From Planctomycetaceae bacterium (GTDB lineage: Bacteria > Planctomycetota > Phycisphaerae > Phycisphaerales > SM1A02), in NCBI GenBank assembly GCA_021297795.1, contig JAJTGL010000011.1, positions 1-45,068 of the forward strand: DNA of 45,068 nt, read 5' to 3'. The position numbers and the translations under genes are program-made. Positions 1 to 45,068 of this stretch are shown piece after piece. Under the pieces are notes generated by a model that saw only the letters and a program-made list of their open reading frames with translations, made no database searches and was not told the DNA's origin. Every line of letters begins with the position of its first letter. The stretch's first letter is position 1.

Positions 1-390
1 TTCGACGCGTTCCTCGACGTCACGCTCGCCGACGCGCTCACGCGGCGGCTCCTCCCCCGCCACGTCCTCTTCCGCAAGACCGACGGGTTCAACGGCCGCA
101 GCCCGTTCGAGAAGGCCCTTGGCGCGAGCGACGAGCCGACCGGCGAGCCCGAGGTGCCGCTCTTCGTCGGACTCCTCCCCGATCCGTTCCCGTTGTCGGC
201 GCTGCGCGAGCTCTACGAGCGCCTGCTCGGATCGCCGCTCGATCGCGGCAACTTCCGGCGGCAGTTCCACGAGGTGATCGCGAACGGACCGGTCAAGGCG
301 CTGCCGATCTACGAGCGAGGCGTTCCGCATCGCGCGGGCCAGCTCTTCACGTTCGATCGCGCCGCCTGGGCGCGCTTCGCCGCGAAGTGA
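1..390 (+). CDS. C-terminal part of a NUDIX-related regulator (NrtR-type winged-helix end)
   Basis: The frame is open from base 1, so the gene begins before the window; 129 residues are visible. The last 75 residues match the winged-helix tail that follows the NUDIX domain in NrtR-type regulators and related NUDIX proteins: an 'LRELYERLLGSPLDRGNFRR' helix pair, then an 'HRAGQLFTFD' wing strand close to the C-terminus. Members of this family bind DNA and respond to ADP-ribose-like ligands to control NAD metabolism genes. The NUDIX box itself is outside the window, so an active NUDIX hydrolase or a pure regulator cannot be told apart. An internal ATG at 154 is not the true start because conserved-looking sequence continues upstream in frame. 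No terminator hairpin with a T-run follows. Confidence 0.7.
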   Translation, partial: FDAFLDVTLADALTRRLLPRHVLFRKTDGFNGRSPFEKALGASDEPTGEPEVPLFVGLLPDPFPLSALRELYERLLGSPLDRGNFRRQFHEVIANGPVKALPIYERGVPHRAGQLFTFDRAAWARFAAK

Positions 391-435
391 GCCCGCCGGG
401 CGTCGGACGACGCTTGTGCCGGACTCGATCCGAAG

Positions 436-490
436 CGACCGACCCAAAAACGATCGACCCAAAAACGACCGACCCAAAAACGACCGACCG
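436..490. repeat. Tandem 15-base repeat, three copies and a partial fourth
   Basis: Units at 436-450, 451-465 and 466-480 read CGAYCGACCCAAAAA (unit 2 has T where the others have C), followed by a partial unit to 490. The A5 tract in each copy is unusual for this G/C-rich window. The array lies 45 bases after the stop of the NrtR-type gene. Confidence 0.9.
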
Positions 491-529
491 ACGGTTTCCG
501 CGCCGCCGGTCGATCGGGCTGAAGTGATC

Positions 530-560
530 GTGCTGACGTGGCCGTGCTGACGTGGCCGTG
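530..560. repeat. Tandem 14-base duplication
   Basis: GTGCTGACGTGGCC occurs at 530-543 and again directly at 544-557, followed by the first three bases of a third unit. Noncoding. Confidence 0.85.
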
Positions 561-689
561 ATGCAACGCACGCCATGTGCGCGTATCGGACCCGGCTGTT
601 GCTTCGCGAAGAGGTGACGGAACCGAAAAGGAGGACAGAAAAGAGAAGGTCCGGCGGAAACGCGCGAGGAGTAGCGCGGGAGCTTCCTC

Positions 690-724
690 CTGATCAAGGC
701 GCGGATCGGATGCGCCCTGATCAG
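690..724. other. Strong inverted repeat (candidate structured RNA element)
   Basis: CTGATCA at 690-696 pairs with TGATCAG at 718-724 and GGCGC at 698-702 with GCGCC at 712-716, leaving one A-C mismatch and a nine-base loop. There is no T-run on either side, so it is not a classical terminator. Smaller hairpins flank it at 661-678 and 790-816. Confidence 0.5.
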
Positions 725-1025
725 TCGTCTGCGAGGTGTGCAGGGGGTGCGCCTTGCGACGCGCCATCCACCGCACGGCTCCTGATCCGCCGGACCCCTC
801 TGGTGGTGGAGTCCGGAATGAGGTCCGGCTTGCCAGCGATTGCTGACGCAGGACGTTACGCATCGTGCGCCGGATGGTTCGATCGGAATCCGACATTTCC
901 AACGCGAATTCCTGCGGTTCGACCGCAGACCATCCGTCCGGCGAACGCCCCATGCTGCAAAAGCGCGTACAACCCCGCGTGACGCGCGAGGTCCTGCATG
1001 GTCCACGCGCCTCGATGGAGCGCTG

Positions 1026-1841
1026 ATGCAGGCGGACTCGGACGGACTTCCACGATGCACTCTCGACGGACGCGTGGCCGTGATCCGGCTCTCGCAACCG
1101 TCGAAGCGGAACGCGCTCGACGCACGCGCGCTCGACGCGCTCGAGCGCGCGATCGGCGAGGCGCGCGATGCCGCGGATCGCCGCGTCGTCGACTGCGTCG
1201 TGCTGCGAGGCGATGGCGAGACGTTCTGCTCCGGCTTCGATCTGGCGCTCTGCGCGGAGGAGCCGCGGCGCGTCGAGGAACTCCTCATCGGACTCTCCGC
1301 GTGCGTGCGCGCGCTCCGCATGATCGATGCGCCGGTCGTCGTGCGCGTCCAGGGCGCGGCGCTTGCCGGCGGCTGCGCCCTCGCGGTCGCGTGCGACTTC
1401 GTCGTGGTGGCGGACGACGCGCAGCTCGGATACCCCGTCCATCGCATCGGGATCTCTCCGGCAGTCAACATCCCCGCCCTGCTCTCGCGCATGGGGCCGG
1501 CCACGCGGGCACTGCTCGTCTCGAACGAACTGCTCGATGGCCGTGCGGCGGTCGAGCGCGGCCTCGCGACACACTCCGCGCCGCGCGAATCGCTCGACGC
1601 CGAGGTCGATGCGCTGGTCGCTCGACTTCTCGCGAAGGGACCGGAGGCGCTGCGCGCGACGAAGCGGCTGATCCGGCGGATCGAGGAGTCGGGCTCGGGG
1701 GCGATCGGGCCGGCGCGTGGCATCGACGACCGCGCCTTCGCCGAGACACGCGAGGCGAGCGTCGCGCTCGGAGGCGGCGACGAGTTCGCCGGGATGCTGC
1801 GCGCATTCTGGGCCGCGAAGGCCGCAGGAAGGCCCAGGTAG
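1026..1841 (+). CDS. Enoyl-CoA hydratase/isomerase-family protein lacking both catalytic glutamates
   Basis: A 271-residue crotonase-fold protein, close to the usual 255-270. The start at 1026 has GGAG at 1017-1020, five bases upstream, and leaves the family N-terminus (DGRVAVIRLSQPSKRNAL) near residue 14; the frame stays open upstream but is not family-like. Oxyanion-hole glycines are visible in 'FCSGFDL' (68-73) and 'GAALAGGCALA' (110-120), so acyl-CoA binding is likely. In classical hydratases two glutamates act as base and acid; here the first position ('PV' at 137-138 in place of 'PE') is Val and the second falls on Leu near 163. Simple hydratase activity is therefore doubtful; isomerase, hydrolase or another crotonase reaction is more likely. 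The next gene starts six bases downstream, so they are probably co-transcribed. Confidence 0.85.
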   Translation: MQADSDGLPRCTLDGRVAVIRLSQPSKRNALDARALDALERAIGEARDAADRRVVDCVVLRGDGETFCSGFDLALCAEEPRRVEELLIGLSACVRALRMIDAPVVVRVQGAALAGGCALAVACDFVVVADDAQLGYPVHRIGISPAVNIPALLSRMGPATRALLVSNELLDGRAAVERGLATHSAPRESLDAEVDALVARLLAKGPEALRATKRLIRRIEESGSGAIGPARGIDDRAFAETREASVALGGGDEFAGMLRAFWAAKAAGRPR

Positions 1842-1846
1842 CGCCG

Positions 1847-2566
1847 ATGCCGCTTCGCGCGATCCGGCGACGGCTGAAGGAGATCGACCGGAACTCGCGC
1901 CGCGTCGAGCGCAACGTGTTCGACCGCCTGCAGGGCGCGGCCTTCGTGCTGTCGCTCGTCGCCGCGCCGTTCGTCGTCTCCGCGATGGAGTCGTGGCAGG
2001 TGTCCGACGAGCGCGAGACCGCGTGCTTCGTGCGGGTGTACACCGAAGGCGTGGACCGGACGCTGCGCGCACGAGAGGTCGAGCCCGACGAGCGCACGAA
2101 GCCATGGCCTGGCGTGACGCCGCTCGCGGAAGTCGACTTCATCCACCGCGTGTCGCGCTGCGGCTGGCCGTTCGCGACGCGCAGCATCGATCGGCCGTTC
2201 GAGGTCGAGGTGAAGCTGCTCGGTGCCGCGCAGCAGGAACTCCGTGCCGACTACGTCGCCCGTGCGGAGGCGCTCGCCATCTCGCTCGGGAAGCTGCGCA
2301 CCATCAGCGAGGAGACCGTGCATCCCACGGCCTGGGCGTTCTCGATCGGCGTCTGGTGGATCCTGCTGTCGCTTGCTTCAGCGATCGTGATCGCACCCGC
2401 GCGCGTCGCGTGGTATGTGCTTCGCCGCGGCCGGGCGGTGGTGCGGCAGCGCCGCATCGACCGGAGCCATTGCCCCAACTGCGGCTACAACGCGCGCGAG
2501 TCGCTGCTGCAGGGGCGCTGCCCCGAGTGCGGATCGGCGCTCTACGAGCGACCGGACGTGTATTGA
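1847..2566 (+). CDS. Membrane protein with C-terminal CxxC...CxxC zinc ribbon
   Basis: A 239-residue protein of unknown function. A first hydrophobic segment is at about 26-44 (AAFVLSLVAAPFVVSAM), a charged presumably extracytoplasmic region follows, and a second long hydrophobic stretch at about 165-190 (WAFSIGVWWILLSLASAIVI). The tail carries CPNCGYN...CPECGSALYE, a rubredoxin-like zinc ribbon typical of small Phycisphaerae membrane proteins. With two membrane spans, the N-terminus and ribbon would face the cytoplasm. Start ATG 1847 is chosen because it follows the previous stop by five bases; AGGAAGG at 1826-1832 is a distant possible ribosome site. The same membrane-plus-ribbon design recurs at 11422-12528 and 15028-16131. 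Confidence 0.7.
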   Translation: MPLRAIRRRLKEIDRNSRRVERNVFDRLQGAAFVLSLVAAPFVVSAMESWQVSDERETACFVRVYTEGVDRTLRAREVEPDERTKPWPGVTPLAEVDFIHRVSRCGWPFATRSIDRPFEVEVKLLGAAQQELRADYVARAEALAISLGKLRTISEETVHPTAWAFSIGVWWILLSLASAIVIAPARVAWYVLRRGRAVVRQRRIDRSHCPNCGYNARESLLQGRCPECGSALYERPDVY

Positions 2567-2601
2567 GACGCGCATCGAATGGACAGCGCACGTCATCCGT
2601 T

Positions 2602-2620
2602 CCGCAGACTTCGTCTGCGG
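2602..2620. terminator. Perfect 8-bp hairpin with TTC loop after the zinc-ribbon gene
   Basis: CCGCAGAC (2602-2609), loop TTC, GTCTGCGG (2613-2620), 36 bases after the stop at 2566. It lacks a T-run, so it would be a weak or factor-assisted terminator, or an mRNA 3'-end stabiliser. Confidence 0.45.
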
Positions 2621-2657
2621 GCACACGCGTCCGAGGACTCCGTGCACGCCCAGGCCC

Positions 2658-3024
2658 GCGAGCGCTCGTCCTGAAGGCGGTCGCCGCTGCGGCGGCTCCC
2701 TCCGGCTCGATCCACGCCAAAGCGAGCAAGTTGCGAGCGCTCATCCTGACGGCGGTCGCCGCTGCGGCGGCTCCCAGTGGCGTGCTCCCCACCAGAGCGA
2801 GCAAGTTGCGAAGCAGGTTGCGAGCGCTCATCCTGACGGCGGTCGCCGCTGCGGCGGCTCCCTGTGGCGTGCTCCCCACCAGAGCGAGCGAGTTGCGAAG
2901 CAGGTTGCGAGCGCTCATCCTGAAGGCGGTCGCCGCTGCGGCGGCTCCCTGTGGCGTGCTCCCCACCAGAGCGAGCGAGTTGCGAAGCAGGTTGCGAGCG
3001 CTCAAACCACGTCGCGAGCGCTCA
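2658..3024. repeat. Tandem array of four 75-87-base repeats ending at the DUF1080 stop codon
   Basis: Units begin with GCGAGCGCTC at 2658 (75 bases, divergent), 2733 (87), 2820 (87) and 2907 (87); partial copies of the first bases follow at 2994 and 3014. The last three full units are nearly identical. Each contains the self-complementary CGCCGCTGCGGCG. On the minus strand three units form an open frame (29 residues each, 'MSARNLLRNSLALVG...' then an Ala-rich part), because 87 is a multiple of three; I do not call it a gene since no ribosome site or family match supports it. The TGA of the DUF1080 gene (3022-3024) is the start of the last GAGCGCTCGC copy read on the minus strand. Confidence 0.9.
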
Positions 3025-3780
3025 ATCCACGATCGGGCGAAGCAGGATGTCCTTGAACTCGATGTACGCGCCCTCCGACTGGAGCGCGATGCGGCCCTTG
3101 TTGACCTCGACGTTCGTCGCCACGTTCTGCAGCAGTCCGTTCACCCACAGTTCGATCGTGCCCTGGTTGACCACGATGCGGTAGTGGTTCCACTCGCCGA
3201 GCGGCCTCTCGTTCGTGTCGCGCAGCTTGACGGTGTGACGGCCGTTCGTGCGCTTCGCGTCCACGGTCGCCTTGTACTCGCCGATGTTCCAGAAGTCGCC
3301 GGCGTTCTTCGAATGCAGCTGCGCCTCCATCGACTTCGGCCACACGGTGTCGTCGCCGATCGTGCGGAGGAGGACACCCGAGTTGCCCTCGCCCTTCGCG
3401 GGATCGAAGCGCCACGAGAGCTCGAGGACGAAGTTGTCGTAGAGCGCCTCGGTCTGGATGTAGCCGATCGGACGACCCGCGCACTGCATCACGCCGTTGC
3501 TGACCGTCCACACCGAAAGCGGGTCCTTCCCGTCCTTCGCCAGATCGGGCACGAACGCCTTCCATCCCGAGAGATCCTTGCCGTTGAAGAGCATGACCTT
3601 CTCGTCGACCTTGATCGGCGTGCCGTCGTTCATGAACTGACGGTCGGTGGAGCCGAGCTTCTGCCCACCGCTCGGAGGCGCCGACTTCGGAGACTCGTTC
3701 GAAGGCGCGCTCTGCAGCGCGGCGAGGAAGGGAACCGAGGCGGCGAGTGCGATCGTGGCGGCAAGGGTGGTCGTGCGCAT
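3022..3780 (-). CDS. Secreted DUF1080 / 3-keto-disaccharide hydrolase-type protein
   Basis: A 252-residue protein starting at 3780, where GGAGAA sits six bases upstream and a clean signal peptide follows (MRTTTLAATIALAASVPFLAAL). The mature part begins with 'KVDEKVMLFNGKDLSGWKAF', the standard opening of DUF1080 (PF06439), and shows 'NFVLELSWRF', 'GNSGVLLR' and 'GEWNHYRIVVNQGTIELWVNG' in family order, a concanavalin-like beta-sandwich. The family includes 3-keto-glycoside hydrolases and many planctomycete exported proteins of unproven activity. It is divergent from the GH95 gene, with 92 bases between starts, suggesting joint control in glycan breakdown. Its 3' end runs into the 87-base repeat array. 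Confidence 0.85.
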   Translation of the reverse strand: MRTTTLAATIALAASVPFLAALQSAPSNESPKSAPPSGGQKLGSTDRQFMNDGTPIKVDEKVMLFNGKDLSGWKAFVPDLAKDGKDPLSVWTVSNGVMQCAGRPIGYIQTEALYDNFVLELSWRFDPAKGEGNSGVLLRTIGDDTVWPKSMEAQLHSKNAGDFWNIGEYKATVDAKRTNGRHTVKLRDTNERPLGEWNHYRIVVNQGTIELWVNGLLQNVATNVEVNKGRIALQSEGAYIEFKDILLRPIVD

Positions 3781-3802
3781 GGAAGTTCTCCGGGTTTCGC
3801 GC

Positions 3803-3808
3803 ACTGTA
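3803..3808 (-). promoter_or_regulatory. Candidate -10 box of the DUF1080 gene
   Basis: On the minus strand TACAGT lies 22 bases before the start at 3780, leaving room for the GGAGAA ribosome site. It faces the TACGAT of the GH95 gene in the 92-base divergent spacer. No clear -35 box was found. Confidence 0.35.
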
Positions 3809-3841
3809 GCGCCGACGCGCGGTCGGGCGGCCGCGTTCCAC

Positions 3842-3847
3842 TACGAT
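3842..3847 (+). promoter_or_regulatory. Candidate -10 box of the GH95 gene
   Basis: TACGAT lies 25 bases before the ATG at 3873, followed by GGAGGAG just ahead of the start. It fits the TANNNT form seen before many starts in this window. Confidence 0.35.
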
Positions 3848-3872
3848 CGGGACGCACATCGGAGGAGCCCTC

Positions 3873-6386
3873 ATGTCCGCGCGATCGATCCTCGTCCGTC
3901 TCGCCTGCGTCGTCGCCCCGTTCGCTGCAATGAAGGTGCCGAGCATCGCGGCGCACGTCCCGACGCCTCCTCGTCCCGCACCGCTCGAGCTCTGGTACGA
4001 CGAGCCCGCGGCGAAGTGGACCGAGGCACTGCCGGTCGGCAACGGCACGCTCGGCGGCATGGTCTTCGGCGACGAGTTCGGCACGATCCAGGCGAACGAG
4101 ATCTCGGTGTGGGCAGGTCGGCCGATGGATCGCAACCGCACGCCGGCGCCCGGCTCGCTCGCCCGCGCGCGCGAACTCTGGTTCAAGGGCGACGTCGTCG
4201 GCGCGCAGAGGATCATGCAGGACGAGTTCATGACGCCCGACTGGGTGCGCTCGTACCAGCCGCTCATGACCGTCGGCACGCGCTGGAGCGCGCCGTACGA
4301 GAAGGTCACCGACGTGCGGCGCTCGCTTGATCTTGCGACCGGTGTCGCGACCACCGAGTTCACGGCCGACGGATCGCGCTACCGCTACCGCGTGTTCGCA
4401 AGCGCGGCCGATCCCGCGATCATCGTCCGATGGGAGGCGCTCGGCGAGAAGCCGCTCGTCGCCGCCATCGCCTCGGGCCGCGACGAACTCGTCGATGGAG
4501 GCGCGGACATCGAGGGAGTCGAGACGGATGGACGCACCACGCGCCTCCAGACCCGCTACGGAACCGCGGTGAACGGCGAGCATCGAGGCGTGCGCTACGC
4601 GGGATGCGTCGCGATGCAGCTCGACGAGCGGAACGCGGGCACGGTAGAGATCGAACGCCTGCCCGAGCGGAGCCTCGGCAAGGTCGAGGGGCGCGATCTC
4701 ACCGGCTACGAGACCCGCGCCTACACCGTCGTCATCACGGGCGCGACCGACTTCATCGCCGGGATCAATCCGGCCGTGCGCATCGCCGATCCGCGGGTGA
4801 CGGTGAAGTCGCGCGCGAAGGAAGTGCTCGCCGTCGGCTTCGACGAGCTGCTCGCGCGGCACACGCAGCGCTATGCGGAGTTCATGGGCCGCGTGTCGCT
4901 CGATGTCGGCGCGACCGCGCAGGCCGCGAAGCCGACCGACGTGCGCCTCGCCGAGTTCCGCCAGGGCGCCGACGATCCGTCGCTCGTCGCCATGTACTTC
5001 CAGTTCGGCCGCTTCCTCCTCTTCTCGAGCTCCGAGCCCGACGGACTTCTTCCGGCAAATCTGCAGGGCCTGTGGAACGAGCACATCGCGGCGCCGTGGA
5101 ACGCCGACTACCACACCAACATCAACATCCAGATGAACTACTGGCACGCCGAGTCGACGAACCTCGCGGAGTGCCACGAGCCGCTGTTCGACTTCACCGA
5201 TCGGCTGATCCAGAACGGCCGCGTCTCCGCGCAGAAGCTCTACGGCGCGCGCGGTTCGGTCGTGCACCACACGAGCGACGCGTGGGCGTTCACGGAGCCG
5301 ATCGGCCTGACCGTGTGGGGCATGTGGCCGCACGGCGGCGGCTGGCTCACGCGGCACTCCTGGGAGCACTACGCGCACTCGGGCGACGAGGCGTTCCTGC
5401 GCGAGCGCGCGTGGCCCGCGCTCGGCGCGTGCGCCGAGTTCTACCTCGACTACCTCTGCGAGGATCCGGCGACGGGCAAGCTCGTGTCGGGCCCGAGCTC
5501 GTCGCCGGAGAACACGTTCATCACGGCCGACGGACAACAGGCGAACATCGGCATGGGCAACGCGATGGACCAGGCGATCGTGTGGGACGTCTTCACGAAC
5601 CTGCTCGATGCGGCGACCGTGCTCGGGAAGATCGACGATCCGCTCGTGGCGCGCGTGCGCGCTGCGCGCGAGAAGCTCGCGTGGCCTTCGGTCGGCGCAG
5701 ACGGACGTCTCATGGAGTGGGCGCGGCCCTTCGGCGAGGCCGAGCCCGGGCACCGTCACATCTCGCATCTCTTCGGCCTGCATCCCGGCGCCCAGTTCAA
5801 CTGCGACACGACGCCGGAGCTGCTCGCCGCCGCGCACAAGACGCTCGATTTCCGCCTCGCGAACGGCGGCGGCCACACCGGCTGGAGCCGCGCGTGGCTC
5901 ATCAACTTCTTCGCGCGCCTCGGCGACGGGAAGGCCGTCGAGGACAATGTGCGCGCACTGCTCTCGAAGTCGACGTTGCCGAATCTCCTCGACGACCATC
6001 CGCCGTTCCAGATCGACGGAAACTTCGGCGGCACGGCGGGCCTCGCCGAGGCGCTCGTCCAGTCGCATGTCGCGGAGAAGGACGCCTTCGCGCCGGGCAA
6101 GCTGCCGCGCTACATCGTCGACATCCTGCCCGCGCTGCCGCCATCGTGGAAGACGGGCGAGGTTCGCGGCCTGCGCGCGCGCGGCGGCGTGACCGTGACG
6201 CGGCTCGCGTGGACGCCGGAGAAGGTCGAGGTCGAGTTCATGGCACCCGCGAGGGATGCGATCCGCGTGCGCCCGCCGCTCGGCTGGGAACTGCAGGGCG
6301 CGACGCGCGCGGCGGACGGTTCGTATGCGCTGAAGCCACAGGCGGGACAAGCGTTCCGCGCGGTGTTCACGCGGAAAGTTGCCTAG
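3873..6386 (+). CDS. GH95 family alpha-L-fucosidase (or alpha-galactosidase), secreted
   Basis: A 837-residue protein with a signal peptide (to about residue 27) and the full GH95 architecture: N-terminal beta domain opening '[29 protein letters not shown]', an (alpha/alpha)6 barrel and a C-terminal beta domain. Residues matching the active site of characterised members are present: the Asn pair in '[10 protein letters not shown]', the Glu in 'PSSSPENTF' and the Asp in '[11 protein letters not shown]'. Such enzymes remove terminal 1,2-linked L-fucose, or sometimes L-galactose, by inversion, outside the cytoplasm. GGAGGAG sits six bases before the start. It is divergent from the DUF1080 gene and ends seven bases from the convergent GGT gene. 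Planctomycetes often use such enzymes on algal fucose-containing sulfated polysaccharides; that substrate is an inference. Confidence 0.95.
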
Positions 6387-6392
6387 CAGCAC

Positions 6393-8054
6393 TCAAGCAA
6401 CAACCGCCTGCGCGTCTCCGCGCGCATCGCTCGCGGCGATGTAGCCGTGCTCGACGCGCTGGATGCACTGCGCGCGGCCGAAGGTGATCGACTTCTCGTC
6501 CGCAACCTTCACCTCGTGACCGCGCGCGCGCAGCTCCGCGAGCGTCGCGTCGGGGAAGCCCGGCTCGACATCGAGGCGCAGCCCCTCGCTCACCTGCCAA
6601 CGCGGCGCGTCGAGCGCGGCCTGCGGATTCGCGCGGTGATCCTCGAGCCGCGACGCGATCTGCAGCTGTCCCTGCGGCTGCATGTAGCCGCCCATGCAGC
6701 CGAACGCGATGTGCGGCCGCGCGGCGCCGTTCGCGTCGCGCTTGACGAGCATGCCGGGGATGATCGTGTGGTACGGCAGCTTCGATGGCGCGTACTCGTT
6801 CACATGCCCGCGCTCGAGCGTGAAGCACGCGCCGCGATTCTGCATCGCGATGCCGGTGCCGGGGATCACGATGCCAGAGCCCCAACCCGTGTAGTTCGAC
6901 TGGATCATCGACACCATGTTGCCGTCGCGATCCGCCGCGCAGAGGAGGATCGTACCGCCGGTCCTCGGCGGGCCGTGGTCGAAGTCCTTCGCCTTCGTCG
7001 GATCGATCTCGGCCGCGAGCTTCGCGAGGAAGTCGCGCGCGAGCAATTCCTCGGGCTTCACGCGCATCGAGGCCGGGTCGCCCACCTCGCGGTGTGCGGT
7101 CCGGAACGCGAGCTTCATCGCCTCGGCCGCGAGATGCACGCTGTCGGCGCAATCGGGCGAGAGATCGGAGAAGCGCGGGTTCGCGCTGCATGCATCGAGG
7201 ATCCCGCGCGCGATCTCGGCGGCGATCCCCTGCCCGTTCGGCGGGATCTGCAGCATGGTCGACGAACCGAACGGAGCTTCGACCGGCTTCACCCACTGCG
7301 GCGCATGCGACGCGAGGTCGCGCTCGTCGAGGAACGCGCCGTCCGCACGCGCGGCGTCGGCGATCGCCTTCGCGAGTTCCCCGGTGTAGAACGACGCGCC
7401 CTCGCTCCGCGCGATCGACTCGAGCGTGCGCGCGTGATCGGGGAAGACGACGCGCTCGGCCGCGAACGGCGCGCGGCCGTTCGGCGCGAAGACGCGCTTC
7501 CATTCGGCGAACGTCGACATCGACGGATACGCGCGCGCCCAGAGTTCCGCCGTGCGCGGCGCGACGAGGTAGCCGTCGCGCGCGAAGCGGATCGCGGGCT
7601 CCATCAGGTCGGCGAACGGCAGCTTGCCGAAGCGCTTCCAGAGCGCGACCCAGCCGGAGACCGCGCCGGGCACCGTCACGGGGCTCCAGCCGCGCATCGT
7701 CATCGCCGCGCGTCCGTCGAGGGCGCTGCGGAGCTGGCGCCCGGGCGAGCGACCCGACGCGTTGAGGGCGACGACCTCGCCCCCGAAGATCCCGAGCACG
7801 AACGCATCACCGCCGATCCCGTTCGTGGTCGGCTCGAGCACGGTCATCGCGGCCGCGGTGGCGACGGCGGCGTCGGCCGCGCTCCCTCCGCGCCGGAGGA
7901 TCTCGAGCCCCGCCTGCGCGGCGAGCGGTTGGCTCGTCGCGACGGCCATCGAGCCGCACACGGCCGGGCGCCGCGCGTCGTAGGGCAGCGACCAGTCGAG
8001 CGGGCTGCCACCGGTTTCACGTCCGTCGGGGAGGTTCTCGGCGCTTGCGTCCAT
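6393..8054 (-). CDS. ggt: Gamma-glutamyltransferase family (Ntn-hydrolase) protein
   Basis: A 553-residue protein of the GGT/YwrD-like family. 'GSMAVATSQPLAAQAGLEILRRGGSAADAAVA' (34-66) is the classical N-terminal signature; 'NASGRSP' gives the substrate carboxylate-binding Arg (about 102). The autocleavage and nucleophile residue is best placed at Thr368 in 'GGTILLCAADRDGN', which would split the precursor into subunits of about 367 and 186 residues. The usual second Thr after the nucleophile is Ile here. There is no signal peptide, unlike periplasmic GGTs, so it is probably cytoplasmic and may act on glutathione conjugates or another gamma-glutamyl or acyl amide. It has no Shine-Dalgarno site; TAGGCT lies six bases before the ATG, suggesting a leaderless mRNA. 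Confidence 0.9.
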   Translation of the reverse strand: MDASAENLPDGRETGGSPLDWSLPYDARRPAVCGSMAVATSQPLAAQAGLEILRRGGSAADAAVATAAAMTVLEPTTNGIGGDAFVLGIFGGEVVALNASGRSPGRQLRSALDGRAAMTMRGWSPVTVPGAVSGWVALWKRFGKLPFADLMEPAIRFARDGYLVAPRTAELWARAYPSMSTFAEWKRVFAPNGRAPFAAERVVFPDHARTLESIARSEGASFYTGELAKAIADAARADGAFLDERDLASHAPQWVKPVEAPFGSSTMLQIPPNGQGIAAEIARGILDACSANPRFSDLSPDCADSVHLAAEAMKLAFRTAHREVGDPASMRVKPEELLARDFLAKLAAEIDPTKAKDFDHGPPRTGGTILLCAADRDGNMVSMIQSNYTGWGSGIVIPGTGIAMQNRGACFTLERGHVNEYAPSKLPYHTIIPGMLVKRDANGAARPHIAFGCMGGYMQPQGQLQIASRLEDHRANPQAALDAPRWQVSEGLRLDVEPGFPDATLAELRARGHEVKVADEKSITFGRAQCIQRVEHGYIAASDARGDAQAVVA

Positions 8055-8060
8055 GGCGGC

Positions 8061-8066
8061 AGCCTA
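8061..8066 (-). promoter_or_regulatory. -10-like TAGGCT six bases before the GGT start (leaderless signature)
   Basis: The minus strand reads TAGGCT-GCCGCC-ATG. A transcript starting about seven bases after the box would begin at or near the start codon. No Shine-Dalgarno site exists in the spacer and no convincing -35 box was found. Confidence 0.5.
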
Positions 8067-8108
8067 CCCTGACCCTTCCCTCGCACCGGGACCGCGCGGC
8101 CCCTGTGG

Positions 8109-8114
8109 TACAAC
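8109..8114 (+). promoter_or_regulatory. Candidate -10 box of the E2 gene
   Basis: TACAAC, preceded by TGTGG, lies 36 bases before the ATG at 8151. AAAGGAA occurs between it and the start, so this gene would have a normal leader with a ribosome site. Confidence 0.3.
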
Positions 8115-8150
8115 AACCACCCGCGGCGCGGTGCGCCCAAAGGAACCACC

Positions 8151-9551
8151 ATGGCCGGAGTCAAGCAGCCCTCGGACAAGAGCCACTTCCTCCTCCCCGA
8201 CCTCGGCGAAGGTCTCGCCGAGGCGGAGCTTGTGAGTTGGAAGGTCGCGGCCGGCGACACCGTGAAGGAGTCGCAGACGCTCGCCGAGATGCAGACCGAC
8301 AAGGCGCTGGTCGAGGTGCCGTCGCCGTGGGCCGGCACCGTGAGCGAGCTCTGCGGCAAGGCCGGCGACGTCATCAAGGTGGGCGCCGTGCTCGTCCGCT
8401 ACGGCACGGCGAAGGCCGCGGCGCCTGCGAAGGCGGCACCGGTCACGGCGGCGGCCGCCGACGGCAGCTCGAACGGCAACAGGAACGGCAACGCATGCAT
8501 GTCGAGCCAGATCGCGGCCGGTGCCGCGGCTGCGGAAGGCGATCAGGGAACGGTCGTCGGCACGATGTCGGGCACGCTGACCGTGAGCGATCGCTTCGCG
8601 CGTCGCGCCCCCGAGGTCGCGGTCGCAGTCCGCGAAGGGAAGGCGCTCGCAACGCCCGCCGTGCGCGGTCTTGCGAGGAAGTTCGGCGTCGACATCCAGA
8701 AGGTCCCCGCGACCGGCCGCGGTGGCCGCGTCACGGCGAGCGATGTGGCGGCGTTCGCGGAGAACGGCTCCGCCGGTGCCGGCAGCGCAGCGGCCGCTTC
8801 GGCCGGCGGCTTCGCGCCCCGCGCGGCCACCATCGCGCCGGGCTCGGTGTACATCGACCAGAACGACGTCGCGCAGCGCGTGCCGTTCCGCGGCGTGCGC
8901 CGCAAGATCGCCGAGGCGCTGTCGCGCAGCGTGCAGACGGCCGTCCACTTCACCGTGGTCGACGAGGCCGACGTCACGGCGCTCGAGGCGAAGCGCCGCG
9001 AGTACTCGAAGGTCGTCGGCGAGAAGCTCTCGATGCTTCCCTTCATCATGACGGCGATCTGCCGCGGCTTGAGGAAGCACCCGTCGCTCAACGCCGTCGT
9101 CGACGACGCGAAGGGCGAGATCATCCTGAAGAGCGCCGTGAACCTCGGCTGCGCGGTCGACACCGATGCCGGGCTCATGGTGCCGGTGATCAAGAACGCC
9201 GGATCGATGGCACCGGTGCAGCTCGCGCAGAGCGTGAAGACGCTCGCCGCGAAGTGCAAGGACCGCACGATCGCGCGCGAGGAATCGCTTGGCGGCACGT
9301 TCACGATCTCGAACGTCGGCAGCTACGGCGGCATGTTCGCGACGCCCGTCATCAACTATCCCGAGGTCGCGATTCTCGCGGCTGGACGCGCCAAGGAGAA
9401 GGTCTGCGTGAAGGACGGCAAGTTCTACGCAGGCCTCGTGCTGCCGCTCTCGCTCTCGTGCGACCACCGCGTCGTCGACGGCGCCGAGGGCGCGCGCTTC
9501 CTGAACACCGTCGTCAAGCTGCTCGAGGATCCGGACGCGCTCCTCTCCTGA
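8151..9551 (+). CDS. pdhC: Dihydrolipoamide acyltransferase (E2) of a 2-oxoacid dehydrogenase, probably pyruvate dehydrogenase
   Basis: A 466-residue E2 with one lipoyl domain (about 10-87; lipoylated Lys51 in 'QTDKALVEVPSP'), an Ala/Gly/Asn-rich linker, a peripheral subunit-binding domain (about 165-200, 'ATPAVRGLARKFGVDIQKVPATGRGGRV') and a C-terminal catalytic domain (about 240-466). The active-site motif DHRVVDG is complete, with His439 and Asp443. E2 passes acyl groups from E1-bound ThDP to CoA in the cytoplasm and forms the core of the complex. The matching E1 alpha and beta genes are 33 kb away at 42810-44957 in this window; an E3 gene was not seen. AAAGGAA precedes the ATG. It is divergent from the GGT gene. 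Confidence 0.95.
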   Translation: MAGVKQPSDKSHFLLPDLGEGLAEAELVSWKVAAGDTVKESQTLAEMQTDKALVEVPSPWAGTVSELCGKAGDVIKVGAVLVRYGTAKAAAPAKAAPVTAAAADGSSNGNRNGNACMSSQIAAGAAAAEGDQGTVVGTMSGTLTVSDRFARRAPEVAVAVREGKALATPAVRGLARKFGVDIQKVPATGRGGRVTASDVAAFAENGSAGAGSAAAASAGGFAPRAATIAPGSVYIDQNDVAQRVPFRGVRRKIAEALSRSVQTAVHFTVVDEADVTALEAKRREYSKVVGEKLSMLPFIMTAICRGLRKHPSLNAVVDDAKGEIILKSAVNLGCAVDTDAGLMVPVIKNAGSMAPVQLAQSVKTLAAKCKDRTIAREESLGGTFTISNVGSYGGMFATPVINYPEVAILAAGRAKEKVCVKDGKFYAGLVLPLSLSCDHRVVDGAEGARFLNTVVKLLEDPDALLS

Positions 9552-9594
9552 GCGTCGGGCGCGCCGAGCACGAGAGATTCGAAAGGAACATTCC

Positions 9595-10059
9595 ATGCAG
9601 GTGTCGATTTCCAGCCGTTCCGCGCGCGTGATCGTGCGCATGCTCGCCGCGACCATGATCTGCGCGCCCGTCGCGCTGCTCGCCTCCTGCGGCGGGAAGC
9701 CCGGGCCCCGCATGGCCGTGATGCGCGTGACGCATCGCCTCACCGAGAACAAGCCGCACGAGACCGACGTGGTCGTCGGCGGCGAGCTCGCGAACGACCT
9801 GCCGTTCAGCGCGGGCACCGGCTACGCCTGGACCGCGAAGGGCTTCGACGCGAAGGTGCTCGCGCTCAAGAGCCAGGAGTCGAGGTCGGAGGCGGCCGAC
9901 GGAGTCGCCGGCGGCCCGATGATCGAGCACTTCGTCTTCGAGGGCATGAAGCCAGGCGAAACCACGATCACCTTCGAACTGCGCCGACCGTGGGAAAAGG
10001 ACGTCGCTCCCGCCGAGACGCGCACGATGAAGGTGAAGGTCGTGAAGGCGACGAACTAA
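9595..10059 (+). CDS. Chagasin-like (I42 family) cysteine-protease inhibitor lipoprotein
   Basis: A 154-residue protein with a lipoprotein signal peptide; the lipobox 'LLAS-C' puts the lipidated Cys at 32. The mature part resembles chagasin-family inhibitors (PF09394): 'FSAGTGYAWT' corresponds to the NPTTGY loop, 'VAGGPMIEHFVFEGMKPGETTITFELRRPWE' to the middle loop and the conserved RPW loop. In this family the three loops plug the active site of papain-type proteases. AAAGGAA stands seven bases before the start. It follows the E2 gene by 43 bases, but no functional tie to the dehydrogenase is evident. The first loop departs from the consensus (SAGTGY for NPTTGY), so inhibitory strength is uncertain. 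Confidence 0.75.
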   Translation: MQVSISSRSARVIVRMLAATMICAPVALLASCGGKPGPRMAVMRVTHRLTENKPHETDVVVGGELANDLPFSAGTGYAWTAKGFDAKVLALKSQESRSEAADGVAGGPMIEHFVFEGMKPGETTITFELRRPWEKDVAPAETRTMKVKVVKATN

Positions 10060-10110
10060 GTCGATCGGAGCGCCACTTCCGCGGCGCACCGACACATGCA
10101 GGAGGCCCGG

Positions 10111-11205
10111 GTGGAACACGCGCACGACGCGAAGGCTGCACGCATCGCCGGCGAATGCCGCGTGTTCCTCGCGTTCGAGGCGGGGTTCGCCGTCGACCTC
10201 GCGCGTGCGGCCGAGCGCTTTCCGGCGAGTGCCCGCGAGGCCCTGCCCGCGAGCCGACGGCTTCCGAACGACTGCGACTTCACGCAGAAGCCGCTGCGCG
10301 TCGTCATCGAGCGCGCGTCGATCGAGGTCGGTTCCTGGCGCACCGAGGCCGCGGTCGAGGCCACGCTCTACGACTTCGGTGCGATCTCGATCGCCTTCCG
10401 CATTCCCTTCGATACGGCGCCCGAGGCGCTGCGCCCGCTCGCGGCGCTTCTCTGGAACAACGCCGCGCTGGCGGCCGAGGCGCGGCGCATGGTCGACGCG
10501 GTGGTCGCCACGCTCGGCGATGCGCTCGTGCGGCCAGAACTGCGCCCGACGGCCGAGGACTTCGTCGTCTTCTCGATCGATCCGGCGTCGTGCGGAGGTG
10601 CGATCTCGGTCGATCTGCTCGGCGCGGAGACCATCGCCGCGCTCGTCCGGCTCGAAGACGCGCCGCTCGCCGCGGACGGCGTCGCCGACGCGGTGTCTTC
10701 GCCGATCGCCTACGGAACGCGCGACCTCGCGGTGGTCGATTGGGCGGCGGCGGTGGTGATCGACGCGGAGCCCGCGGCGACGCTGGCCGTGCTTGAACTG
10801 GCGAACGTCCAGCTCGTCGAGCTCAAGCACCTCGACAGCGAGCTCGACCGCGGACTCGACCAGGTGTGGAAGATGGCGAGCGACCGCGCGCTCTTCGCGC
10901 GGTTCCGGCTGCGGTCGAACCTCCGGCGCCTCGCCGAGCTCGAGCTCGAGGGCGCAGCGCTCTTCGATGGCGTGACGAACGCGCTCAAGCTCTACGGCGA
11001 CCAGCACCTCGCGCGCGTCCAGCGCGCGGCGGCGCGGCGGTTCCGCATCGAGGACTGGGAGCGGTCGATCGCGCGCAAGCTCGAGACGCTCGGCTCGATC
11101 AGCGAGCGGCTCGAGGCGCGCCAGTCGCAGTACCGGAGCGAACTGCTCGAGTGGATCATCATCGCGCTGATCGCGTTCGAGATCGTGCGGACGTTCGCGG
11201 TTTGA
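10111..11205 (+). CDS. RMD1/YagE (DUF155) family membrane-anchored protein
   Basis: A 364-residue protein similar to the RMD1/DUF155 family (PF02582), known from yeast RMD1 and mitochondrial or bacterial relatives but without an agreed biochemical role. 'LYDFGAISIAFRIPF' lies in the N-terminal half; the C-terminal part is a long helical region (about 225-340) ending with the family hallmark 'ELLEWIIIALIAFEIV', a single C-terminal membrane anchor. I choose GTG 10111 because AGGAGG at 10100-10105 is five bases upstream; the in-frame ATG at 10096 lies before that site and would have none of its own. The stop is followed 12 bases later by a TGAGCGCTCGC motif shared with the repeat array at 2658-3024. 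Confidence 0.8.
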   Translation: MEHAHDAKAARIAGECRVFLAFEAGFAVDLARAAERFPASAREALPASRRLPNDCDFTQKPLRVVIERASIEVGSWRTEAAVEATLYDFGAISIAFRIPFDTAPEALRPLAALLWNNAALAAEARRMVDAVVATLGDALVRPELRPTAEDFVVFSIDPASCGGAISVDLLGAETIAALVRLEDAPLAADGVADAVSSPIAYGTRDLAVVDWAAAVVIDAEPAATLAVLELANVQLVELKHLDSELDRGLDQVWKMASDRALFARFRLRSNLRRLAELELEGAALFDGVTNALKLYGDQHLARVQRAAARRFRIEDWERSIARKLETLGSISERLEARQSQYRSELLEWIIIALIAFEIVRTFAV

Positions 11206-11217
11206 GCGGGCGGGGTT

Positions 11218-11228
11218 TGAGCGCTCGC
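11218..11228. repeat. Isolated copy of the TGAGCGCTCGC motif
   Basis: The same 11 bases, read in the same sense relative to the gene that ends there, occur at the DUF1080 stop and repeatedly in the array at 2733-3024. The shared context is wider, GGTTTGAGCGCTCGC followed by R-AC. The rest of 11229-11411 shows only loose G/C-rich inverted sequences and no gene. Confidence 0.6.
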
Positions 11229-11411
11229 GACTCGCGCGCTGCCGAAGCGACGCTCCGCGCGCTTCAGAGGCCCGCTTTCGCTCGCTTTCGTCGGCCTCGC
11301 CGCGAGTGAATCGCGCCGGGCCGAGATGAGTCGTATCGGTGGATCCCCACGGATGCAATCCCCGGAACGGATGACGGCCGAACTCGACGCATCCACTCAC
11401 ACGTCCAACGC

Positions 11412-11432
11412 CCCCGGGATTTCATCCCGGGG
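11412..11432. terminator. 9-bp perfect hairpin spanning the stop codon of the 11422-12528 gene
   Basis: CCCCGGGAT (11412-11420), a three-base loop, and ATCCCGGGG (11424-11432). The minus-strand stop codon occupies 11422-11424, so the last codons and stop are part of the hairpin. No T-run follows in the gene's direction. Confidence 0.5.
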
Positions 11433-12528
11433 CACCGATCGTCGGGCGATTCGCCGCGCGCCCGATGCGCAGCATCGTCAACCTCCACGCCCCGAAGACG
11501 ACCAGCGCCGTCAGAGGCCCCGACATCATCGCCGCAATCACCGCCCAGGCCGGCGGTCGAAGGAAGTCGACCAGCGTCTCGACCTTTGCGATCGTGGGCG
11601 CGAAGTCCGCCTCCCTTCCCGCACAGCGCAGGCGGACCGTACGGGCCCAGGACTCGCTCGCGACCGCTGTCTGCGGCGGAAACGACGCGAGGGCGGTCGG
11701 CAACGCGGCAAACCACGTCTCGTCCGCCACGCGACCCTCCGGCGGAAGGATCGGGACGAAGAACACCCGGGCACCGGTCGTATCCACCGGTGCGGCCGCC
11801 GCGTCATGCACTTCGCGCACGATCCCATGCGTACCGTACACCTCGCCCGAATCCAAACCAAGGACGCTCGTGAGCACCGTTCCGGACGCCGCGATCGTCG
11901 CGATGCCTTGCCCATCGTCGTCCTCCAACTCAACCAGCAGATTCGCGCTCCATCGAAGCGGCGCGGCGCCGAGCGCCATCAATCCGAAGCCTCCGCCCAT
12001 CACGCACAGCAGCGCGATCACGAAACGCGCATGGACGCGTGACTGCACGCCGCCCGATGCCATCGCCCGTGGGGCACCGCACTCGGGGCACACGGTCTGC
12101 CGATCGAGCAAGGGGTGTTCGCACGCACTGCAGCGCGTCGGATCAACCGCCCGCCAGAAGCGCGCAAGCCAAACGAAATCGTGCGCCATGACGCAGAGCG
12201 CGACGAGCGGGACAAGCGCGAGGAGCGCGCCCCATACCGCATGGAGACGCGAAAGCGTCAGGAGCGCCATCGAAAGCGGCATCCAGAGCTGCATCGCCGG
12301 GAAGGCAAAGAGCCCGAGCACCATGCGGAGGCGCATCGTTCTTCGCCACGTTTGCCCGTGCTGCGGACTGCGCGACCCGAAGAAGACGAACAGCAGCCAG
12401 GCGACCGCCGCAAGTCCTCCGAGGATCGCGAGAGCCTGCACCGCGTTGAGGAGGAGGCGTGACCAGCTTCCGGCCGCGGAGGTCGGATACAGCAGGATTT
12501 CGGTCGTCGCCGCGAGTGCGGGGCTCAT
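11422..12528 (-). CDS. Polytopic membrane protein with internal zinc ribbon, paralogue of 15028-16131
   Basis: A 368-residue protein of unknown function. Hydrophobic segments lie at about 28-50, 70-92, 98-118, 168-188 and 335-355. Between the third and fourth is 'CSACEHPLLDRQTVCPECGAP' (about 133-153), two CxxC knuckles for one zinc. The long extracytoplasmic region contains 'PILPPEGRVADETWFAALPTALAS' and 'SWARTVRLRCAGREADFAPTIAKVE', closely paralleled in the 15028-16131 protein ('PVLPPQG...DDAWFAGVERALAA', 'SWARTVSTRLGDRVAHFDPSIGEV'), so the two are paralogues flanking the dockerin protease. There is no Shine-Dalgarno site; TACGAT stands six bases before the ATG. The stop codon is inside a hairpin. 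Confidence 0.75.
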   Translation of the reverse strand: MSPALAATTEILLYPTSAAGSWSRLLLNAVQALAILGGLAAVAWLLFVFFGSRSPQHGQTWRRTMRLRMVLGLFAFPAMQLWMPLSMALLTLSRLHAVWGALLALVPLVALCVMAHDFVWLARFWRAVDPTRCSACEHPLLDRQTVCPECGAPRAMASGGVQSRVHARFVIALLCVMGGGFGLMALGAAPLRWSANLLVELEDDDGQGIATIAASGTVLTSVLGLDSGEVYGTHGIVREVHDAAAAPVDTTGARVFFVPILPPEGRVADETWFAALPTALASFPPQTAVASESWARTVRLRCAGREADFAPTIAKVETLVDFLRPPAWAVIAAMMSGPLTALVVFGAWRLTMLRIGRAANRPTIGAPG

Positions 12529-12534
12529 GGACTG

Positions 12535-12540
12535 ATCGTA
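12535..12540 (-). promoter_or_regulatory. -10-like TACGAT six bases before the 12528 start (leaderless signature)
   Basis: The minus strand reads TACGAT-CAGTCC-ATG with no ribosome site in the spacer. It lies in the 37-base gap after the end of the upstream protease gene, so this gene can have its own promoter. Confidence 0.5.
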
Positions 12541-12565
12541 CCTCGACCAACGCCGTCGTCACGGC

Positions 12566-14884
12566 TCACCCCGTCCACGCGTTGAGGAGTGCGGCCATGT
12601 CTGCGGCGTCCGTGGTGCCGTCGCCGTTGACGTCGCCGCCGGCCGTCCCCCACGCCCCGAGCAGCGCTGCGAGATCGCTCGCATTCACATGTCCGTCGCC
12701 GTTGAGATCGCCGGGTAGCGCGCAGATGTCGATCGCGCGATTCACGCAGAAGATGTCCCACTCCGTCTCGCAGCAGTAGACGTCCGCAGCGCACACGGAC
12801 GTGCAGCAGTCGGCGATCGCGCAGCCAGGTGTCGCGTGTACCGCGCGGCAGTCGCCCGCCGTCGGCGAGCCGCAGCCCGCGCAGAGCGTCATCGCGAGCT
12901 CCGCGCACGCGGAGTCCCATTCGTAGTGCCCGCACGTCGCGTCGACGGCGGTCACGAGCGGGCAGCAGTCGACGTCGGCGCAGCCATGCCCCGCGTGCGG
13001 CGCATAGCACGTCGCCGAGGTGTCGCCGCACTGCGCGCAGAAGTCGTTCGCCTCGTCGACGCAGGTCTGGTCCCACGTCGTCTCGCAGCAGAAGGGATCG
13101 ATGCCGCACACCGTGCCGCAGCAGTCGAAGTTGTTGCAGCCGCGCACGGCGTGCACCTGGTAGCAGGATCCCGTTCCGAGGCCGCACAGTCCGTTCGACG
13201 TGAAGTCGTAGCGCAGCGTGCCCGTGAAGACCGTGTTGCCGGTGCAGGAGCAGCGGACGTAGTAGGTCTCGCCGGCGAAGACGGAGAACTGGACCGCGGA
13301 CGCGTACGGCGAGCTGCAGAACTCGAAGCCGAAGTTGCCCGCGTCGGTCGCGATGCGCGGACCGGCACATGAATCCTCGTAGACCGCGAGCGTCGTCTCC
13401 GTGGTGGCGCTCGTCGGGCACAGCCGCAGCAGCACGCGCCCGTTCGCTGGAGCCACGAACTTCGCCCAGACATCGTTGTAGTCGCTTCCCGCGACCGCGT
13501 AGCCGCTCGTGCCGTAGTTCGTCGCGTGATCGTTGGTCACCGTCAGGAAGCCGCCGTCCGCGATCGTCGTCGCCGAGATGCACTCGTCGTTGTCGGGCAC
13601 CGTGCTGCAGACGAAGTCGCAGAACGTGGTGCGCGTGTTGCGGATCGAGCGCGCGTTGTCGCGATCGGCCGTGCCCGTGTCGACGCCGTCGAACTGGACG
13701 AGCGGCGAGCTGAAGTACGGAATGCGCGTACCCGGGTTGTAGGCCATCACGGTGCGGTAGTTGCTGCCACCGGCGCCGGTGAAGCGATGTCCGCGCGAGT
13801 ACGTGTAGTACGAGTCGGACGTGCTGTTGCAGCCACCGCCGTCGCCCGGCGCATGGCAGCAGCCCATGTTGTGGCCCATCTCGTGCGGAAACGTGAGATT
13901 CGAGATCGAGTATTCCCACGAGTCGACGCTGAAGCCGGCATTCGACGGCGTCGTCGCCGAGCTTGTCAGCGTGTAGGCAAGCCCGACCACACCACCATCA
14001 CCATCGACCGGATCGTCGATGCGCATGAGCTTGATGAGATCGGCCCCCCACTCGGCGCGGCTGTCGGTGCCGAGATCGAAGGTTCCGTCGGTCGCGTTGC
14101 GGAGCCGCGCGAGATCCGTCCCGAAGTTGTCTCCCTGGAAGAGCGGATCGGCCACGATGCGAATACCAACCGTACGCGCGCGCAGGCTGATGCCCGAGTT
14201 GACGTACGCCTCGTTCGAGACCTCCATCGCAAGCAGCACCTCGTCGAGCGCCGCGACGAGTCCGCCCATCTCGACAACCGCCTCGATGTGCACCAACGTG
14301 AACACGTCGACGGTGTTGCCGTCGTTGCAGGTTCCCGCGAGGCCGCCGTCGCCGCCCGCGCCCGAGTCCATTCCCTTCAACGGACCTTCGCCGTTCGTCG
14401 GCGCGCAACCGCCACATTCGCCGAGATCGATATTGGCGAGGAACTGACGCACCATGCGACCGTCATCGAGCGTGCGCACGCTCTCGGCGTTGCCCTGACC
14501 ATCGCGGACGACTGCCGTAACCCGCGCGCCACGCACGAGCACATCGCTCATCGCGCCCGGATTCTTCGGATGGCGAAAGTGGATGAAGATGCCGCCGTCG
14601 CCGCCTGCGCGAGCGCGCCAGACGCGCTGTCCGCCGCCGAGGAGCCCGGCGAGATCGTCGGGCATCGCATCGCCCTCGACGAGCGCGGTCAGCGCGGAAA
14701 CGTCGACGGCCGCCGGCGTCAGGTCGCGACGCGCCGCCAGCGAGGCCTCGATGCGCGCGACGAGCGCGCTTTCGTCCTTCGGATCGAGATGGGGGTACGG
14801 AGGCAGCACGTCGGCGAAGGAGCCGCCCGCGCACAGCGCGGCGCATGTGATCGACAAAAACGTGGATGCGGGGTACGTCGGCAT
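12566..14884 (-). CDS. Secreted metzincin-type zinc metalloprotease with cysteine-rich modules and GC-type dockerin
   Basis: A 772-residue exported protein; signal peptide 1-24 (start 14884). The peptidase core shows 'HEMGHNMGCCH' (His334, Glu335, His338, His344: HExxHxxGxxH) and a Met-turn 'YRTVMAYNPG' (Met380), so a reprolysin/M12-like zinc protease. A beta-rich region follows (about 425-565, 'NDECISATTI...', resembling planctomycete pre-peptidase-type domains). Next come three related cysteine-rich modules (about 570-715), each C..H...GC...CC...C...WD..C...A...C. Last are two EF-hand-like dockerin repeats, 'GDLNGDGHVNASDLAALLGAWG' split by a short linker from 'GDVNGDGTTDAADMAALLNAW', as in GC-type dockerin-anchored proteins of Phycisphaerales. 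The frame continues far upstream, but the signal peptide fixes the start; no clear ribosome site. Confidence 0.9.
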   Translation of the reverse strand: MPTYPASTFLSITCAALCAGGSFADVLPPYPHLDPKDESALVARIEASLAARRDLTPAAVDVSALTALVEGDAMPDDLAGLLGGGQRVWRARAGGDGGIFIHFRHPKNPGAMSDVLVRGARVTAVVRDGQGNAESVRTLDDGRMVRQFLANIDLGECGGCAPTNGEGPLKGMDSGAGGDGGLAGTCNDGNTVDVFTLVHIEAVVEMGGLVAALDEVLLAMEVSNEAYVNSGISLRARTVGIRIVADPLFQGDNFGTDLARLRNATDGTFDLGTDSRAEWGADLIKLMRIDDPVDGDGGVVGLAYTLTSSATTPSNAGFSVDSWEYSISNLTFPHEMGHNMGCCHAPGDGGGCNSTSDSYYTYSRGHRFTGAGGSNYRTVMAYNPGTRIPYFSSPLVQFDGVDTGTADRDNARSIRNTRTTFCDFVCSTVPDNDECISATTIADGGFLTVTNDHATNYGTSGYAVAGSDYNDVWAKFVAPANGRVLLRLCPTSATTETTLAVYEDSCAGPRIATDAGNFGFEFCSSPYASAVQFSVFAGETYYVRCSCTGNTVFTGTLRYDFTSNGLCGLGTGSCYQVHAVRGCNNFDCCGTVCGIDPFCCETTWDQTCVDEANDFCAQCGDTSATCYAPHAGHGCADVDCCPLVTAVDATCGHYEWDSACAELAMTLCAGCGSPTAGDCRAVHATPGCAIADCCTSVCAADVYCCETEWDIFCVNRAIDICALPGDLNGDGHVNASDLAALLGAWGTAGGDVNGDGTTDAADMAALLNAWTG

Positions 14885-14937
14885 ATGGATCAAAGTCTGG
14901 TTTTGCGTCCGGTACGCCGAGGAGGCGCGCGCCGTCG

Positions 14938-14965
14938 ACCATACTCCGATCCGTCGTGGTTGCAA
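14938..14965 (-). promoter_or_regulatory. Candidate promoter of the metalloprotease gene
   Basis: On the minus strand TTGCAA (14960-14965) and TATGGT (14938-14943) are separated by 16 bases, four of six matches to each sigma-70 consensus box. A 5' untranslated leader of about 45-50 bases would result. Confidence 0.3.
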
Positions 14966-15027
14966 CACCGGATCGGGAAGGCACGGCCTCGACCCGACGG
15001 TCATGCAGGCGGGCGCGATAAAGCGCT

Positions 15028-16131
15028 TCAGGCTCCGCGCGTCGATCGACGCGAAAAGAGCATCACCACCACACCCACCGCCATTGCCGCGATCAAACCC
15101 GTGAACGGGACCACGAGGCTCCACCACGCGGCGGGGCGTTGGAGCGAGAAGCCCGAAGAGACCTCCCCGATCGATGGATCGAAGTGCGCAACACGGTCGC
15201 CGAGTCGTGTCGACACCGTGCGCGCCCACGACATGCCGGCACGCGCGAACTCCGGCGACCGGCCCAGTTGCGGAGCCGCGAGCGCACGCTCGACGCCCGC
15301 GAACCACGCGTCGTCGGTGGCGACACCCTGGGGCGGCAGCACCGGCACGCCGAATGGCGCGTCCGACTTCCATCCGCGGGCGACCTTCGCATCCTCGATC
15401 CGCGCGTCGAAGAGCGCTCGAATGCCGCCGCGCGGGCCATACTCGGGTACTGCTCTCCGGTGCGCCGCACGCGCAAGGACGACGCCGTCGGCATACCCCA
15501 CGACGATCACCTGGTCGCTCTCGTCGTAGAGGAAGAACACCACCTTCGCGCGCCACGGCAGCGTCGCGTTCCCGAGCCGACCGATCGTCCGGAATCCGAT
15601 GATCGCAGAGAGGAATGCGAGCAGCGTGAACGCCAGCACGCGTCGCTGCCGACGCGTGCGCATCGAGCGTTCCGTTGTGTCGCACGAAGCTCCGCACTCC
15701 GGACACGTCGCTTGCTCAGGCAACAGCGCATGCCGGCACTCGACGCATGCATCCGCGGTGAACACGCGCCACCGTCGCGCGATCCACACGAGCCCGCCGA
15801 ACCCCGCAAGCAGTGAAAGCTGCGGCGCCGCGAGCAGGAACGCCGCGTAGGTCTGTTCAACGGTCGCAATCGTCGCGCTCACATCATCCATGCTCGACGC
15901 CGTGAAGAGACACGCGATTGGCACGATGATGAGCGCGAGCTTCAGCGCGGGTGCGCGCCGCTTCGTCCGCCAGAGCACGATGATGAGAACGAGGAAGGCG
16001 AGCGCCGCCGGGAGAAATCCGAGCTCGAGGGCGCGCTGCGTCAGCCGCGTCGTCAGCACGAGCGGATGGTCCCAGTCGTTGGAACCGACCAAGGTCGACT
16101 CGTTTGCGAATTGAGCGAGAATCACCGTCAC
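15028..16131 (-). CDS. Polytopic membrane protein with internal zinc ribbon, paralogue of 11422-12528
   Basis: A 367-residue protein with the same order as its paralogue: membrane segments (about 37-56, 64-84, 93-115), a zinc ribbon 'CVECRHALLPEQATCPECGAS', another membrane segment ('VLAFTLLAFLSAIIGF'), a long soluble region with 'PVLPPQGVATDDAWF' and 'SWARTVSTRLGDRVAHFDPSIGEV', then a final span ('WSLVVPFTGLIAAMAVGVVVML'). Function unknown; two related membrane proteins around a secreted protease could be involved in its export, sensing or processing, but this is only inferred from position. Start is GTG 16131 with TAAGGT exactly six bases upstream; a second in-frame GTG follows at 16125. 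It is divergent from the MBL gene with only 25 bases between starts. Confidence 0.75.
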   Translation of the reverse strand: MTVILAQFANESTLVGSNDWDHPLVLTTRLTQRALELGFLPAALAFLVLIIVLWRTKRRAPALKLALIIVPIACLFTASSMDDVSATIATVEQTYAAFLLAAPQLSLLAGFGGLVWIARRWRVFTADACVECRHALLPEQATCPECGASCDTTERSMRTRRQRRVLAFTLLAFLSAIIGFRTIGRLGNATLPWRAKVVFFLYDESDQVIVVGYADGVVLARAAHRRAVPEYGPRGGIRALFDARIEDAKVARGWKSDAPFGVPVLPPQGVATDDAWFAGVERALAAPQLGRSPEFARAGMSWARTVSTRLGDRVAHFDPSIGEVSSGFSLQRPAAWWSLVVPFTGLIAAMAVGVVVMLFSRRSTRGA

Positions 16132-16137
16132 GCGGGT

Positions 16138-16143
16138 ACCTTA
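16138..16143 (-). promoter_or_regulatory. -10-like TAAGGT six bases before the 16131 GTG start (leaderless signature)
   Basis: The minus strand reads TAAGGT-ACCCGC-GTG. The same few bases read on the plus strand give TACCTT (16137-16142), 14 bases before the MBL gene start, so both promoters would overlap in a 25-base divergent spacer. Confidence 0.5.
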
Positions 16144-16156
16144 CTGCACGGCCTTC

Positions 16157-16987
16157 ATGACTTCCTCACGCATCCACTTCCTCACCACCGGCGCCTTCCG
16201 TCTCGATGGCGGCGGCATGTTCGGCCTCATCCCGAAGACCATGTGGTCGAGGTGGACCGAAGCCGACGCCGACAATCGCATCGCGCTCGCGACGCGATCG
16301 CTTCTTGTGGAATCACGCGACGGACTCGTGCTCGTCGAGGCAGGCTGCGGCGACAAGTGGACCGCGAAGGAGCGCGCGATGTACGCCCTCGCGCCGCGCA
16401 CCGCCGTGGACGCACTCGCTGAAATCGGTATCGACCCACGCGACATCGCGCACGTCGTCCTCACGCATCTCCACTTCGATCACGCCGCAGGCCTCACGCG
16501 CGAGGACGCGGGCGCGCTCGTCCCCGTGTTTCCGAACGCGCGCGTCCACGTGCAGCGGCAGGAGTGGATCGACGCGCTCGCGAACAAGAGCACGATGACG
16601 CGCACCTACCTGCGCACGCATCTCGATCCGGTCGCTGGGTCGGTCGAGCTCCACGACGGCATGGCGACCCCGCTCGATCGCGTCGCGCTCGTCCCGACGC
16701 CGGGCCACACGTGGGGCCACCAGAGCGTGCTCGTCCTCCCCGACGGGAGCGATGCGTCGACGCCACCCGTTCTCTTCGCGGGCGACGTCTGTCCCACCAT
16801 CCATCACGCGCACCCGGCGGCAAGTCTCGGCTACGACATGCTCGCCTACGAGGCGATGCTCTCGAAACGCATGATTCTCGGGCGTGCCCTGCACGAAGGC
16901 TGGCTCGTCGCCCTCGACCACGATCCCGAGCACGCGCTCGCGCGACCGACCGAGGTCGATGGACGCGTCGGGCTGGTGCCCCGCTGA
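16157..16987 (+). CDS. MBL-fold metallo-hydrolase (lactonase-like)
   Basis: A 276-residue soluble metallo-beta-lactamase-fold protein. The binuclear metal site is complete: 'THLHFDHAAG' (His104, His106, Asp108, His109), 'PTPGHTWGHQS' (third His), 'LFAGDVCPT' (bridging Asp) and 'ALDHDPEHA' (final His). The order and the 'DNRIALATRSLLVES...LVEAGCGDKW' opening resemble the quorum-quenching lactonase-like branch, whose substrates are lactones or organophosphates, but the true substrate is unknown. There is no signal peptide and no clear ribosome site, and a possible TACCTT box is 14 bases upstream. The following three tiny genes run in the same direction. Confidence 0.85.
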   Translation: MTSSRIHFLTTGAFRLDGGGMFGLIPKTMWSRWTEADADNRIALATRSLLVESRDGLVLVEAGCGDKWTAKERAMYALAPRTAVDALAEIGIDPRDIAHVVLTHLHFDHAAGLTREDAGALVPVFPNARVHVQRQEWIDALANKSTMTRTYLRTHLDPVAGSVELHDGMATPLDRVALVPTPGHTWGHQSVLVLPDGSDASTPPVLFAGDVCPTIHHAHPAASLGYDMLAYEAMLSKRMILGRALHEGWLVALDHDPEHALARPTEVDGRVGLVPR

Positions 16988-17032
16988 GCGCGCGGAAGGC
17001 GAACGCTTCTCGCACGGCGCGGTGCCTTCCCG

Positions 17033-17038
17033 TATCCT
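17033..17038 (+). promoter_or_regulatory. -10-like TATCCT six bases before the 17045 start (leaderless signature)
   Basis: TATCCT-GCGCAC-ATG. No Shine-Dalgarno site. It would start the run of small genes leading to deoC. Confidence 0.5.
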
Positions 17039-17044
17039 GCGCAC

Positions 17045-17257
17045 ATGCGTCTTCTCCGTAACGTCCCGCGACAGCTCTCCGTCACCGCCGCGCTCGTCCT
17101 CTGCAGCGCGGCCTTCGGTCAAACCCAGCCACCGCCGGAACCGGTCGGCCGCCCTGAGCCCGGTCCGGTCGTCGGCTACATCGTGATGTTCATCCTCTTC
17201 GGCATCATCGTGGCCATCTCGCTGATGCCGTCGAAGCGCGCGCACACCGATCTCTAG
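17045..17257 (+). CDS. Small protein with signal peptide and one membrane span
   Basis: A 70-residue protein: signal peptide (about 1-25, ending 'CSAAFGQ'), a short Pro-rich linker 'TQPPPEPVGRPEPGP', one hydrophobic helix 'VVGYIVMFILFGIIVAISLM' (about 42-61) and a basic tail 'PSKRAHTDL'. A cleaved signal followed by a membrane span with positive residues after it gives an N-out, C-in protein of only some 45 mature residues. No function is recognisable. It begins a chain of three very small exported or membrane-bound proteins ahead of deoC, spaced 26, 30 and 42 bases apart. Confidence 0.65.
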   Translation: MRLLRNVPRQLSVTAALVLCSAAFGQTQPPPEPVGRPEPGPVVGYIVMFILFGIIVAISLMPSKRAHTDL

Positions 17258-17283
17258 TCCGAAGCATCCTCCGATCGAACGAC

Positions 17284-17586
17284 ATGCAGAAGCGACTCCG
17301 ACCCCTCCCGATCCTCGTCGCCGCGAACATCGCGGCGCTGGGGTTCCTCGCGGCGGTCGAGCTCTCGGGTTCGGCGGTCGCGCAGGCCTTCCGCACGCGT
17401 GGAACCTACAGCGCCGCCTCCGGTCGCATCCCCGGCACCGAAACGCATGCGGTGTACGTGGTCGACGAGACCACGCAGGAAGTGATCGCGGTCCAGTGGG
17501 ATCCGCGTTCGAGACAGCTCGTGGGCCTCGGCTACCGAAACATGGCCGCCGATGCGGCCGACGGCGCACGCCCGCGCTCCAACTGA
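17284..17586 (+). CDS. Small exported protein, possible relative of the next one
   Basis: A 100-residue protein with a hydrophobic N-terminus (about 10-34, 'PILVAANIAALGFLAAVELSGSAVAQ') that may be a signal peptide or an anchor. The rest contains 'HAVYVVDETTQEVIAVQWD', a beta-hairpin-like pattern with hydrophobic strand, turn 'DETTQE' and second strand. The following protein has the same plan ('ESLFILDNRTETIYVYGIE'). No catalytic motif or named family is recognised. Similar short proteins with a 'YVxDxxTxxxxVY' strand pair are common in Phycisphaerae, of unknown role. The stop is followed at once by a duplicated 13-base sequence before the next gene. Confidence 0.6.
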   Translation: MQKRLRPLPILVAANIAALGFLAAVELSGSAVAQAFRTRGTYSAASGRIPGTETHAVYVVDETTQEVIAVQWDPRSRQLVGLGYRNMAADAADGARPRSN

Positions 17587-17615
17587 ATCGCACCGACCGC
17601 ACGAATCGCACCGAC
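17585..17615. repeat. Duplicated 13-base sequence between two small genes
   Basis: GAATCGCACCGAC occurs at 17585-17597 and 17603-17615. The first copy includes the last two bases of the upstream TGA stop codon and the second ends one base before the next ATG. Confidence 0.85.
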
Positions 17616-17616
17616 G

Positions 17617-17934
17617 ATGAAGACCACGCACGCCATCCTCGCCACGAGCGCCTTCGCGATCACCGCGCTCGCCATCGTCGAGGCCGGTCGGCTTGGCCCG
17701 AGCGCCTCGGCAACCCCCATCGGCGCGCTCTCGACGGGTGCGAACGGCGTGACGATGCTCACCGCCTCGACCGGCCAGGGCCCCGACGAGGCACCGTACG
17801 AGTCGCTCTTCATCCTCGACAACCGCACCGAGACGATCTACGTCTACGGGATCGAGAGCCCGACCGACCGTCGGCTCGTGCTCCGCTCGTCGGCAAGCCT
17901 CCCGGCGCTGTTCCGCGCCGCGCGCGGTGGCTGA
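17617..17934 (+). CDS. Small exported protein, possible relative of the previous one
   Basis: A 105-residue protein with a hydrophobic N-terminus (about 6-24, 'AILATSAFAITALAIVEAG') acting as signal peptide or anchor. Its mature part holds a strand-turn-strand pattern 'SLFILDNRTETIYVYGIE' like the gene before it, and ends 'ASLPALFRAARGG'. No function is recognised. It is 30 bases after the previous gene and 42 before deoC, in the same direction, so probably on the same transcript. Confidence 0.6.
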   Translation: MKTTHAILATSAFAITALAIVEAGRLGPSASATPIGALSTGANGVTMLTASTGQGPDEAPYESLFILDNRTETIYVYGIESPTDRRLVLRSSASLPALFRAARGG

Positions 17935-17976
17935 CGCCGACGAGATTCACGCGCAGAAACCCGCGCAGACCCACCG

Positions 17977-18939
17977 ATGGACGGCTTCCGCCCGATTCCC
18001 CTCCCCGCGCGCCGTCCGGTCGACACGATCATGGCGATGCGGCGCGCCGACAGCTTCGGCAAGCGCTCGATCAAGACGACGAGCAAGGAGTACGCGCTCC
18101 GGCTTGCGATCTCGATGACCGACCTCACCACGCTCGAAGGAAAGGACTCGCCCGAGAAGGTGCGCGCGCTCTGCCGGAAGGCGATCGCGCCCGCGCCGCT
18201 CCTCGACCGGGCGCTCGTCGCCGCAGGCGGCGCGCCGATCCCGAGCGTGGCGGCGGTGTGCGTCTACCCGAACCTCGTCGCGGTGGCGCGCGAGGCGCTC
18301 GCAGGCAGCGGTGTGCACATCGCGTCGGTCGCGACGGGCTTTCCGAGCGGCCAGTTCCCGCTCGAGGTCCGGCTCGACGACGTCCGCCGCGCGGTCGGCG
18401 AGGGCGCCGACGAGATCGACATGGTCATCAGCCGCGGTGCCTTCCTCGCGGGCGAGTACGCGCTGGTCGCCGACGAGATCGCGCGCGTGCGCGAGGCGTG
18501 CGGAGCGGCCCACCTCAAGATCATCCTCGAGACAGGCGAGCTCGAGACCCTCGACGCCGTGCGCCACGCGAGCGACCTCGCGATCCAGGCCGCGCTCTCG
18601 ACCGGCCCCGCGAAGGACGGCGAGGTCTTCATCAAGACATCGACCGGCAAGGTCACCCCGGCGGCCACGATGCCGGTCGTCCTCGTCATGCTCGAGGCGA
18701 TCCGCGACGCCCATCGCGAGACCGGCGTCCGCATCGGAATGAAGCCCGCCGGCGGCATCCGGGCCGCGAAGTCGGCGATCGCGCAGCTGGTGATGGTGCA
18801 CGAGACCCTCGGCCCCGATTGGCTCGCACCCCACCTCTTCCGCTTCGGCGCGTCGACCCTGCTCAACGACCTGCTCCGGCAGCTCGCCCGGCTGCGGCGC
18901 GGCGGATACGCCGCCCGTGACGACTTCGCGGAGGCGTGA
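17977..18939 (+). CDS. deoC: Deoxyribose-phosphate aldolase
   Basis: A 320-residue class I aldolase that reversibly splits 2-deoxyribose-5-phosphate into glyceraldehyde-3-phosphate and acetaldehyde, the last step of deoxynucleoside breakdown. Family features are complete: 'GADEIDMVI' (Asp148), the Schiff-base lysine Lys220 in 'FIKTSTGK' and 'MKPAGGIR' (Lys256). It has the extra N-terminal 50 residues of the longer DeoC type (about 320 residues, as in animals and actinobacteria; the E. coli form is 259), and a basic C-terminal tail. The cytosolic acetaldehyde product could feed the aldehyde dehydrogenase pair at 24160-26498. The start is the first ATG in frame; no strong ribosome site is seen. 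Confidence 0.95.
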   Translation: MDGFRPIPLPARRPVDTIMAMRRADSFGKRSIKTTSKEYALRLAISMTDLTTLEGKDSPEKVRALCRKAIAPAPLLDRALVAAGGAPIPSVAAVCVYPNLVAVAREALAGSGVHIASVATGFPSGQFPLEVRLDDVRRAVGEGADEIDMVISRGAFLAGEYALVADEIARVREACGAAHLKIILETGELETLDAVRHASDLAIQAALSTGPAKDGEVFIKTSTGKVTPAATMPVVLVMLEAIRDAHRETGVRIGMKPAGGIRAAKSAIAQLVMVHETLGPDWLAPHLFRFGASTLLNDLLRQLARLRRGGYAARDDFAEA

Positions 18940-18998
18940 GCCGCGGGGTAAGCCGCCCGCATGGCTCGATTCGTCATGATCCGATAGCATTCTTTCTT

Positions 18999-19016
18999 GA
19001 AGTCGACGGCGACTTC
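18999..19016. promoter_or_regulatory. 7-bp inverted repeat downstream of deoC
   Basis: GAAGTCG (18999-19005), ACGG, CGACTTC (19010-19016), preceded by a pyrimidine-rich low-GC run (18990-18998). It sits in the 238-base gap between deoC and the pseudokinase gene and could be an operator or a 3'-end hairpin; a T-run does not follow it. Confidence 0.35.
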
Positions 19017-19177
19017 GCCGCGATCGCGCGCGGCCACGCGACCGGACCTCGGTTGGATCGCGCGGATTTCCCGAAGAAGCGTGCGGTCCCGACGCGGTGC
19101 GCCGTATGACGACCTCGAGAGAGCAAGGCTTCTTCGCGAGGCTTCCCTGCGAGGCTTCCTTGTCAAGCCCGATCGCC

Positions 19178-20932
19178 ATGCGAAGACAGAAAGACGCTCC
19201 TTCCAATCTGCCGCCGGGCTTCCGCGTGCTCGCCGAGCTCGGTCGAGGCACTTACGGAACGATCCTCCATGTCGAGGAGGAGACCGGACAGGCCTACGTG
19301 CTGAAGCACGTGCGGATCGACGCATCGCTCGACCGCCGCACGGCGGGCCTGGTCGAGGGTCGCGTGCGCGCGGAATTTGCGGTCGGAAAGCTCGCCGCAC
19401 ATCGCGTCCTGCGTCGCTATCACGAACATCGCACCGCGACATCGGACGACGACTCGATCGATCACTTCTTGCTCATGGAGGCAATCGACGCGCCTCCGCC
19501 CACGCGCACGCCCTTTCCTCCGATCGAGACCGTACAGATCCTCCGGCACGTCGCGAACGCGGTGGTCTCGCTCCACGCGCACGGATTCGTCCACGCCGGC
19601 CTGACGCCGCGCGCCCTCTACCTCACCACGCTCGGACGGCCGCGGCTCGGCGGACTCGCCGACGTGGCGCGGATCGGCGAGGTCAAGCCGCTCCGCGTCG
19701 GCGTCACCGGCTACATCGCGCCCGAGATCGCGCTGGGAACGGCGGCGTCCACGCGCACGGCGTCGTTTCTCTTCGCGACGCTCGCGTACGTGATGCTTGT
19801 CAATCGCTTTCCCCGCGCGGTGCGACTCGTCGGCGCGGCGTCGAGCCAGATCACCGAGGGAATGATCGGTCCCGACGTGCCCCTCCACGAACTGGTGCCC
19901 GAGGCACCGGTCGCACTCGGCGAGTTCGTGCGACGCGCGTTGGTCGCCGACCCGACGGCACGACCGGAGCTGAACCAGCTGCTCGACGAGCTCAAGTGGC
20001 ATGACGCGGACCAGCGCGCACGCACCCACGCGCCTGATGCCCCGCGCGCGGAGCAGCCACTTGCCGTCGTCCAGCGGTGCTCGCGAAACCCGCGCCTGCC
20101 AGAGCTGCGCTCGGACTACGAGTCGCACCGAGTGACACTCGCCGGACACGCCTTCGGCTACCGCGTCGGGCGCTGGCTCGGTGACGGCGCGTGGAGCCGC
20201 ATCTATCTCGTCGAGCGACCCTCGACCGGCGAGGCCTTCGCGATGAAGCACGTCATCGCATCGCCGACCCACGGGCGCCGCCCCCACGACCGGCTGCTCC
20301 ACGAGTGGACGCTGTGCGGCAAGCTGTCGCACCCGAGCCTCCGCCGGCTCCATGCGCTCGAGCATGTCGGCGAGGACGCGAAGTCCTCGGCGATCCTCGG
20401 GCTCGTCATGGAACTGCTCGATGCCACACCGCTTGAGGAGAAGGCGATGCCGCGCGACCTCCTCCGGTCGACGCTCCGTGCGGTCGCCGAGGCGCTCGCG
20501 TACATGCACGGACAGGGACTGGTGCACACCAACCTCAAACCACGGGCGATCTTCCTGAGCGCACTCGGGCGGACGAAGCTCGCCAGCACGGGTCAATCCG
20601 TCCCGATCGGAACCCCGCTCGAGCGTTCGCGGATCGTGCCGGGCTTCGCAGCCCGGGAGGTGGTCTCAGGCCGGCCGGTGACCGGGGCGAGCGATGTCTT
20701 CGCGTTCGCCGCCACCGCGTTCAACCTCACGACGGGGCTCATCGCCCCGGAAGCCGCGGTGGTCGAGACGAAGGGCGAGCCAGTCCCGGCCCGATACATC
20801 GGCCCGGAGGAGCCGCTCGACCACTTCGAGCCGATGCTCGGGGCGGAGTTCGGTCGCCTGGCGAAGCGGGCACTTTGCTCGAAACCCGGGGAACGACCCT
20901 CGATGGACGAACTCGCTCAGGCCCTCCGGTGA
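19178..20932 (+). CDS. Tandem pseudokinase: two degenerate Ser/Thr-kinase-like domains
   Basis: A 584-residue protein of two kinase-fold domains. Domain 1 (about 15-275) keeps a Gly-loop 'LGRGTYGT' and Lys43 ('VLKHV'), but the HRDxKxxN loop reads 'HAGLTPRA' (139-146) and DFG is 'GLA'. Domain 2 (about 328-584) has 'LGDGAWSRIYLVE', Lys357, 'HTNLKPRA' (450-457) in place of HRDLKPxN, and 'STGQS' in place of DFG. Both lack the catalytic Asp, the Mg-binding Asp and the loop Asn, so phosphotransfer is unlikely while nucleotide binding remains possible. APE-like and 'DPTARPEL'/'PGERPSMDEL' motifs survive. Domain 2 closely resembles the kinase encoded next (GDGAWSR, KHVIA, GQSV.IGT). No signal peptide or membrane span. 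Start chosen by analogy with that kinase's short N-terminus; in-frame GTG 19097 and ATG 19106 are alternatives, none with a ribosome site. Confidence 0.85.
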   Translation: MRRQKDAPSNLPPGFRVLAELGRGTYGTILHVEEETGQAYVLKHVRIDASLDRRTAGLVEGRVRAEFAVGKLAAHRVLRRYHEHRTATSDDDSIDHFLLMEAIDAPPPTRTPFPPIETVQILRHVANAVVSLHAHGFVHAGLTPRALYLTTLGRPRLGGLADVARIGEVKPLRVGVTGYIAPEIALGTAASTRTASFLFATLAYVMLVNRFPRAVRLVGAASSQITEGMIGPDVPLHELVPEAPVALGEFVRRALVADPTARPELNQLLDELKWHDADQRARTHAPDAPRAEQPLAVVQRCSRNPRLPELRSDYESHRVTLAGHAFGYRVGRWLGDGAWSRIYLVERPSTGEAFAMKHVIASPTHGRRPHDRLLHEWTLCGKLSHPSLRRLHALEHVGEDAKSSAILGLVMELLDATPLEEKAMPRDLLRSTLRAVAEALAYMHGQGLVHTNLKPRAIFLSALGRTKLASTGQSVPIGTPLERSRIVPGFAAREVVSGRPVTGASDVFAFAATAFNLTTGLIAPEAAVVETKGEPVPARYIGPEEPLDHFEPMLGAEFGRLAKRALCSKPGERPSMDELAQALR

Positions 20933-21389
20933 GTCCGCGAGGGAACCCGCGAACGAACCCTCACTGCAGGCGTCGCCCCAGACACGCAACCAATCCATGA
21001 CACGAGTCGCGAGCGCAGAATCGGGTTGCAACATGCCGGTTTCGCGCGCGTTGACGATCGATCCCGGACGAAGCGGCGTGAGTTGCCTCGGAGGCCCGGG
21101 GCAATTTCGTTCCGATTTGCCTCTTTGGCCGACACTCGTCCCAAGAAGGCGTCCGAATCGTTATCTTTCCAAACTCATTTCCCGCGGGTCCTCGTCGCCC
21201 GCTCGGCCCTCCCGGGCCATGCCAACTGGTGTTGAGTTCAATGTCGGCCCGACGTTCCTTTGACCTCATGCAAGCATCGCCGCGCGTCATCCTCTCGATG
21301 ACCCGCGCGGCGCTTCGACCCGCGACGGAACGTCGGGGGCCGAGGTTCACGCGTGCCCTGACGGAGCGTCTCCGCGAGAGGAGCCGCGC
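20933..21389. other. 457-base gap upstream of the kinase gene; no gene seen
   Basis: No credible frame. 21100-21190 has noticeably more A/T than its surroundings, as expected for a promoter region, but I could not fix -10 and -35 boxes. A long hairpin lies at 21278-21312 and the ribosome site GAGAGGAG at 21374-21381. Confidence 0.4.
21278..21312. promoter_or_regulatory. 14-bp hairpin in the leader region of the kinase gene
   Basis: CGCCGCGCG (21278-21286) pairs with CGCGCGGCG (21304-21312), and TCATC (21287-21291) with GATGA (21297-21301), with a five-base loop and a CC bulge. It is 77 bases before the start at 21390. No T-run follows, so it is more likely a leader structure or operator than an intrinsic terminator. 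Confidence 0.4.
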
Positions 21390-22277
21390 ATGAGCGAAGT
21401 CCCTCCGGCACAACGCAAGGTCGCGAAGGAACTCTTCGGCTACCGCGTGCGCAAGGTCATCGGTGATGGCGCTTGGAGCCGCGTGTACGAGGTCGAGAAC
21501 ACCAAGACCCACACCGCCTACGCGCTCAAGCACGTCATCGCCGATGGCGAGAAGCAGGAGCGGTACCTCGACCAGTTGCGCGCGGAATGGCGCGTCGGCA
21601 AGGCGCTGAACCACCCGGCGATCCGCAAGCTCGTCGCGCTCGAGGGCGAGGGGCTGCTGAACAAGCTCTTCCGCACGAAGTCGACCGAGCTCGGACTGGT
21701 GATGGAGCTCATCGACGCGCCGCCGCTCAGCGAGCACGTCAACCGCGGCACGCGCCCGTCGATGCCCGAGTGCCTCCGCATCTTCCTCGAGGCGGCGAGC
21801 GGGCTTCTTCACATGCATTCGAAGGGCTTCGTCCACGCGGACATGAAGCCGCTCAACATCCTCTACGACCCGGACCGGCGGATGACGAAGCTCATCGATC
21901 TCGGCCAGTCGGTCGACATCGGAACGCAGAAGATCCGGCTGCAGGGTTCGGCCGGGTACATCGCGCCCGAGCAGGCGACCGAGGTGAAGGACAAGCTGTA
22001 CGCACCCGTCACCGAGAAGACCGACGTCTTCAACTTCGGCGCCACGATGTACTCGATCCTGGCACGCGGGAAGCTCGCGCCGCAGAGCCAGCACACGAGT
22101 GACAAGCGGGTCCGCATCGAGCCCGAGCATCTCGGGCCGCGCGAGCTCATGTCGCTCGGCGACCCCGAGATCAAGCGCGACCTCTCCGACCTCGTGTCGA
22201 AGTGCCTCGTCTTCGAGGGCGCCGGGCGCGTACCGATGGAAAAGGTCGTGCGCACGCTGCAGTCGCTGCAGCCCTGA
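21390..22277 (+). CDS. Serine/threonine protein kinase (Hanks type, soluble)
   Basis: A 295-residue single-domain kinase without sensor or membrane span. Motifs are near complete: Gly-loop 'IGDGAWSRVYEVE' (24-36), Lys47 ('YALKHV'), catalytic loop 'HADMKPLN' (149-156, Asp151, Lys153, Asn156; the Arg of HRD is Ala, which marks kinases not controlled through an activation-loop phosphate), metal Asp170 in 'DLG' for DFG, 'APE' at 192-194 and 'KTDVFNFGATMYSIL'. It should phosphorylate Ser/Thr on cytoplasmic partners. GAGAGGAG is a good ribosome site nine bases upstream. The upstream gene encodes two pseudokinase domains related to it, a likely regulator or scaffold. It converges with the ROK gene, and both stop codons lie in one hairpin. 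Confidence 0.9.
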   Translation: MSEVPPAQRKVAKELFGYRVRKVIGDGAWSRVYEVENTKTHTAYALKHVIADGEKQERYLDQLRAEWRVGKALNHPAIRKLVALEGEGLLNKLFRTKSTELGLVMELIDAPPLSEHVNRGTRPSMPECLRIFLEAASGLLHMHSKGFVHADMKPLNILYDPDRRMTKLIDLGQSVDIGTQKIRLQGSAGYIAPEQATEVKDKLYAPVTEKTDVFNFGATMYSILARGKLAPQSQHTSDKRVRIEPEHLGPRELMSLGDPEIKRDLSDLVSKCLVFEGAGRVPMEKVVRTLQSLQP

Positions 22278-22291
22278 CGCCGCGCCGTCAG
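22274..22291. terminator. Hairpin formed by the two convergent stop codons
   Basis: CTGACG (22274-22279), six-base loop, CGTCAG (22286-22291). The plus-strand TGA is 22275-22277 and the minus-strand TGA complement is 22288-22290, so the two stops pair with each other. It could serve both genes but has no T-run. Confidence 0.4.
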
Positions 22292-23004
22292 AGTTCCGTC
22301 GCGGAACCCGCCCACTCGTCGGTCCACACGGCGTATCCGCCGAGGAACGCGTTGGAGTTCGCGCCCAGAATCGCTCCCGCGGGCACCTCCTTGAGTGCCT
22401 TCGAGTTGCCGCCGCCAAGGACAACCACGTCGGGAAGAAGCGCCGCGCGCAGGAGCTTCACGCACTCGGCGACATGGCCGCGCCACTTGCGCGTCCCGCA
22501 GCGTTCGCGGCCACGCACGCCGACGAAGTCCTCGAACGAGCGACCCTTCTTGTACGGGAGGTGCGCGAGCTCCATCGGGAGCACCTGGCGCCCGACCACC
22601 ATCGCGCTGCCGAGACCCGTGCCGAGCCCGAGGAAGAGCATCTTCTCGTTGCCGAGGCCGGCGGCAACATGGCTTCCGATCGCCTGCATCGCGGCGTCGT
22701 TGAGGATCTTCACGGGCACTCCGAACGCCGCGCGATAGTCGAAGTCCTTCCAGCCCGGCCCGAGGTTGACCGGATCCATCAGTGGTCGTCCGGCGCGGAT
22801 CGGCGTCGGCAGCCCGATCGTGATCGCATCGACCTTCTCGCCGGCCAGGAGCTCAGGCAGGTCCTTCGCCAGCTGCTCCGGCGTGTAGCCGGGGCCCGAG
22901 GGCGAGGCGCGCTTGTCGGCCCAGTGCGCGCAGCGTGCCTTGGCGTTGGTGCCGCCGATGTCGAGGGTGCAGATGATGCGGGGTGTGCGGGTGCCTGCGG
23001 ACAT
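22288..23004 (-). CDS. ROK-family sugar kinase (glucokinase / polyphosphate glucokinase type)
   Basis: A 238-residue cytoplasmic protein of the ASKHA fold. 'LDIGGTNAKA' (14-23) is the phosphate-1 loop, 'GLPTPIRAGRPLMDPVNLGPGW' follows as in polyphosphate-glucokinase-like ROK proteins, the catalytic Asp is 103 in 'ILNDAAMQAIG', and 'LGLGTGLGSA' is the phosphate-2 loop. The usual ROK zinc finger (CxCGxxGCxE) is absent, fitting this short branch. It probably phosphorylates glucose or a related hexose with ATP or polyphosphate; the donor cannot be read from the sequence. A strong terminator of the upstream SOUL gene ends 15 bases before this start, so it must have its own promoter close to or inside that terminator. 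Confidence 0.85.
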   Translation of the reverse strand: MSAGTRTPRIICTLDIGGTNAKARCAHWADKRASPSGPGYTPEQLAKDLPELLAGEKVDAITIGLPTPIRAGRPLMDPVNLGPGWKDFDYRAAFGVPVKILNDAAMQAIGSHVAAGLGNEKMLFLGLGTGLGSAMVVGRQVLPMELAHLPYKKGRSFEDFVGVRGRERCGTRKWRGHVAECVKLLRAALLPDVVVLGGGNSKALKEVPAGAILGANSNAFLGGYAVWTDEWAGSATEL

Positions 23005-23019
23005 GCGTGGAATGTCGGC

Positions 23020-23051
23020 AAAAAACGCCGCGCGGGTTCAGCCGCGCGGCG
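23020..23051 (-). terminator. Rho-independent terminator of the SOUL lipoprotein gene
   Basis: Read on the minus strand: CGCCGCGCGG, loop CTGAAC, CCGCGCGGCG, then TTTTTT. The 10-bp perfect G/C stem and T6 tail make this the clearest intrinsic terminator in the window. It is 59 bases after the gene's stop codon. Confidence 0.9.
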
Positions 23052-23110
23052 CAAGTGGATGGATTTCGGATGTGGCGGGCGGGCCGGCAGGCGCGCTGGG
23101 CGCTGGGCGT

Positions 23111-24067
23111 TCAGCTCGCCTTCTTCTTCACCGGCAGCTGCACCTCGGACCACTTGATGCGATTCGCGATGTACGGCCCGTTGTAGTGGAAGGCGCGCAC
23201 GTCGCCGGCCACTTCGTACTCCGGGTGCTCCTTGAGCCATGCGTTCAGGAGGCCAAGCCCCTTCTCGACGACGCCGGTGCCGTAGGGGCCGTTCATGCCG
23301 ATCGAGAGCACCTCGACCTCGGGACGGTCGGTCACGAGCACGCTGCCGTCCTTCCCGGTCGGCGCCAGCTCGGTCGTCCGGTAGAGGAAGCTCATCGTCC
23401 ACGACATCGACTCGCCCTGCACGCGCTTGCCCGTCTCGACGTCGAACATGTCGCGGTAGTCCATCTCGACGGGGCTCGTCATCGCGATGTCCTTCTTCTT
23501 GATGTGGTTGAACAGCGGGAAGAAGCCCATGTTCATGCCGGAGGCCGGCGAACCCGACGAGACGAACTCGGCGCGGCGGACGCTCGGGTAGCGCTTGAGA
23601 TCGATCGCGCCCGGCGGCGTCGGCTCGGGGTAACCGGCGGGCAGCGGCGACTCGATGCGCGAGGGTCCGAACCGGTAGACGCCGTCGATGATCTCGATCG
23701 CCGCCTCCTTGTCGCCACCGACGCGCGTGATGAGGCCAGGCGTGCGCACCGCCATCGGCTCGTCGGCACCGGGCTCCGAGGCGCGGCCCGAGTGGCCGTC
23801 GTACGCGGGCTGTTCGGCCGCGGCGGCGGCGGCGGCGCTGCCCGATTCGGTGCTCGCGCCGTCCTTCGCGCCGTCCTTCCCACCTTCCTTCGCGTCACCC
23901 GTGACTGCACCCGTCACCGCACCCGTTACTGCACCAGGGGACGCCTGTCGCGCCGCGGGATTTCCCTGCACGGGCTCGGGGATCTTGTTCGGGTCGCTCT
24001 CGAACGACGCACAGGCGGCGATCGGAAGCGTGACGACGGCGAGAAGGCTCTGGAGGAATCGGGTCAT
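23111..24067 (-). CDS. SOUL-family (heme-binding-like) lipoprotein
   Basis: A 318-residue exported lipoprotein; 'LPIAAC' puts the lipidated Cys at 19 with start at 24067. A low-complexity linker follows (about 30-100, with AVTG three times in a row, then Lys/Gly/Asp and poly-Ala), which suggests a flexible tether. The C-terminal 200 residues are a SOUL domain (PF04832): 'YPSVRRAEFVSSG', 'FFPLFNHIKKKDIAMTSPVEMDY' and 'LNAWLKEHPEYEVAGDVRAFHYNGPYI' are its hallmarks. SOUL proteins bind heme or other hydrophobic ligands; bacterial roles are mostly unproven. An in-frame GTG at 24157 would give 30 extra residues ahead of the signal peptide and is unlikely. No good ribosome site. It is divergent from the ALDH gene. 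Confidence 0.85.
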   Translation of the reverse strand: MTRFLQSLLAVVTLPIAACASFESDPNKIPEPVQGNPAARQASPGAVTGAVTGAVTGDAKEGGKDGAKDGASTESGSAAAAAAAEQPAYDGHSGRASEPGADEPMAVRTPGLITRVGGDKEAAIEIIDGVYRFGPSRIESPLPAGYPEPTPPGAIDLKRYPSVRRAEFVSSGSPASGMNMGFFPLFNHIKKKDIAMTSPVEMDYRDMFDVETGKRVQGESMSWTMSFLYRTTELAPTGKDGSVLVTDRPEVEVLSIGMNGPYGTGVVEKGLGLLNAWLKEHPEYEVAGDVRAFHYNGPYIANRIKWSEVQLPVKKKAS

Positions 24068-24145
24068 GCGCCGGGTTTCGCGGCTCGCCCTCGGCGGATT
24101 CGCCGCGGACGCGGAACAACCCGCCTCGCCATCGGAAGCGCCCGG

Positions 24146-24151
24146 TAGACT
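24146..24151 (+). promoter_or_regulatory. -10-like TAGACT eight bases before the ALDH start
   Basis: TAGACT followed by eight bases and GTG 24160, with no ribosome site between. It is close to the six-base spacing seen at seven other genes and suggests a leaderless or almost leaderless transcript. Confidence 0.4.
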
Positions 24152-24159
24152 CGCCACCC

Positions 24160-25614
24160 GTGACGACCTCTCCCTTCGCCTACGCCCCCGCGCCCGAGAG
24201 CGTGCGGCCGGTGCTGAAGCCCTCCTACGGGCTCTTCATCGGCGGCAAGTTCGTCGAGGCAAAGTCCGGGAAGCGTTTCGCCTCGATCAATCCCGCCACC
24301 GAGCAACCCATCGCCGAAGTGGCCGACGCCGGCGCCGAGGACGTGGCGCGCGCGGTGGCCGCCGCACGCAAGGCGTTTCCGAAGTGGTCGAAGACGAAGC
24401 CCGCCGAGCGCGCGAAGCTCCTCTTCCGGATCGCACGGCGGATCCAGGAGCGTTCGCGCGAGCTCGCGGTGCTCGAGTCGATGGATGGCGGCAAGCCGAT
24501 CAAGGAGTCGCGCGACGACGATCTTCCCCTCGTCGTCCAGCACTTCTTCCACCATGCGGGCTGGTGCGACAAGCTCGCCTACGCGTTCGCAGGCGCCACG
24601 CCGCGGCCGATCGGCGTGTGCGGGCAGATCATCCCGTGGAACTTCCCGCTGATGATGGCCGCGTGGAAACTCGCGCCGGCGCTCGCCTGCGGCAACACGT
24701 GCGTGCTGAAGCCCGCCGAGACCACGCCGATGACGGCGCTCCTTCTCGCCGAGATCCTCGCCGAGTGCGGGCTTCCCGAGGGCGTCGTCAACATCGTGAC
24801 CGGCGGGCCCGACGCGGGCCGCGCGATCACGGCGCTCGCTGGGAAGGGCGTGGACAAGGTGGCGTTCACCGGCTCGACCGAGGTCGGCAAGGCGATCGCG
24901 AAGGCCGTTGCAGGTACGGGCGCCAAGCTCACGCTCGAGCTTGGCGGCAAGAGCCCCAACATCGTCTTCGCCGACGCGGCGCTCGACCAGGCGGTCGAGG
25001 GCGTCGTGAGCGGCATCTGGTTCAACCAGGGCCACGTCTGCTGCGCGGGCTCGCGGCTCTTCGTCGAGGAGTCGATCCACGACGACTTCATCGCGCGGCT
25101 CGAGCGGCGCATGCAGCAGCTCAGGGTCGGCGACCCGCTCGACAAGAACACCGACGTCGGCGCGATCAACTCGAAGGCGCAGCTCGACACGATCCGCCGC
25201 TACCTGAAGGCGGGCTCGGACGAAGGCGCGACGAAGCTCGAGGTCGCGTGCGACCTGCCGAAGAAGGGCTTCTGGTGCCGCCCGACGATCTTCACCGGCG
25301 TGCAGCCGTCGCATACGGTCGCGCGCGAGGAGATCTTCGGACCGGTGCTCGCGGTGATGACCTTCCGCACGCCGGAGGAGGCCGTGCAGCGCGCGAACAA
25401 CACGACGTACGGCCTCTCCGCCGGCGTCTGGACCGAGAAGGCCGCGCGCGCGCTCGAGATGTCGAACCGCCTGACCGCGGGCGTGGTGTGGCTGAACACC
25501 TTCAACCGGTTCGACGCGAGCGCGCCCTTCGGCGGCTACCGCGAGTCGGGCTTCGGTCGCGAGGGTGGCCGACAGGGATTGTCCGCGTACGTCTCGATCG
25601 GAGGTGGACGATGA
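24160..25614 (+). CDS. NAD(P)-dependent aldehyde dehydrogenase, catalytic half of a split ALDH16-like enzyme
   Basis: A 484-residue ALDH with all active-site features: 'PWNFPLM' (Asn161), 'TGSTEVGK' for the cofactor, general base Glu260 in 'ELGGKSPNI', catalytic Cys294 in 'GHVCCAGSR', and 'EEIFGPV'. It oxidises an aldehyde to the acid in the cytoplasm; acetaldehyde from DeoC is one plausible substrate. The stop overlaps the start of the next gene (ATGA), which encodes a half-length ALDH-like protein without catalytic residues. Together, 484 + 295 residues match the size and domain order of bacterial ALDH16 (catalytic ALDH plus pseudo-ALDH domain), here as two chains. Start is GTG 24160. Confidence 0.95.
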   Translation: MTTSPFAYAPAPESVRPVLKPSYGLFIGGKFVEAKSGKRFASINPATEQPIAEVADAGAEDVARAVAAARKAFPKWSKTKPAERAKLLFRIARRIQERSRELAVLESMDGGKPIKESRDDDLPLVVQHFFHHAGWCDKLAYAFAGATPRPIGVCGQIIPWNFPLMMAAWKLAPALACGNTCVLKPAETTPMTALLLAEILAECGLPEGVVNIVTGGPDAGRAITALAGKGVDKVAFTGSTEVGKAIAKAVAGTGAKLTLELGGKSPNIVFADAALDQAVEGVVSGIWFNQGHVCCAGSRLFVEESIHDDFIARLERRMQQLRVGDPLDKNTDVGAINSKAQLDTIRRYLKAGSDEGATKLEVACDLPKKGFWCRPTIFTGVQPSHTVAREEIFGPVLAVMTFRTPEEAVQRANNTTYGLSAGVWTEKAARALEMSNRLTAGVVWLNTFNRFDASAPFGGYRESGFGREGGRQGLSAYVSIGGGR

Positions 25615-26498
25615 GCGCAGCGGGTTCCGCACGCATCGAGGTCGCGAAGACACTCAAGCTCTACGTGAACGGCGCGTTCCCGCGCAGCGAGAGCGGTCGG
25701 ACGATCCCGGTGAAGGATGCGCGCAAGCGCATCGTCGCGCAGGCATCGCACGCGAGCCGCAAGGACTTGCGCGACGCCGTCGAGGCCGCGAACGCCGCGC
25801 AGCCGAAGTGGGCCGCGGCCACCGCGTACAACCGTGGTCAGGTGGTCTACCGGCTCGCCGAGATGCTCGAGGCGCGGCGCGCCGAGTTCGTGTCGCTGAT
25901 CGTCTCGATCGAGGGTCGCTCGAAGGCCGACGCCACGCGCGAGATCGATCGCGCGATCGACCGCTGCGTCTGCTACGCGGGCTGGACCGACAAGATCGCG
26001 TCCATCCTCGGGGGCAAGCAGCCGGTCGCGGGACCGTACTTCGTCTTCTCGATGCCCGAGGCGATGGGAACCGTCGCGGTGGTCGTGCCCGATGGCGCGC
26101 AGCTCCTCGCGATCGTGTCGCTCGTCCTTCCGGTGATCGCGGCGGGGAACTCGGCGATCGTGATCGCGCCGATCGGCGCCAACGCGCCGCTTGCGATCGC
26201 CTTCGCGGAGGCCGTCGCGACGAGCGACGTGCCCGCGGGCATCGTCAACGTGCTCACCGGCATGCGCAGCGAGCTCGCTCCGTGGATCGCCTCGCACCGC
26301 GACATCGCGGGCGTGGCGGGTGCGCAGCTTCCGGCCGCCGAGGCCGCCGCGCTCGAGGCGGGCGCCGCGGAGAACCTCAAGCGCGTCGCGCTCTTCCGAG
26401 ATGCGCCGAAGTTCGACGACGATGCGTTCTGGCATTCACCCTGGGCGATCCAGCCGTTCGTCGAGATCAAGACCGTCTGGCATCCGAGCGCGCTGTAG
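25611..26498 (+). CDS. Pseudo-ALDH subunit (non-catalytic half of a split ALDH16-like enzyme)
   Basis: A 295-residue protein that aligns with the N-terminal cofactor and oligomerisation parts of ALDHs: 'LKLYVNGAFPRSESGRTIPV', 'AAQPKWAAATAYNRGQVVYRLAEMLEARRAEF', 'EAMGTVAVVVPDGAQLLAIVSLVLPVIAAGNSAIVI' and 'PAGIVNVLTG'. It then skips the catalytic domain altogether: no 'ELGGK' Glu and no active-site Cys. It ends 'WAIQPFVEIKTVWHPSAL'. The end fits the second, non-catalytic domain of ALDH16 proteins, so I do not regard it as a broken gene; the frame is clean and it overlaps the catalytic ALDH by four bases (ATGA), so they are translationally coupled. It probably completes the oligomer. Confidence 0.85.
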   Translation: MSAAGSARIEVAKTLKLYVNGAFPRSESGRTIPVKDARKRIVAQASHASRKDLRDAVEAANAAQPKWAAATAYNRGQVVYRLAEMLEARRAEFVSLIVSIEGRSKADATREIDRAIDRCVCYAGWTDKIASILGGKQPVAGPYFVFSMPEAMGTVAVVVPDGAQLLAIVSLVLPVIAAGNSAIVIAPIGANAPLAIAFAEAVATSDVPAGIVNVLTGMRSELAPWIASHRDIAGVAGAQLPAAEAAALEAGAAENLKRVALFRDAPKFDDDAFWHSPWAIQPFVEIKTVWHPSAL

Positions 26499-26538
26499 CC
26501 GCGCGGATCGCGACGGGCGGAGCGAGGGTGCGTGCCCG

Positions 26539-26964
26539 ATGTCGATCGACCTCAAGCCCATCCTCGCGTTCCTGGGCCTCCTCGCCGTCGAGATCTACCT
26601 CGGCTCGATCGTCGTCGAGCGGATGGCGATCAACGCCCGCGCGCGGACGACGACCGCGACCGTCACCAACGAGCCCGAGTACGTCGTCCAGAAGCGCGTC
26701 GGGCGGAACAGCTTCCTCCAGGACGCCGGCTACCAGTTCATGTACCGGTACGAGGTCGACGGGCGAACGTACGCCGCCTCCGGCTTCCATCCCGAGAAGC
26801 CTGTCGCGACCCTGACGATCTACTACGACTCGAGCGCACCCTCGGTGAGCCGCGCACAGCCCGAGCAGACGAACGGCATCGCGCTCTTCATGGTGTTCGT
26901 GGGGATCGGCCTCGCCTACAACGCGTGGCGCATCGACTGGCGCGGCCTCCTCGGCCGAGGGTAG
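26539..26964 (+). CDS. DUF3592 membrane protein
   Basis: A 141-residue protein with a membrane helix at about 7-26 (ILAFLGLLAVEIYLGSIVV), a central beta domain ('TTTATVTNEPEYVV', 'YQFMYRYEVDGRTYAASGFHPEKPVATLTIYYDSSAPS') and a second helix at about 115-132 ('IALFMVFVGIGLAYNAW'). This helix-OB-like domain-helix plan is that of DUF3592; the role is unknown. It follows the pseudo-ALDH gene by 40 bases, probably in the same transcript, and its stop is one base away from the stop of the convergent GH35-like gene. The start is the ATG at 26539 with GAGGG upstream at a long spacing. Confidence 0.75.
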   Translation: MSIDLKPILAFLGLLAVEIYLGSIVVERMAINARARTTTATVTNEPEYVVQKRVGRNSFLQDAGYQFMYRYEVDGRTYAASGFHPEKPVATLTIYYDSSAPSVSRAQPEQTNGIALFMVFVGIGLAYNAWRIDWRGLLGRG

Positions 26965-26965
26965 A

Positions 26966-29704
26966 TCACGGCGCCGCGTGCGCCGGTCCGAGCGACACGA
27001 GCGGCATCTCGCCATCGGGTTCGAACGCGACGATCTCGTTCTCGCCGGCGCGGAGCATCGACGCCGACAGCCGCAGCGTGCGCCGCAACATCACGCGCTT
27101 TCCCGTGCCGTTGCCGTTGCCATTCGTCCTGCCCTGACGCGCACCGCTCGCGCCGTCGAGCACCATCGCGGGCGCGCCGTTCACGAGGATCGTCGCGACC
27201 GAATCGGCCGGATGATCGACCACGAGCTCGAGCGCATCGCCGTCGGCGGGCGACGCCAGCGCGAACGTCCAGCGGAACCACGTGGGCGCGCCCGACACAG
27301 GGGCCTTCGCGCGCCGCGCGATCGGCTCCGCGAGCGACCAGCTCGACGGCGGCTCCACGCGCGCAAACGACCAGCCGGCGTCGACGCCACCCACGACATC
27401 GAGGAACTCCGTTTCCTTCGCCAGTGCGCGCAGCAGCCCCTCGTCGAGCACGACGTCGCCGATCGGATCGATCACGAGCTCGTTCTCGCCCGGTACATAC
27501 TTGATGTTGCGCCCCTTCGCGGGCTTCTCGCCCTTCGGCGTCGGCGCCGGTCGCATCGGCGCGAGCCGGGTGCCATCGAGCGTGAACTCGGTGCGACCGC
27601 GGAGGTCGACGTCGAGCAGCTCCCCGTTCAACCGGAGTGCGTGTCCGAGCTGATCGTGCCCCTCGAGCGTCCACCGCTCGGGAAACCGCACGACCGCGGC
27701 ACGATCGCGCGCCGCGAACGTCCATCGCACCGTGCGTCGACCGGCCATGCCTCCGCGTACGTCGTACCCCCACGCGAAGCGACCGATGCGCGTCGCATCG
27801 ACGTCCGCGGGCTCGATCATCTGGGCCTTCACGCCCTTGAGCGGTGCGATCTCCTCGATCGGTCCCCACGCGCCCATGCGCTCATCGCGATGTCCTCCCG
27901 AGGCGAGCAGGCCATCGACGCGCGCCTCGAGCACCCACATGTGCTCCTTCGCCGCGCCGTTCTTTGCGCCGTTCTTCACGCCGTTCTGTCCGGCGGCACG
28001 CGCGGGCAGCAGCGTGGAACGGCGCTCGGCGCCGATCCCTCCGAGCATCGAGGCACGCACGTCGTGCCCCGTCTTGGCGGGAGGGATGAAGCGCGCGGCG
28101 TAGAACCCGTGCATCGACTCGATGCCGTAGGCGCCGAGCGATGCCGGCGACACGACACGCGCGAATCGAGGATGCGTTCCGTCGAGGTAGCCGGCCTCGA
28201 CGAGCCGCATCGGTGCGCCAAGCGATGGAACGTCGGTGGCTGCGCCCGGTTTCGCCGCTGTCGCGACGGTCTTCACCCGAGCGACCGAGCCATCACGCGC
28301 GATGCGGGCGACGAGGGCACCGGCTCGATCCACGAACTCGATCGCGTCGGCCGCGATGCCCACGCCTTCGGCGACCCCGTTCGTCACAAGCGCGATGCGC
28401 AGCGCGCGCACCTTCGTGAGCTTCGGCGCGCCTCCGTCGGCAGGCACCGTCAGTTGCGCGGTGCTGCCATCGACCTTCACCGAGACCTTCGACCGCGCCG
28501 CCCCCGCGACGACGACGATGTCGCCGAGAAGCGCCACGAGCGAGCCGCTGCAGTGTTCGAGGCGGGATGCGCCGATCGCAAGGCCCGACCCTCGCGCCTC
28601 GAACGTCGCGCGGCGAGGCTCCGCATCGGCTCCGGCGCCGGTCTTGCGCGACGCGCGCTTGCCGCCACGCGACGATCCAGCAGGCGAACACCCCTCGTCG
28701 ACCACGATCTCGAGCCGTGCGCCGCCCGCGCCCTCGAGCGTCGAGCGCACTGCACCCGTCGTATCCATGTCCTGCGCGACGGGAAGCATGCCGGCGATGT
28801 GATCGGCGAACGTCGGCGCGAAGACGAGCGACCGTCGCATCGGGAAGAGGTCCTTCGCAGCGATCTCGGCGCAGCCTCGTGCGGCGGTCGCATCGACGTG
28901 GCGCGTCGCGAGCACCTCGCAGACGAAGTCGGCGCGCGCGGCGATCGACTGCGCGGCCACGTCGGCGGCAGGAACATCGGCGTCGAACAGAAGCACCGGT
29001 GGCGCCGACGTGCGCAGCTGGCGGAGTTCGCCGGCCGTGCGCGCGATGTCGACCGCACCACGCCAGGCATCGATCGCGCCTTCATGCGTGTACCAGCCGT
29101 TGTTCGCCGTCACGAGCGGGACATTGATCCCGATCTCGCGTGCGTAGCGGACGAGCGCGCCGAAGTACGCCTCGCCGACATCGCCGTCGAGACATCGCCA
29201 GTCGTCCTCGATACCCACCGCGATCACGGGGTGCGGCTCGCCTCCGCCGGTGCGGGTGGCCTGGAGATCGACGAACTGCGGCGCAACCGCGCGCCAGAAC
29301 TTCGTCACCCGCGCGAGGAACTCGGGGCTCGCCTCGCGCACGCCCGGCCCGACTCGGTCGCGCAGCCAGCCCGGCAACCCTCCCCGCGCAAACGAACCGC
29401 CCACGCAGGGACCGATCCGGAGGATCACCCGAAGGCCTTCCGCTCCCGCAAGCCGAACCGCCGTGCGCACGTCGCACGCTCCCTCGAAGACGAATCGGTC
29501 GGGTGTCGGCTCGTGCAGCGCCCATGGCAGCCGGATCACGACGGTGTTGAACCCGGCATGGCGCAGCCGGGCGAGCTCCGCCCCCCAGCGGACGGGGTCG
29601 ATGAGCGTCGCGTCGAACGCCGCTCCGGAAATCGACAGCCGGGTGGCTCTCGTGCGGGCGCCATCGAGGAGGAAACTCAGGGAGTCGTAGGAAACGGCAG
29701 GCAT
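26966..29704 (-). CDS. GH35 beta-galactosidase-like protein with substituted catalytic glutamates
   Basis: A 912-residue protein whose first 250 residues follow the GH35 barrel: 'RWGAELARLRHAGFNTVVIRLPWALHEPTPDRFVFEG', 'AEGLRVILRIGPCVGGSFARGGLPGWLRD', 'YFGALVRYAREIGINVPLVTANNGW'. The acid/base motif, normally ENE, reads Glu166-Asp167-Asp168, and the nucleophile Glu of 'xxEFWxGW' is replaced around Asp241 ('LLFDADVPAAD'). Asp for Glu at both sites makes ordinary retaining galactosidase action unlikely. Several beta-sandwich domains follow; two short Asn/Gly/Lys-rich runs lie at about 610-625 and 875-885. The frame continues 59 codons upstream, but barrel homology starts just after Met at 29704. 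No signal peptide, so probably cytoplasmic or exported by an unusual route. Confidence 0.7.
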   Translation of the reverse strand: MPAVSYDSLSFLLDGARTRATRLSISGAAFDATLIDPVRWGAELARLRHAGFNTVVIRLPWALHEPTPDRFVFEGACDVRTAVRLAGAEGLRVILRIGPCVGGSFARGGLPGWLRDRVGPGVREASPEFLARVTKFWRAVAPQFVDLQATRTGGGEPHPVIAVGIEDDWRCLDGDVGEAYFGALVRYAREIGINVPLVTANNGWYTHEGAIDAWRGAVDIARTAGELRQLRTSAPPVLLFDADVPAADVAAQSIAARADFVCEVLATRHVDATAARGCAEIAAKDLFPMRRSLVFAPTFADHIAGMLPVAQDMDTTGAVRSTLEGAGGARLEIVVDEGCSPAGSSRGGKRASRKTGAGADAEPRRATFEARGSGLAIGASRLEHCSGSLVALLGDIVVVAGAARSKVSVKVDGSTAQLTVPADGGAPKLTKVRALRIALVTNGVAEGVGIAADAIEFVDRAGALVARIARDGSVARVKTVATAAKPGAATDVPSLGAPMRLVEAGYLDGTHPRFARVVSPASLGAYGIESMHGFYAARFIPPAKTGHDVRASMLGGIGAERRSTLLPARAAGQNGVKNGAKNGAAKEHMWVLEARVDGLLASGGHRDERMGAWGPIEEIAPLKGVKAQMIEPADVDATRIGRFAWGYDVRGGMAGRRTVRWTFAARDRAAVVRFPERWTLEGHDQLGHALRLNGELLDVDLRGRTEFTLDGTRLAPMRPAPTPKGEKPAKGRNIKYVPGENELVIDPIGDVVLDEGLLRALAKETEFLDVVGGVDAGWSFARVEPPSSWSLAEPIARRAKAPVSGAPTWFRWTFALASPADGDALELVVDHPADSVATILVNGAPAMVLDGASGARQGRTNGNGNGTGKRVMLRRTLRLSASMLRAGENEIVAFEPDGEMPLVSLGPAHAAP

Positions 29705-29914
29705 CGATGGCAGTTCCGGCGGGCGAAGCGCGTTGTTCGTACCCTGACGCGCTTGGACGCACCGCGGACAGGAAGTCGGACCCGGACTCTCGCAGATTCG
29801 TGATGCGCGGGCAAAAAGGGGGGCATCCCCAACCGTGTAGCCGACGAACGACGCAGCGCGTCCGGGGTTTCTCCGGTACACCTTCCCCCGGCCCCCGTTT
29901 CAGCCAGAACCCGC

Positions 29915-31753
29915 ATGGATCCCACCGAATCACGACATCGGCGCGCGCTGCCCACCATTCTGGTGCGCTCGCACTACGCCGCCCATGCGCTTTCGAGCGT
30001 GATCGGCACGACCACGCTCCTGGGTGCGGCGTCCTTCCTGGCCTGTGGATTGGGCTGTGAATCAGGCCTTCGGTCGATCGACCGATCCACCACCGCCAAG
30101 CTGCGCGAGAGCGCCGAGGCGATGGGCGGTGGCGCGATCTACCCCGAAATCGACCCATCTCGATACGAAAGCGGTTCGTTCTTCCCCGATTTCCCAAAGG
30201 ATGTCGATCGACCCGCCACCGTCAACCCCCCTGCCAACGAGCTCAGTTTCGAGGCGATCCCCGCGACCGAAGAGGACGCCGAGAGCATCGCGGCGCGTTT
30301 CCGCAAGATGGCCGAAGGCGACCCGAACGCCCGGGTGTTCAGTTTCGACGACTCCGTCAGCTACGCGATCCAGCACGCGGACGAGTACCTGACCGCGGAG
30401 GAGGCGTACCTCATCGTCGCCATCCGGCTGCTCATCGAGGAGCACCGCTGGACCCCGCTCCCGGCGAACGTGACGAGCCTCAACTTCGCGAGTGACGGCA
30501 CGAACGGCCGCTTCAACAACGCGCTCTCGATCGTCAACGATCTCGGGGTGTCGCAGCGGCTGCCCTTCGGCGGCGAGGTGAGCGCCGGTTTCGTGGTGGC
30601 CGCGACGCAGCAGCTCGACGACTACCTCAGCAACAATGACACCCAGTCGGCCGACATCGTGCTCGAGGCCGCGATCCCCCTCCTGCGCGGGTTCGGCGAC
30701 GTCGCGCTCGAGCCGCTGATCCAGCAGCGGCGCAACCTGGTCTACGCCGCGCGCGAGTTCGAGCAGTTCCGCCGCGACTTCTTCTTCGACCTCGCCAACG
30801 ACTACCTCGGACTCGTGCTGCAGCTCCAGGCGATCGCGAACGCCGAGCGGCAGGTCGAGCGCAGCGCCGCCGTCGAGGCGCGCACGAAGGCGCTCGTCGA
30901 CAGCGGCCGCACCGAGCCGTTCCAGGCCGACCTCGCCATCCAGAACACGCTGTTCGCACTCGACCGCCTGACGACGCAGCGCGAGGTGTACCGACTCTCG
31001 CTCGACCGCTTCAAGGCGCGCATCGGCATGCCCGTCGACGAACCGATCCAGCTCGAACCGACGAAGTTCAAGCTGCCGGTGCCGGTGATCGATCCGGAGC
31101 GTGCGCTCGACCTCGCCTTCCGCTACCGGCTCGACCTCCAGACGTCGCGCGATCTCGTCGACGACTTCGCGCGCAAGGTCGACGTCGCGCGCAACAACCT
31201 GCTCGGCGACCTCGACCTTCTGCTCGCGAACAACCTGCCGACCGATCCGAACGAGCTGCAGTCGGGCCTCGACTTCTCGCCGGGCGACGACGAGTTCTCG
31301 GCGGCGCTCGTCTTCTCGATGCCGCTCGATCGCGTCACCGAGGACCTGCAGCTCCGTCAGGCGCAGATCCTGCTCGAGCAGTCGAAGCGACAGTACTTCC
31401 AGCGGCGCGACGACGCCGCCGTGGCGGTGCGCCAGTCTGCGCGCGGCATCGAGACCGCGCAGTTCAGCCTGGTGATCCAGGAGAAGAACGTCGAGGCCGC
31501 GATGAACCGTCAGGCCGCGATCGACGCCGCGCCCGACCGCGCGACCGCACGCGATCGCACCGAGGCCGTCGACCAGCTGCGCCGTGCGCAGGACTCGCTC
31601 GACAGCGCGCGCAAGAACCTGCAGGTCGCGATCCTGCGGTACCTGAACACGACCGGACAGATGCGCATCGCGCCCGACGGGCGGCTGATCCCGCTGCCCG
31701 GCATGGATGTCGGCGAGGACATCGGCCCCGGCATCATCGATACGAGCCCGTGA
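29915..31753 (+). CDS. TolC-family outer-membrane efflux protein
   Basis: A 612-residue protein with a hydrophobic N-terminus (about 26-48) ending 'FLACGLGCESG', a probable lipoprotein signal (Cys44 or Cys48). An acidic linker (60-150) precedes two TolC repeats of long coiled helices with beta strands: 'NDLGVSQRLPFGGEVSAGFVVAATQQ', 'AAIPLLRGFGDVALEPLIQQRRNLVYAAREFEQFRRDFFFDLANDYLGLV', 'FSAALVFSMPLDRVTEDLQLRQAQILLEQSKRQYFQRRDD'. TolC trimers form the channel through the outer membrane. The adaptor gene follows 49 bases later. A TACACC box with GGG-rich leader is some 35 bases upstream of the start, uncertain as a promoter. It is divergent from the GH35-like gene. Confidence 0.85.
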   Translation: MDPTESRHRRALPTILVRSHYAAHALSSVIGTTTLLGAASFLACGLGCESGLRSIDRSTTAKLRESAEAMGGGAIYPEIDPSRYESGSFFPDFPKDVDRPATVNPPANELSFEAIPATEEDAESIAARFRKMAEGDPNARVFSFDDSVSYAIQHADEYLTAEEAYLIVAIRLLIEEHRWTPLPANVTSLNFASDGTNGRFNNALSIVNDLGVSQRLPFGGEVSAGFVVAATQQLDDYLSNNDTQSADIVLEAAIPLLRGFGDVALEPLIQQRRNLVYAAREFEQFRRDFFFDLANDYLGLVLQLQAIANAERQVERSAAVEARTKALVDSGRTEPFQADLAIQNTLFALDRLTTQREVYRLSLDRFKARIGMPVDEPIQLEPTKFKLPVPVIDPERALDLAFRYRLDLQTSRDLVDDFARKVDVARNNLLGDLDLLLANNLPTDPNELQSGLDFSPGDDEFSAALVFSMPLDRVTEDLQLRQAQILLEQSKRQYFQRRDDAAVAVRQSARGIETAQFSLVIQEKNVEAAMNRQAAIDAAPDRATARDRTEAVDQLRRAQDSLDSARKNLQVAILRYLNTTGQMRIAPDGRLIPLPGMDVGEDIGPGIIDTSP

Positions 31754-31802
31754 ACGACCGCATGAAGCGGCCATGCAGAGAAAGAGAAGAGCAGAGAACG
31801 CC

Positions 31803-33614
31803 ATGCGCGACCGAACCACCATCACCATCGCCCGCTCGGCAACCCTCGCCATCGCCCTCGCGATCGCGGCCATCCCCGCAGGTTGCGGCGGCGGCGACGC
31901 GTCCAGCGAGCAGTCGTCGATCGGCGCGCGCGATCTCCACACGGTCGAGAAGGCGTCGTTCGACATGGTGCTCCCCGTCAGCGGCGAGCTCGCCGCGCAG
32001 CAGCAGGTGGAGATCCGCAACAAGCTCGAGTCGCGCGCGGTCATCACCGAGATCGTGGCCGAGGGCACGCGTGTCTCGAAGGGCGACGTCGTCGTGCGGC
32101 TCGCGCAGGAAGAGCTGATCGACAAGATCAAGGACGCGCGCGACAAGGTGAACACCGCGCAGAGCGCCGAGATCGCCGCGAAGCAGGCGCTCGCGATCAA
32201 GCAGGGCGAGAAGCAGAGCGAGCTCGACAAGGCCGATGTCGCCGTGCGGATCGCGGAGCTCGCGCTGCAGGGCTGGCAGGAGGGCGAGGTCGTCAACAAG
32301 CGCCAGCAGCTCGCGCTCGCGAAGGAGACCGCGGTCATCAACTTCGACCGCCTCAAGGGGCGCTTCGAGGAGAGCGCGAAGCTCGTCGCGCAGCGCTACA
32401 TCGCGAAGGACGAGTTCGAGAAGGACCGCATCGCGATGATCGAGGCCGAGGCGAAGGTCAAGCAGGCCGATCTCGACCTCGAGGTCTACGAGAAGTACAC
32501 GTTCTTCCAGGAGGAGGCGAAGAAGAAGTCCGATCTCGACCAGGCGCGCGCCGAGCGCTCGCGCGTCGAGGAGAAGTTCAACGCCGAACTGGTGAAGGCG
32601 CAGTCGGATCTCGAGAGCGCCGAGTTCCAGCTGACGAGCGCGAAGGACCGCCTGACCAACCTCGAGACGCAGCTCGGCTACACCACGATCTCGGCCCCGA
32701 TCGACGGCCTCGTGGTGTACGCGACCAGCATCGACAGCTCGAACGGCGGCCGCGGTGGCGGCGACGCACAGCCGCCGCAGGTCGGCACCGAGCTGCGACC
32801 GAACGAACTCGTCATCCTGCTGCCCGACACCTCGCGCATGGTCGCCAACCTCAAGGTGAGCGAGGCGCTCTCCGGCCGCATCAAGCCGCAGCAGGCGGTG
32901 ACCGTCTACAGCGACGCTCTCCCGAACCAGCCCGTCGCGGGCAGCGTGACCACGGTGAGCGTGCTCGCCGCAAGCGGCGGCTGGCGCGATCCGAACCGAC
33001 GCGAGTACACGGTGAAGACCGCGCTCACGGCGGATCCATCGATGGGACTGAAGCCCGCGATGCGGTGCAAGGCCGAGATCCTCCTCGGTCGCGTCGAGGA
33101 TGCGGTCAACGTGCCGGTGCAGGCGATCTTCCGTCAGGGTCCGGTGGCGTTCGTCTACGTGCAGGACGGCGCGGGCTTCGCGCAGCGGCAGGTCGAGCTC
33201 GGCCGCGCGAGCGAACTGCTCGTCGAGGTGACGAAGGGCGTCGAACCCGGATTCAAGGTGTTGCTGCGCGAGCCGAAGGCCTTCGAGATCACGTCGAAGC
33301 TCGACGCGAGCGTCTTCGAGATGGCGAACGCAACCGCGCCCGGCTTCGGTGGTGGCGCAGGTGGTGGCGCACCGGGCGGAGGACGTCCGTCGATGGGTCG
33401 TGGCACGAACGCGAGCCCTGCAGAGGGCGCGGCCCCCGCTGGCGCCACCGGTGCAGGAGGTCCGCCGTCCGGTGGTGATGGACGACGTCGTGGTGGCGGT
33501 GGCGGTGGTGGCGGTGGCGGTGGCGGTCAGGGCCGGCCTGCAGGTGCAGGCGGCGAGACCACGACAGGCGCGCCGAACTCCGCTCCGCCTTCAGCCGCTT
33601 CGAACGCAGGCTGA
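31803..33614 (+). CDS. RND/ABC-type efflux adaptor (HlyD family) lipoprotein with Gly-rich tail
   Basis: A 603-residue periplasmic adaptor. Lipobox 'IPAGC' gives lipid-Cys28. Order: first barrel strand region ('VLPVSGELAAQQQVEIRNKLESRAVITEIVAEGTRVSKGDVVVRLA', a half lipoyl motif), a very long alpha hairpin (about 115-290), the second lipoyl half ('LGYTTISAPIDGLVVYA'), a beta barrel ('LLPDTSRMVANLKVSEALSGRIKPQQAVTVY') and a membrane-proximal domain ('VNVPVQAIFRQGPVAFVYVQ'). The last 92 residues (512-603) are Gly/Ala/Pro-rich with 12 Gly in a row (33490-33530), extraordinary for an adaptor. It pairs with the TolC gene upstream, but no ABC or RND pump gene follows: the next gene is convergent. 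Confidence 0.85.
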   Translation: MRDRTTITIARSATLAIALAIAAIPAGCGGGDASSEQSSIGARDLHTVEKASFDMVLPVSGELAAQQQVEIRNKLESRAVITEIVAEGTRVSKGDVVVRLAQEELIDKIKDARDKVNTAQSAEIAAKQALAIKQGEKQSELDKADVAVRIAELALQGWQEGEVVNKRQQLALAKETAVINFDRLKGRFEESAKLVAQRYIAKDEFEKDRIAMIEAEAKVKQADLDLEVYEKYTFFQEEAKKKSDLDQARAERSRVEEKFNAELVKAQSDLESAEFQLTSAKDRLTNLETQLGYTTISAPIDGLVVYATSIDSSNGGRGGGDAQPPQVGTELRPNELVILLPDTSRMVANLKVSEALSGRIKPQQAVTVYSDALPNQPVAGSVTTVSVLAASGGWRDPNRREYTVKTALTADPSMGLKPAMRCKAEILLGRVEDAVNVPVQAIFRQGPVAFVYVQDGAGFAQRQVELGRASELLVEVTKGVEPGFKVLLREPKAFEITSKLDASVFEMANATAPGFGGGAGGGAPGGGRPSMGRGTNASPAEGAAPAGATGAGGPPSGGDGRRRGGGGGGGGGGGGQGRPAGAGGETTTGAPNSAPPSAASNAG

Positions 33615-33623
33615 TCCCGAGCC

Positions 33624-34421
33624 TCACGCACGTTCTTCTGACGCGCGTCCGTCGCGCGCGATGCACGCGTGCAGCAGCTCGGGAAACTCTGCGAGCGTGT
33701 CGACGATCACGTCGGGCGCAGGATCGAGATCCTCGACCGGAAGACCGTGGTTGTAGCCACCGCGCACGACGATGCTCGGCATCGATGCCGCGCGGGCTGC
33801 ACCCACGTCGTTGGCACTGTCCCCGACCATCCACGCATGACGGGCATCGAGCCGACGCAGCGCCTCGGCGAGCGGCGCGGGATCGGGCTTGCGCGAGGCG
33901 AGCGTATCGCCGCCGATCACGACCGAGACGAACGGCCTCCATCCGAGCGCGTCGACGATGCGCTCGGTGGGTGCGACGGGCTTGTTGGTGACGATCGCGA
34001 CACCGAGACCAAGTCGCTGCACCGCGGCAAGCGAGTCGCGCGCGCCGGCGAGCGGCACGGTGTGGTCGACGCAGACTTCCTGATAGATCGCGCGGAAGCG
34101 CGGCATCGCGGCGTCGGCGGCGGCGTGACGCTCGCGGGCATCGGCGAGTCCGGCAAAGCCCTCGAAGCGACCGGCCATCGCGCGCTCGACGAGCATGCGC
34201 GCGCCGTTGCCGACCCAGGTGGCGACCTGCGCGCGTGAACACTGCGGAAGCCCGAGCTCCGCGAGCAGCACGCGCACGGCCGCATGGATGTCCTCGACCG
34301 AGTCGATCAACGTCCCATCGAGGTCGAAGAGGACCGCCTCGGGCTTCGGCGACGCGCCAAGGCGCGCAAGCGCGTCCTTCCGCGAGATCGCGGGGCGAAG
34401 GCCGGCGGCGGGGTCGATCAA
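33624..34421 (-). CDS. gph: HAD phosphatase, phosphoglycolate phosphatase type
   Basis: A 265-residue cytoplasmic HAD hydrolase. Motif I 'VLFDLDGTLID' (nucleophile Asp33, general acid Asp35), a helical cap (about 45-110), motif II in 'AIVTNKP' (Thr), motif III Lys in 'SRKPDPAPL' and motif IV 'MVGDSANDVGAARAA' are complete. 'GGDTLASRKP' and 'GYNHG' are typical of Gph, which removes phosphate from 2-phosphoglycolate formed in DNA repair or photorespiration-like reactions; related sugar-phosphate substrates cannot be excluded. A 20-residue N-terminal extension precedes motif I. The convergent adaptor gene ends nine bases away. A duplicated 12-base sequence lies upstream of the start. Confidence 0.9.
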   Translation of the reverse strand: MIDPAAGLRPAISRKDALARLGASPKPEAVLFDLDGTLIDSVEDIHAAVRVLLAELGLPQCSRAQVATWVGNGARMLVERAMAGRFEGFAGLADARERHAAADAAMPRFRAIYQEVCVDHTVPLAGARDSLAAVQRLGLGVAIVTNKPVAPTERIVDALGWRPFVSVVIGGDTLASRKPDPAPLAEALRRLDARHAWMVGDSANDVGAARAASMPSIVVRGGYNHGLPVEDLDPAPDVIVDTLAEFPELLHACIARDGRASEERA

Positions 34422-34464
34422 CGTGGCGGCTCCGTGCCGCGGTCACGCGCACGGAAAGCGACGC

Positions 34465-34496
34465 AATCGGCGGTTGAATCGGCGGTTGAATCGGCG
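34465..34496. repeat. Tandem 12-base duplication upstream of gph
   Basis: AATCGGCGGTTG at 34465-34476 and 34477-34488, then the first eight bases of a third unit. It lies in the 111-base gap between gph and the amidase-like gene. Confidence 0.85.
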
Positions 34497-34532
34497 CAGG
34501 ATGCATGTCGGGCATCCGCAGCATCGCGACCG

Positions 34533-35156
34533 TCACTCCGCGATGGCGGCGACGATGCGGTTCCACTCGGCGTCGTTGGCGAAGCTCGCGGGGCCGCCGC
34601 GATCCTGCTGACGCACCACGCGCGAGGGTTCGATCCGGTAATGCCGCGCAAGGTCGGTCACCACCGACGCGAGGCTCTGCACCTGTGCATCGGTGAGCGG
34701 GCGGCGCGAGGTGTCGCCGATCACGCAGATCTCGATCGCGTCCGGCGTCGTCGCTCCGTGCTGCTGCGCGTTCCAGCGCGGTCCGATCAGGACGGCACCG
34801 TTCTGCTCGCCGTTGCCGTTGCCGACGATGAAGTGGTAGCCGAGCGACGGCTCACCCATCGATGCATGCTGGCGCGTGAGATCCTCGAGGTTCCCGACCA
34901 GCGAGCCCGACTCATGGATCACGATCTGGGTCCAGCGCGGAGTCGAGCGTTCGGCGATGTTGACCATCGGTCCGGTCGCTGCACCACCTCGCCAGCCGTC
35001 GGCCATCACGAGCGCGCCACCGGCGAAGGTCATCGCACCGATGAAGACCGTCCACACGATGCCCGTGCGCTTGGGGTGGACCTGCCGCTTCTTGCCCGAC
35101 TTTGCGGAGCTGGAGGCGGAACGACCGTTCGACTTCGTGGATGGCTTCCTTGCCAA
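34533..35156 (-). CDS. Membrane-anchored N-acetylmuramoyl-L-alanine amidase-like protein with incomplete zinc site
   Basis: A 207-residue protein: Lys/Ser-rich cytoplasmic N-terminus (1-30), one membrane helix (about 33-52) and an amidase_2/PGRP-like domain outside. The domain has 'WTQIVIHESGS' (His81, first zinc ligand), 'LGYHFIVGNGNGEQNGAVLIGPRW', 'QQHGATTPDAIEICVIGD' and 'PLTDAQVQSLASVVTDLARHYRIEPSRV'. The late 'GHxD...CPG/DPG' site, which gives the other two ligands, reads 'VRQQDRGGPASFAND', so a His and a Cys/Asp are missing. It may bind peptidoglycan without cutting it. Start TTG 35156 with AGAGG eight bases upstream is the only in-frame start supported by a ribosome site before the basic N-terminus; this is tentative. 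Confidence 0.65.
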   Translation of the reverse strand: MARKPSTKSNGRSASSSAKSGKKRQVHPKRTGIVWTVFIGAMTFAGGALVMADGWRGGAATGPMVNIAERSTPRWTQIVIHESGSLVGNLEDLTRQHASMGEPSLGYHFIVGNGNGEQNGAVLIGPRWNAQQHGATTPDAIEICVIGDTSRRPLTDAQVQSLASVVTDLARHYRIEPSRVVRQQDRGGPASFANDAEWNRIVAAIAE

Positions 35157-35418
35157 GGCGCGACCTCTGAAAGGGTGCGGACGATATTCGGAAATCGGCC
35201 GATGCGCGCGCAGCACTGCAGGATTTGACGATCGTGTCAAAAATCGCGGCGCGCCGCGAGACGTCCGTCGCGTGGTTCGCTCCGGTCGCGACGGTCGTGC
35301 AGGCGGGACCGATACGGTGTTCGCCCACCCAAACGCGGCGTTCCAAGCGCGGCAGTCCAAGCGCGGACGTCCATGAGCGTGAAAACCCGAACTGTCGGTG
35401 TTCGTCCGGGCGCAGCCA

Positions 35419-35679
35419 CTACTGCTGCGGCTGCTGCGTGAGCCGCGCGCGCAGCGCGGGCTGCGGCGTGCCGAAGACATCCGGCTCCTCGAGCGGTGTG
35501 TACGCCTGGCGCATGCGGTCGTGGGTCTCGAACTGGTTGCGCGGCATGTCGCTCGGGAAGAGCGACTTCGCGCAGCCGGTCGCGAACGTGGTGGCGGCGA
35601 GACCCACGCAAAGCGCGATGAAACCCGCAGCGCACAGGCGGGGCGGGGTCTTCGGGAGGAGTGGTGCGCCGGACGGCAT
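35419..35679 (-). CDS. Small lipoprotein with conserved 'YTPLEEPDVFGTPQPALRARL' tail
   Basis: An 86-residue protein with a signal peptide and lipobox 'ATGC' (Cys36). The mature part of 50 residues contains 'MPRNQFETHDRMRQAYTPLEEPDVFG' and 'PQPALRARL', a pattern I associate with short lipoproteins of Phycisphaerae; no function is known. It follows the coiled-coil lipoprotein gene (35689-36363) by nine bases on the same strand. Despite that it has its own TAGGAT six bases before the ATG and no Shine-Dalgarno site. The 262 bases before the amidase-like gene downstream (35157-35418) show no gene. Confidence 0.65.
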   Translation of the reverse strand: MPSGAPLLPKTPPRLCAAGFIALCVGLAATTFATGCAKSLFPSDMPRNQFETHDRMRQAYTPLEEPDVFGTPQPALRARLTQQPQQ

Positions 35680-35685
35680 GCGGGG

Positions 35686-35691
35686 ATCCTA
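35686..35691 (-). promoter_or_regulatory. -10-like TAGGAT six bases before the 35679 start (leaderless signature)
   Basis: The minus strand reads TAGGAT-CCCCGC-ATG. The TAG of the box is the stop codon of the upstream gene (35689-35691), so the two genes share bases here. Confidence 0.5.
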
Positions 35692-36363
35692 CCGCGACGG
35701 CGGCGTGCGCTCGGGGAGCACCTCGAGTGTGGCGGCGGCGGGAAACGATCGCCGAGTCGCGCCGTCGGTGAAGTCGACCGAGACCGACACGGCGCGCGGC
35801 CGCGCCTCGCCGGTCCAGCGGAGCGGGATCTCGAGGGTGTAGTGCGTGCCCATGAAGCCCGTCCGGTACGCCTCGCGCAACACCTTCGGTCCGATGGTCG
35901 CGGCGGCCGACGGCATCGGCTCCTTCCCGGGGACGATCGCCGCGGCACTGGCGCGCAGGACCCCGGCGATCTGCAGGAAGCGGCCCTTGCCGTCGGATGG
36001 AACGACCACGAGGGTGAGTTGGCCGGTGCCGGGACCGGTCACCTTCACGTTCGACAGCGACGAGATGGCGACCGAGGCGAGGGCCGGGGTCGCCTCGGGG
36101 AGTTCGCGGAGATCCGCCTCGGTGAGCGGGCCGTCCGGCGAGGCACCCGCGAGCGAGGGCTCCGAGCGCCGTGCGAGCTCGGTCTCGAGTTCGGCCACCC
36201 GTGCCCGCGCATCGTCGCGCTCCTTCGTCCGCTCGATCAGTTCGGCGCGAAGTCCATCGGCCGAGGACGGCGCCAGGATCCGTGGCTGGCATCCGAGCGC
36301 GAGGACGCCCGCCATGCCGAGGACGGCGGCGGGGAGGACGGCTCGACGTTGACGCTGTTCCAT
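35689..36363 (-). CDS. Lipoprotein with N-terminal coiled coil
   Basis: A 224-residue exported lipoprotein; 'LALGC' puts the lipidated Cys at 25. A short coiled coil (about 33-68, 'GLRAELIERTKERDDARARVAELETELARR') follows, then a beta-rich domain with 'VKVTGPGTGQLTLVVVPSDGKGRFLQIAGVLRASA' and 'HYTLEIPLRWTGEARPRAVSVSVDFTDG'. No family is recognised. The ATG at 36361-36363 comes four bases after the rex stop codon, which makes it part of the rex transcript; the frame extends further upstream inside rex, but the signal peptide fixes this start. A redox-linked role would be guessed only from the operon with rex. Confidence 0.7.
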   Translation of the reverse strand: MEQRQRRAVLPAAVLGMAGVLALGCQPRILAPSSADGLRAELIERTKERDDARARVAELETELARRSEPSLAGASPDGPLTEADLRELPEATPALASVAISSLSNVKVTGPGTGQLTLVVVPSDGKGRFLQIAGVLRASAAAIVPGKEPMPSAAATIGPKVLREAYRTGFMGTHYTLEIPLRWTGEARPRAVSVSVDFTDGATRRSFPAAATLEVLPERTPPSR

Positions 36364-36367
36364 GGCC

Positions 36368-37075
36368 TCACGCACTGGTCGGTGCCTCCCCGTCGGTCGG
36401 TTCGTGGTCGTCGTCCGCCGCATCCTCGCCGATCTCGAGACCGGTCGCGGTCTGGAAGGCAAGCTGCTCGAGCGCGACGGTGAAGTCGACGCTGACGATG
36501 CCGATCCCCTCGCGCACCTCGATGCGGCGAGGTGCGAAGTTGAGGATACCCCGGACGCCCGCGGCGACGAGGGCGTCGGCCACCTGCTGGGCCGACTCGC
36601 GCGGTACCGCGACGATGCCAAGGTTGATCCGTTCGGCGGCCACCACGCTCGCGAGATCCTTCATCGGTCGGATGCGCAGTCCGCCGACCTCCTGACCCGC
36701 CAGCGCGGGATTGCCGTCGAAGACCGCGGCGATCGCGAATCCCTCGCGGCGGAACCGGTCGTAGGAAACGAGCGCACGGCCGATGTTGCCGGCGCCGACG
36801 ACGCAGACGCGCCAGTCGCGGTCGCGCCCCATGATCGTGCGCAGCGAGGCGACGAGATCCGAGATCGTGTACCCGCGCCCGGGGTGGCCGAGGTGGCCGC
36901 AGATCGCGAGATCCTTGCGGACCTGCGCGTCGGTCAGGCCGAGCGAGCGCCCGAGCGCCTTCGAACTGACGGTCGACTCGCCCTGTTCGAGCCGCATCGC
37001 GAGCTCGCGCAGGTAGAGGCTCAGCCGGCGGGCGGCGGGCCGGGGGATGGATTTCCTTCCGGGCACGGGGCGCAT
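36368..37075 (-). CDS. rex: Redox-sensing transcriptional repressor Rex
   Basis: A 235-residue Rex. The winged helix (about 10-80) has 'IPRPAARRLSLYLREL' and 'LGLTDAQVRKDLAICGHLGHPGRGYTISDL'; the Rossmann domain begins 'VCVVGAGNIGRALVSYDRF' (91-108) and includes 'GFAIAAVFDGNP', 'NLGIVAVPRESAQQVADALVAAGVRGILNFAP'. Rex dimers bind operators of fermentation and respiration genes when NADH is low and leave when NADH rises. The C-terminus has an extra acidic tail 'IGEDAADDDHEPTDGEAPTSA'. Rex heads a probable operon with the coiled-coil lipoprotein and is divergent from metF, with 49 bases between starts. I saw no TTGTGA-type Rex operator in that gap. Confidence 0.95.
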   Translation of the reverse strand: MRPVPGRKSIPRPAARRLSLYLRELAMRLEQGESTVSSKALGRSLGLTDAQVRKDLAICGHLGHPGRGYTISDLVASLRTIMGRDRDWRVCVVGAGNIGRALVSYDRFRREGFAIAAVFDGNPALAGQEVGGLRIRPMKDLASVVAAERINLGIVAVPRESAQQVADALVAAGVRGILNFAPRRIEVREGIGIVSVDFTVALEQLAFQTATGLEIGEDAADDDHEPTDGEAPTSA

Positions 37076-37112
37076 GGTACGGCAGGGCTTGGTCGCGGAC
37101 GCAAGGCTCCGC

Positions 37113-37118
37113 TACCCT
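37113..37118 (+). promoter_or_regulatory. metF promoter: -10-like TACCCT six bases before the start (leaderless signature)
   Basis: TACCCT-CCGGGA-ATG. Here a -35-like TTGGTC (37089-37094) with an 18-base spacer is also visible. No SAM riboswitch or other leader would fit. Confidence 0.5.
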
Positions 37119-37124
37119 CCGGGA

Positions 37125-38021
37125 ATGCACATCGCGGACATCCTCTCGGGAGGCTCCACGTCCATCAGCTTCGAGTTCTTCCCCCCGAAGACCGACTCGG
37201 GCTTCGAGGCGCTCTACCGTTCGATCGCCGAGTTCGAGCCGCTCGCGCCGAGCTTCGTCTCGGTGACCTACGGCGCCGGCGGATCGACCCGCGACAACAC
37301 CCATCGGCTGGTCGTGCGCCTGCGCCGCGAGACGAGCCTCGAGCCGGTGCCGCACCTCACGTGCTTCGGGCACACGAAGGACGACATCCGCCGGATCCTC
37401 GAGATGTACGCCGCCGCCGGCGTCGGCAACATCCTCGCGCTGCGCGGCGACCCGCCGGCCGGCGCGCGCATCCTCGCGCTCGGCGATTTCCAGCACGCGG
37501 CGGACCTCGTCGCGTTCATCCGCCGCGAGGGCGAGCGCCTCGGCGTGAACGACGGCCGTGGCTTCGGGATCGGCGTCGCGGGCTTCCCCGAGGGTCATCC
37601 CGAGACGCCGAACACGCTCGTCCAGATCGAGCACCTCAAGGCGAAGGTCGACGCGGGCGCCGACTACATCGTGACGCAGCTCTTCTTCGACAACGGCGCG
37701 TTCCACGACTGGCGCGCGCGCTGCGACCTCGCGCGCATCAAGGTGCCGATCATCGCCGGAATCATGCCGATCACGACGGCGACGGGCCTGCGCCGCATGG
37801 CCGATCTCGCCGCCGGCACGCGCTTCCCCGCGAGCCTGCTGAAGGCGCTCGACCGCTGCCGCGGCGACGCGCGCGCGATCGAGGACGCGGGCATCCACTG
37901 GGCGACCGAGCAGTGCCGGGATCTCCTCGACAAGGACATCCCGGGCATCCACTTCTACACGCTGAACAAGTCGGACGCGACGCAGCGGATCTACCGCACG
38001 CTCGGCGTGCGCGCGCGGTGA
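37125..38021 (+). CDS. metF: 5,10-methylenetetrahydrofolate reductase
   Basis: A 298-residue flavoprotein that reduces methylene-THF to 5-methyl-THF for methionine synthesis. Family motifs are all present: 'SFEFFPPKTDSGFEAL' with the catalytic Glu, 'FVSVTYGAGGSTRD', 'HLTCFGHTKDDI', 'NILALRGDPP' with the FAD-contacting Asp, 'YIVTQLFFDN' and 'PIIAGIMPITT', ending 'GIHFYTLNKSDAT'. The start at 37125 gives the normal length; an in-frame ATG at 37047 inside the divergent rex gene would add 26 unconserved residues. metC lies 3.6 kb downstream; the accessory pair at 38132-41268 lies between. Confidence 0.97.
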   Translation: MHIADILSGGSTSISFEFFPPKTDSGFEALYRSIAEFEPLAPSFVSVTYGAGGSTRDNTHRLVVRLRRETSLEPVPHLTCFGHTKDDIRRILEMYAAAGVGNILALRGDPPAGARILALGDFQHAADLVAFIRREGERLGVNDGRGFGIGVAGFPEGHPETPNTLVQIEHLKAKVDAGADYIVTQLFFDNGAFHDWRARCDLARIKVPIIAGIMPITTATGLRRMADLAAGTRFPASLLKALDRCRGDARAIEDAGIHWATEQCRDLLDKDIPGIHFYTLNKSDATQRIYRTLGVRAR

Positions 38022-38131
38022 GCTCGGGCCACCGCAAGGAAACGCCGCGATCAGCGGGCGCCGCCGCTCGTCAACTCACTCCTTACCGCACGCGACCGCG
38101 ACGATGGGCTAGGTCTGAGATGCCGGGCGAC

Positions 38132-40525
38132 TTACCGCTTGAGGAGCGCCGCATCGAGAACCCAACCTTCGCCGATGCCCTGCGAACGTGCGAGCGGAAC
38201 CACCGACTTCCGGGTCATATGCTTGAGGAACAGGCCCATGGCATCCTCGCGCACGACGGCGCGGATCCACTCGAACACCGCGCTCTGGGTGGGACAGCCG
38301 TCAGCCATAAGCCCCGCTCCCTCGAGTTCATCGAACTCCGAACGCACTCCGCACTGTGCTTCCGCGAGCAACTCAAGATCGGCTTTGATACGTGCGCGAC
38401 CGTGCGGACCTGTAAACGTCGACGGAAATCCCTGCTCGGTTTGCAGGTCTGCAACGGTCGTCGCCAGCGCCGCACACAGTGCGCGGTATCTCGTCGCGAG
38501 CCTCGCGAGACGTTCGGGTGGGAGATTCAGGATCGCCGTTTCCTCAACGAGCCTCTGTCCGTCGCAACGCGCCGCCGCCAGCCGATACAGCGCCTGCGAT
38601 GAAACGGTCGCACCCGCCTCCGACGCGAGCGATCCGCGTTCCTGAAGCGATTGCACGAGCAGAAGGCTGCCGATGGCGGCGAACAGAAGCGGCTCCAAGG
38701 TCTTGAGATTCGCGTGAGCAGTTGCGTGCACGGTCGCTGTGCTTGGAGTCTGGTCGAAGTCGGAGAGTCCCCAACACGCATCGATCGCCGCATCGAGTTG
38801 CTGATCGGCAACTTCGAGACCCGATCGCTTCCACGGCGTCGATGCCACGAGTCGCGCTATAAAGTCGAGAGGGCGCCCGCCCTCGATCGCGCCCGGCAAG
38901 TTCCGCTCAAGAGGCCGGAACATGCGTTGCGACTTCACAGGAGACTGGGCGAACGTGGCGACCGCAACCAGTGCATCCCTCATCGCGGCGCGCGTCTCCT
39001 CCTCGGTGCTTCGGTAGCCGAGTTGCATCGACTCGCCGAGATCCACGTCAAGCACGTCCCGTCGCGCGACCCGGCTGAGCAGTCCCCAGCACGCATGGAT
39101 CAACGGTTCGATGCCGGAAACGTGCTGTTGGGATCGAATCGCAAGCGCCATCGGCAGCAGCATGGCGCGCAGCGCCCTCGCCGGCACGACGCCAGCCGGC
39201 TTTCCACGAGCGATCGTGGCTGTCGCGGACAAGATCGTCTCGCAGGCAAATCCCAGGACCTCGCACGCAGCAACAAGGCGGCAACTCTCGCGAATCTGCT
39301 GAGCCGCCTGTTCACGCGCAATCGCTTCATGCCGACACACTTCAGCGATGCGGGTCGCGAGTCGGGCCATGAGTGACCGGACGGTACGGAGCAAGGCGTC
39401 GAGGACTTCAAGCGCCGAGAGTTCCTGGGGCGATACGAAGACGAGCGATCGAAAGACGGACGCGTCGACGACGGGCGGCCATCGCGCTGGGTTCAACCAG
39501 TCCAATTGCGGCGCCGGACCAACAGGACCTTCGACTTCCAGTCCGAAGTGCAGCAGCGTCAATCGGGACCGACTCCAGGGAATGAAGCCGAGTCGACCAC
39601 CTGATGTACGGAGTTCAGACTCCGCGAAGCGTGGAGAGACCAGCAGAACGTGGGCGGACTCGTTCTCGGCGAGGAGTCCGGCAACCAACGCGGCGGTGGT
39701 GGCCGCAGACCCGCAGCTGATGGCCTCCGATCGCTTGCCTTGAGGTCCCGACCAGATCTCCGGTGCGAAGATCGGCAGGGACCAGAATCCGTCCATGTGC
39801 AGTTCAAACTGGCTCGACCATGCCGACTCCCGCAGCACCGGAATGAAGACCGTCGCACCGACCGATCCGTCATCGACCGACGCGCGCAACTGCCGTATCG
39901 GTTCCAGCATGTTTCGAAGAGCCTTGAGGTCGAAGATTCGCGCGCGTCGCTTGACCCGTGACCGAGAATCCGCGTTCCGATGGGCTGCATCGGGCCCGCC
40001 TCCGGTATCGATCGCAAACCGCGCGCGCAGCGTTCGTACCGTCTCGGCGCTGATCTCCGCATCGAGGTCAACGACATCGGTCACTCTCGATCTCTGGCAC
40101 CACTTCAGGAACTCAGCTGCATCCGCATCGATTTCATCTGCGAGTTCTCTCACGCTACGTGGCCCGCGACCTTCCGACTGCTCGGTCGAAGCCTGCGCCG
40201 TTCGATCGGCGAACTCCCACAGGGAATCGAGATCGAGAACGATGACGATCGAGTTGGGAGGCAGCGGTCCCCGAAACCCGTTCTGGAAATCAGGCAGTTG
40301 CGTCGCGCGAGCGGGATCCGGTGTCGACGCGGGTGTCGTCCCGACAGAGACAGCATGCGCAAACCACTCGCGCAGCGTCAGCGCGAGACCAGGCGACACT
40401 TTGGTACGTCCGTCCGCAATGTCGGGAACACCCTCCTGCTTGCAGCGATTGACGATATCGGCCGACGTCACGCCGAGCTGTTCGGCGAGCTTTTGAACCG
40501 TCAGCATGGCGGGCTTCTTCGACAC
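38132..40525 (-). CDS. Unknown 797-residue protein with two IF2_N-like modules
   Basis: I do not recognise the whole protein. Residues 7-55 ('MLTVQKLAEQLGVTSADIVNRCKQEG...') resemble the small helical IF2_N module of translation initiation factor 2, and 122-172 ('SVRELADEIDADAAEFLKWCQ...') looks like a second one. Between them is 'NSIVIVLDLDSLWEFADRT'. The rest (about 200-797) is mostly helical, without membrane spans, signal peptide or recognised catalytic motif; 'IHACWGL' and 'IDACWGL' at about 470 and 585 hint at an internal duplication. Start GTG 40525 has GGAG six bases upstream; ATG 40507 is an alternative. Codons ending in A/T are more frequent than in neighbours, suggesting acquired DNA. 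A 14-base palindrome lies 40 bases upstream of the start. Confidence 0.75.
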   Translation of the reverse strand: MSKKPAMLTVQKLAEQLGVTSADIVNRCKQEGVPDIADGRTKVSPGLALTLREWFAHAVSVGTTPASTPDPARATQLPDFQNGFRGPLPPNSIVIVLDLDSLWEFADRTAQASTEQSEGRGPRSVRELADEIDADAAEFLKWCQRSRVTDVVDLDAEISAETVRTLRARFAIDTGGGPDAAHRNADSRSRVKRRARIFDLKALRNMLEPIRQLRASVDDGSVGATVFIPVLRESAWSSQFELHMDGFWSLPIFAPEIWSGPQGKRSEAISCGSAATTAALVAGLLAENESAHVLLVSPRFAESELRTSGGRLGFIPWSRSRLTLLHFGLEVEGPVGPAPQLDWLNPARWPPVVDASVFRSLVFVSPQELSALEVLDALLRTVRSLMARLATRIAEVCRHEAIAREQAAQQIRESCRLVAACEVLGFACETILSATATIARGKPAGVVPARALRAMLLPMALAIRSQQHVSGIEPLIHACWGLLSRVARRDVLDVDLGESMQLGYRSTEEETRAAMRDALVAVATFAQSPVKSQRMFRPLERNLPGAIEGGRPLDFIARLVASTPWKRSGLEVADQQLDAAIDACWGLSDFDQTPSTATVHATAHANLKTLEPLLFAAIGSLLLVQSLQERGSLASEAGATVSSQALYRLAAARCDGQRLVEETAILNLPPERLARLATRYRALCAALATTVADLQTEQGFPSTFTGPHGRARIKADLELLAEAQCGVRSEFDELEGAGLMADGCPTQSAVFEWIRAVVREDAMGLFLKHMTRKSVVPLARSQGIGEGWVLDAALLKR

Positions 40526-40564
40526 GGCAATCTCCAGATCGGGATGCTCGGATCTTCGATCGAG

Positions 40565-40578
40565 CGTGAGTACTCACG
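40565..40578. promoter_or_regulatory. Perfect 14-base palindrome, candidate operator
   Basis: CGTGAGTACTCACG, 40-53 bases before the GTG of the 797-residue protein gene. Its size and place fit an operator for a dimeric regulator near that gene's promoter. The rest of the 221-base gap between the two genes shows no gene. Confidence 0.45.
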
Positions 40579-40746
40579 TTGACGGGCCCTGCGCGGAAAG
40601 CCCTGCGGCAGACGCGACGCCACCGAATCCGAAGGGTATCGGATCGGATGCGTCCATCGACAGCCGCTCCGGCGGCGGTGCTGCAAGACACTGCGAATCC
40701 GCGACTCCGGAATGTCGGGACATCGCCAATGACGCGAAGCGATCCG

Positions 40747-41268
40747 CTAGCAGCCTTGCAGGCATCCCGTCATCGCGACGACGAAGATGATGACGAGAAG
40801 CACGAGGCCCCCGTCTGAACCGGATCTGCCGTGGTGGTGGTGGTGAACGTGTCGAGACATGTTGCATCCTGCACCGCTTCCGTCGCACTTCCGGCAGGTC
40901 AATCTCCGCTTGCCTTCATCGGTCTTGCAGCGACAACTCACGACGGAGGCCTGTTCGAAGATGCCCGAACCGGCGCATCGAACACATGCCTTGCCGCTCG
41001 CGGTGCGGCCTGTGCCGTGGCATCCGTAGCAGCTCTTCGCCGGAACCTGTCGATGGCCATCGCCGGGACAGAAACGGCACTTGAAGATCCCGTTCCCATC
41101 GCAAGCGCGGCAGTCGAAGGTGCGCTGCCCGGATCCCTCGCACGCGAAACACGTGCCGTAGTCATTGATCGGAGAGATCATGTTCTTGCCGACGACCGAG
41201 GGTCTCCACTGGTCGCGCGCCGCCCGGGGGCCGTGGTCGTTGGAGAACAGGAACCGGAGCAGGTTCAT
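40747..41268 (-). CDS. Membrane-anchored protein with DnaJ-like CxxCxGxG repeats
   Basis: A 173-residue protein. Six to seven knuckles of the DnaJ zinc-finger type lie between 40 and 128: 'CFACEGSG', 'CRACDGNG', 'CRFCPGDG', 'CYGCHGTG', 'CVRCAGSG', a variant 'CRC' and 'CRKCDGSG'. A histidine cluster 'HVHHHHH' (140-146) follows, then a C-terminal membrane helix (about 154-168) and a 'CLQGC' end. There is no J-domain. DnaJ fingers bind zinc and unfolded peptides; this may be a tail-anchored chaperone-like or metal-binding protein. Start 41268 is set by AGGAGG six bases upstream; an in-frame ATG at 41307 lacks this. It lies 221 bases upstream of the 797-residue gene, same strand. Confidence 0.8.
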   Translation of the reverse strand: MNLLRFLFSNDHGPRAARDQWRPSVVGKNMISPINDYGTCFACEGSGQRTFDCRACDGNGIFKCRFCPGDGHRQVPAKSCYGCHGTGRTASGKACVRCAGSGIFEQASVVSCRCKTDEGKRRLTCRKCDGSGAGCNMSRHVHHHHHGRSGSDGGLVLLVIIFVVAMTGCLQGC

Positions 41269-41646
41269 CGGCGCCCTCCTTCTGGCAAGGAAGCGCCGAA
41301 ACCACACCTGATCGCCGTGACCGATGTGGAAAGGTCTTGGATGTAGAGGAGGGATGGACGGCCGAAAATGGCCACCCAGGACAGAGGCATAAGCCTCATC
41401 GAGCGCGTGGAGCGCATGAGTTTCTCCGGTGAGGAGATCAGTTCGCCTGTTTCACTTGGGCCAGCGAGAACGCCCGGGACCCGGCGAAAAAACCGCGTCC
41501 TACGCATGAAGTTACCGCGCGCTCAATCGCGAGTCAACAAGCGCTTGGCAGTTTTCGCAAGATCTGGTCCGGCGCGAGCCACCTTCAAGCGACCGTCAGC
41601 AGACACGGCAGCATCGCCACGATCCAGACGGCATTACTCTCACCGC
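41269..41646. other. 378-base divergent gap before metC
   Basis: No credible gene. It has more A/T than the neighbouring genes, GGCC-N6-GGCC at 41371-41384 region and a small hairpin GAGGC-ATAA-GCCTC (41384-41397). It holds the AGGAGG of the CxxC-repeat gene at its left edge and the TACTCT box of metC at its right edge. I saw no S-box or other known methionine riboswitch. Confidence 0.4.
41635..41640 (+). promoter_or_regulatory. -10-like TACTCT six bases before the metC GTG (leaderless signature)
   Basis: TACTCT-CACCGC-GTG. The exact six-base spacing, as at six other genes, is the reason to choose GTG 41647 over ATG 41656. Confidence 0.5.
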
Positions 41647-42747
41647 GTGAACGACATGTACCAGCACCCGACCGGCATCGGCACGCGCCTCGCGCACGAG
41701 ACGCGCAACCCGTTCGCGCACCACGGCTTCGTCAACACGCCGATCCACCGCGGCTCGACCGTGCTGTTCAAGACGCTCGATGAACTCGAGAGCGCGATGC
41801 GCGTCGACACCCGCCGCGGGCCCTACACCTACGGCCTGATCGGCAACCCGAACTCGCGCGAGCTCGAGCTGCTCTGCGCGAACCTCGATGGCGGCGCGGG
41901 TGCCGTGGTCGTCGAAAGCGGCCTCGCGGCGGTGAGCCTGCCGCTCCTCGCGAACCTCGCCGCAGGCGACCACGCGCTCTTCACCGACAGCTGCTACGGA
42001 CCCACGCGCCATCTCGCGAAGTCGATCCTGCCGCGGATGGGCGTCGAGACCGAGTTCTACGACCCCCGCGTAGGCGCCGGTATCGCGCGGCACTTCCGCG
42101 CGAACACGAAGCTCATCCTCCTCGAGTCGCCGGGCTCGCTCACCTTCGAGATCCAGGATGTGCCCGCGATCGCAAGCGCCGCGCGCACGCGCGGCATCGT
42201 CACCGCGATCGACAACACGTGGGCGACGCCGCTCTTCATGCGGCCGATCGAGCATGGCGTCGATCTCGTGATCCATGCGCTCACGAAGTACCAGTCGGGC
42301 AACAGCGACATCCTGCTCGGCGCCGTCGTCGCGCGCGACGAGGCGCACTGGGCGAACCTCAAGCATCACGCCGAAGCACACGGCCACTACGCGCATCCCG
42401 ACGACTGCGCGACGTGCCTCCGCGGCATGCGCTCGCTCGAGGTGCGCCTGCGCCGGCACGAAGCCAGCGCACTCGAGGTGGCTCGCTTCCTCGAATCGCG
42501 GGCGGAAGTGGCGCGCGTCCTCCATCCGGCGCTGCCATCGCATCCGGACCACGCGCTCTGGAAGCGCGACTTCACCGGTTCGAGCCTCGTCGTGGCGAGC
42601 GACCTGCGGCAGTCGCGCGTCGCGCCGCCTTGGACCGAGGAAGGCGCGCTCCTTCGCCTGCAGATCGGCCTCGAGGACCCCCGCGACCTCATCTCGGACC
42701 TCGCGCAGGCGTTCGATCGGGCCGCCCGCGCCGCTTCGGACGCCTGA
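41647..42747 (+). CDS. metC: Cystathionine beta-lyase (PLP, Cys/Met metabolism family)
   Basis: A 366-residue PLP enzyme that would split cystathionine into homocysteine, pyruvate and ammonia. 'FAHHGFVNTPIHRGSTVLFKTLDEL' and 'YTYGLIGNPNSRELELLCANLDGGAGAVVVESGLAAV' open the fold; 'AIDNTWATPLFMRPIEHGVDLVIHALTKYQSGNSDILLG' contains the cofactor Asp and the PLP lysine (in 'ALTKY'); 'WTEEGALLRLQIGLEDPRDLISDL' ends it. The 'GNSDILLG' after the lysine is closer to MetC than to gamma-synthases, but MetB or a gamma-lyase is not excluded. GTG 41647 is preferred because TACTCT lies six bases before it; ATG 41656 would shorten it by three residues. pdhA follows 62 bases later. Confidence 0.9.
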   Translation: MNDMYQHPTGIGTRLAHETRNPFAHHGFVNTPIHRGSTVLFKTLDELESAMRVDTRRGPYTYGLIGNPNSRELELLCANLDGGAGAVVVESGLAAVSLPLLANLAAGDHALFTDSCYGPTRHLAKSILPRMGVETEFYDPRVGAGIARHFRANTKLILLESPGSLTFEIQDVPAIASAARTRGIVTAIDNTWATPLFMRPIEHGVDLVIHALTKYQSGNSDILLGAVVARDEAHWANLKHHAEAHGHYAHPDDCATCLRGMRSLEVRLRRHEASALEVARFLESRAEVARVLHPALPSHPDHALWKRDFTGSSLVVASDLRQSRVAPPWTEEGALLRLQIGLEDPRDLISDLAQAFDRAARAASDA

Positions 42748-42754
42748 GGGGCGG

Positions 42755-42763
42755 TGCTACACT
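42755..42763 (+). promoter_or_regulatory. Candidate extended -10 promoter of pdhA-pdhB
   Basis: TG-C-TACACT, an extended -10 form, lies in the 62-base gap between metC and pdhA, giving a leader of about 40 bases. No -35 box was recognised. Confidence 0.35.
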
Positions 42764-42809
42764 TGCCGTTCGCCATCGGCCGGTCGCCGAGGGCCCCAGC
42801 GAGCACGCC

Positions 42810-43967
42810 ATGCCCATCACCACCGCCTACGAAGCCAAGATCGAACGCATCTCGATTCTCGACGAGAAGGGCAACTTCGACGACAAGCTCGGGAAGGGCC
42901 TGATCCCCGACGCCGACCTCGTGAAGCTCTACGAGGCGATGTCCTCGTGCCGCCAGCTCGACCAGGTGGCGTTCCGCCTCCAGCGCTCGGGCCGCATGGG
43001 CACCTACCCGCAGAACATGGGTCAGGAGGCGACGAGCCTCGGTGCCGCCTACGTCCTCCGCAAGGATGACTGGATGGTCACCTGCTACCGCGAGAACTGC
43101 GGCCTCTTCTGGCGCGGCGTCCCGAAGGAGGCGATCCTCCTTCACTGGATGGGCGACGAGCGTGGCAACGCGATGCCGAAGCCGCACTGGGTGACGCCGA
43201 TCTACGTGCCGCTCGGCACGCAGATGCTGCACGCGGCGGGCCTCACGATGGCCGCCCGCTACAAGGGTGAGGACAAGATCGCCTGCACGTTCTTCGGCGA
43301 CGGCGCCTCGAGCGAAGGCGACTTCCACGAGGCGTGCAACTTCGCCTCGAACCTCAAGATCCCCGTCGTCTTCGTCTGCCAGAACAACTTCTGGGCGATC
43401 TCGACGCCGTCCAAGATCAACAGCGCCGCGCCCACCTTCGCGCAGCGCGGCCTCTCGTACGGCATGCCCTGCACGCAGTGCGACGGCAACGACCTCTTCG
43501 CCACCACCTACACGATGAAGAAGGCCGTCGAGTACACGCGCTCGACCGGCCTTCCGAGCTTCGTCGAGATGGTGACCTACCGCCTCGGCGACCACACCAC
43601 CGCCGACGACGCCTCGCGCTACCGCGACAAGGCCGAGGTCGACGCGTGGAAGGCGCGCGATCCGATCATCCGCGTGCGCGAGTACATGAAGGCGCGCAAG
43701 CTGTGGGACGACGCGAAGGAAGCCGCGCTCGCCACGCGCATCGAGGAGGAGAACGCCGCCGCCGTCGCGCGCGCCGAGGGGATCGAGTCGCCCCACCGCG
43801 CCGACTTCTTCGACGCGATGTACGCCGAGATCCCGCAGGACCTCGTCGTCCAGCGCGACACGATGCAGACGCACTCGCTCGGCCAGGACCCGTCGCAGCT
43901 TCCGCCCGAGGCGCAGGAGCGCGCGCGCCAGATGGCCGCCGACGCCGCTGCCGCCGCCCACCACTGA
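42810..43967 (+). CDS. pdhA: Pyruvate dehydrogenase E1 component, alpha subunit
   Basis: A 385-residue ThDP enzyme subunit of the alpha2beta2 type. The ThDP motif runs from 'GDGASSEGDFHEACNFASNLKIPVVFVCQNN' (Gly163 to Asn193). 'ISILDEKGNF', 'GRMGTYPQNMGQEATSLGAAYVL', 'YRLGDHTTADDASRYR' and 'MYAEIPQDLVVQRDTM' follow the order of Gram-positive PdhA rather than branched-chain E1. E1 decarboxylates pyruvate and passes the acetyl unit to lipoyl-E2. The E2 gene is at 8151-9551. An Ala/Glu-rich tail ends in 'AAAAHH'. There is only a weak GAGGG upstream. pdhB starts 21 bases after the stop. Confidence 0.95.
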   Translation: MPITTAYEAKIERISILDEKGNFDDKLGKGLIPDADLVKLYEAMSSCRQLDQVAFRLQRSGRMGTYPQNMGQEATSLGAAYVLRKDDWMVTCYRENCGLFWRGVPKEAILLHWMGDERGNAMPKPHWVTPIYVPLGTQMLHAAGLTMAARYKGEDKIACTFFGDGASSEGDFHEACNFASNLKIPVVFVCQNNFWAISTPSKINSAAPTFAQRGLSYGMPCTQCDGNDLFATTYTMKKAVEYTRSTGLPSFVEMVTYRLGDHTTADDASRYRDKAEVDAWKARDPIIRVREYMKARKLWDDAKEAALATRIEEENAAAVARAEGIESPHRADFFDAMYAEIPQDLVVQRDTMQTHSLGQDPSQLPPEAQERARQMAADAAAAAHH

Positions 43968-43988
43968 ACCCCATCCTGGATCACCACC

Positions 43989-44957
43989 ATGGCAAACCTC
44001 AACCTTGTCCAAGCGATCAATCTCGCGCTCATCCAGGAGATGGAGAAGAACCCCGACATCGTTCTTCTCGGTGAAGACATCGGCGTCAACGGCGGCGTCT
44101 TCCGCGTGACCGAAGGCCTGCAGAAGCGCTTCGGCGAGAAGCGCGTGTTCGACACGCCGCTCGCCGAGTCCGGCATCATCGGCCTCTCGATCGGCCTCGC
44201 GATGGGCGGCCTCCATCCGGTTCCCGAGATCCAGTTCGAGGGCTTCCTCGGACCGGCGTACGACCAGATCTGCTCGCACGCGGCGCGCATGCGGAGCCGC
44301 ACGCGCGGCGCGTTCACCGTGCCGATGACGATCCGCATCCCGGTCGGCGGCGGCATCCACGCGCCCGAGCTCCACAGCGATTCGCCCGAGGCGATCTACG
44401 CGCACACGCCGGGCCTCAAGGTCGTGATGCCGAGCTCGCCCTACGACGCGAAGGGGCTTCTCGTCGCCGCGCTGCGCGAGCCGGATCCCGTCCTCTACTT
44501 CGAGCCGAAGCGCATCTACCGCGCGTTCCGCGAGGAGGTGCCCGAGGACGAGTACACGCTCCCGATCGGCAAGGCCCGCACCGTGTGCGAAGGCACCGAC
44601 CTCACGATCGTCAGCTGGGGCGCCAGCGTCATCCAGTGCATGCAGGCGATCGAGAAGAGCGGCAAGTCGATCGAGCTGATCGATCTCCGCACGATCTATC
44701 CGTTCGACATGGATGCGGTCGCCGAGAGCGTGAGGAAGACCGGCCGCTGCGTGGTCGTCCACGAGGCGCCGCTCACCTGCGGATTCGGCAGCGAGATCGC
44801 CGCGCGCATCATGGAGAAGTGCTTCCTCGAGCTCGAGGCGCCCGTGCAGCGCGTCGCGGGCTTCGACACCACGATGCCCTACTACAAGCTCGAGCTCGAC
44901 TACCTGCCCGATGCGAACCGCGTGACGCGTGCGATCGAGGATTGCCTCGCGTACTGA
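43989..44957 (+). CDS. pdhB: Pyruvate dehydrogenase E1 component, beta subunit
   Basis: A 322-residue partner of PdhA, normal length. 'NPDIVLLGEDIGVNGGVFRVTEGLQKRFGEKRVFDTPLAESGIIG' includes the Glu (Glu60) that activates ThDP; 'EIQFEGFLGPAYDQICSHAARMR', 'MTIRIPVGGGIHAPELHSDSPEAIYAHTPGLKVVMPSSPYDAKGLL' and 'GFDTTMPYYKLELDYLPDANRV' complete the family. It closes the alpha/beta active site at the subunit interface. The transcript ends at a strong hairpin at 44985. Neither E2 nor E3 follows, so the complex is encoded in at least two places. Confidence 0.96.
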   Translation: MANLNLVQAINLALIQEMEKNPDIVLLGEDIGVNGGVFRVTEGLQKRFGEKRVFDTPLAESGIIGLSIGLAMGGLHPVPEIQFEGFLGPAYDQICSHAARMRSRTRGAFTVPMTIRIPVGGGIHAPELHSDSPEAIYAHTPGLKVVMPSSPYDAKGLLVAALREPDPVLYFEPKRIYRAFREEVPEDEYTLPIGKARTVCEGTDLTIVSWGASVIQCMQAIEKSGKSIELIDLRTIYPFDMDAVAESVRKTGRCVVVHEAPLTCGFGSEIAARIMEKCFLELEAPVQRVAGFDTTMPYYKLELDYLPDANRVTRAIEDCLAY

Positions 44958-44984
44958 GCACGCCCGCGAACCCCCGAATGCACC

Positions 44985-45017
44985 GCGACCCGCAGGAATC
45001 CTGCGGGTCGCGTCTTT
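44985..45017 (+). terminator. Rho-independent terminator of pdhA-pdhB
   Basis: GCGACCCGCAGGA (44985-44997) and TCCTGCGGGTCGC (44999-45011) form a near-perfect stem of at least 11 bp with a tight loop, followed by GTCTTT. It may also act on a convergent gene, though the T-rich side serves the plus strand. Confidence 0.85.
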
Positions 45018-45041
45018 CGATTCAAGCCTGGTCACGCCCGT

Positions 45042-45068
45042 TCACGGCGTCCACTGCGAGAGCAGCAT
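45042..45068 (-). CDS. Possible last codons of a convergent gene, perhaps dockerin-type
   Basis: On the minus strand the last 27 bases read '...MLLSQWTP' and a TGA at 45042-45044. The dockerin of the metalloprotease ends '...MAALLNAWTG', and GC-type dockerins commonly end with LL..W. So a second dockerin gene may enter from the right, but eight residues are very little evidence. Confidence 0.25.
   Translation of the reverse strand: MLLSQWTP

Follow-up and report, generated by a model that had tools for sequence, protein, structure and literature searches.

A tandem pseudokinase encoded beside a related, motif-intact Ser/Thr kinase in a planctomycete genus

Results and discussion

In the window (the whole stretch of 45,068 nucleotides that was analysed), we found a gene for a protein with two predicted kinase folds, both of which have lost the catalytic motifs, next to a gene for a single-domain kinase in which these motifs are complete. 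The dead domains share descent with the neighbouring kinase, the tandem is under purifying selection, and we infer that it may well be a non-catalytic partner that regulates the adjacent kinase by binding.

Two kinase-like domains without catalytic residues

The tandem pseudokinase gene lies at 19178..20932 on the forward strand. The listed open reading frame (19097-20932, +) would give 611 aa from its GTG start, and the alternative ATG at 19178 gives 584 aa; the feature is drawn from the latter, on the basis of the reading frame, Pfam, motifs and AlphaFold2, with relatives in five other genomes of the genus. Pfam Pkinase matched the protein over two stretches (whole-protein E value 1.2e-33), and only kinase-like families were found on it by Pfam. 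The first domain, D1 (19217..20011, +), retains the Gly-loop, Lys43 and Glu66, and its HAGLTPRA and GLAD replace HRD..KPxN and DFG. The second domain, D2 (20153..20929, +), has HTNLKPRA and STGQ at these positions. Between them is a linker (20012..20152, +) in which P294, A296, Q299, P305, P308 and R311 are invariant among the six tandem sequences, and no Ser or Thr is invariant between residues 276 and 321.

The other five tandem genes were found by searching the genome contigs with the alignment. Across the six genomes, the HRD Asp, the KPxN Asn and the DFG Asp were missing from all 12 tandem domains, and the same 12 domains retained two Gly-loop glycines, the VAIK Lys, the alphaC Glu and the HRD His. 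The HRD position reads H-x-G/S/A or H-x-N, and the activation-loop columns of the alignment are filled. In D1, an Asp three positions past the site of the DFG Asp is invariant (GLAD or GxGD). In D2, the HRD Asp is replaced by Asn, the KPxN Asn by Ala or Ser and the DFG Asp by Gly or Ser, and GDGAWSR, Lys357, Glu376 and Lys454 are invariant in all six sequences. Since six genomes agree, chance or sequencing error was rejected as the source of the missing residues. The motifs are thus those of the original prediction, which described two kinase folds with a Gly-loop and VAIK Lys but without the HRD, KPxN and DFG residues. Relatives with intact motifs would have spoken against it, and an intact HRD or DFG Asp occurs in none of the six.

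AlphaFold2, run with only six sequences in the alignment, predicted two kinase folds in the tandem, with a mean pLDDT of 77.5 and a pTM of 0.67 for the best model (mean pLDDT of the five models: 77.5, 75.8, 74.1, 44.4 and 39.8). The two folds and the linker fill the model, and linker residues about 278-325 fall below a pLDDT of 50. The best 50 Foldseek matches to the model were protein kinases, for example PknB, PknA, Aurora A and AMPK. Pfam, AlphaFold and Foldseek therefore all place the tandem in the protein-kinase fold, and by this fold together with the loss of the HRD Asp and the DFG Asp, the long protein is classed as a putative bacterial Ser/Thr pseudokinase, with two domains in one chain and no transmembrane segment.

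The adjacent single-domain kinase

The neighbouring gene (21390..22277, +) starts with ATG and encodes 295 aa, with K47, E66, HAD151, K153, N156 and D170LG. Pfam found one Pkinase stretch (E value 7e-36), and the motifs HADMKPLN and DLGQ agree with the minimal kinase (HAD..KPLN, DLG) that had been described here. Hydropathy indicated no transmembrane segment. K47, E66, H149, D151, K153, N156, D170, G172 and E194 were present in 41/41 aligned single kinases, a table that leaves aside L099 and the kinase of genome G007, whose sequence is broken by a stretch of N; L099, the 42nd single kinase, also carries HADMKPNN and DLGQ. With all the catalytic residues in place (Lys, Glu, HRD Asp, Asn and DFG Asp), the short gene is a Hanks-type kinase that is predicted to be active.

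PknA and PknB were its top solved-structure matches by sequence, and its top NCBIfam match was the PASTA-kinase model, which it matched at 87.2 bits where the cut-off is 450. Despite this resemblance to PASTA kinases (PknB/Stk1), such an assignment was rejected, since the score is below the cut-off, the 295-aa protein has no hydrophobic segment, and Pfam found no PASTA domain in it.

Origin and selection

The phylogenetic tree grouped D1 and D2 in a single clade (100/98) within the clade of deoC-linked kinases (100/100), which bears out the proposed common origin of the pseudokinase domains and the kinase. The strings that had been cited for this origin (GDGAWSR, KHVIA and GQSVxIGT) are common to D2 and the kinase, but D1 has KHV only. 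The tandem arose from the Ser/Thr kinase of the same locus by duplication, followed by internal duplication and fusion. The alternative in which D2 was copied later from the genus kinase, separately from D1, was rejected under the model used (p-AU 0.013), a value that carries a long-branch caveat.

Sequence comparison also shows purifying selection on the tandem after duplication and fusion: over 579 codons, the differences between genomes G000 and G005 at codon positions 1/2/3 were 0.16/0.11/0.54. Conservation followed the order kinase > D2 > D1 in 10/10 genome pairs, and the lower conservation of D1 and D2 also fits relaxed constraint. We built a deoC tree for the order of tandem gain and losses; it was mostly unresolved, and the presence of the tandem requires four changes on it.

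Distribution and locus context

The tandem is present in 6/16 genomes of the genus. No full-length relative from outside the genus was found in 181 genomes of the family and 198 genomes sampled from the class, and in what was searched the tandem is confined to the genus. The kinase adjoins it in all five genomes whose contigs extend past the tandem on this side; that of the sixth, G009, breaks off within the tandem gene. The conservation search suggested for the gene pair recovered it within the genus, but in 10/16 genomes the kinase occurs with no tandem (the copy interrupted by N in G007 among them), and the pair was not seen in the genomes searched beyond the genus. Because these 10 genomes keep the kinase alone, the tandem is an accessory that the kinase does not need. 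In G011 the tandem was probably lost recently.

The locus is syntenic across the genus. A deoC-type aldolase gene (17977..18939, +) is the upstream neighbour in 16/16 genomes, and a ROK-family gene (22288..23004, -) is the usual convergent downstream neighbour. The gap between tandem and kinase is 332-457 bp in G000, G002, G005 and G010 and 248 bp in G001, and in 4/5 genomes the aldolase gene is closer to the tandem than the kinase is; tandem and kinase therefore need not form one operon. In G001, an extra motif-intact kinase reading frame overlaps the start of the tandem by 4 bases, an arrangement that resembles translational coupling. Neighbouring reading frames were picked mechanically, which admits spurious ones, and adjacency was recounted directly.

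No Rfam match at the gathering threshold lay in 17000-23000, where an RNA element before the kinase was sought. No sigma-70 promoter or intrinsic terminator was found in 18900-22400, a search that is uninformative for this phylum. Pfam was run on 17 reading frames of the window, including both kinase genes and some spurious frames; it returned enzymes, efflux proteins and an amidase, and no defence genes. A defence system (MAD6, PD-T4-6, PglW and others) was rejected, as the matches are generic kinase matches under the NCBIfam cut-offs and there are no defence genes among the scanned frames: MAD6 scored 103.8 bits for the long protein and 74.7 bits for the short one against a cut-off of 460. 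PADLOC returned many kinase models together, which fits the shared fold.

An amidase/PGRP-fold neighbour of the kinase family

Among 40 wide loci from the 60 relatives searched, 25 were kinase loci outside the deoC-linked clade, and in 23 of these the gene directly upstream of the kinase encodes an amidase/PGRP-fold protein that is anchored in the membrane and whose zinc site has decayed. This neighbourhood points to a peptidoglycan-linked origin. Kin of this gene occurs about 12 kb from the kinase in the window (34533..35156, -): its product is a TM-anchored amidase_2/PGRP-fold protein with H, Q and G at the presumed zinc ligands, and its start is uncertain. The earlier remark that no sensor is seen is to be amended, since the usual neighbour of the kinase elsewhere is this membrane-anchored protein. 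The frequent pairing suggests a specific, if speculative, candidate for the input signal.

Comparison with known pseudokinases

We compared the tandem with the families in the main text of a review of bacterial pseudokinases (PMC12599244), in which the words "tandem" and "planctomycet" do not occur. Like ActPs1-3, GLW, CP1, DYD and DLHK, it has a Hanks-type fold without one or more of the Lys, HRD Asp and DFG Asp. As these families are described there, none fits. ActPs1 has all three canonical residues substituted, and DYD has Arg for the beta3 Lys and no alphaC Glu, whereas the tandem retains the Lys and the Glu in 12/12 domains. ActPs2 combines beta3 Lys to Arg, HRD Asp to Asn and a DFG deletion; D2 shares the Asp to Asn change, but the Lys is kept and the DFG Asp is substituted rather than deleted. 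ActPs3 shows complete degradation of the catalytic motifs and deletion of the activation loop, in contrast to the retained Lys and filled loop columns here. GLW replaces HRD with its namesake motif, unlike the H-x-G/S/A or H-x-N of the tandem, DLHK retains the HRD Asp, which is gone here, and CP1 is physically linked to a COG3899 domain, for which two kinase folds and a linker leave no place.

A close parallel is MviN (MurJ) of Mycobacterium, an ActPs3 member whose pseudokinase domain works with PknB and FhaA, according to the same text (PMC12599244). The likeness lies in a bacterial pseudokinase alongside a PknB-like kinase, in MviN around peptidoglycan control. MviN, however, is a membrane protein with a single pseudokinase domain that has lost the VAIK Lys, and its family, ActPs3, has a deletion in the activation loop. 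The tandem has two domains, no transmembrane segment and a retained Lys, and its gene adjoins that of a kinase from the same clade.

In eukaryotic kinase-pseudokinase tandems such as TYK2/JAK, a pseudokinase and a live kinase lie within one chain. The tandem differs in that its fused domains are dead alike, with the motif-intact kinase encoded as a separate protein. The model of the original prediction, in which a pseudokinase would control a related kinase, is the one described for TYK2 (PMC12599244).

Proposed function and alternatives

Under the regulatory reading, the tandem would bind the neighbouring kinase by the kind of contact that kinase folds make with each other, and the bound tandem would tune kinase activity. 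D2 lacks metal ligands but has kept, without variation, the Gly-loop, the VAIK Lys, the alphaC Glu and the Lys of the catalytic loop, and it may be the half that responds to a ligand or nucleotide; the more diverged D1 may serve docking. Adjacency is weak evidence for the functional tie, because the tandem was born by duplication at this locus, where gene order is conserved across the genus.

The main rival casts the tandem as substrate or scaffold: the kinase would phosphorylate it, for example in the flexible linker at residues 279-325, and the phosphorylated form would recruit another protein, as with MviN. The conserved positions in the low-confidence linker and the precedent with PknB and FhaA (PMC12599244) speak for it, but the linker has no Ser/Thr that is invariant in the six sequences, and we consider this reading possible though rather doubtful.

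Less probable still is that tandem and kinase are functionally unrelated, the tandem being a neofunctionalised binding protein or serving the neighbouring aldolase and aldehyde dehydrogenase genes, with adjacency a matter of birthplace alone. Its descent from the kinase of this locus, the conserved synteny, its absence from 10/16 genomes and the closer aldolase gene are all compatible with this. On the other side, the tandem overlaps a motif-intact kinase in G001, and kinase-fold pseudoenzymes often act on their kinase relatives.

A gain of other chemistry in the kinase fold (AMPylation, glutamylation or similar), as in SelO and SidJ, is very improbable: the retained VAIK Lys and alphaC Glu and the invariant D1 Asp would allow it, but the KPxN Asn and DFG Asp are missing throughout, against DYG in E. 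coli SelO and DLG in SidJ in the review table (PMC12599244), and no SelO/SidJ-type transferase profile matched in Pfam at E <= 0.001.

Returning to regulation of the kinase, a broader and decidedly tentative scenario would join the tandem to the amidase-fold neighbour. Across the class, a cytoplasmic Hanks kinase would be paired with a zinc-site-decayed membrane PGRP/amidase protein, which would signal the presence of cell-wall fragments. Within one genus, the kinase copy at a metabolic locus would then have acquired a fused pair of its own dead copies, which would restrain it allosterically or act as its adaptor, D2 being the part that switches in response to nucleotide.

Significance

The pairing of dead kinase domains with a related live kinase is well known in animals and plants and hardly explored in bacteria. 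Here, in a water-dwelling bacterium, the dead and motif-intact enzymes are close kin that stand side by side, and nature supplies the controls: some relatives have only the kinase, one has probably lost the tandem recently, and in another two motif-intact kinases flank the tandem. The steering of live kinases by dead ones in bacteria is therefore directly testable, and the question is approachable with two proteins that lack membrane segments.

Loss of catalytic residues in the tandem pseudokinase

The tandem pseudokinase gene (plus strand, 19178-20932, with its ORF open from a GTG at 19097) encodes 584 residues with two predicted kinase folds, D1 in the N-terminal and D2 in the C-terminal half. 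It lies between a deoC-type aldolase gene (plus strand, 17977-18939) and the gene for an intact 295-aa Ser/Thr kinase (plus strand, 21390-22277), which converges with a ROK-family gene (minus strand, 22288-23004). Re-reading confirmed the motifs of the original prediction, degenerate in both tandem domains and intact in the kinase. The strings it regarded as shared, GDGAWSR, KHVIA and GQSVxIGT, were found by sequence comparison to be common to D2 and the kinase and not to D1.

We aligned 41 single kinases with 12 tandem domains (D1 and D2 from six genomes). Lys47, Glu66, His149, Asp151, Lys153, Asn156, Asp170, Gly172 and Glu194 (kinase numbering) were present in 41/41 single kinases. All 12 tandem domains retained the two Gly-loop glycines, the Lys, the Glu and the His, and all 12 had lost Asp151, Asn156 and Asp170. 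Asn replaced Asp151 in every D2 (6/6, with Lys153 retained), and D1 carried Gly in four genomes and Ser and Ala in one each. In D1 and D2 alike, the structure prediction has beta8 stopping two residues short of the DFG-Asp position (157/159 and 468/470), in agreement with the motif alignment. D1 also has an invariant Asp, D162 in tandem numbering (19661-19663), three residues past the lost DFG Asp (GLAD or GxGD, 6/6); single kinases have Gln there (40/41).

Origin and genomic neighbourhood

Sequence identities in the window genome were 36% for D2-kinase, 30% for D1-D2 and 28% for D1-kinase. The main tree (35 rows, careful method), which includes long-branch rows and is subject to the tool's long-branch caution, recovered clades of D1 (100/100), D2 (97/95) and D1+D2 (100/98), the last nested within the deoC-locus kinase clade (100/100); the common origin proposed for the tandem domains and the kinase is thus borne out. 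A quick 57-row tree, one outgroup row of which was faulty, gave the same three clades. Forcing D2 to group with the genus kinases was rejected (p-AU 0.013, under the same long-branch caution). On the simplest reading of these sequences, a single duplication would have been followed by loss of activity and then by internal duplication and fusion; activity could also have been lost separately in D1 and D2.

The order deoC, tandem, kinase was found in 5/5 genomes with a readable locus; in a sixth carrier (G009), which has deoC and the tandem, the contig ends within the tandem. Gap lengths rest on uncertain ORF starts; they were 457, 332, 369, 409 and 248 bp for tandem-kinase and 238, 157, 124, 58 and 1316 bp for deoC-tandem in G000 (the window genome) and its relatives G005, G002, G010 and G001, respectively. 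The wide deoC-tandem spacing in G001 holds a third kinase ORF, diverged, fast-evolving and motif-intact (locus L077, 4149-5051); its 4-base overlap with the tandem start suggests translational coupling of a live kinase and a pseudokinase. G015 has two consecutive single kinases and no tandem at this locus (L083, 6649-7566 and 8000-8923); kinase genes seem to duplicate readily here. Since local duplication would leave tandem and kinase adjacent anyway, we do not count their adjacency as strong support for a joint function.

Selection, probable loss and distribution

The tandem is under purifying selection: between G000 and G005, differences at codon positions 1/2/3 were 0.16/0.11/0.54 (579 codons), and 0.16/0.07/0.45 for the kinase (291 codons). 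Conservation followed the order kinase > D2 > D1 in 10/10 genome pairs.

In G011, whose kinase is 92% identical to that of G005 and 91% to that of G002, only 549 bp separate the deoC and kinase ORFs, and the tandem is missing. Compared with G002, this stretch is 89% identical over 272 columns past deoC and 76% over 249 ahead of the kinase, and about 137 bases in its middle match neither flank. We read this as loss of the tandem, because G011 sits among tandem carriers in both kinase and deoC trees; an assembly error could also account for it. Repeated palindromic GGCACGTGCC units, which may be a small repeat that is mobile or recombinogenic, lie past deoC in G002 (L078, 5662-5829) and G011 (L082, 6908-7074), where they adjoin the site of the missing tandem. 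In the remaining nine tandem-less genus genomes the kinase follows deoC (9/9), the G007 kinase holding an N run.

The kinase was matched in 60/61 genomes (the window genome and 60 relatives, genus to order; E <= 1e-20). With a member of this kinase family as query, 13/199 genomes of a phylum sample were matched (E <= 1e-40), 13/13 in the window's class. The full-length tandem occurs in 6/16 genus genomes, and a six-row tandem profile matched 8/181 family genomes (E <= 1e-60): the six carriers plus G004 and G015 of the genus, these two through single kinases. As for the pair, whose conservation among relatives the original prediction had proposed to check, the kinase follows the tandem in all five readable genomes of the genus. 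In a class sample the window genome was the one match to the tandem (1/198, E <= 1e-42). Going by record titles (a pond; an 'ErkenSummer' bin), the five other carriers are freshwater. Two records titled Limnohabitans sp. (L119) and Ca. Kuenenia stuttgartiensis (L120) match G010 and G001 in content, and their titles look wrong.

Amidase-linked relatives of the kinase

Among 25 fetched kinase loci outside the deoC-linked clade (L092-L116), 23 have an Amidase_2-fold gene that precedes the kinase in the same orientation at a distance of 21-387 bp; none was found in L103 and L111. The window has a distant copy, a TM-anchored Amidase_2/PGRP-fold protein gene (minus strand, 34533-35156). Once trimmed, all 24 copies carry a hydrophobic segment within their first 110 residues. 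At the positions we take to bind zinc, the first His is retained in 23/24 copies and the second in 16/24, and the third ligand is Ser in 17/24 and Asp in 3/24. The L095 copy gave 11 weak matches to solved structures (E 2e-5 to 0.002), comprising amidases and PGRP-SD, PGRP-LC, PGRP-SA and PGRP-3; the amidase alignments shown have CPG where L095 has SPG. Several such PGRPs are non-catalytic receptors. The Amidase_2/PGRP-fold protein may be a receptor for cell-wall fragments, paired with its kinase. A mycobacterial parallel is CwlM, a substrate of the Ser/Thr kinase PknB and an amidase homologue that, as reported in one of two cited studies, lacks two catalytic residues (PMC6180346).

G031, from another genus of the family, has one deoC-linked and one amidase-linked kinase, and the window slot matching the latter, beside the amidase-like gene, is filled by a HAD phosphatase (minus strand, 33624-34421); for this reason the window kinase looks like a paralogue at a new locus.

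Proposed role of the tandem pseudokinase

A 2025 review of bacterial pseudokinase families lists ActPs1-3, GLW, CP1, DYD and DLHK, and the defining features compared, as given in excerpts of its descriptions, do not fit the tandem (PMC12599244). A kinase study of the phylum, in the part available, counted domains as functional only with K-D-D residues (PMC11032199). No description of a tandem pseudokinase of planctomycetes was found among the open full-text matches listed; going by that open literature, we call the tandem an undescribed form of bacterial pseudokinase.

What the data show for the tandem is its degenerate motifs, descent, selection and distribution, with the two folds predicted. 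We give an even chance to its serving the adjacent kinase as a non-catalytic partner. Regulation through binding is preferred to a pure substrate or scaffold role: the tandem would contact the kinase and alter its activity, and D2 may respond to nucleotide.
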